In this document: positions 1 to 64,000 of the stretch, piece after piece | How positions within the stretch are numbered: position 1 is the stretch's first letter | Layout: every line of letters starts with the position of its first letter | NCBI RefSeq assembly: GCF_900148505.1 | Contig: NZ_FRXO01000010.1 | Coordinates: 62,001-126,000 of the forward strand | Length of the DNA stretch: 64,000 bases | Origin: Pseudoxanthobacter soli DSM 19599 | GTDB taxonomy: Bacteria > Pseudomonadota > Alphaproteobacteria > Rhizobiales > Segnochrobactraceae | Direction: 5' to 3' | Notes under the pieces: generated by a model | The model's database searches: none | Told to the model about the DNA's origin: nothing | Seen by the model: only the letters and a program-made list of their open reading frames with translations | Program-made: the position numbers and the translations under genes

Positions 1-1035
1 GCAAGCCTGTCGCTCACGGTGCTTGCCGGGCTGTCGCTGTGCGGCTCCGGCGGGCCTGCCGCGGCGGAGGACGGCGAGGTCAACATCTACAGCTATCGTC
101 AGCCGGAGCTGATCCAGCCGCTGCTCGACCGTTTCACCGCCGAGACGGGCATCCGCACCAACGTCGTCACCGCGTCGGCCGGCCTCGAGGAGCGCATCGC
201 CGCCGAGGGCGAGTTCTCGCCCGCCGACATCCTGCTGTCGGTCGATGTCGGCCGGCTGGAGAACGCCAAGGCGCTCGGCATCACCCAGCCCATCGTCTCG
301 CGCGTGGTGAACGAGAACATTCCCGCGATCTACCGCGATCCGGAAGGCGGCTGGGTCGGGCTGACGATGCGTGCCCGCGTGTTCTATGCCTCCCGCGAGC
401 GGGTCAAGGAAACCGCGCTCGATTACGAGGATCTGGTGAAGCCGGAGTGGAAGGGTCGCCTTTGCACCCGCTCCGGCCAGCACGTCTACAATATCGGCCT
501 CATCGCCTCCCTCATCGCCAACGACGGCATGGACGAGGCGGAGAAGATCGTCGCGGGCATCCGCGACAATCTCGCGATGAAGCCGTCCGGCGACGACCGT
601 GCCCAGGCCAAGGCGATCTGGGCCGGCGAATGCGATCTCGCCCTCGGCAACACCTATTATGTCGGGCTGATGGAGACGGACGATCGCGAGCCCGAGCAGA
701 AGGAATGGGCCAAGGCGATCCGCGTGATCTTCCCCAACGAGGGGGGGCGCGGCACCCAGGTCAACATCTCCGGCGTGGTTCTGGCCAAGAACGCGCCGAA
801 CAAGGCCAACGCGCTGAAGCTGATTGAATTCCTCACCTCCGACGAGGCGCAGGAACTCTATGCCGATGCCAATTTCGAATACCCGGTTCGGCCGGGCCTG
901 AAGCCGAACGCGGTGGTGCAGGCGCTCGGCACGCTGAAGCCTGATCCGCTGCCGCTTTCCGAACTCGCGAAATACCGCAAGGCCGCGAGCGAACTCGTCG
1001 ACAAGGTCGATTTCGACGCCGGCCCGTCGCGCTAG
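1..1035 (+). CDS. Fe3+ ABC transporter substrate-binding protein (5' end cut by window)
   Basis: Periplasmic binding protein of the FutA/AfuA ferric-iron family, which captures Fe3+ for an ABC importer. The frame is open to base 1 and the first residues (ASLSLTVLAGLSLCG...AAA) look like the hydrophobic core and cleavage region of a signal peptide, so the true start lies before the window; an internal GTG at 19 is unlikely to be real. The mature part begins EDGEVNIYSYRQPELIQPL, as is usual for this family, and contains GNTYYVGLM, the tandem-tyrosine stretch that supplies iron ligands in relatives. No permease or ATPase gene follows; they may lie upstream. The placement just before the imelysin and oxidase genes suggests a shared role in iron acquisition. 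Family call secure; iron specificity is inferred. Confidence 0.85.
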   Translation, partial: ASLSLTVLAGLSLCGSGGPAAAEDGEVNIYSYRQPELIQPLLDRFTAETGIRTNVVTASAGLEERIAAEGEFSPADILLSVDVGRLENAKALGITQPIVSRVVNENIPAIYRDPEGGWVGLTMRARVFYASRERVKETALDYEDLVKPEWKGRLCTRSGQHVYNIGLIASLIANDGMDEAEKIVAGIRDNLAMKPSGDDRAQAKAIWAGECDLALGNTYYVGLMETDDREPEQKEWAKAIRVIFPNEGGRGTQVNISGVVLAKNAPNKANALKLIEFLTSDEAQELYADANFEYPVRPGLKPNAVVQALGTLKPDPLPLSELAKYRKAASELVDKVDFDAGPSR

Positions 1036-1160
1036 AGCGCTTTCCGATCTGACGGGATCATCAGATCGACCAGAAATCGCTCAAGATTCAATGGCTTGAG
1101 CATGTCCTCGTCGTTCGGATCGGTTCGATCTGAACGGGACATGCTCCAGAGCGCTTTCCG
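1034..1160 (+). repeat. Dispersed palindromic repeat, copy 1
   Basis: Copy of the ~120-bp intergenic element found seven times in the window. It opens with AGAGCGCTTTCCG (1034-1046), overlapping the stop codon of the preceding gene. It carries a first hairpin around GATCTGACGGGATCATCAGATC-like sequence and a second long inverted repeat with arms near GAGCATGTCC and GGACATGCTC. The 13-bp opening sequence recurs at 1148-1160, so this copy is flanked by direct repeats. Confidence 0.85.
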
Positions 1161-1279
1161 TCCGGACCACAGACCCGCCCGGACGGCGGGTGGATGCGGG
1201 ACAGACCGTCATCAACGGGCCTTGGCCAGGGGTGGCCGAGGTTCGCAAGGCAGCGCGAACATCTTGAGGAGGCTGAAAG

Positions 1280-2566
1280 ATGCGCCGTTCGAAACTTCTG
1301 CTCGCCACCGCAGCGGCCTGGGTGGCCGTCTGCGTCGGTCCGGCCCTGGCGGCGGATGCCCCGGCGCCCGACGCGGTCGTCGCCCATTATGCCGACGTGG
1401 CCGCGGCAATGTATGCCGACAGCCTGACGAGCGCCGAGGCGCTCAAGGCCGCCGTCGCCGCCCTCCTCGCCAAGCCGAACGACGAGACCCTCGCCGAGGC
1501 CCGCGCCGCCTGGAAGGCCGCGCGCGTTCCCTACCAGCAGACCGAAGGCCTGCGCTTCGGAAACGCCTATGTCGACGACTGGGAGGGCAAGGTGAACGCC
1601 TGGCCGCTCGACGAGGGGCTGATCGACTATGTCGACAAGAAGTCCTACGGCGAGTCCTCGGACGAGAACCCGCTCTACACCGCCGACGTGATCGCCAACA
1701 CCAAGATCCGCATCGGCGCCGAGGAAGTCGACTTCACCACCATCACCCCGGTGCTGCTGGCCGAGAAGCTGCAGGAAGCCCAGGACGTGGAGGCGAACGT
1801 CGCCACCGGCTATCACGCCATCGAGTTCCTGCTGTGGGGGCAGGACCTCAACGGCACTGGCCCCGGTGCCGGCAACCGCCCGGCAACCGATTACTCGCTT
1901 GAGAATTGCACCAACGGCAACTGCGACCGCCGCCGCGCCTATCTGACCGCGGCGACCGACCTGCTCGTCGCCGATCTCAAGGACATGGCCGACGCCTGGA
2001 AGGCCGATGGCGAGGCGCGCAAGCAGCTTCTCGCCAAGGGGCCGGAGGGCGGGCTCTCCACCATCCTCACCGGCCTCGGCTCGCTGTCCTATGGCGAACT
2101 CGCCGGCGAGCGCATCAAGCTCGGCCTTATCCTCCACGATCCGGAGGAGGAGCACGACTGCTTCTCCGACAACACCCACAACTCGCACTTCTATGACGAG
2201 GTGGGCATGAAGGCGCTCTATACCGGCGCCTACAAGCGCATCGACGGCACCACCCTGGAAGGCCCGGGCCTTCAGGCCTACGCCGCCGCCAAGGCGCCGG
2301 AAGCCGCCAAGCGCCTCGACGCGGCGTTCGACGAGACGCTCGCGCGGATGCAGGTGATGAAGGACCGCGCCGACTCCGGCAAGGAGGCCTACGACCAGAT
2401 GATCGGCCCCGACAATCCGGATGGCAACAAGATCATCGACAACGTGGTCACCGCGCTCGTCGCCCAGACCCGCGCCATCGAGGGCGTGGTGTCCGGCCTC
2501 GGCCTCAAGATCGAGGTGGAAGGCTCGGATTCGCTCGACAATCCGTCGGCCGTCTCCGCCAACTGA
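1280..2566 (+). CDS. Imelysin family (M75) periplasmic iron-regulated protein
   Basis: Imelysin-domain protein of 428 aa related to IrpA and IcmP, periplasmic proteins linked to iron uptake. An N-terminal signal peptide ends near ALAADAPA. The family's GxHxxE motif is present as GYHAIEFLLWG with His179 and Glu182, candidate metal ligands, followed by GQDLNGTGPGAG, typical of the group. The ATG at 1280 is preceded by GAGGAGG at good spacing, which fixes the start. It opens the run imelysin - multicopper oxidase - di-heme protein - imelysin - DUF1513. The family was named for a peptidase, but no proteolytic activity should be assumed. Regulation by iron is likely from family knowledge; no operator was recognised upstream. 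Confidence 0.9.
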   Translation: MRRSKLLLATAAAWVAVCVGPALAADAPAPDAVVAHYADVAAAMYADSLTSAEALKAAVAALLAKPNDETLAEARAAWKAARVPYQQTEGLRFGNAYVDDWEGKVNAWPLDEGLIDYVDKKSYGESSDENPLYTADVIANTKIRIGAEEVDFTTITPVLLAEKLQEAQDVEANVATGYHAIEFLLWGQDLNGTGPGAGNRPATDYSLENCTNGNCDRRRAYLTAATDLLVADLKDMADAWKADGEARKQLLAKGPEGGLSTILTGLGSLSYGELAGERIKLGLILHDPEEEHDCFSDNTHNSHFYDEVGMKALYTGAYKRIDGTTLEGPGLQAYAAAKAPEAAKRLDAAFDETLARMQVMKDRADSGKEAYDQMIGPDNPDGNKIIDNVVTALVAQTRAIEGVVSGLGLKIEVEGSDSLDNPSAVSAN

Positions 2567-2612
2567 CCCGCGAACCGGCCCGGTTCTCCGGGCCGCGTCA
2601 CTCTCAATCGGC

Positions 2613-2634
2613 GGGCGGCCGGCAGCGGCCGCCC
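2613..2634 (+). terminator. Hairpin after first imelysin gene
   Basis: Perfect 9-bp stem (GGGCGGCCG / CGGCCGCCC) with a 4-base loop, 47 bases past the stop codon. It lacks a T-tract, so it may be a pause site or transcript 3'-end stabiliser rather than a true terminator. Confidence 0.3.
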
Positions 2635-2677
2635 GAACCGGTTCCGGGGCCTCGTCCGAATGCGGACGGCGCCCCGC

Positions 2678-2743
2678 TCTAGCTTTTGAATCCGGAGCGA
2701 TTTCTTGTCGATCTGATGATTCCATCAGATCGGAAAGCGCCCT
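2678..2743 (-). repeat. Dispersed palindromic repeat, copy 2 (half copy)
   Basis: Inverted, truncated copy of the ~120-bp element: it retains the TTGAATCCGGAGCGATTTC segment, the hairpin arms GATCTGATG / CATCAGATC and the GGAAAGCGC end, but lacks the second long inverted repeat. It lies 9 bp before the multicopper oxidase ATG. Confidence 0.8.
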
Positions 2744-2752
2744 AGGACGACC

Positions 2753-4252
2753 ATGCGAAAGCCAGCCATGCTCACCCGGCGCGGTTTCACCTTCGGCTTC
2801 GGTGCGCTTGCGGGCGCAGGCGCCATCGGCCTCGCCGCGCCTCGCGTCATCGGGCGGGCGGCGGCCTATTCGGCGACCGAACTGCCGGCGCGGCCGGCCG
2901 GCGCGGGGCCGGAAGGCCGCACCGTCGAGGTCGCGTTCGATGCCGCGCCCTATCGCGGCACCCTGCCGGCATTCGGCGGGGTCGAGGCCGATCTCTGGTC
3001 GTTCGATCGCGCCCAGCCCTTTCCGCCGGTGATCCGCCTTCGCATCGGCGACACCCTGGTCGCGCGGGTGCGCAACCGAATTCCCGTCGGGCAGGAGGAA
3101 CTGACGATCCACTGGCACGGCATCCGCCTGCCGAATGCCGAGGATGGCGTTCCCTACCTGACCCAGCCGCCGATCGCCCCTGGCGCGGACTACACCTATC
3201 GCTTCACGCCGCCGGATACCGGCACCTACTGGTTCCACACCCACTGCAACACAGTGGAATCGATCGGCCGCGGGCTCGTCGGAATCCTCATCGTGGAGGG
3301 GGACGAGACCCGCCCCTATGACGGCGACCACCTTCTGGTGCTGAAGGACTGGCGCATCGGCCCCGATGGCTTTCTGCCGTTCATGACCGACGAGGGCGCG
3401 GCGACCTCCGGCACCTTCGGCACCGTCCGCGCGGTCAACGGCGTGACGAACCCGGAAATCGCCGTCGCGGCCGGTGGCGACGTGCGCCTGCGCATCGTCA
3501 ATGTCGACCCGACCCGCGTCCCGGACATCGGCGTCGAGGGCGCGGAAGCCGCCGTGATCGCGGTGGACGGCGCCGGCATTCCGCCATTCCCGCTGAAATC
3601 GTGGCGGATGGGCCCGGCGATGCGGCTCGACCTCGTCGTCCGCGCGCCGAAACCGGGCGAGGTGGCGCGGATCGTTGACTATTTCGCGCCGCAGCCGGTC
3701 GAACTCGCCCGCCTCGTCGGCACGGGACCGATGCTCGAGCGCGGCGCGTTCGATCCGGCCCCGCTGGTAAAGCCCGTGATCCCGGAGCCGAACCTCGCCG
3801 ACGCCGTGCGGCTGCCGTTCGTGTTCAGCGCCACCGCCGCCGGGCGTGCGGCGGTCGATGCCGTCGGCGACCTGCCGGAAGGCGTGCCGATCGGTCCGCT
3901 CTGCCTGACCGAGCGCACCTTCTGGGCCATCAACAAGGCGCCGTGGCCGAACAAGGGCCATGCCGTGCTGCCCCCGCCGCTCGCCGTGCTGGAGCGCGGC
4001 CGGTCCTATGTGTTCGAACTGCGCAACGTCACCCCGCGCATCCACCCGATCCACATCCACGGCCACACCTTCCGGGTGGTGAAGTCGAACGACGGGCCGG
4101 TCGTTCCCCACTTCGCCGACACCGTGCTGGTGGCGCCGAAGGAGCGGCTGGAAGTCGCCTTCGTCGCCGACAATCCCGGGGACTGGATGTTCCATTGCCA
4201 CATCATCGAACACCAGGAGACCGGCATGATGGGCTATGTGAAGGTCGCGTGA
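2753..4252 (+). CDS. Multicopper oxidase, Tat-exported
   Basis: Three-cupredoxin-domain copper oxidase of 499 aa, related to CopA/CueO/laccase proteins. A twin-arginine signal (MLTRRGFTFGFG, from Met4) indicates folded export to the periplasm. All four copper-binding motifs are intact: H120-W-H122-G, H162-T-H164, H431-P-I-H434-I-H436-G, and H481-C482-H483 through H487 with Met492 as likely axial type 1 ligand, so an active four-copper enzyme is expected. The start may be ATG 2753 or ATG 2768; the latter places the RR motif nearer the N-terminus. Its position between two imelysins suggests ferroxidase activity, Fe2+ to Fe3+ using O2, but the substrate could equally be Cu+ or a phenolic. Confidence 0.9.
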   Translation: MRKPAMLTRRGFTFGFGALAGAGAIGLAAPRVIGRAAAYSATELPARPAGAGPEGRTVEVAFDAAPYRGTLPAFGGVEADLWSFDRAQPFPPVIRLRIGDTLVARVRNRIPVGQEELTIHWHGIRLPNAEDGVPYLTQPPIAPGADYTYRFTPPDTGTYWFHTHCNTVESIGRGLVGILIVEGDETRPYDGDHLLVLKDWRIGPDGFLPFMTDEGAATSGTFGTVRAVNGVTNPEIAVAAGGDVRLRIVNVDPTRVPDIGVEGAEAAVIAVDGAGIPPFPLKSWRMGPAMRLDLVVRAPKPGEVARIVDYFAPQPVELARLVGTGPMLERGAFDPAPLVKPVIPEPNLADAVRLPFVFSATAAGRAAVDAVGDLPEGVPIGPLCLTERTFWAINKAPWPNKGHAVLPPPLAVLERGRSYVFELRNVTPRIHPIHIHGHTFRVVKSNDGPVVPHFADTVLVAPKERLEVAFVADNPGDWMFHCHIIEHQETGMMGYVKVA

Positions 4253-4272
4253 GACGGAGGAGCAGAGCCGGG

Positions 4273-5730
4273 ATGCAGAGCACGGCGTGCAGAGCCGATG
4301 ATGCGGACGTCATGAGCGGTCTGGTCGCGACCGCGGCCGTCCGGCCTGCGCCCGGTTCCGCCCGGGCCACGCGTCCGCGCGCGCCTTCCTCCATCGTCCC
4401 GGGCCGGCGCGCCTTCCGTGCGCTCGGTGCCGGCCTTGCCGCTTTTCTTGCCGCTTTCCTTGCCGCCGCCGCGCCGGTCGCCGCCGGCGGCCTCGATGTC
4501 GTGCTGGGGCAGGCGATCTTCGAACGGATGTGGGTCGCCGGCGGCGCGTCCACCCGCTCGGCGGACGGGCTCGGCCCGCTCTACAACGCCCGCTCGTGTT
4601 CCGGCTGCCATGCCGGCGCCGGGCCGTCCCGCGTCGCACTGGAGGCCGACGGCACCTTGAGCGGACCCGGCCTCGTCGTCCGCCTGTCGACCGAGGCAGG
4701 CGCGCCCGATCCGGTCTACGGCCGCCAGATCCAGCCCCGCGCCGTCCCCGGCCAGACCGCCGAGGCGCGGGTGACCGTGCGGGAGGTGCCGGGCGCCCCG
4801 GGCGATCCCGGCCCGCGCGTCGAGATCGACCTCGACGCCTTCGCCTACGGCCCTCTCGCGTCCGACACGCGCGCGGGCCTCCGCCTCGGCCCCGACCTTG
4901 CCGGCCGCGCCGCCCTCGATCGCATCGACGAGGCCGCGATCCTCGCGCGCGCCGATCCGCAGGACCGCGACGGCGACGGCATCTCCGGCCGGCCGCAATG
5001 GCTCGCGGGACCGGATGGCACGGTCCGCCTCGGCCGGCTCGGCTGGCGGGCGAGCCATGCCGATCTCGCCGATCAGGTCGCGAGCGCCTTCGCCAACGAT
5101 CTCGGCCTGTCGACGCCGATGCGTCCGGATCCCGCCGGCGACTGCACCGCGGCGCAGGCCGATTGCCGCGACGCCCGGCACGGCGACCGGGACGGCTTGA
5201 CCGAGACCGAAGTCACGGCCGAGATGCTCGGCCTGCTCACCGCTTATCTGCAAAGCCTCGACCGGCCGAAGCCGTCGAAGCGCGCGGAGCGGCTCGCCCG
5301 TGCCGAGGCCGCCGGCACGCCGCGCGCGGCGGGCGACGTCACGGCCCTGTCGGGCGAAGCCGCGCTGGCCGAAGGCCAGGCGCTGTTCGCGGCGTCCGGT
5401 TGCTCCGCCTGCCACGTTCCGGCGATGCCGGCGGCAGGCGGCGGAACGGTCGCGGCCTTCACCGATCTCCTGCTCCACGACATGGGCGCGGACCTCGCCG
5501 ATCCCGCCGTGGAGGGCGTCGCGATGCCGTCCGAATGGCGCACCGCGCCGCTCGTCGGCCTGTCGTCGGGCGTGCCCGGTTCGCGGCGTTATCTGCACGA
5601 CGGCCGCGCCGCCTCTGTGGATGAAGCGATCCGCTGGCACGGCGGCGAGGCGGAGCGCGCGCGGAAGGCCTATGAAGCGTTGACGCCGGACGAGCGCTCG
5701 GCCTTGATGGCGTATCTCGGAGACCTGTGA
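4273..5730 (+). CDS. Di-heme c-type oxidoreductase (DUF1111 / thiol oxidoreductase-like)
   Basis: Exported di-heme cytochrome of 485 aa in the DUF1111 group (COG3488, often named thiol oxidoreductase). It has two heme c motifs, CSGCH at 109-113 and CSACH at 377-381, and an N-terminal hydrophobic segment rich in Ala, Phe and Leu at roughly residues 52-73. A Ca-binding-like stretch DRDGDGISG lies in the middle. The ATG at 4273 follows GGAGGAG and was preferred; an in-frame ATG at 4312 is the alternative. It follows the multicopper oxidase by 20 bp and is almost fused to the next imelysin, so the three are probably co-transcribed. Members of this family occur beside imelysins in many proteobacteria; the redox reaction is not established. 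Confidence 0.88.
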   Translation: MQSTACRADDADVMSGLVATAAVRPAPGSARATRPRAPSSIVPGRRAFRALGAGLAAFLAAFLAAAAPVAAGGLDVVLGQAIFERMWVAGGASTRSADGLGPLYNARSCSGCHAGAGPSRVALEADGTLSGPGLVVRLSTEAGAPDPVYGRQIQPRAVPGQTAEARVTVREVPGAPGDPGPRVEIDLDAFAYGPLASDTRAGLRLGPDLAGRAALDRIDEAAILARADPQDRDGDGISGRPQWLAGPDGTVRLGRLGWRASHADLADQVASAFANDLGLSTPMRPDPAGDCTAAQADCRDARHGDRDGLTETEVTAEMLGLLTAYLQSLDRPKPSKRAERLARAEAAGTPRAAGDVTALSGEAALAEGQALFAASGCSACHVPAMPAAGGGTVAAFTDLLLHDMGADLADPAVEGVAMPSEWRTAPLVGLSSGVPGSRRYLHDGRAASVDEAIRWHGGEAERARKAYEALTPDERSALMAYLGDL

Positions 5731-5733
5731 GAC

Positions 5734-6879
5734 ATGCGCGTCGCGACGTTCGCCCTTTTCCTGGCCGGCACGATGGCCGCGGCCGGCACGCTGTCCGTGC
5801 CCGCCCGCGCGGCGGAGGGCAACGTGCCCGCGCCCGCCACCGAGGCGGAAGCGGCACCGCACCAGCGCACCCTCGTCGCCCTCGCCGTCGAGCGCTACAT
5901 CCGTCCCGCATACGCCAACGTCGCCGATGCCGCGAACGGCCTGCGGACCGCCACGGTGCGCTATTGCGCGCAACCCAGTGCCACCAACATGAAGGGGCTC
6001 GAGAACGCCTTCCGCGACACGCTCGTCGCCTGGGGTGGCGTCGATTTCCTGCGCTTCGGCCCCGCCACCACCGACCACCGGCTGGAGCGGATTTCCTTCT
6101 GGCCCGATCCGCGCAATTTCGTCGAGCGGCAGTTGCGCACGCTGCTCGCGTCCCCGGATCTCGACAGCTTCGATCTCGATCGCCTCAAGGGACAGAGCGC
6201 TGCGGTGCAGGGTCTGCCCGCCTTCGAGCGGCTGATGCTGGCACCGGCCAGGGACGGTTCCGAGAAGGTCGATCCCGATTCCGACGCCTTCAGCCGCCGC
6301 TGCCGCCTCGCCGGGCTGATCGCCACCAATATCGGCGACATCGCCGACACCATCCGCGACGCCTGGATCGATCCGGACGGCATCTCCCACCAGATGCTGC
6401 AGCCCGGCCCCGACGATCCGCTCTACCGCACCGAGGCCGAGGCCGCCGACGAGATCCTGAAGGCGCTCCTGACCGGCATCGAGCAGGTGCGCGATCTCGC
6501 CATCACCCCGGCGCTCGGCGCGACGCCGGAAGACGCGCGCCCGCTGCGCTTTCCCTATGTCCGCAGCGGCAACACCCTCGCGCTGATCGCCGCCAACATC
6601 ACCGGGCTTCGGCAACTGATCGAGGCGAGCGGCATCGCCGACAACCTGCGCCCCGAGCAGTCGTGGCTCAGGACCTCGCTGCTGTTCGAACTCGGCAACG
6701 CGGAGCGGGTGCTGAAATCCATCGACGAGCCGCCGATGGAGATGGCGGCGGACCCGAAGAGCCGCGCCAAGCTCAACTATGTCCGCATCACCCTCGGCAG
6801 CATCCGCGACACCATCGCCGGGCCGCTCGCCTCCGCCGTCGGCCTCAATGTCGGGTTCAATGCGCTCGATGGCGATTGA
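5734..6879 (+). CDS. Second imelysin-family periplasmic protein
   Basis: Imelysin-domain protein of 381 aa with a signal peptide ending near ARAAEGN. It starts 3 bp after the di-heme gene stop, so translation is probably coupled. Unlike the first imelysin it lacks the GxHxxE metal site: the aligned position reads G160-L-P-A-F-E165, keeping Gly and Glu but not His. This is the usual form of the second imelysin in imelysin - DUF1111 - imelysin - DUF1513 clusters, so it reflects subfamily divergence rather than damage. Role inferred as partner in iron binding or passage in the periplasm. Confidence 0.88.
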   Translation: MRVATFALFLAGTMAAAGTLSVPARAAEGNVPAPATEAEAAPHQRTLVALAVERYIRPAYANVADAANGLRTATVRYCAQPSATNMKGLENAFRDTLVAWGGVDFLRFGPATTDHRLERISFWPDPRNFVERQLRTLLASPDLDSFDLDRLKGQSAAVQGLPAFERLMLAPARDGSEKVDPDSDAFSRRCRLAGLIATNIGDIADTIRDAWIDPDGISHQMLQPGPDDPLYRTEAEAADEILKALLTGIEQVRDLAITPALGATPEDARPLRFPYVRSGNTLALIAANITGLRQLIEASGIADNLRPEQSWLRTSLLFELGNAERVLKSIDEPPMEMAADPKSRAKLNYVRITLGSIRDTIAGPLASAVGLNVGFNALDGD

Positions 6880-7984
6880 TCGCCGCCGCTTCCTCGGCCT
6901 CGCCGCGGCGCTGCCGCTTGCTGGGTTCACGCCATTCGCCGGGTTGCCGTCGCTCGGCATGGTCGCCCGCGCGGCGGAGGGAGAGCCGCTTTACGCCACC
7001 TGCTGCCGCCTGCCGGACGGCCGCTTCGCGGTGGCGCTGATCGATCTCGAAGGCCGGGTCCATTCCTCGGAAATTCTCGCGGCCCGCGGCCATTCGCTTG
7101 CCGTCGACGGCAGCGGGCGGTGGATCGTCGCCTTCGCCCGCCGGCCCGGCACCTTCGCCGTGGCGCTCGACCGCGAGACCGGCCGCGCCGTCCATGCCTT
7201 CTCCACCCCGGCGGGCCGTCATTTCGAGGGTCACGGCGTGTTCTCGCCGGACGGCCGGCTACTCTACGCCACCGAGAACGCCTACGACGACGGCATCGCG
7301 GTGGTCGGAATCTACGACGCCACGGTCGGATTCGCCCGCGTCGGGGAACTCGACGGCCACGGCATCGGCTCCCACGAACTCCTGCTCGATCCCGACGGCG
7401 AGACGCTGATCGTCGCCAACGGCGGCATCTACACCCATCCGGACTATCCCCGCGCCAATCTCGACCTCGCCGCGATGGAACCGTCGCTGGTGCGTATCGA
7501 CCGCCGCACCGGCGATCTCCGCGACAAGGCCGAACCGCCCGGCGACCTCCGCCAGCTCAGCATGCGCCACATGGCGGTGGACGGCGCCGGCCGCACCTGG
7601 ATCGGCTGCCAGTGGTGGGGCGACAAGGCCGAGGCGGTGCCGCTGGTCGCGGTCCACGAGGCCGGCAAGCCGCTGCAGTTCGTCGAGATGACGGCACATC
7701 AGCGCCTCAGCCTCGGGCAATATATCGGCTCGGTCGCCGCCAACGTCGCGGGCGACCGCATCGTGCTCGCGAGCCCGGTCGGCAGCACGGTCATGGTGTT
7801 CGACACCGCGACGCGCGCGATCATCGAGAGCCGTGACCTCACGGATGGCTGCGGCGCGGCGCCGGCCCCCGAATCCGGCTTCGTGCTCACGAGCGGGGAG
7901 GGCGCGGTGATCGTCGAGCGCGACGGGGCGGAGACGCGCCATGACAGCGACATCTCCTGGGACAATCATATCCGCCGTCTCTGA
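6869..7984 (+). CDS. DUF1513 beta-propeller protein, Tat-exported
   Basis: DUF1513 family protein of 371 aa. The N-terminus carries a twin-arginine signal, DRRRFLGLAAALPLAGF, and the remainder has propeller-like repeats such as HGVFSPDGRLLYATE and LLDPDGETLIVANGG. The start overlaps the end of the preceding imelysin gene: ATG 6869 is chosen, ATG 6860 three codons upstream is possible. This is the last gene of the iron locus; a repeat copy follows. The biochemical role of DUF1513 is unknown; the consistent association with imelysins and DUF1111 proteins argues for a part in the same periplasmic iron process. Confidence 0.88.
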   Translation: MAIDRRRFLGLAAALPLAGFTPFAGLPSLGMVARAAEGEPLYATCCRLPDGRFAVALIDLEGRVHSSEILAARGHSLAVDGSGRWIVAFARRPGTFAVALDRETGRAVHAFSTPAGRHFEGHGVFSPDGRLLYATENAYDDGIAVVGIYDATVGFARVGELDGHGIGSHELLLDPDGETLIVANGGIYTHPDYPRANLDLAAMEPSLVRIDRRTGDLRDKAEPPGDLRQLSMRHMAVDGAGRTWIGCQWWGDKAEAVPLVAVHEAGKPLQFVEMTAHQRLSLGQYIGSVAANVAGDRIVLASPVGSTVMVFDTATRAIIESRDLTDGCGAAPAPESGFVLTSGEGAVIVERDGAETRHDSDISWDNHIRRL

Positions 7985-8036
7985 GCGCCGGCCGGCCGGG
8001 TCGAGCCGCCGTCGAGCGGCGGCCGTCGTGGCCCGT

Positions 8037-8158
8037 TAGAGCGCTTTCCGATCTGATGGAATCATCAGATCGACCAGAAATCGCTCCAGATTCAAAAGCT
8101 TGAGCATATCCTTGTCGTTCAGATCGATCCGATCTGAACGACAAGGATATGCTCAAGC
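8037..8158 (+). repeat. Dispersed palindromic repeat, copy 3 (best preserved)
   Basis: Near-complete element. The first hairpin is GATCTGATG / CATCAGATC. The second is a perfect 26-bp inverted repeat: left arm 8101-8126, loop ATC, right arm 8130-8155. It lies 22 bp before the Nudix gene start and is open in that gene's frame, so a naive start at 8100 would add a repeat-encoded N-terminus (MSISLSFRS...). Confidence 0.9.
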
Positions 8159-8180
8159 GCACCGGCAGAAGGGGGCCGCC

Positions 8181-8666
8181 GTGACCACACAGCACCCGAT
8201 TCGCATCGCCGCCGCCGTCATCGTGCGCGCCGATGGCATGACCCTTCTCGTGCGCAAGCGCGGCTCGGCGGTCTTCATCCAGCCCGGCGGCAAGATCGAG
8301 GCGGCGGAAACGCCCGTCGAGGCGCTCTGTCGCGAGCTGCGCGAGGAACTCGGTCTCGCCGTCGCGCCTTCCGAACCCGCCCACGTCGGCCGCCTCTCCG
8401 CGCCCGCCGCGAACGAACGCGGCCACATCGTCGAGGCCGAACTGTTCCGCCTGCGCGTCGACGCGCCGGTGCGTCCCGCCGCCGAGATCGAGGAGGTTCG
8501 CTGGGTCGATCCGGCCGCTCCCGAGACGCTGCCGCCGTGGGAGGCCGTCGCGCCGCTGACCCGCGACCACATCTTCCCACTGCTCTGGCCGCAGGCGCCG
8601 TCAGCCGCCGCCGCGGGCGGGAGCCTCTCCCGATCCGATCGCGCGATTGGATCGCAAAGCGGTTGA
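8181..8666 (+). CDS. Nudix hydrolase
   Basis: Nudix-fold pyrophosphohydrolase of about 161 aa. The Nudix box is complete: GGKIEAAE, then seven residues, then RELREELGL, with the catalytic REx2EE glutamates present. Family members hydrolyse nucleoside diphosphate-X compounds such as oxidised dNTPs, ADP-ribose or dinucleoside polyphosphates; the substrate cannot be read from sequence. GTG 8181 with GGGGG upstream is chosen, because any earlier start lies inside the palindromic repeat. Monocistronic. Confidence 0.85.
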   Translation: MTTQHPIRIAAAVIVRADGMTLLVRKRGSAVFIQPGGKIEAAETPVEALCRELREELGLAVAPSEPAHVGRLSAPAANERGHIVEAELFRLRVDAPVRPAAEIEEVRWVDPAAPETLPPWEAVAPLTRDHIFPLLWPQAPSAAAAGGSLSRSDRAIGSQSG

Positions 8667-8941
8667 GCCTAACGCGAAGCAGGCGTGCCTCGCGCAGAGC
8701 AGGGTTGCCCGGCGCGCCGGAGGGATTAGCCTGCGCGTTTTCCGGGGCCGGATTCGTCCTGTCCCGTCGCCCGTTTCATCGCCGGCGCGGCAACCGCCCA
8801 CCGGCTCCGACGCGGTGTTTCCGCCGAGGCCGTCATGGCCCGGGCGGAATGTCGCGTGTCTGAAGCCGGTGCGGTTCCCCGCCGGACGGATCGTCGATCC
8901 GGTCGCGGGGGCGCTCCAGGCCGTCCTCAAGGGAGTATCCC

Positions 8942-9931
8942 GTGACCGTTCATCCGCTGCCGCCGCCGAACTTCTCCGATATCGAGGCCGCCGCCCGCCG
9001 TCTCGAAGGCGCAGCCGTGAAGACGCCGCTGCTGCCGGCCTCGGAATTGAGCCGCCTGACCGGCGCGAACGTGTTCGTGAAGGCGGAATGCCTGCAGCGC
9101 ACAGGGTCGTTCAAGTTCCGCGGGGCCTTCAACCGGCTGTCGCTGATCGATGCGGACGTGCGCCAGCGCGGCGTCGTGGCCTGTTCCTCGGGCAATCATG
9201 CCCAGGGCGTCGCCGCGGCGGCCGCGCTCTACGAGGTTCCGGCCACCATCGTGATGCCGCGCGACGCGCCGGCGAGCAAGATCGCCCGCACCCGTCGGCT
9301 CGGGGCGGAGGTGGTGCTCTACGACCGCCGGACCGAGGATCGCGAGGCGATCTCCCACGCCATCGCCGAGAAGACGGGGGCCACCTTCGTTCATCCCTAC
9401 GACGATCCCGGCGTGATGGCCGGGCAGGGCACCGTCGGGCTGGAGATCGTGGCGCAGTCCGCCACCCTCGGCATCGTGCCCGATTTCGTGCTCGCGCCGG
9501 CCTCCGGCGGCGGCCTGATCGGCGGCATCGCCCTTGCGATCCACGAAACCTTCCATCAAACGCAGGTCGTCGTGGTCGAGCCTGAGGGGTTCGACGACCA
9601 CGGCCGGTCGCTCGCGGCAGGCAAGCGGGTCTCCAATGCCGAGCCGTCGGGCTCCGTCTGCGATGCGCTGATGGCGCAGACGCCGGGTCGCGTCACCTTC
9701 GCGGTCAACAGCCGGCATCTCGCCGGCGGCGCGGCCGTCAGCGATGCGGAAGCGCTCGCCGCCGTTGCCCACGGCGTGCGGGAACTAAAGCTGGTGATCG
9801 AGCCCGGCGGCGCGGTCGGCCTCGCGGCGCTGCTGTCCGGCAAGCTCGACGTTGCCGGCCGCACGGTCGTCGTGGTCGCCTCGGGCGGCAATATCGACGA
9901 CGACATGCTGGTCCGCGCCCTCACGGCCTGA
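8942..9931 (+). CDS. PLP-dependent threonine/serine dehydratase
   Basis: Fold-type II PLP enzyme of 329 aa. The Schiff-base lysine lies in the signature RTGSFKFRGAFNRLS, and the phosphate-binding glycine loop is PASGGGLIGG. SSGNHAQGVAAAA is the substrate-recognition loop. There is no C-terminal ACT domain, so it is not a feedback-inhibited biosynthetic IlvA; it resembles catabolic threonine dehydratases, serine racemase-like enzymes and EutB-type dehydratases. The likely reaction is Thr to 2-oxobutanoate plus ammonia, or Ser to pyruvate. ATG 8942 has AAGGGAG upstream. It converges with the epimerase gene 47 bp downstream. Confidence 0.85.
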   Translation: MTVHPLPPPNFSDIEAAARRLEGAAVKTPLLPASELSRLTGANVFVKAECLQRTGSFKFRGAFNRLSLIDADVRQRGVVACSSGNHAQGVAAAAALYEVPATIVMPRDAPASKIARTRRLGAEVVLYDRRTEDREAISHAIAEKTGATFVHPYDDPGVMAGQGTVGLEIVAQSATLGIVPDFVLAPASGGGLIGGIALAIHETFHQTQVVVVEPEGFDDHGRSLAAGKRVSNAEPSGSVCDALMAQTPGRVTFAVNSRHLAGGAAVSDAEALAAVAHGVRELKLVIEPGGAVGLAALLSGKLDVAGRTVVVVASGGNIDDDMLVRALTA

Positions 9932-9978
9932 CCTTCGGTCCTTCCGCCGGTGCGCGCGCTCTATCCCAAGGGAGCGGG

Positions 9979-11004
9979 TTATCCCCAGAGCGCGGGTTCC
10001 GGCGGCGAGACCGTCGAGCCGTCATAGACGAGGCCCGGTTCGCGGTCGCGCGCCAGCAGCAACGGACCGTCGAGATCCACGAACGTCGCGTGCTGGGCAA
10101 GCAGCAGCGCTGGGGCCATCGCCAGCGACGTGCCCACCATGCACCCGGCCATGATGTCGAGGCCGAGCCTGCGGGCCTCGGCCGCGGCGAGCAGCGCCTC
10201 GGTCAGCCCGCCTGTCTTGTCGAGCTTGATGTTGACCGCGTCATAGCGTCCGGCGAGTGCCGCCACCTGTCCGGCGACGTGCAGGCTTTCGTCGGCGCAG
10301 ACCGGCACCGGCCGGGCGACGCGGCCGAGCAGCGCATCATCTCCCGCCGGCAGCGGTTGTTCGATCAGCATCACGCCGGCCTCGGCGCAGGCCGCCATGT
10401 TCGCGGCGAAGGTGTTCTCGCTCCACGCTTCGTTGGCGTCGGCGATGATCCAGGCAGAGGGCGCGGCGGCGCGCACGGCCCGCACCCGCTCCGGGTCTCC
10501 CTCGCCGCCGAGCTTGATCTTGAGGACGGGGCGATGGGCGGCGGCTGCCGCCGCCGTCGCCATCTCGTCCGGACTGCCCAGGCTGAGGGTATAGGCGGTG
10601 ACGAGCGGGCGGAGCGGGCCGAGCCCCAGAAGGTCGGCAGCCGCGCGCCCGGCGCGCTTCGCTTCGAGGTCGATGAGCGCGCAATCGAGCGCGTTGCGCG
10701 CGGCACCGGCGCCCATAGCCGCCGAAAGCGCGAAGCGGTCGATGCCGGCCTCGATCAGCGGCCGCGCCGCATCGATGGCCGCCGCGACCCCCTCCACCGT
10801 CTCGCCATAGCGCGCATAGGGCACGCATTCGCCGCGCCCGACCGCGTCGCCCGCGCGAATCTCTGCCACCACCACCACCGCCTCGGTCTTCGCGCCGCGC
10901 GAGATGGTGAAGCGTCCGGCGATGGGGAAGCGTTCGATGTGGACCGAAAGGCGGCGGCTCCTGCCGGCTGCGGCCTGTGTCGGCGGCTGTGGATCGTGCG
11001 TCAT
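9979..11004 (-). CDS. Dipeptide epimerase (L-Ala-D/L-Glu type), enolase superfamily
   Basis: Mandelate racemase/muconate lactonizing enzyme group protein of 341 aa. Catalytic features appear in order: KIKLGG (general base lysine), metal ligands in IIADANEAWS, IEQPLP and ADES, and the second lysine in NIKLDKTGG. The capping-domain start GRFTISRGAKTEA resembles L-Ala-D/L-Glu epimerases such as YcjG, which recycle murein peptides. A different dipeptide specificity is possible, since this subgroup is diverse. The gene is alone on the minus strand, between a dehydratase and the Mla operon. Confidence 0.85.
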   Translation of the reverse strand: MTHDPQPPTQAAAGRSRRLSVHIERFPIAGRFTISRGAKTEAVVVVAEIRAGDAVGRGECVPYARYGETVEGVAAAIDAARPLIEAGIDRFALSAAMGAGAARNALDCALIDLEAKRAGRAAADLLGLGPLRPLVTAYTLSLGSPDEMATAAAAAAHRPVLKIKLGGEGDPERVRAVRAAAPSAWIIADANEAWSENTFAANMAACAEAGVMLIEQPLPAGDDALLGRVARPVPVCADESLHVAGQVAALAGRYDAVNIKLDKTGGLTEALLAAAEARRLGLDIMAGCMVGTSLAMAPALLLAQHATFVDLDGPLLLARDREPGLVYDGSTVSPPEPALWG

Positions 11005-11224
11005 GATGCTCCCGCAGGCGCCGCGCGCCGCCTGTTCGATCGTGTTGGTCGCCCGGCTGGCGGCGGGCGGACCGGACTTTGCCCGTCCCGCCGGCCTCCG
11101 GCGGCGCCGGCTGTCGCAGGTGTGAATTCCCGCAAGTGTGTTGCCATCCGCCTCGACGGAATCACCTCAGGCCTTTAATAGGCAAGGGAGTATTTCCGCG
11201 ACAAGACCGTGGAGGCCTGCCGCG

Positions 11225-12370
11225 ATGAGCGTCGCCGTCGCACGACAACCGCAGCTGGACGTCCAGGCGAACGACGACGCGGCGGTGATCGCAGTGTCCG
11301 GCGACTGGGTGATCGCGGCCGGCCGGATGGCGGAAGACGCGATCGACGCGGTGAGCCTTCCCGGCTGCACCCGCGTGCGGATGGACTTCGCCGATCTCGC
11401 GGAACTCGATACCTCCGGCGCCTGGCTGCTGCACCGTCTGCGCGCACATCTGGAATATGCCGGCGTGCGCGTCGAGCTCGTGAATCTCGAACCGCTGCGC
11501 GCGAAGCTGCTCGCCGAAGTCGGCTTCCGCACGCCCGTTCCCTGGGTGCCGCCGCGTCGCGGGCGGTTCTCGCTGCTCTCGATTCCCGAGGGCGTCGGCC
11601 GCACCACGATGTCGGTGCTCGCCGATGCCGCGGCGGTGACCAATGTGCTCGGCGCCTTCGTCATCGCCATCGGCGGCATCTTCGTCGGCCGCACGCGGCT
11701 CAGGATGCCCTCGATCATTTCCAACCTCGACCGCGTCGGCTTCGGTGCCGTGCCGATCATGGTGCTGATGTCGTTCCTGATCGGCGCGATCATCTGCCAG
11801 CAGGGTGCCTTCTACCTGCGCCGCTTCGGCGCGGACCTCTACGTCGTCGATCTCGTCGGCGTGCTGGTGCTGCGCGAGATGGGCGTGCTCCTCACCGCCA
11901 TCATGTTCGCGGGCCGCTCCGGCAGCGCCTTCACGGCCGAAATCGGCTCGATGAAGATGCGCGAGGAGATCGACGCGATGAAGGTGATCGGCGTCAGCCC
12001 CATCGAGGTGCTGATCCTGCCGCGCCTGATCGCGCTGATGATCGCGCTGCCGATCCTCACCTTCATCTCCGACATGGCGGCGCTCGTCGGCGCCGGACTG
12101 ACCATGTGGAGCTATCTCGGCGTGCCGCCGGATACCTTCATCACCCAGCTCCAGGTTGCGGTCGACATTCCGACGCTGATGGTCGGGCTCTACAAGGCGC
12201 CGATGATGGCGCTGATCATCGGCCTCATCTCGTGCGTCGAAGGTATGAAGGTCGGCGGCAGCGCGGAATCGCTCGGCCGCCAGACCACGACGTCTGTGGT
12301 GAAGTCCATCTTCATGGTCATCTTCGTCGACGGCGTGTTCGCGGTGTTCTTCGCAACGGTGGGGATTTGA
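11225..12370 (+). CDS. mlaE: STAS-MlaE fusion, lipid ABC transporter permease
   Basis: Inner-membrane permease of the Mla/MCE phospholipid transport system, 381 aa. The first ~110 residues form a STAS domain (LDTSGAWLLHRLRAHLEY), equivalent to free-standing MlaB. The rest is the MlaE fold with five to six membrane segments and the conserved LREMGVLLTAIMFAGRSGSA and EIGSMKMREEIDAMKVIG stretches. The fusion puts MlaB and MlaE in one chain. ATG 11225 is chosen; an upstream start at 11138 would add 29 unconserved residues. First gene of the mlaE-mlaF-mlaD-lipoprotein operon. Confidence 0.93.
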   Translation: MSVAVARQPQLDVQANDDAAVIAVSGDWVIAAGRMAEDAIDAVSLPGCTRVRMDFADLAELDTSGAWLLHRLRAHLEYAGVRVELVNLEPLRAKLLAEVGFRTPVPWVPPRRGRFSLLSIPEGVGRTTMSVLADAAAVTNVLGAFVIAIGGIFVGRTRLRMPSIISNLDRVGFGAVPIMVLMSFLIGAIICQQGAFYLRRFGADLYVVDLVGVLVLREMGVLLTAIMFAGRSGSAFTAEIGSMKMREEIDAMKVIGVSPIEVLILPRLIALMIALPILTFISDMAALVGAGLTMWSYLGVPPDTFITQLQVAVDIPTLMVGLYKAPMMALIIGLISCVEGMKVGGSAESLGRQTTTSVVKSIFMVIFVDGVFAVFFATVGI

Positions 12371-12375
12371 GCGCC

Positions 12376-13230
12376 ATGGCGTCGGATCTCGCGCACGACG
12401 AACACGACGTTCCTGAGGGCGAAGCTGAAGCCGAAGCCGGCGACCGCGAGGTCGTGCTGCGCGCGCGGGGCATCACCGTGGCGTTCGGCAAGCAGACGGT
12501 GCTGAAGGACCTCGACCTCGACCTCTACCGTGGCGAGGTGCTGGGCTTCGTCGGCGGGTCCGGCACCGGCAAGTCGGTGCTGATGCGCACCATCCTGCGG
12601 CTGACGCCGAAGGTCTCGGGCACCATCGAGGTGTTCGGCAAGGATATCGACGCGCTCGGCGATTCGGAGCGTCGTCAGATCGAACGTCGCTGGGGCGTGC
12701 TGTTCCAGATGGGCGCGCTGTTCTCGTCGCTGACGGTGAAGCAGAACATCCAGATGCCGATGCGCGAGCATCTCAAGCTGTCGCCCCGGTTGATGGACGA
12801 ACTCGCCAAGCTCAAGATCGATCTCGTCGGCCTGCCTGCCAACGCCGCCGACAAGTTCCCGTCGGAGCTGTCGGGTGGCATGGTGAAGCGCGCCGCGCTG
12901 GCGCGCGCCCTCGCGCTCGATCCGGAAATCCTGTTCCTCGACGAACCGACCTCGGGCCTCGATCCGATCGGCGCGGCCGATTTCGACGACCTGATCGCAA
13001 GCCTGCGCGAGACGCTGGGGCTGACGGTCTATATGGTGACCCACGATCTGGACAGTCTCTATTCGATCTGCGACCGAATCGCTGTACTCGGTGAAAAGCG
13101 GGTCCTTGTTGCCGGCACCCTCGACGATATGCTGGCTTTCGATCACCCTTGGGTGAAATCCTATTTCCGCGGCGTGCGCGGATCCCGCCTGTTCAGGGGC
13201 ATCGGCAAAGGACCGGGGAGAAAAGGATGA
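12376..13230 (+). CDS. mlaF: Mla-type lipid ABC transporter ATPase
   Basis: ABC ATPase of 284 aa that powers the MlaE permease. Walker A is GGSGTGKSVL, signature LSGGMVKRAALARAL and Walker B ILFLDEPTSGLDP, with a switch histidine in MVTHDLDSLY. An acidic N-terminal extension of about 25 residues precedes the domain. It begins 5 bp after mlaE, so the two are co-transcribed. Confidence 0.93.
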   Translation: MASDLAHDEHDVPEGEAEAEAGDREVVLRARGITVAFGKQTVLKDLDLDLYRGEVLGFVGGSGTGKSVLMRTILRLTPKVSGTIEVFGKDIDALGDSERRQIERRWGVLFQMGALFSSLTVKQNIQMPMREHLKLSPRLMDELAKLKIDLVGLPANAADKFPSELSGGMVKRAALARALALDPEILFLDEPTSGLDPIGAADFDDLIASLRETLGLTVYMVTHDLDSLYSICDRIAVLGEKRVLVAGTLDDMLAFDHPWVKSYFRGVRGSRLFRGIGKGPGRKG

Positions 13231-13362
13231 GCTTTATCCGACTCCCGACCGGGGTTCATCCGGCCGGACGGCGGTCGTCCGCCGCATATGCCGGCGGCCC
13301 GTGCCGTGCGGAACATTGCGCCGCAAGGCGCTGGTGACTGGCTCGCGGTTCGAGAGGCTCTC

Positions 13363-14760
13363 ATGGAGACGCGTGCCCATTACGTGACGGTCGGCGTGTT
13401 CGTGCTGGTGGTGCTCGCCGCCGCACTCGGGTTCGTCTACTGGCTGTACAAGGCGCAGGATACGAGCGGCTATGTGCCGGTGGACGTGGTGTTTTCCGGC
13501 TCCGTGACCGGTCTGACCCCCGGTGCCTCGGTGTTCTATAACGGCCTGCGCATCGGCTCGGTCGCGTCGCTGTCGTTCTCGACGGCCGGAAAGCCGGTGG
13601 TCGTCGCCCGGGCGATGGTCGATCCCAACGCGCCGCTGCGCAAGGACGTTCGCGCCGAACTCGGCTACCAGGGCATCACCGGCGTCGCGAACCTGTCGTT
13701 CTCCGGCGGCGGCGCGGATTCGCCCTCGCTGTTCGCCGAACCGGGCATTCCCCGCATCCAGGCCGGCGGCTCGGCGATCGAGGAGCTCCTAAACGGCGCC
13801 CGGGATACGCTGAAGAAGACGGACCTCGCGGTCGATGCCATCAACAACCTGATCCGCGAAAACAGCCCGACGGTGACCAGCACCATCGCGAACATCGAGA
13901 AGTTTTCCGGCGCGCTCGCCGACAATTCCGACGAGATCAGCAATTTCCTCGCCCAGGCCGGCCGCGTCGCCGACGTGCTGCAGGGCGTGGCCGACGATCT
14001 CGGCGGCATCCTCCAGCAGGGCCGCAAGCTCGTCGCCGAGGTGACGCCGGAGGACGTTCGCGTGGTGGTCGCCAACGTCCGCAAGTTCTCCGACTCACTC
14101 AGCATGACCGGCGATCAGGTCAACCAGGTGGTGGCCCAGGTGAAGCAGGCCGCGACCGACCTGCAGGCGTTCACGACCGGCCTCAACGGTACCCTTGAGA
14201 ACGTCAACAAGATCGTCGCGGCGGTTCCGACCGCGGAGGTGCGCCGCATCGTGGAGAACGCCGACAAGGTGGTCGCCGGCGTCGCCGCGCGCGCGCCCGA
14301 GATCGACGGCACGATCGCCGATGTGCGCGCGACGGCGGCCAATGCGCGCTCGATCAGCGATCAATTGGCGGCCAAACGCGAGCAGATAGACAACATCACC
14401 GCCGATACGCAGCAGATGATGGCGCGCCTGAACGCGGCCTCGGCCAAGCTCGCGCCGCTGATCGACAACGTCAACGGCATGGTCAACAGCGACGGCAGCA
14501 AGGGCCTCGTCGCCGAGGCCACGGCCGCCGCTCATGCGATCCGCGTCGCGGCCGACACGGTCAACGACTCGCTGCCGGGCATCATGAGCAGTCTCGGCCG
14601 GTTCTCCAGCCGCGGGCTGCCGGATTTGACCGAGACGATCGCCCAGCTCAGACAGACGCTTGCGACGGTTCAAAGCGCGGTCCAGTCTCTGGAGCGGGAT
14701 CCGAACCGCCTGATCTTCGGCGGGTCGAACCAGCCCGTGTTCCAGCCGCAGCGGCGTTGA
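13363..14760 (+). CDS. mlaD: MCE-domain lipid-binding protein (MlaD type)
   Basis: Membrane-anchored periplasmic protein of 465 aa. One N-terminal transmembrane helix (YVTVGVFVLVVLAAALGFVY) is followed by an MCE domain (DVVFSGSVTGLTPGASVFYN, residues about 40-120). A long helical region, rich in NxI/V heptad-like segments, extends to the C-terminus and could form a needle or bridge across the periplasm. It is much longer than E. coli MlaD (183 aa) and resembles alphaproteobacterial forms. Located 132 bp after mlaF and 14 bp before the auxiliary lipoprotein gene. Confidence 0.92.
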   Translation: METRAHYVTVGVFVLVVLAAALGFVYWLYKAQDTSGYVPVDVVFSGSVTGLTPGASVFYNGLRIGSVASLSFSTAGKPVVVARAMVDPNAPLRKDVRAELGYQGITGVANLSFSGGGADSPSLFAEPGIPRIQAGGSAIEELLNGARDTLKKTDLAVDAINNLIRENSPTVTSTIANIEKFSGALADNSDEISNFLAQAGRVADVLQGVADDLGGILQQGRKLVAEVTPEDVRVVVANVRKFSDSLSMTGDQVNQVVAQVKQAATDLQAFTTGLNGTLENVNKIVAAVPTAEVRRIVENADKVVAGVAARAPEIDGTIADVRATAANARSISDQLAAKREQIDNITADTQQMMARLNAASAKLAPLIDNVNGMVNSDGSKGLVAEATAAAHAIRVAADTVNDSLPGIMSSLGRFSSRGLPDLTETIAQLRQTLATVQSAVQSLERDPNRLIFGGSNQPVFQPQRR

Positions 14761-14774
14761 GGGGCAGGAGCGCG

Positions 14775-15467
14775 ATGCAGGGCGGGGAAGGGCGAGCCAT
14801 GAAGGCGGCAGCGGACGATGTGAGGGGCGGATCGCCGGTGCGCCGCGGACGGCGCCGTGCGCTTGGGAACGCCGCGGCCGCGACGGCGGTCGCCGTGATG
14901 CTTGCCGGGTGCGTCTCCAGCCCGCCGAAGGCGCTCTATGACCTCAGCGCCTCGACCGCGGCGCCCGCCGCGACCGCCACGCCGGCGGCACGACCGGCGG
15001 CGAAGGCGAGCCGGGTCCAGCTTCTCGTGCCCGAGCCGCGCGCGCTCGCCGCGCTCAACACCAATTCCATTGCCGCGAAATCTTCGCCGTCGGCGATCTC
15101 GTACTACCAGAACGTGCTGTGGGCGGACCAGCTTCCCCGGGTCGTTCAGGCGCGGGTGGTGGAATCGCTGGAGAATTCCGGCCGTGTCCACGCCGTCGGC
15201 GTGCCCGGTCAGGGCCTTCTCATCAACTATCAGGTGCTGATCGACATCCGCGCCTTCCAGCTCGACGCCTATCACGGGCGGCGCGGCGTGGTGGAGTTCT
15301 CCGTCCAGATTCTCGACGATGCCAACGGCCGCGTGGTCGCGAGCCAGGTGTTCCGTGGCGAGAGCCGCGCCTCCAGCGAGACCGCGGACGCCGCCGTCGC
15401 GGCGATGGATGCGGCGCTCGGCCAGGTGCTGGCTCAGATGGTGCCCTGGATCGACGGCGCAGTCTGA
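14775..15467 (+). CDS. ABC-type transport auxiliary lipoprotein (PqiC-like)
   Basis: Lipoprotein of 230 aa: lipobox LAGC with Cys46 after a basic n-region and hydrophobic core. The mature part (YDLSASTAAPA..., WADQLPRVVQARVVESLENS) matches the PqiC/DUF330 auxiliary component of MCE transporters, thought to sit in the outer membrane and receive or hand over lipid from the MCE protein. ATG 14775 follows AGGAG at short spacing; ATG 14799 is also possible and leaves the lipobox intact. Last gene of the Mla operon. Confidence 0.87.
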   Translation: MQGGEGRAMKAAADDVRGGSPVRRGRRRALGNAAAATAVAVMLAGCVSSPPKALYDLSASTAAPAATATPAARPAAKASRVQLLVPEPRALAALNTNSIAAKSSPSAISYYQNVLWADQLPRVVQARVVESLENSGRVHAVGVPGQGLLINYQVLIDIRAFQLDAYHGRRGVVEFSVQILDDANGRVVASQVFRGESRASSETADAAVAAMDAALGQVLAQMVPWIDGAV

Positions 15468-15706
15468 AGGCGGCCGGTGGCCGCCACGCGGCCGTCCGTT
15501 GCCCCCGCGACGGCGCGGTCGCTTGAGCGGGCGACGTCCCCGGTGGCATAAGGCCCGTCAGCCGGCCTGATCTCGGCCTGCCGCCCGGCAGGTCCTCATC
15601 CCGGCCGTTGGGTGATGCCGCCGTTCACGCGCGTTGTCGCGGCCGTCTTCGCCTGCATTCCACGTCGTCATCGAAGAACCTGCCTCCCGGGCCAGAGACT
15701 GCCGCC

Positions 15707-16510
15707 ATGACCGCTTCCCCGACCGTTCCCGCGCCGTCCCGCGACTTTGCCTTCCTGGCCGCTCTTGCCGAGGCGGCGGGCGCGGAAGCGCTTGCCCACT
15801 TCCGGGTCGGCGTCGCCGCCGACAACAAGGCCGGGCCGGGCGCGTACGATCCCGTGACCGCTGCCGACCGCGGCGCGGAGGCGGCGATCCGCCGCCTGAT
15901 CGAGGAGGCCTTCCCCGCTGACGGTATCATTGGCGAGGAGTTCGGCGCGGTCCGCGGCGGGGCCGAGCACACCTGGATCATCGATCCCATCGACGGCACG
16001 CGGGCCTTCCTCGCCGGTCTGCCGCTGTGGGGCACGCTGATCGGCCTCGTCACCGGCGACAGGGCTGCGCTCGGGCTGATGGCGCAGCCCTATATCGGCG
16101 AGGTCTTTCTCGGTGATGGCCGCAGCGCCGAACTGCGGCGGGGCGGCACGATCACGCCGCTGCGCAGCCGTCAGGATCGCGCCCTCGGCGAAGCCCTTGT
16201 GATGTCGACCTCGCCCCACCTGTTTCAGGGCGAGGAGGCCGCCGCGTTCGCGCGTGTGGTCGCGGCTTCACGCGATGTCCGCTATGGCGCGGACTGCTAC
16301 GCCTATTGCATGCTCGCGGCCGGGCAGGTCGACCTCGTGGTCGAGACGGGGCTCAAGACCTACGACATCGCCGCGCTGGTGCCGATCATCGAAGGCGCGG
16401 GCGGCGTGGTGACGACGTGGGACGGCGCACCCGCCAAGGACGGCGGACGCATCGTCGCCGCCGGCAGCCGGGCGCTGCACGACGAGGCGATGGCCCTGCT
16501 GCGCGGCTAG
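15707..16510 (+). CDS. hisN: Histidinol-phosphatase, inositol-monophosphatase fold
   Basis: Mg2+-dependent phosphatase of 267 aa. Metal-binding motifs are in order: DPVTAADRGAE, GEEFG, WIIDPIDGTRAF and the C-terminal YDIAALVPIIEGAGG. The GLPLWGTLIGL segment after the catalytic motif is characteristic of HisN-type histidinol-phosphatases, which catalyse histidinol phosphate to histidinol in histidine synthesis. Other inositol-monophosphatase homologues are a remaining possibility. The stop codon TAG is shared with the start of a repeat copy. Confidence 0.87.
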   Translation: MTASPTVPAPSRDFAFLAALAEAAGAEALAHFRVGVAADNKAGPGAYDPVTAADRGAEAAIRRLIEEAFPADGIIGEEFGAVRGGAEHTWIIDPIDGTRAFLAGLPLWGTLIGLVTGDRAALGLMAQPYIGEVFLGDGRSAELRRGGTITPLRSRQDRALGEALVMSTSPHLFQGEEAAAFARVVAASRDVRYGADCYAYCMLAAGQVDLVVETGLKTYDIAALVPIIEGAGGVVTTWDGAPAKDGGRIVAAGSRALHDEAMALLRG

Positions 16511-16630
16511 AGCGCTTTCCGATGTGATGGACTCATCACATCGACCAGAAATCGCTCCAGATTCAAAGGCTTGAGCATATCCCGTTCAGATCGGTTCAAT
16601 CCGAACGGGATACGCTCTGGAGCGCTTTTT
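16509..16630 (+). repeat. Dispersed palindromic repeat, copy 4
   Basis: Full-length element starting inside the hisN stop codon (AGAGCGCTTTCCG). The first hairpin is GATGTGATG / CATCACATC, with compensatory changes in both arms relative to copy 3, which supports a conserved structure. The second arms are GAGCATATCCCGTTC and GAACGGGATACGCTC. It ends with GGAGCGCTTTTTC. Confidence 0.88.
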
Positions 16631-16700
16631 CATCCGATTGAAGCGAAAAGCTGCTTCCACGCGGGAGCTTGAGCGGACCGGAAGGTCCGCGAGATCGCGT

Positions 16701-17566
16701 TCAGCCGCGCCCGCGTTCTCCGGCGGCCGGGCGCACCTGGCACTCGATCCAGTTGCGCAACTCCGTCAGCCTCACGTCCGGCTCCGTCAGCGAGGGGCCG
16801 AGGCCGTAGCGCCATGCGATGTCGCGGCGGCCGGGGGCGGCGGCCAGAGCCGTCAGGTCGCCCGTCAGCCGGTCGATGTCGTCCTCGCTGGCCGCGAAGC
16901 CTTCCGCGAGCAGGATCGGCCGATAGCGCTCCAGCGTCGCCACCACGTCGGTGAAGTCGTATTCCGGGTGGTATTGCACGCCCCAGAACACGCCGCTGCC
17001 GTGGCGGATCTCCGCGGCCTGCACGTCCGAGACGGCGTTGGTGGCGGTCACGGTCATGCCGGGCGGGCGGTCTGCGACTTCGTCCATGTGAACGGCGGGC
17101 GCGTCGAACGAGGCGCTGCGGCCGGCATGGAGCGGATGGCCGGCGCCGGCCGACGTGAGCGTGATGTGGCGGGCGAAACCGACCTCGCGACCCTTCGGGT
17201 TGGGCCGCACGCTGCCGCCGGCCGCGACCGTCGCGACCTGTAGCCCCCAGCACGAGCCGAAGAACGGAATGCCGGCGGCGAAGATCGCGCGTGCAAACGC
17301 GATCTGTGCCAGCGAGGCGTCCTCGCGCGCTTGTAGATATTGAGGGCCGAGCCGGTGATGGCGACGCCGTCATAGTCGGCGAGGGCCGCGCCAGGCAGGT
17401 TGGCACCGGGGTCCGCCGGATAGACGATATCGACCTCCGCACCGGGCGCGAGCGCCTTCAGGACGGAGGCATAGGTTCCGGACGGCGTCCGCCCGGTGAG
17501 GCGCTTCACGTGCTCCCGGTGGCTCGCCACGTTGCCTTCGGCGACGAGCAGGCGAAGCGCGGACAT
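16701..17566 (-). pseudogene. Class I glutamine amidotransferase, frameshifted
   Basis: Two minus-strand frames together encode one type 1 glutamine amidotransferase. The 5' frame starts at ATG 17566 behind AAGGAGAT and gives MSALRLLVAEGN through AITGSALNIYKR; the 3' frame resumes EDASLAQIAFARAIF and carries GSCWGLQVA (nucleophile Cys) and GVQYHPEY (catalytic His), ending at 16701. The join lies in a GCGCGCG run near 17330-17336; removing two bases restores one continuous reading frame of about 287 aa. Everything else looks intact. This may be a recent frameshift, a phase-variable site, or a sequencing error in the GC run. The substrate is unknown; relatives are often annotated as GMP synthase-like. 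Confidence 0.8.
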
Positions 17567-17856
17567 CGGTATCTCCTTGGACAGGCGGGGAGGGGAGGGG
17601 ACGGGCAAGAAGGCTGCGGGACAGCGTGGCCGAAGCCGCGGCCGTGCGTTCGGATCGGTTGCGACCGGGCCGCCGGCCGGGAGCGCATCGGGCCTACCCA
17701 GCATAGAGAGCCCGATTCCCGATGACGTTCAACGGCGATTGTCCGGCCGTGGGGGACCGGTTAGGCCGCGCTGGCCGGGGGGGGCGAAACTCCGCGGAGG
17801 AAAGGCCGCCCGAAGAAAGGCCCCCCAAGAGAGGCACTCCCAAGACTAGGCGCCAA

Positions 17857-17913
17857 GACAGGCCGCAGACAGGCCGCAGACAGCCCGCAAGACAGGCTGC
17901 ACGACAGCCCGCA
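17857..17913. repeat. Five tandem degenerate 11-12-bp repeats
   Basis: Five consecutive copies of a unit close to GACAGGCCGCA, starting at 17857, 17868, 17879, 17890 and 17902. The flanking 17567-17856 holds no recognisable gene, only G/C-homopolymer-rich sequence. The repeat is open on the minus strand as a Cys/Leu/Ala-rich peptide, but without a credible ribosome-binding site or codon pattern, so it is treated as non-coding. Confidence 0.75.
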
Positions 17914-17964
17914 GGCGATGACGATGGCGTTGGCGGGAGATCGCTGTGCCGGAGGGCCCTGAAA

Positions 17965-18000
17965 AGCAAAAGGCCTCGCCCCGTTTCCGGTGGCGAGGCC
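17965..18000 (-). terminator. Rho-independent terminator, minus strand
   Basis: Stem GGCCTCGCC / GGCGAGGCC (17972-18000) which, read on the minus strand, is followed by TTTTGCTTTT. Its U-rich tail closely resembles that of the glnA terminator at 18400-18427. No annotated gene ends here, so it probably closes the short transcript described at 17965-18327. Confidence 0.75.
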
Positions 18001-18246
18001 CCTTGATGGGCATGTCCGATTGGAGGCGCGGAGGATGCAGTCGTGCGCTGGGCTGAAAGCCGCTATTGGCCGAGTGTCCTATGCCGATCGCCCTATAATA
18101 TGCCCCTGGTCAGATCCACGATCTGTTCCACTGCATTCTCTGAAGAAAAATCATTCGAGATCAAAGCTGATCTCGCCAGACCTCCGTCGAAGAGAAGTGG
18201 AGTTCAGCTTGAGAAGCCAGATTGTCAAAGTTTATCCGCGTGAGGC

Positions 18247-18297
18247 TCAGGTTTCCCGAGCCTGCGAGGATGTCCGAAACTGCGCCGGTGGCGTCAT
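18247..18297 (-). CDS. Possible 16-aa leader or small protein
   Basis: Minus-strand ORF MTPPAQFRTSSQARET. The ATG at 18297 is preceded by a near-ideal AAGGAGG (18306-18312) at 8-nt spacing, stronger than that of most genes in the window, and lies about 30 nt from a predicted transcription start. There is no run of a single amino acid that would mark a classic attenuation leader. Translation is inferred only from the ribosome-binding site. Confidence 0.35.
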   Translation of the reverse strand: MTPPAQFRTSSQARET

Positions 18298-18332
18298 ATT
18301 CCTAACCTCCTTGGCTATCAGCTTGCACCTTC

Positions 18333-18361
18333 AATATGGATCAGGTCCCGCGGGGAATCAA
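18333..18361 (-). promoter_or_regulatory. Candidate sigma-70-type promoter
   Basis: Minus strand: -35 TTGATT (18356-18361), 17-bp spacer, -10 CATATT (18333-18338). Predicted start about 18327, about 15 nt before the AAGGAGG of the mini-ORF. Located between the glnA terminator and the candidate small transcript. Confidence 0.45.
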
Positions 18362-18399
18362 GCCGGCTTATGAGGGGGCGGCGAATCGGCCCCTGAAAA

Positions 18400-18427
18400 C
18401 GAAAAGGAGCGCCCCGAGGGGCGCTCC
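18400..18427 (-). terminator. glnA terminator
   Basis: GC-rich stem GGAGCGCCC / GGGCGCTCC (18406-18427) which on the minus strand is followed by TTTTCGTTTT. It lies 56 bp after the glnA stop codon. Confidence 0.85.
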
Positions 18428-18482
18428 GATCCGTGGGCATGGCTGCCGGTGAAGGGGAGGGGCGGCGTGCCGCCCGCAGCCC

Positions 18483-19892
18483 TCACGAGGAGTAGTACAT
18501 GTCGTACTCGACCGGGTGCGGGGTCAGCTCGTAGCGCATGTTCTCTTCCATCTTCAGCTCGATGTAGGCATCGATCTGATCGTCGTCGAACACGCCGCCG
18601 GCCTTCAGGAAGTCGCGGTCGGCGTTGAGGGAGGCGAGCGCCTCGCGCAGGGAGCCGGCCACCGTCGGGATCTGCTTCAGCTCTTCCGGCGGCAGGTCGT
18701 ACAGGTTCTTGTCCATCGGCTCGCCCGGATGGATCTTGTTCTTGATGCCGTCGAGGCCGGCCATCAGCATCGCGGCGAAGCCGAGATACGGGTTCGCCAG
18801 CGGATCCGGGAAGCGGATCTCCATGCGCTTCGCCTTCGGCGAGGTCGCATAGGGGATGCGGCAGGAGGCGGAGCGGTTGCGGGCCGAGTAGGCCAGCAGC
18901 ACCGGAGCCTCGTAGCCCGGGACCAGACGCTTGTAGGAGTTGGTCGTCGGGTTGGTGAAGGCGTTGATGGCCTTCGCGTGCTTCAGGATGCCGCCGATAT
19001 AGTACAGGCAGGTCTCGGAAAGGTCGGCATAGAGGTTGCCGGCGAACATCGGCTTGCCGTCCTTCCAGATCGACTGGTGGACGTGCATGCCCGAACCGTT
19101 ATCGCCGAACACCGGCTTCGGCATGAAGGTCGCGGTCTTGCCGTAGGCGTTGGCGACCTGATGCACGACGTACTTGTAGATCTGCACCTTGTCGGCGTTG
19201 CGGACGAGCGTGTCGAACTTGATGCCGAGTTCGTGCTGGGCCGCCGCCACCTCGTGGTGGTGCTTCTCGACGGTCACGCCCATCTCGGCCATGACGGAGA
19301 GCATCTCGCCGCGCATGTCCTGCAGGGAATCGACCGGGGGAACCGGGAAGTAGCCGCCCTTGATACGCGGACGGTGACCGAGGTTGCCGGTCTCGTACTC
19401 GGTCCAGGTGTTGGTCGGGTGGTCGTTGGAATCGACGATGAACGAGGTGTTGAACGGCGTGGCCGAGAAGCGCACGTCGTCGAACACGAAGAACTCCGGC
19501 TCAGGACCGACATAGACCGTGTCGCCGACGCCGAGCGTCTTGACGTAGGCCTCGGCCTTCTTGGCCGTGCCGCGCGGGTCGCGGCTGTAGAGCTCGCCCG
19601 AGATCGGGTCGATGATGTCGCAGATCACCACGCCGGTCGACTGCGCGAAGAACGGGTCGGTGTGGAAGGTGGCCGGGTCCAGCATGAGGGTCATGTCGGA
19701 CTCGTTGATGGCCTTCCAGCCCGCGATCGACGAACCGTCGAACGCAACGCCGTCGGCGAACATGTCCTCGTCGACCTGCGTGATGTCCATCGTCAGGTGC
19801 TGCAGCTTGCCGCGCGGGTCGGTGAAGCGCAGATCGAGGTACTTGATGTCCTTTTCACGGATCTGCTTCAGGACTTCGTCCGCAGTCGTCAT
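18483..19892 (-). CDS. glnA: Glutamine synthetase type I
   Basis: Dodecameric GSI of 469 aa, the standard length; makes Gln from Glu, ammonia and ATP. It contains [12 protein letters not shown] near the N-terminus, EPEFFVF metal site, [11 protein letters not shown], and the [21 protein letters not shown]/Glu region. [10 protein letters not shown] with Tyr398 is the adenylylation site used by GlnE, indicating post-translational control. ATG 19892 follows GAGGAA. It lies 142 bp downstream of glnB on the same strand, the common alphaproteobacterial glnBA order. Confidence 0.97.
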
Positions 19893-20034
19893 GTTGTGTT
19901 CCTCAGATGTACGAACTTGCTGAAGGGTTCTGGTGGCCCGCCGTGAATTCAGCGTCCAGGCGGGCTGTCGAGCGCACCGGTCGGCCGCATGGATCGGGCC
20001 GTGTTCCGGAGGCGCCCGAAGGGGCCGGTTGTCC

Positions 20035-22327
<2,293 letters not shown>

Positions 22328-22465
22328 CCGCTCATCCCGCGCGGGGCATCGCCGCTCGGGGCTTCCGGGCGGGCGGTGGCGATGATATGAGACGGCCTGC
22401 ATCGCACCCGCCGGCCCGTCTTGCGTCCTTCGAAAGGACGCGGGACGCCGCGTCGGGTGTCGTGA

Positions 22466-22550
22466 GCGGGCGTGGTGGAACTGGTAGACACGCTGGATTT
22501 AGGTTCCAGTGGCGCAAGCTTTGGGGGTTCGAGTCCCTCCGCCCGCACCA
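22466..22550 (+). tRNA. tRNA-Leu (anticodon UAG)
   Basis: Complete 85-nt class II tRNA with encoded CCA. Acceptor stem GCGGGCG / CGCCCGC, anticodon stem CTGGA / TCCAG with loop TTTAGGT giving anticodon TAG at 22500-22502, a variable arm, and T-loop GGTTCGAGTCC. It decodes CUA/CUG-type leucine codons. Confidence 0.97.
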
Positions 22551-22984
22551 CCTGCCTTCGGCGGCAGCATCCGCCGTCCTCCGCGTCTGCGCTGCTCCGT
22601 TCCGCTTGCATCGTGTCGGCCCTGTTCCCATCTGCCGGTCACGTTGTCGCCAGCCACGGCGATCCCCCTGAGCGGGTGGGAAAACCGGCAAGCCGGAGCG
22701 GTTTCCTGCACCGGCGGAGCGGTCGGAACGCGAAGAAGTGTTGCCTTCCTGTGCAAGGGGCGGTATCGCGGCGGGCGAACCGGGGCCGCTTGCGGCCGGT
22801 CCGCGGTCGCGGCGTCGCGCGCAGTCCCGTCCGTCCGGCCTGTCCGGGCTGACGACCATGCACGGGCCGTCGATTTCGGAGCGACCTGCCGCCCGGCGGG
22901 ACGCGGGATGCTCCGGATAGAACCGCGGCCAGATCGAACCACGAGCGCCCGCAGCGGACGCTCCATCGAGAAGAATACGAACCC
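22551..22984. other. Intergenic region tRNA-Leu to tig
   Basis: 434 bp without a convincing gene. Open frames here lack ribosome-binding sites and recognisable domains. A tig promoter is expected, but no clear pair of boxes was found. Confidence 0.5.
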
Positions 22985-24337
22985 ATGAACGTCACCGAGA
23001 CCTTGTCCGACGGCCTGAAGCGCGAACTCGCGGTCGTCATCCCGGCTGCTGAAATCGACGCCAAGCTCGCCGCCTACATGGACGACCTGCGCGGCCGCGT
23101 GCGCATCAACGGCTTCCGGCCGGGCAAGGTGCCGGTCGGCCACCTGCGCCGGCTCTATGGCCGCCAGGCGATGACCGAGATCGTCAACGAAGCCGTGACC
23201 GAGTCCGTGCGCCAGGCCGTCGCCGACCGCAACGAGAAGCCGGCGCTGCAGCCCGCCGTCGAGATCCCCGACGACAAGCTCGAGGCGATCCTGTCCGGCG
23301 GCACCGACCTCGCGTTCTCCATGCGCTACGAGGTCCTGCCGGAGATCGTCGTCGGCGACATCAAGTCGATCAAGATCGAGCGCCCCGTCGCCGAGGTGAC
23401 GGAAGAGGAAGTCGATGCCGAGGTGGCCAACATCGCCAAGTCGGTGCGGCCTTTCGAGCCGAAGGAAGGCCCGGCCGCCGAGGGCGACCGCGTCACCATC
23501 GACTTCCTGGGCAAGCTCGACGGCGAGCCCTTCGAGGGCGGCGGCGCCGAGGACTTCGACCTGGAGATCGGTTCCAACCGCTTCATCCCGGGCTTCGAGC
23601 CGCAGCTCGTCGGCCTGTCCGCCGGCGAGGAGAAGGTCATCACCGTGACCTTCCCCGAGGACTACGGCGCGGCGAACCTCGCCGGCAAGGAAGCCACCTT
23701 CGACATCAAGGTGAAGGCCGTCGCCGCCCCGGCCGAGGTCAAGCTCGACGACGATTTCGCCCAGCGCTTCGGCCTGGAATCGCTCGACAAGCTCAAGGAA
23801 GCCGTGCGCGAGCAGATCTCCGGCCGCTATGCCGCCGCCAGCCGCCAGAAGGTGAAGCGCGCGCTGCTCGACGCCCTCGACGAGACCCACAAGTTCGAGG
23901 TTCCGGAACTGCTGCTGGAGACCGAAGTCGACGGCATCTGGCGCCAGTTGCAGGCCGACATGGCCCGCTCCGGCCGCACCTTCGAGGACGAGGACACCAC
24001 CGAGGAAGAAGCGCGCGCGGAATATCGCCGCATCGCCGAGCGCCGCGTGCGCCTCGGTCTCGTGCTGTCCCATGTCGGTGAAGTCAACAACATCGAGGTG
24101 TCCGAGGAAGAAGTGCAGCGCGCCCTTCAGGACGAGCTGCGCCGCTACCCGGGCCGCGAGCGCGAGATCATCGACTACTACCGCAAGAACCAGGGCGCCG
24201 TGGCCGCGCTGCGCGCCCCGATCTACGAAGACAAGGTCGTCGACTACCTGCTCGAGCTGGCGACCGTCGACACCAAGACCGTCAGCAAGGACGAGCTGTT
24301 CGCTGAGGCCGAGGAAGACGAAGCCGCTGCGGCGTGA
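22985..24337 (+). CDS. tig: Trigger factor, ribosome-associated chaperone/PPIase
   Basis: Trigger factor of 450 aa. The ribosome-binding N domain (residues 1-~145) contains the tail signature GFRPGKVP; the FKBP-type PPIase domain follows (EGDRVTIDFLGKLDGEPF, about 160-240), then the long helical C domain (YRKNQGAVAALRAPIYEDKVVD). It binds nascent chains at the exit tunnel. First of the quality-control run tig-clpP-clpX-lon, each with its own spacing and terminators. Confidence 0.96.
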   Translation: MNVTETLSDGLKRELAVVIPAAEIDAKLAAYMDDLRGRVRINGFRPGKVPVGHLRRLYGRQAMTEIVNEAVTESVRQAVADRNEKPALQPAVEIPDDKLEAILSGGTDLAFSMRYEVLPEIVVGDIKSIKIERPVAEVTEEEVDAEVANIAKSVRPFEPKEGPAAEGDRVTIDFLGKLDGEPFEGGGAEDFDLEIGSNRFIPGFEPQLVGLSAGEEKVITVTFPEDYGAANLAGKEATFDIKVKAVAAPAEVKLDDDFAQRFGLESLDKLKEAVREQISGRYAAASRQKVKRALLDALDETHKFEVPELLLETEVDGIWRQLQADMARSGRTFEDEDTTEEEARAEYRRIAERRVRLGLVLSHVGEVNNIEVSEEEVQRALQDELRRYPGREREIIDYYRKNQGAVAALRAPIYEDKVVDYLLELATVDTKTVSKDELFAEAEEDEAAAA

Positions 24338-24343
24338 TCGACC

Positions 24344-24375
24344 GACTGCCGCCCGGCGAACCCCGGGCGGCAGTC
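24344..24375 (+). terminator. Hairpin after tig
   Basis: Perfect 13-bp stem GACTGCCGCCCGG / CCGGGCGGCAGTC with a 6-base loop, starting 7 bp after the tig stop. It is followed only by TCTCC, so a weak or factor-assisted terminator. Confidence 0.6.
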
Positions 24376-24401
24376 TCTCCGCCGTTATCCACCGTCTGTC
24401 C

Positions 24402-24430
24402 CTTCCGGTCCTGCAATCGTTGTCCTATAT
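24402..24430 (+). promoter_or_regulatory. Candidate heat-shock (RpoH-type) promoter of clpP
   Basis: CTTC (24402-24405), 18-bp spacer, CCTATAT (24424-24430). This is one mismatch from the alphaproteobacterial RpoH pattern CTTG-N17/18-CYTATNT and lies about 90 bp before clpP, a classic RpoH target. Confidence 0.4.
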
Positions 24431-24520
24431 GACGGATGTGACGCAGTCCTGCGTCGTTCTCGTTGAAGCGGTTCGGCGCGCTGCCGCCATGACCCGCGCG
24501 GATCAGGATAAGGACGTTCC

Positions 24521-25156
24521 ATGAAGGATCCCGTCGACACCTACATGAGCACTCTCGTGCCGATGGTGGTCGAGCAGACGAATCGCGGCGAACGGGCTTA
24601 CGACATCTTCTCCCGTCTCCTGAAGGAACGAATCATATTCGTGACGGGGCCGATCGAAGACACGGTCGCGACGCTGGTGTGCGCCCAGCTCCTGTTCCTC
24701 GAGGCGGAAAATCCGTCCAAGGAAATTTCCCTCTACATCAATTCGCCGGGCGGGCTCGTGACCTCCGGCCTCGCGATCTACGACACGCTCCAGTTCATCC
24801 GGCCGGAAGTCTCGACGCTGTGCATCGGCCAGGCGGCCTCGATGGGGTCGCTGCTGCTGGCGGCCGGCAACAAGGACATGCGCTTCTCGCTGCCGAACGC
24901 GCGCATCATGGTGCATCAGCCGTCCGGCGGCTTCCGCGGCCAGGCGTCCGATATCATGCTGCACGCCAAGGAGATTCTGTCTCTCAAGCGTCGGCTCAAC
25001 GAGATTTACCAGCGCCACACCGGCCAGTCGCTCGATGCGATCGAGGCTGCGCTGGAGCGCGACAATTTCATGACGCCCGACCAGGCGCAGGCGTTCGGCC
25101 TCGTCGACAAGGTCATCGTCGACCGTACCTCGCTCGAGGGGCCGGACCGCGCCTGA
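24521..25156 (+). CDS. clpP: ATP-dependent Clp protease proteolytic subunit
   Basis: ClpP serine protease of 211 aa. Catalytic triad visible: Ser107 in GQAASMGS, His132 in MVHQPSGG, Asp181 in ERDNFM. An N-terminal segment of about 15 residues is probably the processed propeptide. It forms the 14-mer chamber that works with ClpX encoded 325 bp downstream and with ClpA elsewhere. ATG 24521 fits conserved [19 protein letters not shown] start. Confidence 0.97.
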
Positions 25157-25481
25157 CGCGGCGCACGGCTCTCGCTCGCGGCGGGGTGCCGCGAAAATAC
25201 CCGGTTGGTGGTCCTTGATCTTTCGGCCCGGAGCGTGATTGCATCGCGGAACGGGTTGAGAACCGCAACCGGCGAGGCGTTTCCGCGGACTTGAAGGCCG
25301 TTGCCTCAGGCCTGGATCGCAAAGGCGTGCGCTGCACGGCAGCGCTGAACTCCCCCCGTGACCGGGACCGGGGATCGGGGGGCGTCCCACAGGGTCTCCG
25401 GCCGCCTGCGCAAGGCGGCCCGGAACAAGCCGGAGCCGGTCGGCCGATGCCGATCCGTCTGCCGGGCATGAGGATGAAAGC
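25157..25481. other. Intergenic region clpP to clpX
   Basis: 325 bp with no credible gene. Contains G/C-rich self-complementary sequence around 25355-25390 (CCCCCCGTGACC and GGGGATCGGGGGG-like blocks). Separate clpX promoter expected but not identified. Confidence 0.5.
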
Positions 25482-26759
25482 ATGAGCAAGGTCAGCGGAA
25501 GCGACTCGAAGAACACCCTCTACTGCTCGTTCTGCGGAAAGAGCCAGCATGAGGTGCGCAAGCTGATCGCAGGACCGACCGTGTTCATTTGCGACGAATG
25601 CGTCGAACTGTGCATGGATATCATCCGCGAGGAGAACAAGTCCTCGCTGGTGAAGTCGGGCGACGGCATCCCGAGCCCCTCGGAGATCCGCAAGGTCCTG
25701 GACGATTATGTCATCGGTCAGGACCAGGCGAAGAAGGTGCTCTCGGTCGCGGTGCACAACCACTACAAGCGTCTGAACCACGCCGCCAAGAACAACGACG
25801 TCGAGCTGGCGAAGTCGAACATCCTGCTGATCGGCCCTACCGGCTGCGGCAAGACGCTGCTCGCCCAGACGCTCGCCCGCATCCTCGACGTGCCGTTCAC
25901 GATGGCCGACGCGACCACCCTGACCGAGGCCGGCTATGTCGGCGAGGATGTCGAGAACATCATCCTGAAGCTGCTCCAGGCGGCCGACTACAATGTCGAG
26001 CGCGCCCAGCGCGGCATCGTCTATATCGACGAGGTCGACAAGATCTCGCGCAAGTCCGACAACCCCTCGATCACCCGCGACGTGTCGGGCGAGGGCGTGC
26101 AGCAGGCGCTGCTCAAGATCATGGAAGGCACGGTGGCGAGCGTTCCGCCCCAGGGCGGCCGCAAGCATCCCCAGCAGGAATTCCTGCAGGTCGACACCAC
26201 CAACATCCTGTTCATCTGCGGCGGTGCCTTCGCCGGGCTCGAGAAGATCATTTCCGAGCGTGGCCGCGCCACCTCGATCGGCTTCAAGGCCCGCGTGCTG
26301 GCGCCGGAAGACCGCCGCACCGGCGAGCTGTTCCGCGTGGTCGAGCCGGAGGATCTGCTGAAGTTCGGTCTCATCCCGGAATTCGTCGGCCGCCTGCCGG
26401 TGCTGGCGACGCTGGAGGACCTGGACGAGCCGTCCCTGGTGCGCATCCTGTCCGAGCCGAAGAACGCGCTGGTGAAGCAGTATCATCGCCTGTTCGAGAT
26501 GGAGGGCGTCGGCCTCACCTTCCACGAGGACGCGCTGCGCGCGATCGCCCGCCGGGCCATCGAGCGCAAGACCGGCGCCCGCGGCCTGCGCTCGATCATG
26601 GAGGCGATCCTGCTCGACACCATGTACGAGCTGCCGGGCCTCGAAGGCGTCAAGGAGGTCGTGATCTCCCCCGACGTGATCGAGGGCAAGGCGCGCCCGC
26701 TCTACATCTACGCCGATCGTGCGCCCGTTGCGGCGCCGGCTGCCGCTACCTCGGCCTGA
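25482..26759 (+). CDS. clpX: ATP-dependent Clp protease ATPase subunit ClpX
   Basis: AAA+ unfoldase of 425 aa, standard length. The N-terminal zinc-binding domain has Cys15, Cys18, Cys37 and Cys40; Walker A is GPTGCGKT, Walker [11 protein letters not shown], and the pore/ClpP-contact region follows. It unfolds tagged substrates and feeds them to ClpP. A strong terminator follows 45 bp after the stop. Confidence 0.98.
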
Positions 26760-26804
26760 GCGTTTCCGGCGAAGGCCCGCGGCCGCGCGGGTGGGACGAC
26801 ATCG

Positions 26805-26839
26805 AAGGGCGCCGCTGCGGAGATCGCAGCGGCGCCCTT
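26805..26839 (+). terminator. clpX terminator
   Basis: Perfect 15-bp stem AAGGGCGCCGCTGCG / CGCAGCGGCGCCCTT, loop GAGAT, followed by TCCGTTTCC. Confidence 0.8.
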
Positions 26840-27237
26840 TCCGTTTCCGGCAGGCGTTCCGGATATGTCTCGCCGGGTTCGCGCCACGGGCTTCGCGGCG
26901 AGCCGGCCGCGTGCCGGCCGAGCGGCGTGGAGAACGCGAGGGCGATGGGTGGCGGTTCTTGACACCGGGTAGGGGCGCGACCACCTAATGTGCTGTCACC
27001 CCGGCGCGGCCGGGCCGCGCGTGCCAGATGTGGGCGCGTGGTTTGGTCGGGGCGATGCGAAATCCGATCGACGGCCGTCCGGTCCTGCGCTTGGCCCTTC
27101 CGCCAGAGCGTTCCTCCCGACGAGACTGCGGACGGCCCCCATCGCATCGCTTGGATTTTCCCCGCTCTGGGGTACGCTGGCTTGGTTCGTGCTTGGTTAC
27201 GGGCGAATCGGCCACGGCTCAGAAAGGACGGTCTCTC
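26840..27237. other. Intergenic region clpX to lon
   Basis: 398 bp presumed to contain the lon promoter. A TTGACA box at 26959-26964 is visible, but the nearest -10-like TAATGT is 21 bp away, too far for a standard promoter. The open frame upstream of the lon ATG reads without homology. Confidence 0.5.
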
Positions 27238-29715
27238 ATGACCTCGATCGAAAATCGTCGCGCCGGAGCCAAAGGCGATCTCGAAGTGGTGCCTGTTTTG
27301 CCGCTGCGTGATATCGTCGTGTTTCCGCACATGATTGTTCCGCTCTTCGTCGGACGCGAGAAGTCGATCCGCGCCCTCGAAGAAGTGATGCGGAACGACA
27401 AGCAGATCCTGCTCGCCACGCAGAAGAACGCGGAGGATAACGATCCCGCGATCGATGCGATCTATTCCATCGGCACGCTGGCGACGGTGCTTCAGCTTCT
27501 GAAACTTCCCGACGGCACCGTGAAGGTGCTGGTCGAGGGCTCGTCGCGCGCCGGCATCGTGCGCTTCCGCGAGCGCACCGACATCTACGAGGCCGAGGTG
27601 GAGCGCATCGAGGATGCGATCCCCGATCCGGTCGAGGTGGAGGCGCTGGCCCGCTCGGCGGTGTCCGAGTTCGAAAATTACGTGAAGCTGAACAAGAAGG
27701 TTTCGGCTGAGGTCCTGGGCGCCGTCGGGCAGATCGAGGACTATTCGAAGCTGGCCGACACCATCGCCTCGCATCTCGCGGTGAAGATCCCCGAGAAGCA
27801 GGCGATCCTGGACCTGGCTTCCGTCGCCGAGCGCCTGGAGAAGGTGCTGGGCATGATGGAGAGCGAGATCTCGGTTCTTCAGGTCGAGAAGCGCATCCGC
27901 TCGCGCGTCAAGCGCCAGATGGAGAAGACCCAGCGCGAGTACTACCTGAACGAGCAGATGAAGGCGATCCAGAAGGAGCTCGGCGACGGCGAGGAAGGCC
28001 GCGACGAGGCGGCCGAGCTGGAAGCGCGCATCCGCAAGACCAAGCTCTCCAAGGAGGCGCGCGAGAAGGCGCTCGCCGAGGTGAAGAAGCTGCGCCAGAT
28101 GTCGCCGATGTCGGCGGAAGCCACCGTCGTGCGCAACTATCTGGACTGGCTCCTGGGCATTCCGTGGGGCAAGCGCTCGCGCGTGAAGATCGATCTCGGC
28201 TATGCCGAGCAGATCCTCGACACCGATCACTACGGCCTCGACAAGGTGAAGGAGCGCATCCTCGAGTACCTGGCCGTGCAGAGCCGCGCGAACAAGCTGA
28301 AGGGGCCGATCCTGTGCCTCGTCGGCCCGCCCGGCGTCGGCAAGACCTCGCTCGGCAAGTCGATCGCCAAGGCCACGGGCCGCGAGTTCATCCGCATGCC
28401 GCTCGGCGGCGTGCGCGACGAGGCGGAAATCCGCGGTCACCGGCGGACCTACATCGGCTCGATGCCCGGCAAGATCGTGCAGTCGATGCGCAAGGCCAAG
28501 AAGTCCAACCCGCTCTTCCTGCTCGACGAGATCGACAAGATGGGCATGGACTTCCGCGGCGACCCCTCGTCGGCGCTCCTGGAGGTGCTCGATCCCGAAC
28601 AGAACCAGGCGTTCATGGACCACTATCTGGAGGTCGAGTACGACCTCTCGAACGTGATGTTCGTGACCACCGCCAACACCCTCGACATCCCCGGCCCGCT
28701 GATGGATCGCATGGAGATCATCCGCATCGCCGGCTACACCGAGGATGAAAAGGTCGAGATCGCGCGCACCCACCTGCTGCCGAAGGCGGAGGCCGACCAC
28801 GGCCTGAAGCCGAAGGAGTTCTCCGTCGACGACGGAGCGCTGCGCACCATCATCCAGCGCTACACCCGGGAAGCCGGCGTGCGCGGGCTGGAACGGGAAC
28901 TGGCGACGCTCGCCCGCAAGGCGGTGCGTGACATCGTCGGCGGCGCCTCGGCCAAGACCGCGAAGAAGGCGGGCAGCCGGACCACAAAGCCGGTGACCGC
29001 CGTCAAGATCACGGCCAAGAACCTCGAGGACTATCTCGGCGTGCCGCGCTACCGGTTCGGCGAGGCGGAGCTCGAGGATCAGGTCGGCGTGGTGACCGGG
29101 CTGGCGTGGACCGAGGTCGGCGGCGAACTGCTGACGATCGAAGGCCTGATGATGCCCGGCAAGGGCAAGATGACCGTCACGGGCAACCTGCGCGACGTGA
29201 TGAAGGAGTCGATTTCGGCGGCGGCATCCTATGTCCGCTCGCGAGCGATCGATTTCGGCGTTGAGCCGCCGCTGTTCGAGGAGCGGGACATCCACGTCCA
29301 CGTTCCGGAGGGGGCGACCCCGAAGGATGGTCCGTCGGCGGGCATCGCCATGGCGACGGCGGTGATCTCCGTGATGACCGGCATCCCGGTTCGCCGGGAC
29401 GTGGCCATGACAGGCGAGATCACCCTGCGCGGTCGCGTGCTGCCGATCGGCGGCCTGAAGGAGAAGCTGCTCGCCGCACTGCGCGGCGGCATCAAGACGG
29501 TGCTGATCCCCGCGGACAACGCGAAGGATCTCGCCGACATCCCGGACAACGTGAAGAGCGGGATGGAGATCGTCCCGGTCTCGCGGATGGACGAGGTGGT
29601 GCGCCGGGCGCTGGTTCGCGTGCCCGAGCCGATCGAGTGGCCGCGTCGTCCGGCCGCCGACAAGGCAGCCGTCCCGGCTGCCGAGGGTGACGTTTCGGCC
29701 GTCACCGCGCACTGA
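27238..29715 (+). CDS. lon: ATP-dependent protease Lon (La)
   Basis: LonA of 825 aa: LAN substrate-binding domain ([20 protein letters not shown]), AAA+ domain with Walker [12 protein letters not shown], and C-terminal protease domain with catalytic dyad Ser700 ([10 protein letters not shown]) and Lys743 (KEKLLAAL). Degrades damaged proteins and regulators. ATG 27238 behind AAGGAC gives the conserved N-terminus; an earlier in-frame start at 27028 would add 70 unrelated residues. A short Lys/Thr-rich insertion ([15 protein letters not shown]) lies before the protease domain. Confidence 0.98.
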
Positions 29716-29726
29716 AAAATGGGCTG

Positions 29727-29762
29727 AAAGCCGCGGAAATCTCGGATTTCCGCGGCTTTTCG
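29727..29762 (+). terminator. lon terminator
   Basis: Perfect 15-bp stem AAAGCCGCGGAAATC / GATTTCCGCGGCTTT with loop TCG, followed by TCGGCTT, 11 bp past the lon stop. Confidence 0.85.
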
Positions 29763-29891
29763 GCTTGCGTTCGTCACGAAATCCGCGCAGGAAAGCGGCA
29801 TCGCGCCGCCGGCAGACTAGGTCGACGGGCGGTTGTCGGTGCAAAAGCCGCGCGCCCAGTGACCGCGCGGAAGAAAATCGAAGGTGATTGA

Positions 29892-30191
29892 ATGACGAAC
29901 GGCAAAGCGAATCGGTTCAGCAAGAACGAGCTGACCGCGGCGGTGGCCGAGAAGGCGGGCCTGACGAAGGCCGACGCTACGAAGGCCGTCGACGCCGCGT
30001 TCGACGCGATCGTCGAAGCGCTGGTGAAGGGCGATGAAGTCCGCATCGTCGGCTTCGGCACGTTTGCCGTCAGCGAGCGCGCCGCGTCCACCGGTCGCGA
30101 TCCGCGCACGGGCGAGTCCATCGACATCCCGGCTGCGAAGGTTCCGAAGTTCAAGGCGGGCAAGCCGCTGAAGGACGCCGTCAACGCCTGA
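29892..30191 (+). CDS. hup: HU-family DNA-binding protein
   Basis: Histone-like protein of 99 aa. Contains KNELTAAVAEKAGLTKADA, the GFGTFAVSERAAS loop and GRDPRTGESIDIPA beta-arm with the intercalating proline position. Bends and compacts DNA as a dimer. Follows lon as in many alphaproteobacteria, with terminators on both sides, so it is a single-gene unit. Confidence 0.95.
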   Translation: MTNGKANRFSKNELTAAVAEKAGLTKADATKAVDAAFDAIVEALVKGDEVRIVGFGTFAVSERAASTGRDPRTGESIDIPAAKVPKFKAGKPLKDAVNA

Positions 30192-30221
30192 CGCGTCTTC
30201 CGGCATTCGCCGAAGTGTTGC

Positions 30222-30252
30222 AGAGCCCCGCGCCGGACGGCGTCGGGGCTCT
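30222..30252 (+). terminator. hup terminator
   Basis: Stem AGAGCCCCG / CGGGGCTCT with an inner CGCC-GGA-CGGCG helix, followed by TGTCTTTTCC. Confidence 0.8.
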
Positions 30253-30335
30253 TGTCTTTTCCGAGCCCGTCTTCGTCCGGCTCTGTCTTGTCGGCGGCCA
30301 TTGCCCGGCGTGTGTTGCCGGCCCTTCTGCGGCGG

Positions 30336-30683
30336 TCAGGCAAGGTCCGCGCCGAGAACGGCGCGCCAGTGCGCGAGCCGCTCTTTGAGCACGCGGTCGA
30401 CGCTCACGGCCTCGATATCGTCGGGCAGGCGCTCCAGTTCTTCGAAGCTGAAGGCTTCGGCACCATGGGCGTTCCAGGCCGCCTGCATCGCAGGCCGTGT
30501 GCCGCTGCCGTTCGCCAGCGTGAACCACAGGCGATTGCGGATCGCGCCCACATCCGCCGTGCGCCCCACCCAGCACTTCCCTGCCGGCAGGCAACGCACG
30601 GCGTAGATCCCGGCGCGCGACTTGCGCTCCTTGTAGGCGGCAACGGCCGCTCTGCGTTCCTCGTGCTTCATCGTCGTTTCCAT
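30336..30683 (-). CDS. GIY-YIG nuclease family protein
   Basis: Small protein of 115 aa with a degenerate GIY-YIG fold: SRAGIYAVRCLPAGKCWVGRTADV carries GIY and WVG in place of YIG, and RNRLWFTL supplies a candidate catalytic Arg. Typical of a rhizobial group of stand-alone GIY-YIG proteins without known function. Start ATG 30683; ATG 30671 is possible. Divergent from the DUF2239 gene with a shared promoter region, suggesting joint regulation. Confidence 0.8.
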   Translation of the reverse strand: METTMKHEERRAAVAAYKERKSRAGIYAVRCLPAGKCWVGRTADVGAIRNRLWFTLANGSGTRPAMQAAWNAHGAEAFSFEELERLPDDIEAVSVDRVLKERLAHWRAVLGADLA

Positions 30684-30718
30684 CTGGGGCGCAGCGGCGC
30701 CGGTGTCGCAATCCGGCC

Positions 30719-30764
30719 GATATACCCGGGTGATATTGACGAGGCAATTTTTATCCGGATAAAT
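30719..30764. promoter_or_regulatory. Back-to-back promoters with a palindromic operator
   Basis: Plus strand: TTGACG (30736-30741), 17 bp, ATAAAT (30759-30764), toward DUF2239. Minus strand: TTGCCT (30742-30747), 17 bp, TATATC (30719-30724), toward the GIY-YIG gene. A perfect 14-bp palindrome TTTATCCGGATAAA (30750-30763) overlaps the plus -10 and lies just upstream of the minus -35, so a dimeric regulator bound there could control both. Confidence 0.55.
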
Positions 30765-30812
30765 TTATCGCGGTGAGCCCGCCGTTATGATGTCGCCACC
30801 AGGGAGCCGACG

Positions 30813-31427
30813 ATGACCGACCCGCTATCCCGCCCCGCGACCGCGTTCGAGGGCGGCTGTGCTGTCGCCCGGGGCGCGCTGATCGACGTGGCGATGGCGG
30901 TGAAGGCCCGGACGGAAGCGGACCCCGCAGCCACGCCGCTGGTGTTCGACGACGCGACCGGCGCCGTGATCGATCTCGACCTGAGAGGCGGCCGCGATGA
31001 CATCGCGGCGCGGCTTTCCACGGGTGTCGTTCCGGGACAGACGCGAGCCGGCGCGAACGAACCGGGTCCGGCGGGCGGCAAGGGGAGGGGGCGGCCGAAG
31101 CTCGGGGTCGTCGCGCGCGAGGTCACGCTGCTGCCCCGGCAGTGGGAGTGGCTGGCCGCGCAGAAGGGCGGGGCGTCGCAGGCGCTGCGGCGGCTGGTCG
31201 ACGACGCCCGCCGCCGCGATGACGGGCGCGACCGGGCCGCGACCGAGCGGGCCTACCGGTTCATGTCGGCCGCCGCCGGCGATCTGCCCGGTTTCGAAGA
31301 GGCGTCGCGGGCGCTGTTCGCCGGCGACCGCGCCCGGTTCGACGCTTCGACCGCCGGCTGGCCGGCCGATATCCGCATCCACGCGGCGCGGCTGGCGTGG
31401 GACGATCGCGACGGCCCGGCGCGCTGA
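30813..31427 (+). CDS. DUF2239 family protein
   Basis: Protein of 204 aa matching the DUF2239 pattern: N-terminal FEGGCAVARGAL and PLVFDDATGAVIDLDLRG, a central GRGRPKLGVVAREVTLLPRQWEWL motif that resembles a DNA- or protein-binding segment, and C-terminal ALFAGDRARFDAS. No enzymatic residues evident. ATG 30813 follows AGGGAG. Probably soluble; function unknown. Divergent from a GIY-YIG gene with a common operator candidate. Confidence 0.85.
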   Translation: MTDPLSRPATAFEGGCAVARGALIDVAMAVKARTEADPAATPLVFDDATGAVIDLDLRGGRDDIAARLSTGVVPGQTRAGANEPGPAGGKGRGRPKLGVVAREVTLLPRQWEWLAAQKGGASQALRRLVDDARRRDDGRDRAATERAYRFMSAAAGDLPGFEEASRALFAGDRARFDASTAGWPADIRIHAARLAWDDRDGPAR

Positions 31428-31521
31428 CGGCGGCGTCGCGCCCGGTATCGCTCGCGCAGGGGTAAATCGGGGTAGGTCATTGGCCGGGGCAGCGCGACAT
31501 CGGTGGCGCGGAGCCCGGAAA

Positions 31522-31598
31522 TGGTGGGCGGTGAGGGATTCGAACCCCCGACCCTCTGGGTGTAAACCAGATGCTCTAACCAGCTGAGCTAACCGCCC
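31522..31598 (-). tRNA. tRNA-Val (anticodon UAC)
   Basis: Complete 77-nt tRNA with encoded CCA. On the minus strand the acceptor stem is GGGCGGT / ACCGCCC, anticodon stem TCTGG / CCAGA with loop TTTACAC giving anticodon TAC, and T-arm GGGGGTTCGAATCCCTC. Confidence 0.97.
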
Positions 31599-31711
31599 GC
31601 CGAACGCGCCCAGCCCGCGAGGGAAGGGCGCCGCTTCGAACGGATGCAACGGATAGGCATTGATTGGCGTTGATGCAAGGGAAGATCAGACCCCAAAAGG
31701 AGACCGTCACG

Positions 31712-32167
31712 ATGATCAACCGTCGTTCCAAGGCCGCCCTCGCGCTCGCGGCCGGCATCGCCGCTTTCGCCGCCACGTCCGCGACCGTCCTCGCCGACAA
31801 CCCGATGGTGAAGTCGGGCACCGTCAGCATCGACCAGACCCAGTTCGGCCTGATCATCAGCGGGCAGGCCGGCGGCGGCACCCTCGAATACAAGGGCAAG
31901 AGCTATCCCTTCACCATCGGCGGGCTCGGCCTCGGCAGCGTCGGCGTTTCCAACATCAAGGCCTACGGCACGGTCTACGACCTGCACAAGCTATCGGACT
32001 TCGCAGGCGTCTACGGCGCGCTTTCGACCGGCGTCGCCGCCGGCAACAGCGGCGAAGGCCAGATCATGCTGCGCAACGACAAAGGCGTCAGCCTCCGGCT
32101 CGAGACGCGCGAGAAGGGCCTGTCGCTCACCGCCGGCGGCAGCGGCGTCAACATCAGCCTGAAATAA
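31712..32167 (+). CDS. Small exported protein of unknown function
   Basis: Protein of 151 aa with a clear Sec signal peptide (MINRRSKAALALAAGIAAF...VLADNP). The mature part is Gly-rich beta-type sequence: YKGKSYPFTIGGLGLGSVG, NIKAYGTVYDLHKLSDFAG and a C-terminal GSGVNISLK. No Cys and no membrane helix. Similar small periplasmic proteins occur in alpha- and betaproteobacteria as hypothetical proteins. ATG 31712 follows AAAAGGAG. It stands alone between tRNA-Val and rpsB, with a terminator after it. Confidence 0.75.
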   Translation: MINRRSKAALALAAGIAAFAATSATVLADNPMVKSGTVSIDQTQFGLIISGQAGGGTLEYKGKSYPFTIGGLGLGSVGVSNIKAYGTVYDLHKLSDFAGVYGALSTGVAAGNSGEGQIMLRNDKGVSLRLETREKGLSLTAGGSGVNISLK

Positions 32168-32192
32168 CCGCGGCACCCCCATCGGGCCTGCC

Positions 32193-32258
32193 GGCGCCGG
32201 AGCGGGCGGGGCAGGGGCCGCAAGGCTCCGCCCGTCCGGTCCGGCGCCTTGCTTTTTT
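32193..32258 (+). terminator. Terminator after small exported protein
   Basis: Outer stem GGCGCCGGA / TCCGGCGCC with inner complementary GCGGGCGG / CCGCCCG, followed by TTGCTTTTTT. Confidence 0.75.
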
Positions 32259-32392
32259 CCGGCGTCGGGCTTATAGGAGCGCCCATTCCACACGTGGGGT
32301 TCAGGTCGTCCGGCTCGTCCGGAGGCCATCCGGTGCTCGATAAGAGCTCTCACACCCCACGGAGGCCAACCGGAAAAATGGAGACAAGAGCC

Positions 32393-33181
32393 ATGGCTCT
32401 TCCCGATTTCACCATGCGCCAGCTGCTCGAGGCCGGCGTGCACTTCGGTCACCAGACCCACCGCTGGAACCCGAAGATGGCCCCCTTCCTGTTCGGGGTC
32501 CGCAACAACGTTCACATCATCGATCTCGCCCAGTCGGTGCCGCTGCTGCACCAGGCGCTGAAGGCGGTGAGCGACACGGTCGCCAACGGCGGCCGCGTGC
32601 TGCTCGTCGGCACCAAGCGCCAGGCCCAGGAGGCGGTTGCCGATTCCGCCCGCCGTTCGGCGCAGTATTTCGTCAACGCCCGCTGGCTCGGCGGCATGCT
32701 GACCAACTGGAAGACCATCTCGCTGTCGATCCAGCGCCTGCGCAAGCTCGAGGAGCTGCTCGGCGGCGACCAGCAGGGTCTGACCAAGAAGGAGCGCCTC
32801 AACCTCAGCCGCGAGCTGGAGAAGCTTGAGCGCAACCTCGGCGGCATCAAGGACATGGGCGGCGTGCCCGACCTGATCTTCGTCATCGACACCAACCGCG
32901 AGAAGATCGCGATCGAGGAAGCCCGTCGTCTGGGCATCCCGGTGGTGGCGATCCTCGATTCCAACTGCGATCCGGACGGCATCACCTATCCGATCCCGGG
33001 CAACGACGACGCCGGCCGCGCGATCACGCTTTATTGCGACCTGATCGCCCGCGCCGCCATCGACGGTCTGGTGCGGTCGCAGGGCTCGCTCGGCGTCGAC
33101 ATCGGCGCGGCCGAGGACCTGGTCGAGGAGCCGGCGCTCGCCGAGGCTCCGGCCGAGGAAGCCGAAGCAGCCGCGGAGTGA
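32393..33181 (+). CDS. rpsB: 30S ribosomal protein S2
   Basis: S2 of 262 aa: [22 protein letters not shown] start, [25 protein letters not shown] and [20 protein letters not shown] motifs. An acidic Ala/Glu tail ([11 protein letters not shown]) ends the protein. ATG 32393 chosen; ATG 32378 would add METRA. First gene of the rpsB-tsf-pyrH-frr block. Confidence 0.98.
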
Positions 33182-33254
33182 GGTGCCGGCGGCCGGGCTC
33201 CGGGTCTCACCGGAACGCGCCGGCCGCACGATCCCCGCTTCGCGCAACGGAAAG

Positions 33255-33287
33255 AGCGCGCTTCGGCATCTCTGCCGCGGCGCGCTT
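33255..33287 (+). terminator. Hairpin between rpsB and tsf
   Basis: Two-level stem AGCGCGC-tt-CGGCA-tctc-TGCCG-cg-GCGCGCT followed by TGCGTTTG. It may attenuate transcription between rpsB and tsf, so that the two are differently expressed. Confidence 0.5.
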
Positions 33288-33440
33288 GCGTTTGACCGGG
33301 CCTTTCCGGTCTGGCGGCCCGCTCCAGCCGGGCAGATCGACGATGCTGGAACGAGTTCCCACGGCCCGCTGCGATATGAACGACATGGTCGCGGCTTAGG
33401 GTCGATACGATAGACGCCAACATTTCGAACGAGGCAATCG

Positions 33441-34364
33441 ATGAGCATTTCCGCCCAGATGGTGAAGGAGCTCCGCGAGAAGACGGGCGCGGGCATGATG
33501 GACTGCAAGGCGGCCCTCATTGAAAGCGCCGGCGAGATGGAGGCCGCGGTCGACTGGCTGCGCAAGAAGGGCCTGTCCAAGGCCGCCAAGAAGGCCGGCC
33601 GTGTTGCCGCCGAAGGCCTGATCGGCGTCGCCTCCGCCGGCACGTCCGCCGCGGTGGTCGAGGTCAACTCCGAGACCGACTTTGTCGCCCGCAACGAGCA
33701 GTTCCAGTCGATCGTGCGCACCATCGCCGGCGTCGCCCTCGAGGCGCACGGCGACCGTGACCGCACCGCCGCCGCGACCTTCCCGGGCAAGTCCCACTCG
33801 GTCGATGAGGAACTGCGCGAGGCGATCGCCACCATCGGCGAGAACATGTCGCTGCGCCGCACGACCGCCCTCAAGGTCAGCGACGGCGTCGTCGCCACCT
33901 ACATCCACAGCGCGGTGGCCGACGGCCTAGGCAAGATCGGCGTGCTGGTCGCCCTCGAGTCGACCGGCGACAAGGCCGCGCTGACCGAGCTCGGCCGCAA
34001 GGTGGCGATGCATGTCGCCGCCACGAGCCCGCTCGGCCTCGCCGCCGAGGACATCAGCGACGATGTCGTCGCCCGCGAGCGCAACGTCTATGCCGACCAG
34101 GCCCGCCAGTCCGGCAAGCCCGAGAACATCATCGAGAAGATGGTCGAGGGCCGGATGCGCAAGTTCTACGAGGAAGTCACCCTGCTGAAGCAGGCCTTCG
34201 TGCTCGACCCGGAGAAGACGGTGGAAGCCGCCGTCGCCGAGGCCGGAAAGGCCATGGGCGCTGCGGTGAAGGTGACGGGCTTCGTGCGCTACGCCCTCGG
34301 CGAAGGCATCGAGAAGGAGACCTCGGACTTCGCCGCCGAGGTCGCTGCCGCGGCCGCCGGCTGA
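33441..34364 (+). CDS. tsf: Elongation factor Ts
   Basis: EF-Ts of 307 aa, guanine-exchange factor for EF-Tu. N-terminal UBA-like domain [19 protein letters not shown], the core [10 protein letters not shown] contact motif and the C-terminal coiled module are all present. ATG 33441 follows GAGGCAATCG. Strong terminator 12 bp after the stop. Confidence 0.98.
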
Positions 34365-34376
34365 TCGAAAATTATC

Positions 34377-34413
34377 CCGGGCGGCGGTCGTCATGACCGC
34401 CGCCCGGTTTTTA
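34377..34413 (+). terminator. tsf terminator
   Basis: Long stem CCGGGCGGCGGTC / GACCGCCGCCCGG with a short loop, followed by TTTTTATT. The best rho-independent terminator in the window. Confidence 0.9.
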
Positions 34414-34699
34414 TTGCGGCATCCGCCGCCGCTCGCACCGGACCGGTGCCGTGGCGAGGCGGGGCCCCCCGATCGGCATCGGGCCTGCCGTCCGTCGCGT
34501 TCTCCCGTCTCGACCGTCCCGGCCATCGTCGTTGCGCAGCGTGTTGTCGCGCCCGGCGGCGCGGCGTGTGGGGCTGCTTGCGGCTACAGCGGCTGTTCGC
34601 GACCCGGCGTCGCGCGGCGGTTCCTTCCGAAGCGGCGGGAACGGAGCGGGCCCGCACGGGTGCGGCGCACGCGTCAGCGCCCGGTTCACCTGCATTCCC

Positions 34700-34813
34700 C
34701 GAGCATGTCCCGTTGAGATTGAACCGATCTGAACGGCAAGGATATGCTCAAGATTTTGAATCTGCAGCGATTTCTTGTCGATCCGAGGATTCCATCGGAT
34801 CGGAAGGCGCTCT
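34700..34813 (-). repeat. Dispersed palindromic repeat, copy 5 (reverse)
   Basis: Inverted, near full-length copy. The long inverted repeat comes first (GAGCATGTCCCGTT / AACGGCAAGGATATGCTC, imperfect), then TTGAATCTGCAGCGATTTC and hairpin arms GATCCGA / TCGGATC, ending GGAAGGCGCTCT. It lies 132 bp before pyrH. Confidence 0.85.
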
Positions 34814-34945
34814 CAGCGCGCCCCCGGTCGGCGCCGATCGTCCGATCGAAGCGGGAGCGCCCGTAGATCAATCGACCGGAACCGGCTTGCGCTTCGTGAA
34901 GCGCGCGCGGGATCCGAACCCGAGCACCGAGAGGATGAAAGCGAC

Positions 34946-35677
34946 ATGAGCACCGAACCCAAGCCGGATCTGCGCTGGAAGCGAGTGTTGCTGAAGGTCT
35001 CGGGTGAAGCCCTGATGGGCGACCAGGGCTTCGGCATCGACACGCGCACGCTCGACCGGATTGCCGACGAGGTCGCCCAGGCGGTCGCCATCGGCGCCCG
35101 GATCGGGCTCGTCGTGGGCGGCGGCAATTTCGTGCGCGGCGCGCGCATCGCCGCGGGCGGCGTCAACCGCGTCGCCGGCGACCACATGGGCATGCTCGCC
35201 ACCGTCATGAACTGCCTTGCGCTGCACGACGCGCTGACCCGCCGCGGCGTCGATGCGCGCGTGGTCTCCGCCCTGACCGTTCCGGCGGTTTGCGACACCT
35301 TCACCCAGCGCGGCGCCCAGGAGCACATGGATGCCGGCCGCGTGGTGCTGTTCGCCGGCGGCACCGGCAACCCGTTCTTCACCACCGATTCCGGCGCGGC
35401 GCTGCGGGCGGCGGAGATGGGCTGCGACGCGCTGCTGAAGGGCACCAATGTCGACGGCGTCTATTCCGCCGACCCGAAGCGCGATCCGAACGCGGTGCGT
35501 TACGAGCGGTTGACCCATCAGGAGGTGCTCGCGCGCGACCTTGCGGTGATGGACGCCGCCGCAATCGCACTTGCCCGCGATAACGCCATTCCTGTAATCG
35601 TGTTTTCGATCCAGCAGCCGGGAGCCTTCATCGAGGTTCTCTGCGGCCGGGGCCGGGCGACGATCGTCGACGGCTGA
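34946..35677 (+). CDS. pyrH: UMP kinase
   Basis: Bacterial UMP kinase of 243 aa, amino-acid-kinase fold: [25 protein letters not shown] and [15 protein letters not shown], with [16 protein letters not shown] in the ATP site. Phosphorylates UMP to UDP. ATG 34946 chosen; an earlier in-frame ATG at 34775 lies inside a repeat copy. Followed 98 bp later by frr, the usual pair. Confidence 0.97.
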
Positions 35678-35775
35678 GCGTTTGCCGGCGTGTGGCCGGC
35701 ATCGGATTTCCAGCCCGGTGGCGCGGGTGCCGTAACGGCGCCGCCACGGGGCGGCAGGACAGGTGAGGATATGTC

Positions 35776-36339
35776 ATGGCCAACGACGCACTCGATCTCG
35801 CGGGTATCAAGCGGCGGATGCAGGGCGCGGTCGACGTTCTGAAGAACGAACTGTCGGGGCTGCGCACCGGCCGGGCATCGGCCAGCCTGCTCGATCCGAT
35901 CGTGGTCGACGTCTACGGCAGCTCCATGCCGCTCAACCAGCTCGCGACCGTCAGCGTGCCCGAAGCGCGCCTGATCAGCGTTCAGGTGTGGGACCGTTCC
36001 ACCGCCGGCGCCGTCGAGCGTGCGATCCGTGAATCGAGCCTCGGGCTCAATCCGGTGGTCGAAGGCACTTCGATGCGGATTCCGATCCCCGAGCTCAATG
36101 CCGAGCGCCGCCAGGAACTCATCAAGGTCGCGCACAAGTACGCCGAGGCTGCCCGCGTCTCGATCCGCCACGTGCGGCGGGACGGCATGGAAAGCCTGAA
36201 GAAGCTCGAGAAGGATGGCGCCGTGGGCCAGGACGAGCAGCGCGTGCTCTCCGACAAGGTCCAGAAGCTGACGGACGAGTCGATCACCGACGTCGACCAG
36301 CTGCTCGCCCACAAGGAGAAGGAGATCGCGCAGGTCTGA
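35776..36339 (+). CDS. frr: Ribosome recycling factor
   Basis: RRF of 187 aa, standard length: [20 protein letters not shown] start, [13 protein letters not shown], and helical C-terminus [17 protein letters not shown]. Splits post-termination ribosomes together with EF-G. Confidence 0.97.
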
Positions 36340-36503
36340 TCCTGCGCGCGCTCCGGTTTGAAGTCACGACGTTTCCGATCGGCTGCGGGGCAGGGGCGGT
36401 GCCTGCGCTGGACGGAAGCGCAGAGGCGGCGCACGAATGGTCGTGGGCGCCGGAACGGATTGCGGGGCGATCCCGTCGGCACGGAATTCGGGAGGGACAG
36501 CCT

Positions 36504-37277
36504 TTGACGCGGATGCCCGGCGCCGCTGCGGCCGCCATCGCAGGCGCGGACTTCGGTCCTGCCGTCGTGCCCTGCCACGTCGCCATCATCATGGATGGCA
36601 ACGGGCGTTGGGCAAACGCCCAGGGCCTGCCCCGCATCGAAGGTCATCGCCAGGGGGTGGAGACGGTGCGCCGCACCGTGCGCCATGCGCGCAAGCGCGG
36701 CATCCGCTTCCTCACGCTGTTCAGCTTCTCCTCCGAGAACTGGTCGCGTCCGAAGGAGGAGGTCACCTTCCTGCTCGGCCTTCTCAAGATGTTCATTCGC
36801 CGCGATCTCGCCGAACTCGACAGCGCCAATGTGCGCGTCCGCGTCGTGGGCGAGCGTGAGGGCCTCGGCGAGGAACTCTGTGCGCTCCTGGACGAGGCCG
36901 AGGCGACGACGCGTTCCAATACTGGCCTGACCCTCGTCATCGCGTTCAACTATGGCGCACGAAACGAGATCGTCCGCGCGGCGCGCGCGCTCGCGGCGGC
37001 GGTCGCGGCCGGTGAACTCGCGATCGGCGACATCGACGAAGCCGCCATCGCCGCCCGCCTCGACACCGCCGAAATTCCCGACCCCGACCTCGTGATCCGC
37101 ACCAGCGGCGAGATGCGGCTGTCGAATTTCCTGCTGTGGCAGGCCGCTTATTCGGAACTTGTTTTCGACGCCGTGCATTGGCCTGAGTTCGACGACGCGG
37201 CGTTCGACCGCGCACTCGAGGAGTTCGCAGCACGCGACCGGCGTTTCGGCGGCTTGTCCGTCCGGGCCGGCGCGTGA
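36504..37277 (+). CDS. uppS: Undecaprenyl (polyprenyl) diphosphate synthase
   Basis: Cis-prenyltransferase of about 257 aa making the C55 lipid carrier precursor for peptidoglycan and O-antigen. Signature [14 protein letters not shown] with catalytic Asp31, [13 protein letters not shown], and [15 protein letters not shown]. The start is decided by spacing: GGGAGGG at 36489-36495 sits 8 bp before TTG 36504 but 17 bp before ATG 36513, so TTG is preferred. It overlaps cdsA by 4 bp. Confidence 0.95.
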
Positions 37278-38305
37278 GCCGCACGGAGCAGCGCATCATG
37301 CCCACGGTCCGCACCGACGCGGGCATACCCGGCCGCAACGCCAAGAAGGGCGCGGCTGGCAAGAATCGCTCTGCGGGCAAGAACAGGTCTGCGGGCAAGA
37401 ATGGCGCGGCTGATAAGAATGGCGCGACGGGAAAGTCCGCAGGCCGCGGCGGACGCAACGGCCGCGGCCGTGAGCTGGTGCTGCGGATCCTGTCCTCCCT
37501 CGCCCTCGGCCCGCTCACCCTCGTCCTGATCTGGTTTGGCGGCCTCGGCTTCGATCTCCTGATCGCCTGCCTCGCCGTGGTGGTGTGGGTGGAGTGGGTG
37601 ACGATGGTCGCCGGCGGACGCGAGCGGGCTGGCGTCGCGCTCGGCGCGGTGGTGCTCGTTGCCGCTGCGGCCACCCTGGTCTTCGTCGGCCCTCTGCAGG
37701 CCGGTATCGTGATCGTCGCCGGCGCTGCTGCCGCGGCAGGGTTGTTCGCGCTGCGGGCGGGGGCGCATCGCCGCCGCGCCGCGGAAGCCGGGCGCGAGAA
37801 CGCCACGGCCGGGATCGCCGGGCTGCTCGCCGGCTTCGGAATGCTCTATGCGGCGCTGCCGCTGGTGTCCCTTATCCTGCTGCGCAGCGATCCAGAGGGC
37901 CGCTTCGCGATCTACTTCCTGTTCCTGGCGGTGTGGGCGACGGATATCGCGGCCTACGCTGGCGGACGGGCGATCGGCGGCCCGAAATTGTGGCCCGCGG
38001 TCTCGCCCAACAAGACCTGGGCCGGGGCGATTTCCGGCGTCGCCGGCGCGGTCATCATCTCTCTCGGGCTGACGCTCGCCTGGGGGCATTCCGTCGGCAT
38101 CGGCACGGCTGCGATCGCCGCGCTGCTTTCGGTCGCGAGCCAGCTTGGCGATCTGGCGGAATCGGCGGCCAAGCGCGGCTTCGGCGTCAAGGACAGCGGT
38201 CATATCCTGCCCGGGCACGGCGGCGTTCTCGACCGTGTTGACGGGCTGATGGCGGCGTCGGTGGTGGCCGCCGCGATCGCACTGCCCCGTCTCATCGCCG
38301 GCTGA
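37274..38305 (+). CDS. cdsA: Phosphatidate cytidylyltransferase
   Basis: Makes CDP-diacylglycerol from phosphatidate and CTP, 343 aa, multi-spanning inner-membrane enzyme. The CDS signature is intact: [18 protein letters not shown] followed by VLDRVDG. Unusual: residues about 23-60 form a Lys/Asn/Ala/Gly-rich extension with repeated AGKN units before the first membrane helix, making the protein longer than the usual ~270-280 aa. GTG 37274 shares GTGA with the uppS stop, which supports coupling; ATG 37298 keeps most of the extension. Confidence 0.93.
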
Positions 38306-38409
38306 GGGCGGTTCCTCCCCAAACACGCCGCATTGGCGGTGCATCGAAGGCGTCTCGACCCGTCTGCGCCAGTGCGGCTGGTGGAGAAAGGGCCGTGCGT
38401 CTCGGTTCT

Positions 38410-38434
38410 GTGATTTCGCAGCGCGGCAAATCAC
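38410..38434. promoter_or_regulatory. Inverted repeat in cdsA-rseP gap
   Basis: GTGATTT (38410-38416) and AAATCAC (38428-38434), 11-bp spacer. Operator-like or hairpin-forming. The 220-bp gap holds no gene; dxr, often found here in relatives, is absent. Confidence 0.3.
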
Positions 38435-38525
38435 ATTAAGACACGCAGGCATTGGATTATTCTGATGCGCGCGGCGTCCGGCGGGATGCCCGGCGCGGCT
38501 GGCGAAGCAGGAGCGGGTGCGGAAG

Positions 38526-39677
38526 ATGGAGCTGATCGGCGGTCTCGGGGCTGGAATTGTCGGCTACGTCGTGCCTTTCCTGTTCGTGCTCACCATCATC
38601 GTGTTCTTCCATGAACTCGGCCATTTCCTGGTCGCGCGCTGGTGCGGCGTGAAGGTCGATGCCTTCTCGATCGGATTCGGCAAGGAACTCATCGGCCGCA
38701 CGGATTCGAAGGGCACGCGCTGGAAGCTTTCGGCGATCCCGCTCGGCGGCTACGTCAAGTTCGCCGGCGACGAGAACGCCGCGAGCGTGCCGGATCGTGC
38801 CGCCATCGAGGCGATGAGCGACGAGGAACGCCGTACCAGTTTCGCCGCAAAGCCCGTCTGGCAGCGTGCGGCGGTCGTGGCGGCCGGGCCGATCGCGAAC
38901 TTCCTGCTGGCGATCGTCATCTTCGCGGTCCTGCTGTCCGTCTACGGCCGCCCGGTGACGGAAGCCCGCGTCGACGGGCTCGAGCCCGGCGGCGCGGCTC
39001 AGACGGCCGGCTTCGAGATCGGCGACGTCATCGTCGCCATCGACGGGCAGCCGATCGATTCCTTCGGCGGCGTCCAGCGCATCGTCAGCACCTCGGCCGG
39101 CGAGACGCTGGCGGTGATGGTCGAGCGCGGCGGCGAGAAGGTGATGCTGAGCGTCGTGCCGCGCGCGACCGAGATGACCGACCGGTTCGGCAACGTGCAG
39201 CGCATCGGCGTGCTCGGAATCCGCCGCGACGTGTCCGCGGGCGGAATCACCACCCAGACCTATTCCGTTCCCGAGGCTGTGGTCGAGGGCGTGCGCGAGA
39301 CGTGGTTCGTGGTCGACCGCACCGTGGACTATATCGCCAAGGTCGTGACCGGGCGGGAGAAGGCCGATCAGCTCGGCGGCACCATCCGCATGGCGGAGGT
39401 CTCCGGCCAGGTCGCCCGAGAGGGCATGGTGGCGCTGCTCAACCTCGCCGCGGTGTTCTCGGTCAGCATCGGCCTCCTGAATCTGCTGCCGGTGCCGATG
39501 CTGGATGGCGGCCATCTCGCTTATTATGCTATCGAAGCGGTGCGGCGGCGTCCGCTGAGCGCGAAGGCGCAGGACGTGGGCTTCCGAATCGGACTGGCCC
39601 TCGTGCTGCTCCTGATGGTGTTCGCCACCTGGAACGACATCGTTCACCTGACGATGCGTCAGGCGGGCGCCTCCTGA
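38526..39677 (+). CDS. rseP: Site-2 intramembrane zinc protease RseP/MmpA
   Basis: M50 metalloprotease of 383 aa: HELGH at residues 29-33 in the first membrane helix, a periplasmic PDZ domain (GGAAQTAGFEIGDVIVAIDG), and the third metal ligand in NLLPVPMLDGGHL. Cleaves membrane-bound anti-sigma factors or signal remnants. The start is uncertain: ATG 38526 is chosen; GTG 38517 adds MRK and lies closer to AGGAG than is ideal. Confidence 0.95.
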   Translation: MELIGGLGAGIVGYVVPFLFVLTIIVFFHELGHFLVARWCGVKVDAFSIGFGKELIGRTDSKGTRWKLSAIPLGGYVKFAGDENAASVPDRAAIEAMSDEERRTSFAAKPVWQRAAVVAAGPIANFLLAIVIFAVLLSVYGRPVTEARVDGLEPGGAAQTAGFEIGDVIVAIDGQPIDSFGGVQRIVSTSAGETLAVMVERGGEKVMLSVVPRATEMTDRFGNVQRIGVLGIRRDVSAGGITTQTYSVPEAVVEGVRETWFVVDRTVDYIAKVVTGREKADQLGGTIRMAEVSGQVAREGMVALLNLAAVFSVSIGLLNLLPVPMLDGGHLAYYAIEAVRRRPLSAKAQDVGFRIGLALVLLLMVFATWNDIVHLTMRQAGAS

Positions 39678-39938
39678 TACCGATGCCGCGCTCCCCGCGC
39701 GGCGTTTTCCCCAAGGCCGCCGTCCGCCGCCTCCCACGGCCCGCGGCGGCTTTCCGGGGAATTTTATGGCAGCGTGACCGAACGGCAACGCATTGAAGCC
39801 ATTCGTTCACCTTGAACTCGACCTTGTATTGCCTCGGTTTGGAAAGCCTGCGATACCGAGACTTGGCTTATAAGATCGTGGCGTACCATGCCGGTGCGCT
39901 GCTCGTGAGATCCGGATTGAAGAGGGCCGAAAGACCCC

Positions 39939-42305
39939 ATGCGTTTGCTCAACATGCGTACCGTTGACATGATGCTGAGGCGGTTGGCCCTTGCGGTCGC
40001 CCTCTCCCTGGCCACCGTTCTGGCCGCCCCGCAGATGCCTCTGCTGGGGGTGACCGCCGCATATGCGGACGTGGTCAGCAGGATCGTCGTTTCCGGATCG
40101 TCCCGTGTCGATTCGGAAACCGTTCAGGCCTACGTCACCATCAAGCCGGGCCGGCCGTTTGGCGCGGCGGATGTCGACGAGTCCCTCAAGGCGCTCTACG
40201 CGACCGGCCTCTTCAAGGACGTGAAGATCAGCCAGCAGGGTGGCAGCCTCGTGGTTTCGGTGGTCGAGAACCCGATCATCAACGAGATCGCGTTCGAGGG
40301 TAACAAGCGCCTCTCCTCCGAGACGCTGACCGGCATCGTCGAATCCAAGTCCCGCTCGGTGCTCACCACGGCCCGCGTCCAGAGCGACGTGCAGCGCATC
40401 ATCGATGCCTACCGCGCCAGCGGCCGGTACCGCGCGACCGTGACGCCGAAGATCATCGAGCTGCCGCAGAACCGCGTGAACCTCGTGTTCGAGATCAACG
40501 AGGGCGACAAGACCGGCGTCTCCTCCATTTCGTTCGTCGGCAACCACGCCTTCAGCGACGGCCGCCTGCGCGATGTCATCCGGACGCGTGAAACCGGTCT
40601 GCTCGGCTGGCTGCGCACCACCGACACCTACGATCCGGACCGGCTCGCGTCGGACGAGGAGCAGCTGCGTCAGTTCTACTACAATCACGGCTATGCGGAT
40701 TTCCGCGTGGTGTCGGCGTCGGCGGAACTCGACCGTGAGCGCAACACCTTCTTCATCACCTTCACGGTGGACGAGGGCCCGCTCTACCGCTTCGGCGACA
40801 TCAACGTGGAGAGCTCGCTGCAGTCGCTCGACGCCTCCCGCATGATGCGTGTGGTCACGACCCGCAAGGGCTCGGTCTACAGCGCGGCCGATGTCGAGAA
40901 GTCGATCGAGAACCTCACCATCGAGGCGTCGAAGGACGGCTATGCCTTCGCCCAGGTCCGGCCGCGCGGCGACCGTGACTACGAGAACCACACCATCTCG
41001 ATCACCTATTCGCTGGACGAGGGCCCGCGCGCCTACATCGAGCGGATCAACATCCGCGGCAACACCCGCACCCGTGACTACGTCATCCGTCGCGAGTTCG
41101 ACGTGGTCGAAGGCGATGCGTACAACCGCGTGCTGATCGATCGCGCCCAGCGCCGCCTGAACAATCTCGGCTTCTTCAAGACGGTGAACATCACCACCGA
41201 GCCGGGAAGCGCGCCCGACCGCGTCATCGTCAACGTGGACGTGGAAGAGCAGTCGACCGGTGAAATCTCGTTCGGCGTGGGCTACTCCACCACGGACGGC
41301 GTGATCGGCGACATCTCTCTGACGGAGAAGAACTTCCTCGGCCGCGGCCAGTATGTCCGCGTGGCGGTCGGTGGCGGCTCCTCCTCGCAGAACGCGGCGC
41401 TGTCGTTCACCGAGCCGTACTTCCTCGGCCGGCGTATCGCGGCGGGCTTCGACCTCTACGGCACCAAGCTCGACACCACGAGCTACCGGAACTACGAGCA
41501 GAAGACCGTCGGCGGCACCATCCGCTTCAACTTCCCGATCACCGAGGAATTCAACGTCGGCACCTACTACCGGCTCGACCACAACGACGTGACCGTGCCG
41601 AACGAGTATGGCCAGATCTCCTCGGCGATCATGGAATCGCAGGGCACGACGCTGACCTCGGCGATCGGCACGACGTTCACCTACAACAAGCTCGACAGCA
41701 ACCTGAACCCGCAGGACGGCTACTACGCCAAGCTGACTCAGGAGTTCGCGGGCCTCGGCGGTGACGTGCGCTACTACAAGCTCGGCATCGACACCCGCTA
41801 CTACCAGAGCATCTATGCGGACTGGGGTCTGCTCGGCATGCTGCGCGCCCAGGGCGGTCTGATCCAGGGTATCGGGGACAACCTGAACGCGACCCAGCAG
41901 CTCTATGTGGGTGGCGACATCATCCGCGGCTTCCAGGACAACGGTATCGGCCCGCGTGACGCCTCCACCGGCGATGCGCTCGGCGGCAAGTACTTCTGGG
42001 CTGTCACCGCGGAAGCCGATGCTCCGATGCCGTACATCCCGCAGGAGCTGGGTCTGTCGTGGGCGGTGTTCACCGACGCCGGTTCGCTGTGGTCGGTCGA
42101 CAAGGGCATCAACGGCGCCCACGTCTTCCCGTCGCCGGTCACGGTGGTCGAGGGCGACGATATGTCGGTCCGTTGGACGGCCGGCTTCGGTGTCCGCTGG
42201 CAGTCGCCGTTCGGTCCGCTGCGCGCCGACTTCGCGTGGCCGATCATGAAGGAGAGCTTCGACCAGACCGAAGTGTTCCGGCTCAGCGGCGGCACGCGGT
42301 TCTGA
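39939..42305 (+). CDS. bamA: Outer membrane protein assembly factor BamA
   Basis: Omp85 protein of 788 aa: signal peptide ending near AYADVVSRI, five POTRA domains (residues about 40-370), then a 16-stranded barrel ending in the aromatic C-terminus LSGGTRF. The conserved VRWTAGFGVRWQSPFGPLR motif near the end marks the L6/barrel region. Inserts beta-barrel proteins in the outer membrane. No skp/ompH gene follows before lpxD. Confidence 0.97.
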   Translation: MRLLNMRTVDMMLRRLALAVALSLATVLAAPQMPLLGVTAAYADVVSRIVVSGSSRVDSETVQAYVTIKPGRPFGAADVDESLKALYATGLFKDVKISQQGGSLVVSVVENPIINEIAFEGNKRLSSETLTGIVESKSRSVLTTARVQSDVQRIIDAYRASGRYRATVTPKIIELPQNRVNLVFEINEGDKTGVSSISFVGNHAFSDGRLRDVIRTRETGLLGWLRTTDTYDPDRLASDEEQLRQFYYNHGYADFRVVSASAELDRERNTFFITFTVDEGPLYRFGDINVESSLQSLDASRMMRVVTTRKGSVYSAADVEKSIENLTIEASKDGYAFAQVRPRGDRDYENHTISITYSLDEGPRAYIERINIRGNTRTRDYVIRREFDVVEGDAYNRVLIDRAQRRLNNLGFFKTVNITTEPGSAPDRVIVNVDVEEQSTGEISFGVGYSTTDGVIGDISLTEKNFLGRGQYVRVAVGGGSSSQNAALSFTEPYFLGRRIAAGFDLYGTKLDTTSYRNYEQKTVGGTIRFNFPITEEFNVGTYYRLDHNDVTVPNEYGQISSAIMESQGTTLTSAIGTTFTYNKLDSNLNPQDGYYAKLTQEFAGLGGDVRYYKLGIDTRYYQSIYADWGLLGMLRAQGGLIQGIGDNLNATQQLYVGGDIIRGFQDNGIGPRDASTGDALGGKYFWAVTAEADAPMPYIPQELGLSWAVFTDAGSLWSVDKGINGAHVFPSPVTVVEGDDMSVRWTAGFGVRWQSPFGPLRADFAWPIMKESFDQTEVFRLSGGTRF

Positions 42306-42698
42306 TCCACCGGTGCTCCCGCTGTGGCGGGGGCACGAGGCTCCGGAAATCGACAGGGTGGCCGCCAGCGCGGTCACCCTTGTCGTATCAGGAGGTGCGG
42401 CGCGGCACCGGGGCGTGATCGTCCGAGGTGGCATTCCCTGCGAGGTGCGCCGCAGCCGCCGACGCTGAAAGCCTGCGGTATTCGGCGCAGGCTTCGGGAG
42501 GCGCGAATCGTGGCCGGCGGCCGGCGCGGCGGCACCGCGTCGATCTGAACGGTCGGGATCTGCTCCGGGACACGAATCAGAGCGTTTCCTGCAAGCCGGA
42601 TGTTCCCGTTCGGCCGCAGGGCGCTCCGGACAATCCGATACGGCATCCTGCAGGCGCACCCGGCGTGCGGCGATGCCGTCGCAGCCGATGGCGTTTTG
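42306..42698. other. Intergenic region bamA to lpxD
   Basis: 393 bp. A stem AGGGTGGCCGC / GCGGTCACCCT (42355-42380) follows bamA and may act as a weak terminator. At 42538-42585 a fragment resembling the dispersed repeat (TCGATCTGAACGG, GGATCTGCTCC, AGAGCGTTTCC) is visible but too decayed to count as a copy. No gene seen. Confidence 0.5.
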
Positions 42699-43766
42699 AT
42701 GACTGATCCCGTTTTCTTCACCGTTCCCGAGCCCATGACGATCGAACGGCTGGCCGAGATCGGCGGCGGCCGGGTGGTGCGGGGCGATCCCGGCCTGTTC
42801 GTGGCCTCCGTCGCTCCGCTCGACGAGGCCGGCCCGAGCCATCTCAGCTTCATCGACAATCCGCGCTATCTCGGCCAACTGGCGGAGACGCGGGCGGCGG
42901 CGGTGTTCTGCCCGCCGAAGTTCGTCGACCGCGTTCCCGAAGCCACCGCCGTCATCGAGGCGCGGCAGTCCTATCGCGCCTTCGCGAAGGCGACCGCCGC
43001 GCTCTATCCGGAAGCGATGCGCCCCGTCGGCGTCATCCGCGGCAGCGACGTTTCACCGGCTGCCCATGTCGATCCGACGGCGACGCTCGAGGAGGGCGTG
43101 GTGGTCGAGGCCGGCGCCGTGGTCGGCCCGCGGGTGGAGATCGGCGCGGGGACCATTATCGCCGCCACGGCGGTCATCGGGGCCGGGGTCCGGATCGGCC
43201 GGCACGGCTATATCGGGCCGGGTGCCGTCGTCCAGCATGCGCTCGTCGGCGACCGCGTCATCATCCATCCCGGCGTGCGCATCGGGCAGGACGGCTTCGG
43301 CTTCGCCATGGGCGCCGGAGGTCATCTGAAGGTGCCGCAGATCGGCCGGGTCGTGGTGCAGAACGATGTCGAGATCGGGGCCAACACCACCATAGACCGT
43401 GGCGCCAACCGCGATACGATCATCGGTGAGGGCACGAAGATCGACAATCAGGTTCAAATCGGCCACAACGTCGTCGTCGGGCGCCACTGCGTGATCGTCT
43501 CGCAGGTCGGCATCTCCGGGTCGACGGTGTTGGAGGATTATGTCGTGCTGGCCGGCAAGGTGGGCCTCTCCGGTCACCTCAAGCTCGGGACCGGCGCCCA
43601 GGTCGGCGGCGGCAGCAATGTCGCCCACGACATCCCGGCCGGAGAGCGCTGGATGGGAACGCCCGCCCAGCCCATCCGGGAGTGGACACAGGAGAAGCGG
43701 GTCGTCGCAGAGCTTGCCAAGGCAAGGCGCACCCGGGACACGAAGGACGAGGAGCCGACACGTTGA
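42699..43766 (+). CDS. lpxD: UDP-3-O-acylglucosamine N-acyltransferase
   Basis: Lipid A enzyme of 355 aa. N-terminal uridine-binding domain ([12 protein letters not shown]), then left-handed beta-helix of hexapeptide repeats ([14 protein letters not shown]) with catalytic His in [12 protein letters not shown]. Adds the N-linked hydroxyacyl chain to UDP-3-O-acylglucosamine. ATG 42699. Overlaps fabZ by 4 bp. Confidence 0.96.
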
Positions 43767-44284
43767 CGGTCGACGGACAACACGAAACCACGATCGGCGG
43801 GGAAACCGCCGTCGCGAGCCCGGCGGCCGAACAGCCGAAGACACTCGGCGCCGCCGACATCCACGCCATCCTGAAGATGCTGCCCCACCGCTATCCGTTC
43901 CTGATGGTGGACCGCATCGCCGAGATGTCGGGCGACGACTCCTGCATCGGCTACAAGAACGTCACGTTCAACGAGCCGCATTTCCAGGGGCATTTTCCGT
44001 CGCAGCCGGTGATGCCGGGCGTGCTTCTGATCGAGGGCATGGCGCAGACCGCCGGCGCCCTCTGCATCTATGCCCGCACCGACAAGGGCAGCCCGAGCCT
44101 CGTCTATCTGATGACGGTCGATGCCGCGAAGTTCCGCAAGCCGGTCGTGCCCGGCGACGTGGTCGAGTACCACGTCAAGAAGGTGCGCAACCGCGGCAAT
44201 ATCTGGAAATTCCACTGCGACGCGATCGTGGCCGGCGCCAAGGCGGCCGAGGCCGACATCAGCGCCATGCTGGTCGACGCGTGA
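43763..44284 (+). CDS. fabZ: (3R)-hydroxyacyl-ACP dehydratase
   Basis: Hot-dog dehydratase of 173 aa: [12 protein letters not shown] with catalytic His and [14 protein letters not shown] with catalytic Glu. An N-terminal tail of about 30 residues precedes the domain. The start TTG 43763 overlaps the lpxD stop (TTGA) and has GAGGAG upstream; the next plausible start would cut into the tail. Supplies acyl chains for fatty acid and lipid A synthesis. Confidence 0.95.
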
Positions 44285-45141
44285 TGACGGGGGTCTCCGT
44301 GGAGACTGATGCGCAGAGTGCCCCGACCGTCGTCCACCCGACGGCGATCGTCGAGCCCGGTGCGCGGCTCGGCGCCGGCGTCCGGATCGGCCCGTTCAGC
44401 ATCATCGGCCCCGAGGTCGAACTCGGCGACGGTGTGACGGTCGAATCGCATGTGGTCATCCAGGGCCGCACCGCGATCGGCAAGGGATGCCGCATCTTCC
44501 CGTTCGCCGCCATCGGCCTGCAGCCCCAGGACCGCAAGTTCAAGGGCGAGGCGAGCGCGCTCTCCATCGGCGCCGACACCGTCATCCGCGAGTATGTGAC
44601 TGTGAACACCGGCACCGAAGGCGGCGGGATGATGACCCGGATCGGCGAGCGCTGCCTCTTGCTCGCCCACGCCCACGTCGGCCACGACTGCCAGATTGGC
44701 AACGGCGTGCTTCTCGTCAACAACGTGCTGCTCGGCGGCCATGTCGAGATCGGTGACCATGCCAGCCTCGGCGGCGGCTCCGCGGTGCACCAGTTCGTGC
44801 GCATCGGTGCCTATGCGTTCCTCGGCGGCCTTGCTGGTCTCGAGCACGACCTGATCCCGTTCGGCATGGCGATTGGCAACCGCGCGCACCTCGCCGGCCT
44901 GAACCTCGTCGGCATGAAGCGCCATGGATTCCCGCGCGAGGATATTCACGCCGTACGCAGTGCCTATCGCGCGCTCTTCGCCGAAAGCGGCACGCTGGCA
45001 TCGCGCACCGAAGCCGTCGCCGCGTCCTCCGGGCATGTGAAGCCGGTTGCGATGGTGACGGATTTCATCCGCGCGGGCGGCCACCGCTCGCTGTGCACGC
45101 CGTTGTCCGGCAACGGCGGTGCGGCAGACGACGAGGCCTGA
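44284..45141 (+). CDS. lpxA: UDP-N-acetylglucosamine acyltransferase
   Basis: First enzyme of lipid A synthesis, 285 aa. Hexapeptide beta-helix (ARLGAGVRIGPFSIIGPEVE) with catalytic His in LLAHAHVGHDCQIGN and C-terminal helical domain. ATG 44284 shares its A with the fabZ stop (TGATG), indicating translational coupling. Confidence 0.97.
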   Translation: MTGVSVETDAQSAPTVVHPTAIVEPGARLGAGVRIGPFSIIGPEVELGDGVTVESHVVIQGRTAIGKGCRIFPFAAIGLQPQDRKFKGEASALSIGADTVIREYVTVNTGTEGGGMMTRIGERCLLLAHAHVGHDCQIGNGVLLVNNVLLGGHVEIGDHASLGGGSAVHQFVRIGAYAFLGGLAGLEHDLIPFGMAIGNRAHLAGLNLVGMKRHGFPREDIHAVRSAYRALFAESGTLASRTEAVAASSGHVKPVAMVTDFIRAGGHRSLCTPLSGNGGAADDEA

Positions 45142-45148
45142 GCCTGCC

Positions 45149-46030
45149 ATGTCCGTTGCCGCGGAACAGACGCTGCTCGCCATCGTGGCCGGCGGCGGAA
45201 AGCTCCCCGCCGATGTCGCCGCATCCGTCGCCCGTACGGGACGGCGGATGCTGATCGTCGCGGTTCGCGGCGAAGCGGATCCTGAGGCGCTGGCCGGGTT
45301 CGATCCGGTCTGGGTCGAATGGGGTCAGGTCGGGCGCATGTTCGAGATCCTCGCCCGCGAGGGCGCGCGCGACACGCTGCTGGTGGGCTCCATCCTCCGC
45401 CGGCCGGACTTCCGGGCCATCGCCGGCGATTTCGGCACTTTGCGGCGGCTCCCCCGCATCATCTCAGCCATCGTCGGTGGCGACGACACGGTGCTGACGG
45501 GCGTGATCCGCATCTTCGAGCGCGAGGGCCTGCACATCGTCGGCATCGGCGATGTCGCGCCGGAACTGCTGATTGGCCTCGGTCCCCAGGGCCGGCGCAA
45601 GCCGGACACCGCGGCGAAGGAAGCGACCGACTCTGCTGCTGCCGCCGTCAAGGCTCTTGGCCATCTCGATGTCGGCCAGGCGGCCGTGGCGCTCGGCCGC
45701 CGGGTCGTCGCGATCGAAGGCGCCGAGGGCACGGACGCGATGCTGACGCGCGTCGCCGAACTGCGCGCGATCGGCCGCATCGGCCGCGGCGATCATGTCG
45801 GCGTGATGTTCAAGGGGGCCAAAACGAGCCAGGACCTGCGCGTCGACCTGCCGACCATAGGCCCGCAGACTGTCAAGTTCGCCGCAGACGCCGGCCTTGC
45901 CGGCATCGCCGCCGAGGCGGGCCGGGTGGTGATGGTCTCGCGCGACGAGACGCTGGCTCTCGCCGACGAGCGCGGTCTGTTCATCGCCGGCGTTCCGTCA
46001 TCGAAGGCTGTGCCGTGGCCGAACGCTTGA
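45149..46030 (+). CDS. lpxI: UDP-2,3-diacylglucosamine pyrophosphatase LpxI
   Basis: LpxI (DUF1009) of 293 aa, the alphaproteobacterial replacement for LpxH. N-terminal VAGGGKLPADVA and the C-terminal catalytic-domain signature GAKTSQDLRVDLPTIGP are present. Hydrolyses UDP-2,3-diacylglucosamine to lipid X and UMP. Lies 7 bp after lpxA. Confidence 0.95.
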   Translation: MSVAAEQTLLAIVAGGGKLPADVAASVARTGRRMLIVAVRGEADPEALAGFDPVWVEWGQVGRMFEILAREGARDTLLVGSILRRPDFRAIAGDFGTLRRLPRIISAIVGGDDTVLTGVIRIFEREGLHIVGIGDVAPELLIGLGPQGRRKPDTAAKEATDSAAAAVKALGHLDVGQAAVALGRRVVAIEGAEGTDAMLTRVAELRAIGRIGRGDHVGVMFKGAKTSQDLRVDLPTIGPQTVKFAADAGLAGIAAEAGRVVMVSRDETLALADERGLFIAGVPSSKAVPWPNA

Positions 46031-46076
46031 ACCGGAGCCCGAGCCTTCGGGTGTTCCGCGCCGGAAGGGCAGGGCC

Positions 46077-47312
46077 GTGAGCACGCGGGAGATCGACATG
46101 CCGGAGACGAACCCGCCGCACCGTGTGCCGCTTGAGGGCCGCCCGCTGCGCCTCTTCATCGTGGCCGGCGAGGAATCCGGCGATCAACTCGGCGCGGCGT
46201 TGATCCGCGCGCTGCCCGGCGTGATCGACGGTCCGGTGGAGTTCGCCGGCATCGGCGGCGAGCGCATGGCGCGGGCCGGCGTCGCCTCGCTGTTTCCGCT
46301 GTCCGATATCGCCGTGATGGGCATGACGGAGGTGCTCGCGCGCCTGCCGACGATTCTGCGCCGCATCCGGGAGGCGGCGGATGCGGCGATTGCCGCCGAG
46401 CCGGATGCGGTCATCATCATCGACAGCCCAGACTTCACCCACCGGGTGGCGAAGCGCATCCGCAAGGCCCGGCCGGATCTGCCGATCGTGGACTATGTCA
46501 GCCCGTCGGTGTGGGCGTGGCGGCCCGGCCGGGCGCGCAAGATGGCGGCCTATGTCGACCACCTGCTGGCGATCCTGCCGTTCGAGCCCGACGCGCATCG
46601 CCGCCTCGGCGGCCCGCCGTGCACCTATGTCGGCCACCCGCTGCTCGATCATCTGGCCGAGTTGCGCCCGGCCCCCGGCGAGCGGGCGCGGCTCGGCGAC
46701 GGTCCGCCGGTTCTGCTCGTCCTGCCCGGCAGCCGGCGCAGCGAAGTGTCGCGCCTCATGGAGGATTTCGGCCGGACACTGCCGCTGATCGTCGCTCGGA
46801 CCGGGCCGCTTGAGGTGCTGCTGCCCGCGGTTCCCCATCTCGCCGACCGGATCGAGGCGGAGACCGCCGGCTGGCCGGTCAAGCCGGTCGTGGTGCGCGG
46901 CGAAGCCGGCAAGCGCGCGGCATTCCGGCGCGCCCACGCCGCGCTCGCGGCGTCCGGCACCGTGTCGCTGGAACTCGCACTCGCCGGGGTTCCGATGGCG
47001 ATCGCCTACCGGCTCGATGCGATCTACCGCCAGCTCAAGAAGCTGAACCGGGTGCTGAAGCTCGCCAGGGTCGGCTCGATGGTGCTGCCGAACATCATAC
47101 TCGGCGAGAACGTGGTGCCGGAATTTCTCGACGACGACGCGGCGCCTGAGAAGCTTGCCGATGCGGTCGTGCCGCTCTTGTCGGACAGCCCCGAGCGGCG
47201 GCGGCAGGTCGAAGCCTTCGCCACGCTCGATACGGTCATGCGGCTCGAAGGCGGCATTTCCCCAAGCCGCAAGGCGGCCGAAGTCGTGGCGGACGTGCTG
47301 CACCGCCGTTGA
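46077..47312 (+). CDS. lpxB: Lipid-A-disaccharide synthase
   Basis: GT19 glycosyltransferase of up to 411 aa: FIVAGEESGDQLGAALI start of domain, DFTHRVAKRIR, YVSPSVWAWRPGRA and SGTVSLELAL. Joins lipid X and UDP-diacylglucosamine. GTG 46077 is used here; ATG 46098 behind CGGGAG is equally good and loses seven residues. Last gene of the envelope operon, followed by a repeat copy. Confidence 0.95.
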   Translation: MSTREIDMPETNPPHRVPLEGRPLRLFIVAGEESGDQLGAALIRALPGVIDGPVEFAGIGGERMARAGVASLFPLSDIAVMGMTEVLARLPTILRRIREAADAAIAAEPDAVIIIDSPDFTHRVAKRIRKARPDLPIVDYVSPSVWAWRPGRARKMAAYVDHLLAILPFEPDAHRRLGGPPCTYVGHPLLDHLAELRPAPGERARLGDGPPVLLVLPGSRRSEVSRLMEDFGRTLPLIVARTGPLEVLLPAVPHLADRIEAETAGWPVKPVVVRGEAGKRAAFRRAHAALAASGTVSLELALAGVPMAIAYRLDAIYRQLKKLNRVLKLARVGSMVLPNIILGENVVPEFLDDDAAPEKLADAVVPLLSDSPERRRQVEAFATLDTVMRLEGGISPSRKAAEVVADVLHRR

Positions 47313-47356
47313 AGCGGGTCTGCGGGGCGCGAGCGAGATCCCGCGACGCCGGGACT

Positions 47357-47474
47357 TAGAGCGCTTTCCGATCTGATGGAATCATCAGATCGACGAGAAA
47401 TCGCTCCAGATTCAAAAGCTTGAGCATATCCTTGTCGTTCAGATCGGCTCGATCTGAACGGGTTATGCTCCAGG
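47357..47474 (+). repeat. Dispersed palindromic repeat, copy 6
   Basis: Full-length copy between the convergent lpxB and gltA genes. First hairpin GATCTGATG / CATCAGATC; second arms GAGCATATCCTTGTCGTTC and GAACGGGTTATGCTC, the right arm partly diverged. Confidence 0.88.
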
Positions 47475-47509
47475 AATTCAGGACATCGGGATGGGTTGCG
47501 GCGGGGCGC

Positions 47510-47541
47510 AAAAGAAAACGGCCGGGATCGCTCCCGGCCGT
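47510..47541 (-). terminator. gltA terminator
   Basis: Stem ACGGCCGGGA / TCCCGGCCGT (47518-47541), followed on the minus strand by TTTTCTTTTG. Lies 29 bp after the gltA stop. Confidence 0.88.
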
Positions 47542-47569
47542 GTGTTGGTCCATGCCTGACGGCGCCGTC

Positions 47570-48862
<1,293 letters not shown>

Positions 48863-49064
48863 CGCGCCTACCTCTTTCGAACACGCCGTTCGCAGGATTC
48901 CAAGGGCTGGAATCGAGTTCGCCTGGATCCCCAAAGATTTGGAAGGACTTATGCGGGCAGGGGAGCGGGCGAGGCGGAAATTGATGGTACCGCAGCTTGG
49001 GTATCTTATTTGTGGCAGTGCCGCAAGCGCACACCGCGGTGCGGCACTGCAACCTTCGGGGGGC

Positions 49065-50486
49065 TCAGGCGGCCTGATCGGCGATGCGTACGAGGCTTTC
49101 TTCCCGGCCGAGGACCGCAAGGACGTCGAAAATGCCCGGAGAGGTGGAGCGACCCGTCAGCGCGGCACGCAAAGGTTGGGCGACCTTGCCGAGCTTGAGG
49201 CCATGGGCCTCGGCATAGGCGCGCACCGCGCCTTCGGTCGCCGCCGCATCCCAAGCCGGCAGGGCGGCGAAGGCGGCATGGAGATCGCCAAGCAGCGCCC
49301 GCGCATCGCCCGCCAGGAGCCCCGCCGCCTTCTCGTCGAGCGCCAGCGGACGATCGGCCCACAGGAACGATGCGCTGTCGAGCAGTTCCGCCAAAGTCTT
49401 GGCGCGCTCCTTCAGTCCGGGCAGCGCGGCGCGGATCTGCGCGGAGAGTTCCGGCGTCATGCGGGCAGCGAGTTCCGGCCCGCCGGGCAGGTAGGGCAGG
49501 GTCTCGATGAAGATCGCGAACAGCGCGTCGTCGTCCGTGGCGCGCAGATAGTGGCCGTTGAGGTTCTCGAGCTTGGCGAAGTCGAAGCGCGAGGGCGACC
49601 GGCCGATGGCGTCGAGGTCGAACCACGCGCTCATCTCCTCGGTCGACATGATCTCGGTGTCGCCGTGGCTCCAGCCGAGGCGGACGAGATAGTTGCGCAT
49701 CGCCGCCGGCAGGTAGCCCATGGCGCGATAGGCGTCGACGCCGAGCGCGCCGTGGCGCTTGGAAAGCTTGGCGCCGTCCGGACCGTGGATCAGCGGAATG
49801 TGGGCCATCACCGGAACGTGCCAGCCGAGCGCCTGATAGAGAATGGTCTGGCGGGCGCCGTTGGTCAGGTGGTCGTCGCCGCGGATGATGTGGGTCACGC
49901 CCATGTCGTGGTCATCGACCACGACGGACAGCATGTAGGTCGGCGTGCCGTCCGAGCGCAGGATGACGAAATCGTCGAGGTCCTTGTTCGGGAAGGCGAC
50001 GCGGCCCTGCACCTGGTCGTCCACCACCGTCTCGCCGTCCTGCGGCGACTTGATGCGGATCACCGGCTTCACGCCGGTGGGCGCTTCCGCGGGCAGGCGG
50101 TCGCGCCAGCGGCCGTCATAGCGCGGCGGGCGTCCCTCGGCGCGGGCGGTCTCGCGCATCTCCACCAGTTCCTCGGGCGTCGCATAGCAGTGATAGGCCC
50201 GGCCCGCGGCGACCAGGCCCTCGGCCACCTCGCGGTGGCGCCCGGCACGGGCGAACTGGAAGACCGGATCGCCGTCCCAGTCGATGCCGAGCCACTTCAA
50301 TCCGTCGATGATCGCGTCGATCGCGGCATCCGTGGAGCGTTCGCGGTCGGTGTCCTCGATGCGCAGCAGCATCTTGCCGCCGGTGTGGCGGGCATAAAGC
50401 CAGTTGAACAGCGCCGTGCGGGCGCCGCCGATGTGCAGGAAGCCGGTCGGCGACGGAGCGAAGCGGGTGATGACGGTCTCGGTCAT
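49065..50486 (-). CDS. gltX: Glutamyl-tRNA synthetase
   Basis: Class I aminoacyl-tRNA synthetase of 473 aa: [20 protein letters not shown] (HIGH motif) and KLSKRHG in place of KMSKS. Discriminating or non-discriminating type cannot be told from these motifs. Many alphaproteobacteria have a second gltX. ATG 50486. Divergent from comEC, 202 bp upstream of gltA. Confidence 0.97.
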
Positions 50487-50671
50487 CCGTGTCCTCGAAC
50501 GAGCAGGGGGCGCAGAGAACGCGCGGAAAGGCTGCGGGCGCGAACGCCACCCGGCATGGGCGCGGCGGATGGCGGTCGGCGCGCGTTCCTGTAGCATGGC
50601 TTGGCCGGCGCGCCAAAGATGCGGGAACGCGGCCCTGCATCGCGGCCGGCGCACCGCAGCCCGGGTGGCAC

Positions 50672-52906
50672 ATGACCGTCGGCGAGGGGGAGGCAGCAGC
50701 GGGCTCGACCGGGCGGCAGCGCATCCGGTGGCGACCGCGTGCGCGGACGAACCCGGCGGCGATCGCGCGGTGGCTGTCGCGGTCGTTCGAGACGGATATC
50801 GAGGCCGGATGCGGCTTTCTCTGGCTGCCGGTCGCACTCTCGCTCGGCATCTGGGCCTATTTCGCGGCGCCCCTCGAGCCGCCACAGTGGCTTGCCCCGG
50901 CTGTCGCCCTCATTGCGGCCTTTGTCGCGTTTGTCGTCCGTCGCGCCCCCGTCGTCTTCGTGCTCGCGGCGGCCGTCTCGTCCGTCGCCCTCGGCGCGGC
51001 GATGGCGCAATGGGAGGTCGCCCGCAGCGCCGCCCCGGTATTGGCGCGGGAACGGACCGTCGCCGTCGAAGGCTATGTGTTGCGCGCCGAGCCGCGCGAG
51101 GCCGGCCGCGTCCGTTTCGTCGTGGCGGTGACGAGCTTCGGCGAGGGCGGCGAGCGCCGTCCGCCGCCGGCGCGGGTCATGGTCACCGCGGCGGCAGCCC
51201 GCGCGCCGGTCGGGGCCGGGGAGGGCGTCCGCTTTCTCGCGCGTCTTCAGCCGCCGCGCGGTCCCGATCTGCCGGGCGGCTACGATCCCGCGCGTTCTCT
51301 CTATCTGCAGGGCATCGGCGCTAGCGGATTCGTGCTTGGGGCCGTCGAGCCGGTCTCGCTGCCGCCTCCCGCTTCGCGTGCGATGGCGTGGCGGCTGAAG
51401 GCGGCCGAAACCCTCGACGACGTCCGTACCGCCATCGCGGTCCGCATCCGCGCGGCGTTGCCCGGCCCCGCCGGTGAAATCGCGGTCGCGCTTCTCGTCG
51501 GCGAGCGTGGCGGCATTCCCCGCGAGATCGAGGACGACATGCGCACGAGCGGCCTCACCCACGTGCTGTCGATCTCCGGCCTGCACATGACGCTCGTCGC
51601 CGGCACGCTGATCGTGGCGCTGCGGGCGATGCTCGCCGCGATTCCGGGTTTGGCGCTGCGGTTCCCGATCAAGCGGTGGGCGGCCGCGGCGGCGCTGCCG
51701 GCCACGGCGGCCTATCTCGCGCTGTCGGGGGGTGATCTCGCCACCCAGCGCTCGTTCGTGATGATCGCGGTGGCGCTGCTCGCGGTCATCGTCGAGCGGC
51801 CGGCGATCACGCTGCGCTCGGTCGCGGTCGGCGCGCTCGTGGTTCTGTTGATCCAGCCATCCGCCGTGCTCAATCCCGGCTTCCAGATGTCGTTCGCCGC
51901 CGTGATCGCGCTCGTCGCCGCGTTCGGCTGGTGGCAGCGGCGGCGCCGTACGCCGGACGATGACGACGACGCGGTGCCCGTCTCCCGGTTTCGCCGGATT
52001 ACCCGCGCTCTCCTGCTCGGGGCCGCGGCGCTTGCGGTCACCTCCGTCATCGCCGGCATCGCCTCGGGTCCGATCGCGGCCTACCATTTCCACCGCGCGG
52101 CACCGCTCGGGCTCGTCGCGAACCTGATCGCGATGCCGGCGGTCTCGGTGGTGGTGATGCCGATGGGCGTGGCCGCCTTCGCGCTGATGCCGTTCGGGCT
52201 GGAAGCCCTGCCGCTCACGCTGATGGGGTTCGGCATCGATTTCATGACCGCCGTCGCCACGCGGGTCGCGGCGTGGACGGGCTCGGCCGGCGATGTCGGC
52301 CGCCTGCCGTTCTGGACGGTGATGTTCATGGTCGCCGCGCTGCTCTGGGGCGCCATCGCCGAGGGCGCCTGGCGCGTGCTCGCTCTGGTGCCGCTCGGGC
52401 TCGCCGTCGCCGCATTCCTTCTGTTCCGCCCGCCGGATGTCCTCGTCACGGCGGACGGGCGCGCGGCGGCCTTGCGTCAGGCGGACGGGCGGCTTGCGAT
52501 CGTCGCCGGCCGGGACGGCCGCCGCGCCGTCGAGACGTGGCTCTCGGCCGACGGCGACGTGCGCCTGCCGCGCGATCCGTCGCTTGCCGGCGCCGCGCGC
52601 TGCGATCCTCTGGGCTGCGTGATCGTCGCCACGCCTCCCGGCGCCGCGGAGGCGGTCTCCCTCAGCCTCGCCGCCTCGCCCGCCGCGGTGCCGGACGATT
52701 GCCGCCACGCCACCATCCTCGTCGCGCCGGTGACGGTGGCGCGCGAGGACTGCGCATCGCCGCGGTTCGTGATCGACCGCAGCTTCCTCGCCCGAACGGG
52801 AGCCGTCACATTGACCTTCCCCGACGGTGACCTGACGGTTCCGCCGGTTGTCGAAGCCGCATTGCCCGGCGGCGAGCGGCCGTGGACGCGCCACCTGCGG
52901 CCGTGA
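50672..52906 (+). CDS. comEC: ComEC/Rec2-family DNA-uptake channel protein
   Basis: Polytopic inner-membrane protein of about 744 aa. N-terminal DUF4131 region (helices, then [20 protein letters not shown]), and Competence domain with [16 protein letters not shown] and [18 protein letters not shown]. The C-terminal ~150 residues resemble a remnant beta-lactamase-like domain without the HxHxDH metal motif, as in most alphaproteobacterial ComEC. Start not certain: ATG 50672 has only a weak ribosome site. Position after gltX is conserved; a role in natural transformation is untested for most rhizobial members. Confidence 0.88.
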
Positions 52907-52991
52907 GCGGCGACGGGGGGAATACCGGCTTTTAAGCTTGTCCGGTGCAAGCTGCGGCGACGACACCCCCGCTCCGGACGAGGCTTGCCCG

Positions 52992-54089
52992 ATGGCCCGC
53001 TCAGTGCCCGCTTCACTTGCCGCCGCGCCCCTCGTGATCGCCGCTCCCGACCTGATGGCCGCGGTGGCGGGCTGGCTGTCGCGCCTCGGCGGCGAACGCC
53101 GGCTCTCCGCGAACACGCTCGAAGCCTACGAGCGCGACGTGCGCCACTGGCTTTCGTTCCTGGCGGATCATCTCGGCGGCGCGCCGAGCATCAAGGATCT
53201 CGGCGATCTCCGGCCCGCCGATATCCGCGCCTTCCTCGCCCGGCGGCGGCAGGCGGACGGCGTCGGCGACCGCACCATGGCCCGCGCGCTCGCCTCGCTG
53301 CGTTCGTTCGCCGGTTATCTGGAGCGCCATCACGGCGTCAACGGCGCCGCCATGAGGGCCGTCTCCGGGCCGCGGGCGAAGCCCGGGCTTCCGAAGGCGC
53401 TTCCGGTGGCGGATGCGCTCCGGCTCGCTGACGATGCCGGGATGCTGGAGGACGAGCCGTGGGTCGCCGCCCGCGACGGCGCCGTGCTGATGCTGCTCTA
53501 TGGCGCCGGCCTGCGCATCGGCGAGGCGCTGGCGCTGACCGACGACGATCTCGCCGGTTCGGGCGGCGTGCTGCGCGTCACCGGCAAGGGCGGCAAGACG
53601 CGGCTCGTGCCCCTGCTGCCGGCGGTCGCGGCGGCGGTCGCGGACTACCGCCGCCAGCGGCCGTTCCCTGTCGAACCGGGTGAACCCGCCTTCCGCGGCG
53701 TCAAGGGCGGGCCGCTGTCGCCGCGCATCGTGCAGCGCGCCATGGAGCGGCTGCGCGGCGCGCTCGGCCTGCCGGAGACGGCCACACCCCATGCCCTCCG
53801 GCATTCGTTCGCGACGCACCTGCTCTCTGCCGGCGGCGACCTGCGCACCATCCAGGAACTGCTCGGTCACGCCAGTCTGTCGACGACCCAGGTCTACACC
53901 GCCGTCGAGCCTGCCCGCCTGCTCGAGGTCTACCGGCGCGCGCATCCGCTCGCCGGGCTGGTGCCGGCCAACGGCGGAGACGCTTCGCCGCCCGCCAGAT
54001 CGTTGGCAGACAAATCATTGAAGCGAAAGGCCGTTCCGCCAGCGTCGACCAAGGAAAAGGGGGGTGCGCGCCCGCGACGCACCGGTTGA
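52992..54089 (+). CDS. xerC: Tyrosine recombinase XerC
   Basis: Tyrosine recombinase of 365 aa. N-terminal SAM-like DNA-binding domain ([20 protein letters not shown]), then catalytic residues Arg175, Lys199, His267, Arg270, His293 and nucleophile Tyr302, with XerCD-like spacing. After about residue 320 there is a basic, probably disordered tail ([17 protein letters not shown]) not usual in XerC. Expected to resolve chromosome dimers with XerD at dif; no dif site was recognised in the window. Occupies the place where lexA often lies next to comEC. Confidence 0.9.
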
Positions 54090-54492
54090 GAAAAAGTGTG
54101 GCGCCGCGTCTTCTCCCATCGTCGCGGATCGACCGCATGTCTGCCGCCAAGCTCTTGAATCCGGTGCTGTTCCCCGGTCGCGGCGGCGGCCGGCCGATCG
54201 GCCGTCCTCGTGGACGCAGCGTCGCGTTCCGCACTGCGACTTTCATGTGCTTGCCCAATTTCTGAGCCGCGACGCTTCCCATGACGGGTGGCCCCCGCTA
54301 CCTTGGTTCTGCTCTCGTGCTCGTCGCTGTGGGGCGCGCTCGGGGAGATCGTTTGGATATCCGGCGGGGGGATGCCGGCCTGGACGTTCGCGAACCGGCA
54401 GCGCCGGTCAGCGCGTCGAAGCCGGCCTGATCTTTGCGGGGTCTCCGGGCGGTTTCAATGAAAAGGAAATCCTTCCTTCCACGCGGGGCTTC
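54090..54492. other. Intergenic region xerC to transglutaminase operon
   Basis: 403 bp. The transglutaminase frame stays open through it but shows no homology or ribosome site before 54493. A 20-bp piece of the dispersed repeat (CAAGCTCTTGAATCCGGTGC, 54148-54167) is present. No promoter identified. Confidence 0.5.
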
Positions 54493-57400
54493 ATGTCGAT
54501 CCTGGCTGCTCTACATCACGTTACCAGCTACACCTACGACAAACCGATCTCCCTCGGCCCGCAGGTCATCCGCCTGCGCCCGGCGCCGCACTGCCGCACC
54601 AAGGTGCCGGCCTATTCGTTGAAGGTTTCGCCGGAAAATCACTTCGTCAACTGGCAGCAGGACCCGTTCGGCAACTGGCTGGCCCGGTACGTGTTCCCGG
54701 AGAAGACCGACCATTTCCGCATCGAGGTCGATCTTCTCGCCGCGCTTGAAGTCTATAATCCGTTTGATTTCTTCATCGAGGAATATGCCGACAAGTTCCC
54801 GTTCACCTACGCGCCTCAGCTCGCCGAGGAACTGACGCCCTATCTGGTCAAGGAGCCGGGGGGCGAGCGCTTCCAGGCCTTCGTCGATTCGATCCCGCGC
54901 GAGCCCGTCGGCACCGTCGATTTCCTGGTGGCACTGAACCAGCGCATCCAGCGCGCCATCAGCTACACCATCCGCATGGAACCGGGCGTGCAGGAACCGG
55001 ACGAGACCCTGGCACTCGCCTCGGGCTCGTGCCGCGATTCCGGCTGGCTTCTCGTGCAGGTGCTGCGCCATCTCGGCCTCGCCGCGCGGTTCGTGTCCGG
55101 CTATCTCATCCAGCTGAAGCCCGACATCATCGCGCTCGACGGCCCGGCCGGCACCACCTACGACTTCACCGATCTCCATGCCTGGGCGGAAGTCTACATC
55201 CCCGGCGCCGGGTGGATCGGCCTAGATGCCACCTCGGGCCTGTTCGCCGGCGAGGGCCACCTGCCGCTCGCGGCGACGCCGCATTATCACTCGGCCGCCC
55301 CCCTCAGCGGCGCGACCGACCCGGCGGAAGTCACGTTCGACTTCGACATGAAGGTGACCCGCGTCGCCGAGGCGCCGCGCGTTACCCTGCCGTTCTCCGA
55401 CGAGGCCTGGCAGGCGCTCGACGCCCTCGGCGAGAAGGTCGATGCCGATCTCAAGGCGAACGATGTGCGCCTCACCATGGGCGGCGAACCGACCTTCATT
55501 TCCATCGACGACTACGAGGGCGCGGAGTGGAACACCTCCGCCGTCGGCCCGACCAAACGCGAGAAGGCCGACGAACTGATCCACCGTCTGCGCACCTCGT
55601 TCGCGCCCGGCGGCTTCCTGCATTACGGGCAGGGCAAGTGGTATCCGGGCGAATCCCTGCCGCGGTGGACGTTCAGCCTCTACTGGCGCAAGGACGGCAA
55701 GCCGATCTGGCGCAACCCCGACCTGTTCGCGCGGGAGGTGCCGACCAGCCCCGCCACCGTCGATCAGGCGCGGCAGGTCGTCGAGGGTATCGCCGAGCGC
55801 CTCGGCTTCGAGCCCGACTATGCCGTGCCGGCCTACGAGGACCCCGCCCACTGGATCCTCAAGGAAGCCGACCTGCCGGAGAACGTCGACGCGCTCGATT
55901 CCAAACTGGAGAACATCGAGGACCGCACCCGCATCGCGCGCACGTTCGAGCGCGGCCTGACCAAGCCCGCGGGCTACGTGCTGCCGGTGCAGCGCTGGAA
56001 TGCCTCCGCCGGTTCGGGCTGGGTTTCCGAGCGCTGGGGCCTCAGGCGCAAGAAGCTGTTCCTGGTGCCGGGCGATTCGCCGGTCGGCTTCCGGCTGCCG
56101 CTCGCCTCGCTGCCGTGGGTGGCGCCGGCGGCGTATCCGCACATCGTGCCGGCCGATCCGTTCGCCGAATATGGCGATCTGCCGGACCCGGACGAGATTG
56201 CGCAGGCCTATCAGCAAACCAGCGTCGCCGAGCGCAGGTCGCAGGTTCTGCAGCGGCTCACCTATGGTGCCAGCGTGCGCACGGCGCTCTCCGTCGAGCC
56301 GCGCGACGGCAAGCTCTGCGTGTTCATGCCGCCCACCGGCACGCTCGAGGATTATCTCGACCTGCTCGGCGCCGTGGAGACGACTGCCGCCGAACTCGGC
56401 CTGCCGGTCCAGATCGAGGGCTATCCTCCGCCGCCCGACGCGCGCGTCAACGTCATCCGTGTCGCCCCCGATCCGGGCGTGATCGAGGTCAACGTCCACC
56501 CCGCCGCGAGCTGGCGGGAGGCGGTCAACATCACGACCACGCTCTACGAGGATGCCCGCCAGACCCGCCTCGGCACCGAGAAGTTCTTGACTGACGGCCG
56601 CCACACCGGCACCGGCGGCGGCAACCACGTGGTGATCGGCGGTGCGAGCCCGCCGGACAGCCCGTTCCTGCGGCGCCCGGATCTGCTGAAGAGCGTGATC
56701 CTCTACTGGCAGCGCCATCCGGCGATGTCGTTCCTGTTCTCGGGCCTGTTCATCGGTCCGACGAGCCAGGCGCCGCGCCTCGACGAGGCGCGCACCGACG
56801 TGCTCTACGAACTGGAGATCGCGCTCGGCAGCGTGCCGGCGCCCGGCCAGGGTCCGGTGCCGTTCCCGTGGCTTGTCGACCGGCTGTTCCGCAACCTCCT
56901 GACCGACGTCACCGGCAACACCCACCGGGCGGAAATCTGCATCGACAAGCTGTTCTCGCCGGACGGCCCGACCGGACGGCTCGGCCTCGTCGAGTTCCGC
57001 TCGTTCGAGATGCCGCCCGATGCCCGCATGAGCCTCGCCCAGCAGCTTCTCATCCGCGCGCTGGTTTCGTGGTTCTGGCAGAATCCGCAGAGCGGACCGC
57101 CGGTGCGCTGGGGCACGGCGCTCCACGACCGGTTCATGCTGCCGCACTTCGTCTGGGCCGACTTCCTGGACATCCTCGGCGACCTTCGCCGCGGCGGCTA
57201 CGACGTCGATCCGTTGTGGTTTGAGGCGCAGCGCGAGTTCCGCTTCCCGTTCTACGGCGCGGTGGAGCACGGCGGCGTCGGCCTCGAACTGCGCCAGGCG
57301 CTGGAGCCCTGGCATGTGCTCGGCGAGGAGGGCACCTCCGGCGGCACCGTGCGCTATGTCGATTCCTCGGTCGAGCGCCTGCAGGTCAAGGTCGACGGCT

Positions 57401-57792
57401 TCAATCCGCAGCGCCACGTCATCGCCTGCAACGGCCGCCGGGTGCCGATGCTGTCGACGGGCACCAACGGCAGCTATGTCGGCGGTGTCCGCTTCAAGGC
57501 GTGGCACCCGCCGTCCGGACTGCACCCGACGCTGCCGGTCAACGTGCCGCTGACGTTCGACATCATCGACACCTGGAACAATCACTCCCTCGGCGGCTGC
57601 GTGTACTACTCGGCCCATCCGGGCGGCCGGAACTACGAGACCTTCCCGGTGAACAGCTACGAGGCGGAGGCCCGCAGGCTCGCGCGCTTCCAGCATCACG
57701 GGTATACCGGTGGCATGGTGATTCCGCCGCCCGAGGAGGCGACCGGTGAATTCCCCGCAACGCTCGATCTCCGGCGTCCGCGGCTGTCGTGA
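54493..57792 (+). CDS. Transglutaminase / DUF2126 fusion
   Basis: Protein of 1099 aa, two enzyme domains. Residues about 1-290 are a bacterial transglutaminase-like Cys protease with triad Cys180 ([11 protein letters not shown]), His229 (DLHAWAEVY) and Asp245. Residues about 320-1090 are DUF2126 ([51 protein letters not shown]), assigned to the glutamine synthetase/GCS-like carboxylate-amine ligases. Predicted to cut and ligate peptide or amino-acid bonds. ATG 54493. First of three tightly spaced genes; family prediction is comparative, no substrate is known. Confidence 0.9.
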
Positions 57793-57809
57793 GGCGATGA
57801 TGTAGGGCG

Positions 57810-60326
57810 ATGACGGCCGGGGCGGGACACAGTTCGAGCGCACGAAAGGCGCGATCCGGCAGGATCGGCAGCCTGGTTGCGAACTATTCCGCCATGCCGG
57901 GCGTCTACGACGAGATGGTGGACGCCAACGGGCGTCCCCGTCCGCACTGGGCGGAGTTCATCTCCCAGCTCGAAGGTCTCGGGGCGACGGAACTCGGCCG
58001 CCGCTTCGAGGTGGCCGACCGCTCGCTTCGCGATTCGGGCGTGTTCTATCGCGTCTACAATCAGGCCGATGGCGGCGAGCGGGCGTGGCCGCTCTCCCAT
58101 GTGCCGCTCTTGATGGCGGAGGGCGAGTGGAAGACGCTCGTCGCCGGCCTCATCCAGCGCGCCCGGCTGCTCGAGGCGGTGCTGCAGGATGCCTATGGCC
58201 CGGGCAAGCTCGTGTCCGAGGGCATCATTCCGGCGGCGGCCCTTGCCGGCAGCCCGGAATTCCTGCGGCCGATGGTGGGCATCGAGCCGCTCGGCGGCCG
58301 GCATCTGCGCATCTATGCCGTCGATCTCGGCCGCGGGCCGGACGGCAAGTGGTGGGTGCTGGGCGACCGCACCCAGGCGCCCTCCGGCGCAGGCTACGCG
58401 CTCGAAAACCGGCTCGCGCTGTCGCGCGCGCTGCCCGATGTCTACCGTTCGCTCCATGTGGAGCGGCTGGCGCCGTTCTTCCAGGCATTCCGTGCCGGCC
58501 TCACCTCGCAGGTCCAGCGCGAGGATGCCCGTCTCGGGCTGCTCACGCCCGGTCCCCTCAACGAGACCTATTTCGAGCACGCCTATCTCGCGCGCTATCT
58601 CGGCTTCCTCCTGGTGGAGGGCGGCGACCTGACGGTGCGCGACGGCACCGTCTACATCCGCACCGTCGCCGGCCTCAAGCGTGCCGATGCGCTGCTGCGC
58701 CGCCTCGACGGCGACTTCGCCGATCCCCTGGAACTGAACGCCCGCTCCCATATCGGCGTCGCCGGTCTCGTCGATGCCGTGCGCCACGGCACGGTGCTCG
58801 TCGCCAATTCGCTCGGCTCCGGGCTCGCCGAATCCCGGGCGCTGATGAGCTTCCTGCCGGCGCTCGGCGGCGCCGTGCTCGGCGAAAGCCTCGCCCTACC
58901 GAACGTCGCGACCTGGTGGTGCGGCCAGCCGGCCGAGCGCGAGGTGGTGAAGGCGGGGCTGGACCGCATGGCGGTCGCCCCGGCATTCGGCGCGCGCCTG
59001 CCGGGCTTTCCCTCCTCGTTCGGGGCCGTACTCGGCGCCCGGCTCGACGCGAAGGCGCGCCGGGACCTCCTCGAACTGATCGATCGCCGCGGCGTCGACG
59101 TGGTCGGGCAGGAGGTGGTGAAGCTCTCCACCATGCCGGTGTGGAGCAAGGGCAAGCTGGAGCCCAGACCCTTCATCCTGCGCGTGTTCGTGGCCGCGAC
59201 GCCGGAAGGCTGGACGGTGATGCCCGGCGGCTTCTGCCGCATCTCCAACGACAAGGACGCCCGCGCCGTCACCATGCAGCAGGGCGGCTCGTCCGCCGAC
59301 GTCTGGGTTCTGGCGGACGCGCCGGTGCCGGAATCCTCGCTGCTGCCGACCGCCGACCGCATGCCGGTGCGCCGCACCACCGGGGCGCTGCCGAGCCGCG
59401 CCGCCGACAACCTGTTCTGGCTCGGGCGCTATCTGGAGCGTGCCGAGGCGACGCTGCGGCTGGTGCGGGCCATGACCGGGCGCCTCGGAGACGTCGGCAC
59501 CTCCGACCGCATCAGCCATCGCGTCGTGGCGCTTCTGGAGGGGCTGGACGCGGTGCCGGTCGGCCTCGCTCTCACCAACCATGCCGGGGCCGCCGCCGCC
59601 GCGCTGGCCCGCCGCGATCTCGGCGGCACCGTGCCCGTGCTGGTGGAGAACGCCCGCCGGACGGCCTCCGTCATCCGCGACCGGCTGTCGCCGGACGCGT
59701 GGCGCGTGCTCACCGAGACCGAGGCCCTGTTCGCCAGCAACGATCCGCTGCCGATCCTGGTGGAGGGCGATGCGTTCGAGCGCACCAATGCCGCGCTGAC
59801 GATGATCGCGGCGTTCTCAGGCCTCGCCCAGGAGAACATGAACCGCTCCACCGGGTGGCACTTCATGGAAGTCGGGCGCCGCCTGGAGCGGGCGCTGGCG
59901 ACGTCGATGTTCGTGCGCCATTTCGCGGTGCCGAACGCCTCGGCGCGCTGGCTCGACATCCTGCTCGAACTCGCCGACAGCCAGATCACCTATCGCACGC
60001 GCTATATCCTGGCCGCCGCCCGCGCGCCGGTGGTGGACCTCGTCACCCTCGATCCGGGCAACCCGCGGTCCGTCGCCTTCCAGGTCGAGGCGATGGTCGA
60101 TCATCTGGCGACGCTGCCGGGCCTCGACGACGGCGGGCTGATCAGCGAGCCGGTGCGGATCGCCAAGCGCCTGCAGGCGGAACTCGTCACGGCGGATGCC
60201 GCCTCCCTTTCCATCGACGAACTCATCGGCATCGAGGGCCGGCTGATGGAATTGTCGAACGAGATCTCCCACCGCTATTTTACCCACCGCAACCTGCCCG
60301 GCAGCACCTGGGACAGCCTCGGCTGA
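57810..60326 (+). CDS. Circularly permuted ATP-grasp / alpha-E domain protein
   Basis: Protein of 838 aa. Residues about 30-500 are the circularly permuted ATP-grasp type 2 (COG2308) with MPGVYDEMVDANGRPRPHW, GDRTQAPSGAGYALENR, and LNETYFEHAYLARYLG. Residues about 525-830 form the all-helical alpha-E domain (COG2307), starting SRAADNLFWLGRYLERAE. These families often occur as separate adjacent genes; here they are one chain. Predicted peptide-bond-forming amidoligase acting with the neighbouring transglutaminases. Starts 17 bp after the previous stop. Confidence 0.9.
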   Translation: MTAGAGHSSSARKARSGRIGSLVANYSAMPGVYDEMVDANGRPRPHWAEFISQLEGLGATELGRRFEVADRSLRDSGVFYRVYNQADGGERAWPLSHVPLLMAEGEWKTLVAGLIQRARLLEAVLQDAYGPGKLVSEGIIPAAALAGSPEFLRPMVGIEPLGGRHLRIYAVDLGRGPDGKWWVLGDRTQAPSGAGYALENRLALSRALPDVYRSLHVERLAPFFQAFRAGLTSQVQREDARLGLLTPGPLNETYFEHAYLARYLGFLLVEGGDLTVRDGTVYIRTVAGLKRADALLRRLDGDFADPLELNARSHIGVAGLVDAVRHGTVLVANSLGSGLAESRALMSFLPALGGAVLGESLALPNVATWWCGQPAEREVVKAGLDRMAVAPAFGARLPGFPSSFGAVLGARLDAKARRDLLELIDRRGVDVVGQEVVKLSTMPVWSKGKLEPRPFILRVFVAATPEGWTVMPGGFCRISNDKDARAVTMQQGGSSADVWVLADAPVPESSLLPTADRMPVRRTTGALPSRAADNLFWLGRYLERAEATLRLVRAMTGRLGDVGTSDRISHRVVALLEGLDAVPVGLALTNHAGAAAAALARRDLGGTVPVLVENARRTASVIRDRLSPDAWRVLTETEALFASNDPLPILVEGDAFERTNAALTMIAAFSGLAQENMNRSTGWHFMEVGRRLERALATSMFVRHFAVPNASARWLDILLELADSQITYRTRYILAAARAPVVDLVTLDPGNPRSVAFQVEAMVDHLATLPGLDDGGLISEPVRIAKRLQAELVTADAASLSIDELIGIEGRLMELSNEISHRYFTHRNLPGSTWDSLG

Positions 60327-60374
60327 CGACAGGGCGACGGGCCGGGCAGTCCGGTCGGGCGGGAACCGCTTCGC

Positions 60375-61331
60375 ATGCTCTACGACATCCGCCACGTCAC
60401 GAACTACGCCTACGGCACGCCGACGCCGTTCGCCCGCCACGTGCTCAGGCTGATGCCGTGCGACCGTGACGGTCTGAAGGTCCGCTCGCGCGCGCTCGTC
60501 ATCGAGCCGACACCGACCGAGCGCGAGGACGTGACGGACTTCTTCGGCAACGCGCTCACCACCATCGCCATCGACGAGGCCCACGAGAAGCTCGTGGTGA
60601 CTATGGTCGCCCGGATCGAGGTCGACCAGCCGGACCTGCCCGCGCCGGAGACGACGCCGGACCTCCTCGCCATCCGCGAACTCGCCTATGCCGCATCGGA
60701 CCTCGGCGGGCTTTCACCGGCCCACTATGTGTTCCCGAGCCGCCGCATCCCGCTGGAACCTCAGATCCGCGCCTACGCCGCCGAGAGCGTGGTGCCCGGC
60801 CGGCCGATCCTCGAAGCGGTGCTGGAGTTCAACAACCGCTTCATCGAGGACTTCGTCTACGAGCCGGGGGCGACGGATGCCGATACGCCCCCGGCCGTCT
60901 CCTTCGAGATGCGCCGCGGTGTCTGCCAGGATTTCGCGCATGTGATGATCTCCGGCCTGCGCGGGCTCGGGGTGCCCGCGGCCTATGTCTCCGGCTATCT
61001 GCGCACCATCCCGCCGCCGGGAGTCGCACGGCTTCAGGGGGCGGACGCGATGCATGCGTGGGTCGCGGTCTGGTGCGGGCCGGATGCGGGCTGGATCGGG
61101 CTCGATCCCACCAACGGCGTGCCGGCGGGCCTGGACCACATCGTGCTCGCCATCGGCCGCGACTATGCCGACGTGGCGCCGGTTGAAGGCGTGATCGTCA
61201 CCTCCGGCGGCCAGCATCTCGGCGTCGCGGTGGACGTGATCCCGGTCGAGGAGGCCCCACGCGGGCGCGAGGACGTGGAGAAGGCGCCGGAGCCGCCGGC
61301 GGCCGCGCCCGCGGCCCGTCCCGCGCCCTGA
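60375..61331 (+). CDS. Transglutaminase-like cysteine protease
   Basis: Stand-alone transglutaminase-family protein of 318 aa with N-terminal beta domain (YDIRHVTNYAYGTPTPFARH) and complete triad Cys184 (RRGVCQDFAHVM), His227 (DAMHAWVAV) and Asp244 (WIGLDPTNG). No signal peptide, so cytoplasmic. C-terminal Ala/Pro/Glu-rich tail. Third gene of the amidoligase operon, 48 bp after its neighbour. In related clusters an Anbu proteasome-like gene may be present; none is seen here. Confidence 0.9.
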   Translation: MLYDIRHVTNYAYGTPTPFARHVLRLMPCDRDGLKVRSRALVIEPTPTEREDVTDFFGNALTTIAIDEAHEKLVVTMVARIEVDQPDLPAPETTPDLLAIRELAYAASDLGGLSPAHYVFPSRRIPLEPQIRAYAAESVVPGRPILEAVLEFNNRFIEDFVYEPGATDADTPPAVSFEMRRGVCQDFAHVMISGLRGLGVPAAYVSGYLRTIPPPGVARLQGADAMHAWVAVWCGPDAGWIGLDPTNGVPAGLDHIVLAIGRDYADVAPVEGVIVTSGGQHLGVAVDVIPVEEAPRGREDVEKAPEPPAAAPAARPAP

Positions 61332-61356
61332 ACCCGCCGCCATCCCCGGCCCCGTT

Positions 61357-61399
61357 CATGAAGGTTACCGCCGTCAGCGGTTTGTTAACCTTATTCATG
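61357..61399. promoter_or_regulatory. Imperfect palindrome upstream of bcsN
   Basis: CATGAAGGTTA and TAACCTTATTCATG flank an inner CCGC / GCGG pair. Arms AAGGTTA (61361-61367) and TAACCTT (61386-61392). TTAACC resembles a CtrA half-site, but a proper TTAA-N7-TTAA is not present. A fragment of the dispersed repeat follows at 61426-61454. Confidence 0.35.
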
Positions 61400-61522
61400 G
61401 CTAATCGAGGTGGTGGAAGGATCGGCTCAAGCTTTTGAGTCCGGTGCGCTTTCCGCCCGGGAGACGCTTCGGGTAAAGGCCGGGGCCCGCTATCCGCACC
61501 ATCGTCTGGCACAGGGGCCTTG

Positions 61523-62731
61523 ATGCGTCACGCGCTCAGCATCTTCATAGCGCTTGCCGTGTCGGCGTGTGCCATGCCCTACGGACCGGGGCACGATCCG
61601 CAGACGGCGACTATGGCGCGCGAGGTGCCGGCGACCCAGGCGATCGTGCTGCCGCCGCCAGGCGGTCCGGCGGTCGTCGGCGTCATCGAGACGCGCTTCT
61701 CCAACGCCATCGAGCAGAAGGTTGTCATCGCCAACACCGATGCGCTCGAAGGCGAGAACTACATCCAGGTGAAGATGTACGGCCCGGTCGGCTACGGCGC
61801 GGGCGACAATTCCCTGTCTGCGGATCGCCCGATGGTCGGCGATATCCAGCGCGAGATGCTCAAGGCATTTCCCGGCGTCGGCATGTTCGTCGCCTCGACC
61901 TACATGCAGAACTTCTACGGGCCGTTCAATTATGCGGTGGGCCGGCGCGGCCGCACCACCTGCATCTATGGCTGGCAGACCATCCGGCCGCCGGTGAACA
62001 AGTTCATGGCGCCGAGCAGCCGCGGCTGGCTCACCCTGCGCGTGCGGCTCTGCCGCGTGGGCGTGACCGAGGACAAGCTCCTCGCCTTCCTCTACGGCCT
62101 GACCGTCAACAGCTACTTCCTGCCGACGAACTGGAATCCCTACGGCCCCGCACCGGACGTGCCGGAGGATGTCGGCAAGCTCGGCGCGCCGATGCTGCCG
62201 GTGCCGCAGGGCTCCAATCCCTATTATACCGAGGGTCCGCTGGACCCGCGGCTCGGCCGGGTGCTGCCGCCCGCGCCCGTCGCCTCGTCCCGCGCGCCGC
62301 GCGCCGCGGTCACGGCGGCGACGGCGGCGCGCCAGCCTGTGACGCAGGAGCCGCTGCCAGGGGCTGTTCTCGTGCCGGTGCCCGGCGTGGCTGCGGGCGC
62401 GCCCGGTCCGGGCGCCGCTCCGGCGGCTCAGCAGGCGCCGGCCATCGAGGCTCCGCCGGCTCTTCCCGACAGAGGTTCGCCGGGCAGCAAGGGGCCGGTT
62501 TCGGCCGTCGACAACGCCACCGGGTTCGGCGTCAGCGGTCCGGCCCCGCCGGCGGAGGCGGATGCGCCTGCGCCGACGGGCACGCCGAGCTGGCCCGCCG
62601 CTCCGACCGGCACGGCCGCGGGCAGCGGCGCCGCGACCACGTCGTCCGGCATCCGCGTCGTCGGCTCGCCCCCGGCGGCGCCGGCTGGCGGCCCGCTGCA
62701 GCTGCCGAGCGCCATCGGCCCCGCGCAATGA
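61523..62731 (+). CDS. bcsN: Cellulose biosynthesis protein BcsN
   Basis: Putative lipoprotein of 402 aa: short signal with VSAC lipobox (Cys16). Residues about 40-230 form the BcsN domain (RFSNAIEQKVVIANTDALEG, GRTTCIYGWQTIRPP, RGWLTLRVRLCR). The C-terminal ~170 residues are Ala/Pro/Gly-rich and probably disordered. BcsN is found in rhizobial bcs operons upstream of bcsA and is needed for cellulose in some species; its biochemical role is unsettled. ATG 61523 chosen. Confidence 0.88.
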   Translation: MRHALSIFIALAVSACAMPYGPGHDPQTATMAREVPATQAIVLPPPGGPAVVGVIETRFSNAIEQKVVIANTDALEGENYIQVKMYGPVGYGAGDNSLSADRPMVGDIQREMLKAFPGVGMFVASTYMQNFYGPFNYAVGRRGRTTCIYGWQTIRPPVNKFMAPSSRGWLTLRVRLCRVGVTEDKLLAFLYGLTVNSYFLPTNWNPYGPAPDVPEDVGKLGAPMLPVPQGSNPYYTEGPLDPRLGRVLPPAPVASSRAPRAAVTAATAARQPVTQEPLPGAVLVPVPGVAAGAPGPGAAPAAQQAPAIEAPPALPDRGSPGSKGPVSAVDNATGFGVSGPAPPAEADAPAPTGTPSWPAAPTGTAAGSGAATTSSGIRVVGSPPAAPAGGPLQLPSAIGPAQ

Positions 62732-63116
62732 CGGCGTTCGGCCGCGCGACCATGCGTGCCGGGCGCTGCGGTTGAGCAATTGGCAAACAAGCCGGGTTAT
62801 CGTGCACGGCGCCAGAGCGCTTTCCGATCGGACAGGAACCATCCGATCGAAAGGAATCGCTTCGGATTCAAGGGCTTGAGCATATCCGTCCGATTCGGAT
62901 CGGTTCGATCCGAACGGGATAGGGTCCAGCGGCGGCGGTCAGGGCGGTTCGTGCGCGCCGCACCGGGCAAGGCGCGGCTTGAGCGTGGTGCGAAACCGTG
63001 CGAAGCCGTTGGCCGGCAGGGGTTTTCGTCGCCGGAGCGTGGGCGGTGCCGTGCCCCGGGCGGCTTAAGACGTGGGCGCATCCGGCGATCGGGTGCATTG
63101 GGGACGTGAAAAGGCC
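62732..63116. other. Intergenic region bcsN to bcsA
   Basis: 385 bp containing repeat copy 7 (62813-62928). The rest shows no gene. The gap suggests bcsA may have its own promoter, but none was identified. Confidence 0.5.
62813..62928 (+). repeat. Dispersed palindromic repeat, copy 7
   Basis: Full-length copy: AGAGCGCTTTCCGATCGGA start, first hairpin arms GATCGGA / TCCGATC (changed in both arms relative to copy 3), then CTTGAGCATATCCGTCCGA and CGGTTCGATCCGAACGGGAT forming a weaker second palindrome. Confidence 0.87.
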
Positions 63117-64000
63117 ATGACGAAGGCATTCGCCACGCTGGCATGGGGCCTCACCACGGTGGTCGTGCTGTTTCTCATCACGCAGCCGATCAGCCTGCAG
63201 GCCCATCTCATCGTGGGAATCATCGTCGTGCTGGTGCTCACGGCGATCAAATGGTTTCCCTCGGTCGGCCTTCGCCGCCAGGTGTTCCTCGCGCTCGGCA
63301 CCACCATCATCCTGCGTTATGTCTACTGGCGCAGCACCAGCACCATTCCGCCGATCAACCAGCCCGAGAACTTCATTCCCGGTGTGATCCTCTACATCTT
63401 CGAGATGTACAGCGTGCTGATGCTGGCGCTCAGCCTGTTCACGGTGGCCGATCCGACCGCGCGCAAGCCGGCGCCGCCGCCCGCGCCGGAGACGGCCCCG
63501 AGCGTCGACATCTTCATCCCGACCTATAACGAGGACGAGATCTTGCTGGCGACGACGGTCGCGGCCGCCGTGGCGCTCGACTATCCGAAGGACCGGCTCA
63601 AGGTCTATCTGCTCGACGACGGCGGCACGGACCAGAAGTGCAATTCCAGCAACGCGGCCGCGGCGCTCGAGGCGCAGCAGCGGCGGGTGGCGTTGCAGAA
63701 GATGTGCGCCGATCTCGGCGCCACCTACCTGACGCGCGCGCGCAACGAGCACGCCAAGGCCGGCAATCTCAACGCCGCGCTGGAGAAGACCAACGGCGAT
63801 CTGGTGGCCGTGTTCGACGCCGATCACTGCCCGACGCGCGATTTCCTCCAGAACACCGTCGGCTTCTTCGTCGCCGATCCGAAGCTGTTCCTGGTGCAGA
63901 CGCCCCACTTCTTCATCAATCCGGATCCGCTGGAGCACAATCTCAACACCTTCGAGAGGATGCCGTCCGAGAACGAGCAGTTCTACGGCATGGTGCAGCG
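63117..64000 (+). CDS. bcsA: Cellulose synthase catalytic subunit (3' end cut by window)
   Basis: First 294 codons of a GT2 cellulose synthase; the frame remains open at base 64000. N-terminal membrane helices (FATLAWGLTTVVVLFLI, HLIVGIIVVLVLTAIKW, FIPGVILYIFEMYSVLMLAL), then the glycosyltransferase domain with PTYNED, D167-D168-G169 and D234-A-D236-H237 substrate/metal motifs, and HAKAGNLNAAL. The gating loop, QxxRW motif and PilZ c-di-GMP domain would lie beyond the window. ATG 63117. Polymerises UDP-glucose to beta-1,4-glucan in the inner membrane. Confidence 0.95.
   Translation, partial: MTKAFATLAWGLTTVVVLFLITQPISLQAHLIVGIIVVLVLTAIKWFPSVGLRRQVFLALGTTIILRYVYWRSTSTIPPINQPENFIPGVILYIFEMYSVLMLALSLFTVADPTARKPAPPPAPETAPSVDIFIPTYNEDEILLATTVAAAVALDYPKDRLKVYLLDDGGTDQKCNSSNAAAALEAQQRRVALQKMCADLGATYLTRARNEHAKAGNLNAALEKTNGDLVAVFDADHCPTRDFLQNTVGFFVADPKLFLVQTPHFFINPDPLEHNLNTFERMPSENEQFYGMVQ

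Follow-up and report, generated by a model that had tools for sequence, protein, structure and literature searches.

Two questions are raised by the first 7984 bases of the window, the whole 64,000-nucleotide stretch of DNA that was analysed: what a multicopper oxidase (MCO) does within a cluster of imelysin genes, and which inner-membrane protein might serve this cluster. Six genes lie there on the plus strand in the order FutA, imelysin 1, MCO, DUF1111, imelysin 2, and DUF1513. Each has a strong Pfam match, in agreement with the six-gene content on a single strand described in an earlier note on this DNA.

Composition of the locus

Genes in these GC-rich genomes were chosen by GC content at codon positions and not by the longest open reading frame (ORF). 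The first gene (positions 1 to 1035, plus strand) encodes a FutA/FbpA periplasmic ferric-binding protein (SBP_bac_6), and its ORF starts about 131 bases 5' of the first base of the window. Its best solved structures are FbpA 1q35 (9.4e-98, phmmer) and 1y9u, matched over the full length, and the tyrosine ligands are conserved in the NTYY motif; by these matches, the Fe3+-binding protein noticed earlier is a true FutA/FbpA. Imelysin 1 (1280 to 2566, plus strand; PF09375, 4.6e-85) is of the ICMP/PA4370 type, as shown by its match to ICMP 7xrx (6.1e-119), and has a Sec-type signal without a lipobox. The motif first reported as HxxE proved to be GxHxxE, which imelysin 1 carries in all 91 clusters compared. 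Imelysin 2 (5734 to 6879, plus strand; PF09375, 1.3e-37) is of the IPPA/PA4372 type (3pf0, 2e-12) and, as in IPPA, lacks the motif His, which is replaced by Pro (GLPAFE); GxHxxE was present in imelysin 2 of none of the 91 clusters.

Between the two imelysin genes lie those of the three-domain MCO with a Tat signal (2753 to 4252, plus strand) and of a DUF1111/DHOR di-haem protein of a short subtype (4273 to 5730, plus strand; PF06537, 1.8e-41), whose uncertain start was corrected to 4273 or later. The last gene, DUF1513 (6869 to 7984, plus strand; PF07433, 4.3e-101), encodes a protein with a Tat-type signal and a predicted seven-bladed beta-propeller; its corrected start at 6869 overlaps the stop of imelysin 2.

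One palindromic repeat, of which the genome contains 46 copies, occurs three times at the locus: in the gap between FutA and imelysin 1 (1035 to 1150, no strand assigned), as a reversed copy on the minus strand between imelysin 1 and MCO (2680 to 2745), and past DUF1513 at the end of the cluster (8040 to 8157, no strand assigned). Because the repeats separate FutA from imelysin 1 and imelysin 1 from MCO, the genes do not form one tight operon in this genome. The intergenic repeats may be a terminator or processing site and may interrupt co-transcription.

Conservation and inheritance of the oxidase gene

When 84,980 species genomes were searched, the MCO query gave 80 loci, and at identities of about 50% or higher, most of them showed the order imelysin 1, MCO, DUF1111, imelysin 2, and DUF1513. 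The MCO-bearing cluster was found in Kaistia, Prosthecomicrobium, Propylenella, Faunimonas, Microvirga, Azospirillum, Hyphomicrobium, Parvibaculaceae, and others, and the MCO gene lies between the imelysin 1 and DUF1111 genes in the 43 fully read loci, including many Rhizobiales and every Azospirillum found. A reverse test was anchored on DUF1513 (present in 126 out of 249 genomes in the order), and 60 places spread over genera were fetched. Among the 58 clusters of this set with both imelysin 1 and DUF1513, the MCO was present in 10, always at the same position, and missing in 48. A class-level search (385 genomes) added six MCO-bearing clusters, again with the position kept. Thus, the conservation survey proposed in the earlier note found the oxidase at a constant cluster position in dozens of genomes, relatives included, and a chance or stray insertion is rejected in view of the position kept in 43 loci. 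Our literature search found no description of an MCO within an imelysin/DUF1111 cluster; this is an undescribed form of a known iron cluster, occurring in many genera of Alphaproteobacteria.

In the DUF1111 tree, all 33 MCO-bearing rows are set apart by a branch whose support is 100, together with a single row lacking the MCO (L115), and the presence of the MCO needs two changes versus 25.8 in shuffles. The numbers of changes needed on the trees of imelysin 1, imelysin 2, and DUF1513 are 2, 5, and 7, respectively, and distance correlations of the MCO with its four neighbours range from 0.81 to 0.90. The DUF1111 protein of MCO-bearing clusters differs from the type found in clusters lacking the MCO: it has no N-terminal extension and, for the majority of lineages, is also without an internal segment. 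Two CxxCH motifs are kept in both types, in accordance with the di-heme cytochrome originally proposed. Since the MCO-bearing clusters represent one DUF1111 clade without the extension, the oxidase and the di-haem subtype go together. The exceptional L115, which has the short subtype and no MCO in its cluster, is one nested loss of the cluster MCO within this clade; the MCOs of its genome are distant (about 30% identical).

Since both forms occur within several families (f2, f16, f23, and f29), the MCO-bearing form is probably an old lineage that has spread partly by gene transfer. The earlier wording that the oxidase was inserted into the cluster therefore holds for its position and fails as a recent insertion here, because the gene trees place the MCO-bearing form as a distinct cluster lineage.

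Properties of the MCO and DUF1513 proteins

The MCO matches Cu-oxidase_3 and Cu-oxidase_2 in Pfam and has the complete set of T1, T2, and T3 ligands (ten Cu-ligand His, Cys, and the axial Met), which are invariant or nearly so among relatives. The twin Arg is also invariant among them, which bears out a Tat-exported MCO with all copper ligands. Its model is a normal three-domain oxidase with the cupredoxin fold over the full length. The nearest solved structures are 6vow (Z 49.9) and 6vox (Z 44.6), which are MCOs of Pseudomonas thermotolerans and P. parafulva with about 40% identity, and CueO (Z 36-39) and laccases are also near in fold. Neither a Met-rich insert of the CueO type in domain 3 nor a Met cluster anywhere in the MCO sequence was found. 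The residue four before the first T1 His is Thr (T427), while in Fet3p and CueO this place is occupied by Asp, a feature linked to ferroxidase activity, and therefore the assignment of the MCO to iron rests on its context. In the subfamily that contains the cluster MCOs, C165, C384, W284, and W398 are invariant; these residues are also found in 11 of 47 MCOs outside the clusters, some of which nest among the cluster members.

The DUF1513 protein was modelled as a seven-bladed beta-propeller with a mean pLDDT of 88. Its best fold matches are generic YVTN propellers (Z 31.6), and nitrous oxide reductase (1fwx) and thiocyanate dehydrogenase gave 28.5 and 27.1; because generic propellers lead the list, fold similarity alone is silent on a metal site. 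Five His residues (76, 123, 170, 235, and 368) are invariant in all 91 cluster sequences and equally so in the 48 clusters without the MCO, and each is located three to four residues before a strand end, at the equivalent place in its blade. A sixth blade has C329 (95%) in the corresponding register. From the five invariant His at equivalent blade positions, we predict that they likely form a metal site lining the channel of the modelled propeller. Since no paper mentioning DUF1513 was found in our literature search, the predicted His ring would be the first functional handle on this family.

Inner-membrane partner

No permease was seen among the six genes, as had been stated earlier; Pfam and ORF searches of positions 1 to 8000 gave no FTR1 permease, and neither fbpB nor fbpC was recognised among the ORFs in the 12 kb upstream of base 1. 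In most lineages, no permease is conserved in the MCO-bearing clusters. FutA was found within a few kb of the cluster in the window, in a sister genus (G002), and in loci L018, L104, and L130. Two of these loci also have FbpB on the strand of the cluster: L130, and L018, where it immediately precedes imelysin 1. FutA of the sister genus is 77% identical to that of the window and is located 94 bp before imelysin 1 with no repeats between. Such adjacency is limited to a handful of about 93 clusters, and most MCO-bearing clusters have no adjacent importer. Searches of the window's genome gave two close genes each for FutA and FbpB. Of the two FbpB genes, which are the candidate permeases, the one at C2:590 kb is without a FutA in the surrounding 5 kb, and that at C2:150 kb has its own FutA alongside. 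Because FutA and FbpB recur near the cluster and have genes in this genome, a FutABC importer is the best candidate for the inner-membrane partner. The question posed by the earlier note has thus received a concrete candidate from other lineages, with no permease adjacent here.

Regulatory sites

In 12 Azospirillum loci, which count as one event because they are close relatives, a Fur-box-like GAGAATGATTC precedes imelysin 1 by about 80-100 bases. Several relatives without the MCO have ICE-type TTAGANNNNTCTAA-like sites upstream, sites such as TTTAGAACTGTTCTAA in several such clusters fit the Irr/ICE type, and a variant of the site whose gap is shorter was seen in one MCO-bearing locus (L022). 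TTCTAA is part of an ICE, and the background on Irr and ICE has been described (PMC3413700, PMC7540006).

In the window's genome, no Fur, ICE, or TGA-N9-TCA site was found directly before imelysin 1. Upstream of FutA, a 13-mer AATAGAATAATTT is shared with the sister genus, and a degenerate ICE-like element TAGAANNNTT precedes FutA, with related ones before FutA2 and EfeU. One pattern, WAGAANNNTTNNA, is common to these elements; of its 34 occurrences in the 5.16 Mb, four precede the three iron operons (FutA, FutA2, and EfeU). Because this pattern was derived from these very sites and its reversed control is commoner (67 places versus 34), the ICE-like operator pattern of this genome is suggestive only.

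Possible roles of the oxidase

The constant place of the oxidase in an iron cluster suggests that iron is oxidised with O2 outside the inner membrane before uptake. In the mechanism that we propose, the periplasmic MCO would use O2 to oxidise Fe2+ to Fe3+, with no H2O2 produced, imelysin 1 would bind iron through GxHxxE, and the products of the three downstream genes (di-haem protein, imelysin 2, and DUF1513 propeller) would help in redox or transfer. Fe3+ would then be passed by FutA to an FbpB-type permease encoded elsewhere, and expression of the cluster would be under iron control. We give about an even chance to the core of this proposal, oxidation of Fe2+ by the MCO with O2 and passage of Fe3+ via imelysin 1 to FutA.

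A protein near CueO and laccases in fold could instead be a cuprous oxidase or general laccase shielding periplasmic iron proteins from Cu+, so that its link to iron would be indirect, and one relative outside the clusters (L037) indeed adjoins a P-type ATPase. We consider this rather unlikely, since the MCO is without the Met-rich insert, no copper-resistance genes were recognised around the MCO-bearing clusters, and both its constant place within an iron cluster and the iron-type operators speak against it. The almost perfect agreement of MCO presence with the DUF1111 subtype, as well as the c-type cytochrome adjoining another non-cluster relative (L016), would fit an electron relay, in which O2 re-oxidises the di-haem protein via the MCO; the short subtype would depend on the oxidase, and the long one would rely on H2O2 or a different partner. 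Since imelysin 1 is co-inherited equally well, however, DUF1111 is not necessarily the protein to which the MCO is linked, and L115 has the short subtype without a cluster MCO; we judge this relay to be about as improbable as the copper role.

Much less probable is a role of the MCO in forming or loading the metal centre of a partner, such as the His ring of DUF1513, in place of action on free iron. The five invariant His and the resemblance of the fold to the copper propellers of nitrous oxide reductase and thiocyanate dehydrogenase favour it, but the ring is just as invariant in the 48 clusters without the MCO, which means that the MCO is not generally needed. Finally, the patchy occurrence within families having both forms might indicate a passenger gene present by chance, an explanation that we regard as barely credible; it is contradicted by conservation, namely one position in all 43 loci and co-inheritance.

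Returning to iron oxidation, we tentatively extend it to the whole family of clusters, in a generalisation that we rate at perhaps one chance in four. The imelysin/DUF1111/DUF1513 set might constitute a periplasmic metal-oxidation complex with a poly-His channel site in DUF1513, and in the alphaproteobacterial variant, the MCO and a shortened di-haem subunit might drive iron oxidation by O2 and deliver to a ferric ABC importer, not to Ftr1. Imelysin/DUF1111 clusters are widespread, and a variant with an O2-consuming MCO and an altered di-haem subunit points to oxidation as the step performed by the cluster.

Comparison with known systems

The locus resembles Fet3p-Ftr1p in the proposed link of a multicopper oxidase to iron uptake, but it has no Ftr1 permease, a ferric ABC importer being suggested instead, and T427 takes the place of the Asp of Fet3p. 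Fet3p is the multicopper oxidase in yeast iron uptake (PMC9174327). EfeUOB, which the window's genome encodes at C4:250-257 kb (FTR1, DyP peroxidase, cupredoxin-M75, and M75-only proteins), shares an imelysin domain, a haem peroxidase, and a proposed periplasmic iron redox step; its locus includes an FTR1 permease and a DyP peroxidase, both of which are absent from the MCO cluster. With FutABC/FbpABC, the locus shares FutA, which stands alone in the window's cluster, while FbpB is near the cluster in L018 and L130.

The closest system is PA4370-PA4373 of P. aeruginosa, a Fur-regulated operon of two imelysins, a DUF1111 protein, and a fourth gene (PMC3143127). The ICMP-type imelysin, DUF1111, and the IPPA-type imelysin are shared in the same order, with DUF1513 as the fourth gene here, and on sequence grounds, the locus without FutA and the MCO is this known type of iron cluster. 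The differences are that DUF1111 is of the short subtype here, that imelysin 1 is without a lipobox, that FutA is adjacent, and that an MCO is located between the ICMP-type imelysin and DUF1111. We read the locus as an imelysin iron cluster of the PA4370-PA4373 type in the form that carries an MCO.

Predicted metal site in DUF1513

The DUF1513 protein (window 6869-7984) is predicted to fold as a seven-bladed propeller. Five of its His residues, invariant in all 91 of the 91 sequences, take up equivalent positions on five different blades, and a Cys is placed on a sixth. This predicted arrangement points to a likely metal site in DUF1513, a family hitherto undescribed.

Genes adjacent to the imelysin clusters

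A protein of about 165 amino acids with a C(R)DEC motif is encoded immediately 5' of imelysin 1 and co-oriented with it in many clusters, both with and without the multicopper oxidase (MCO) gene between imelysin 1 and DUF1111 (loci L012:5836-6531, L130:7751-8407, L134:4668-5240 and about 24 further loci). It had no match in a Pfam search and is not present in the window's own cluster. In Kaistia-type genomes, the MCO-containing cluster and the gene for an ABC-3 family metal transporter permease are divergent (L127:9806-10840; also Kaistia loci L009-L013). Palindromic intergenic repeats of one family are located at window 1035-1150, 2680-2745, 8040-8157 and 47370-47394, and their 22-base core has 46 copies in the genome, with 0 for the reversed control.

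Other iron-transport loci of the genome

An FbpB-type permease, with FutA absent nearby, is encoded on contig C2 (590254-591861) and is possibly the partner of the window's FutA. The EfeUOB locus on contig C4 (250-257 kb; L006:7909-12276) encodes two imelysin-domain proteins, one M75-only and the other with cupredoxin, and two elements resembling the ICE, an Irr-type iron operator, are found upstream of EfeU.

Characteristic residues of the MCO subfamily

One non-cluster member of the MCO subfamily, from a betaproteobacterial MAG (L016:7065-9455), adjoins a c-type cytochrome gene. The invariant Cys residues suggest that a disulphide may adjoin a trinuclear copper ligand in this subfamily: C165 and C384 of the window's MCO (2753-4252), together with W284 and W398, are invariant across the subfamily and missing in most other MCOs.
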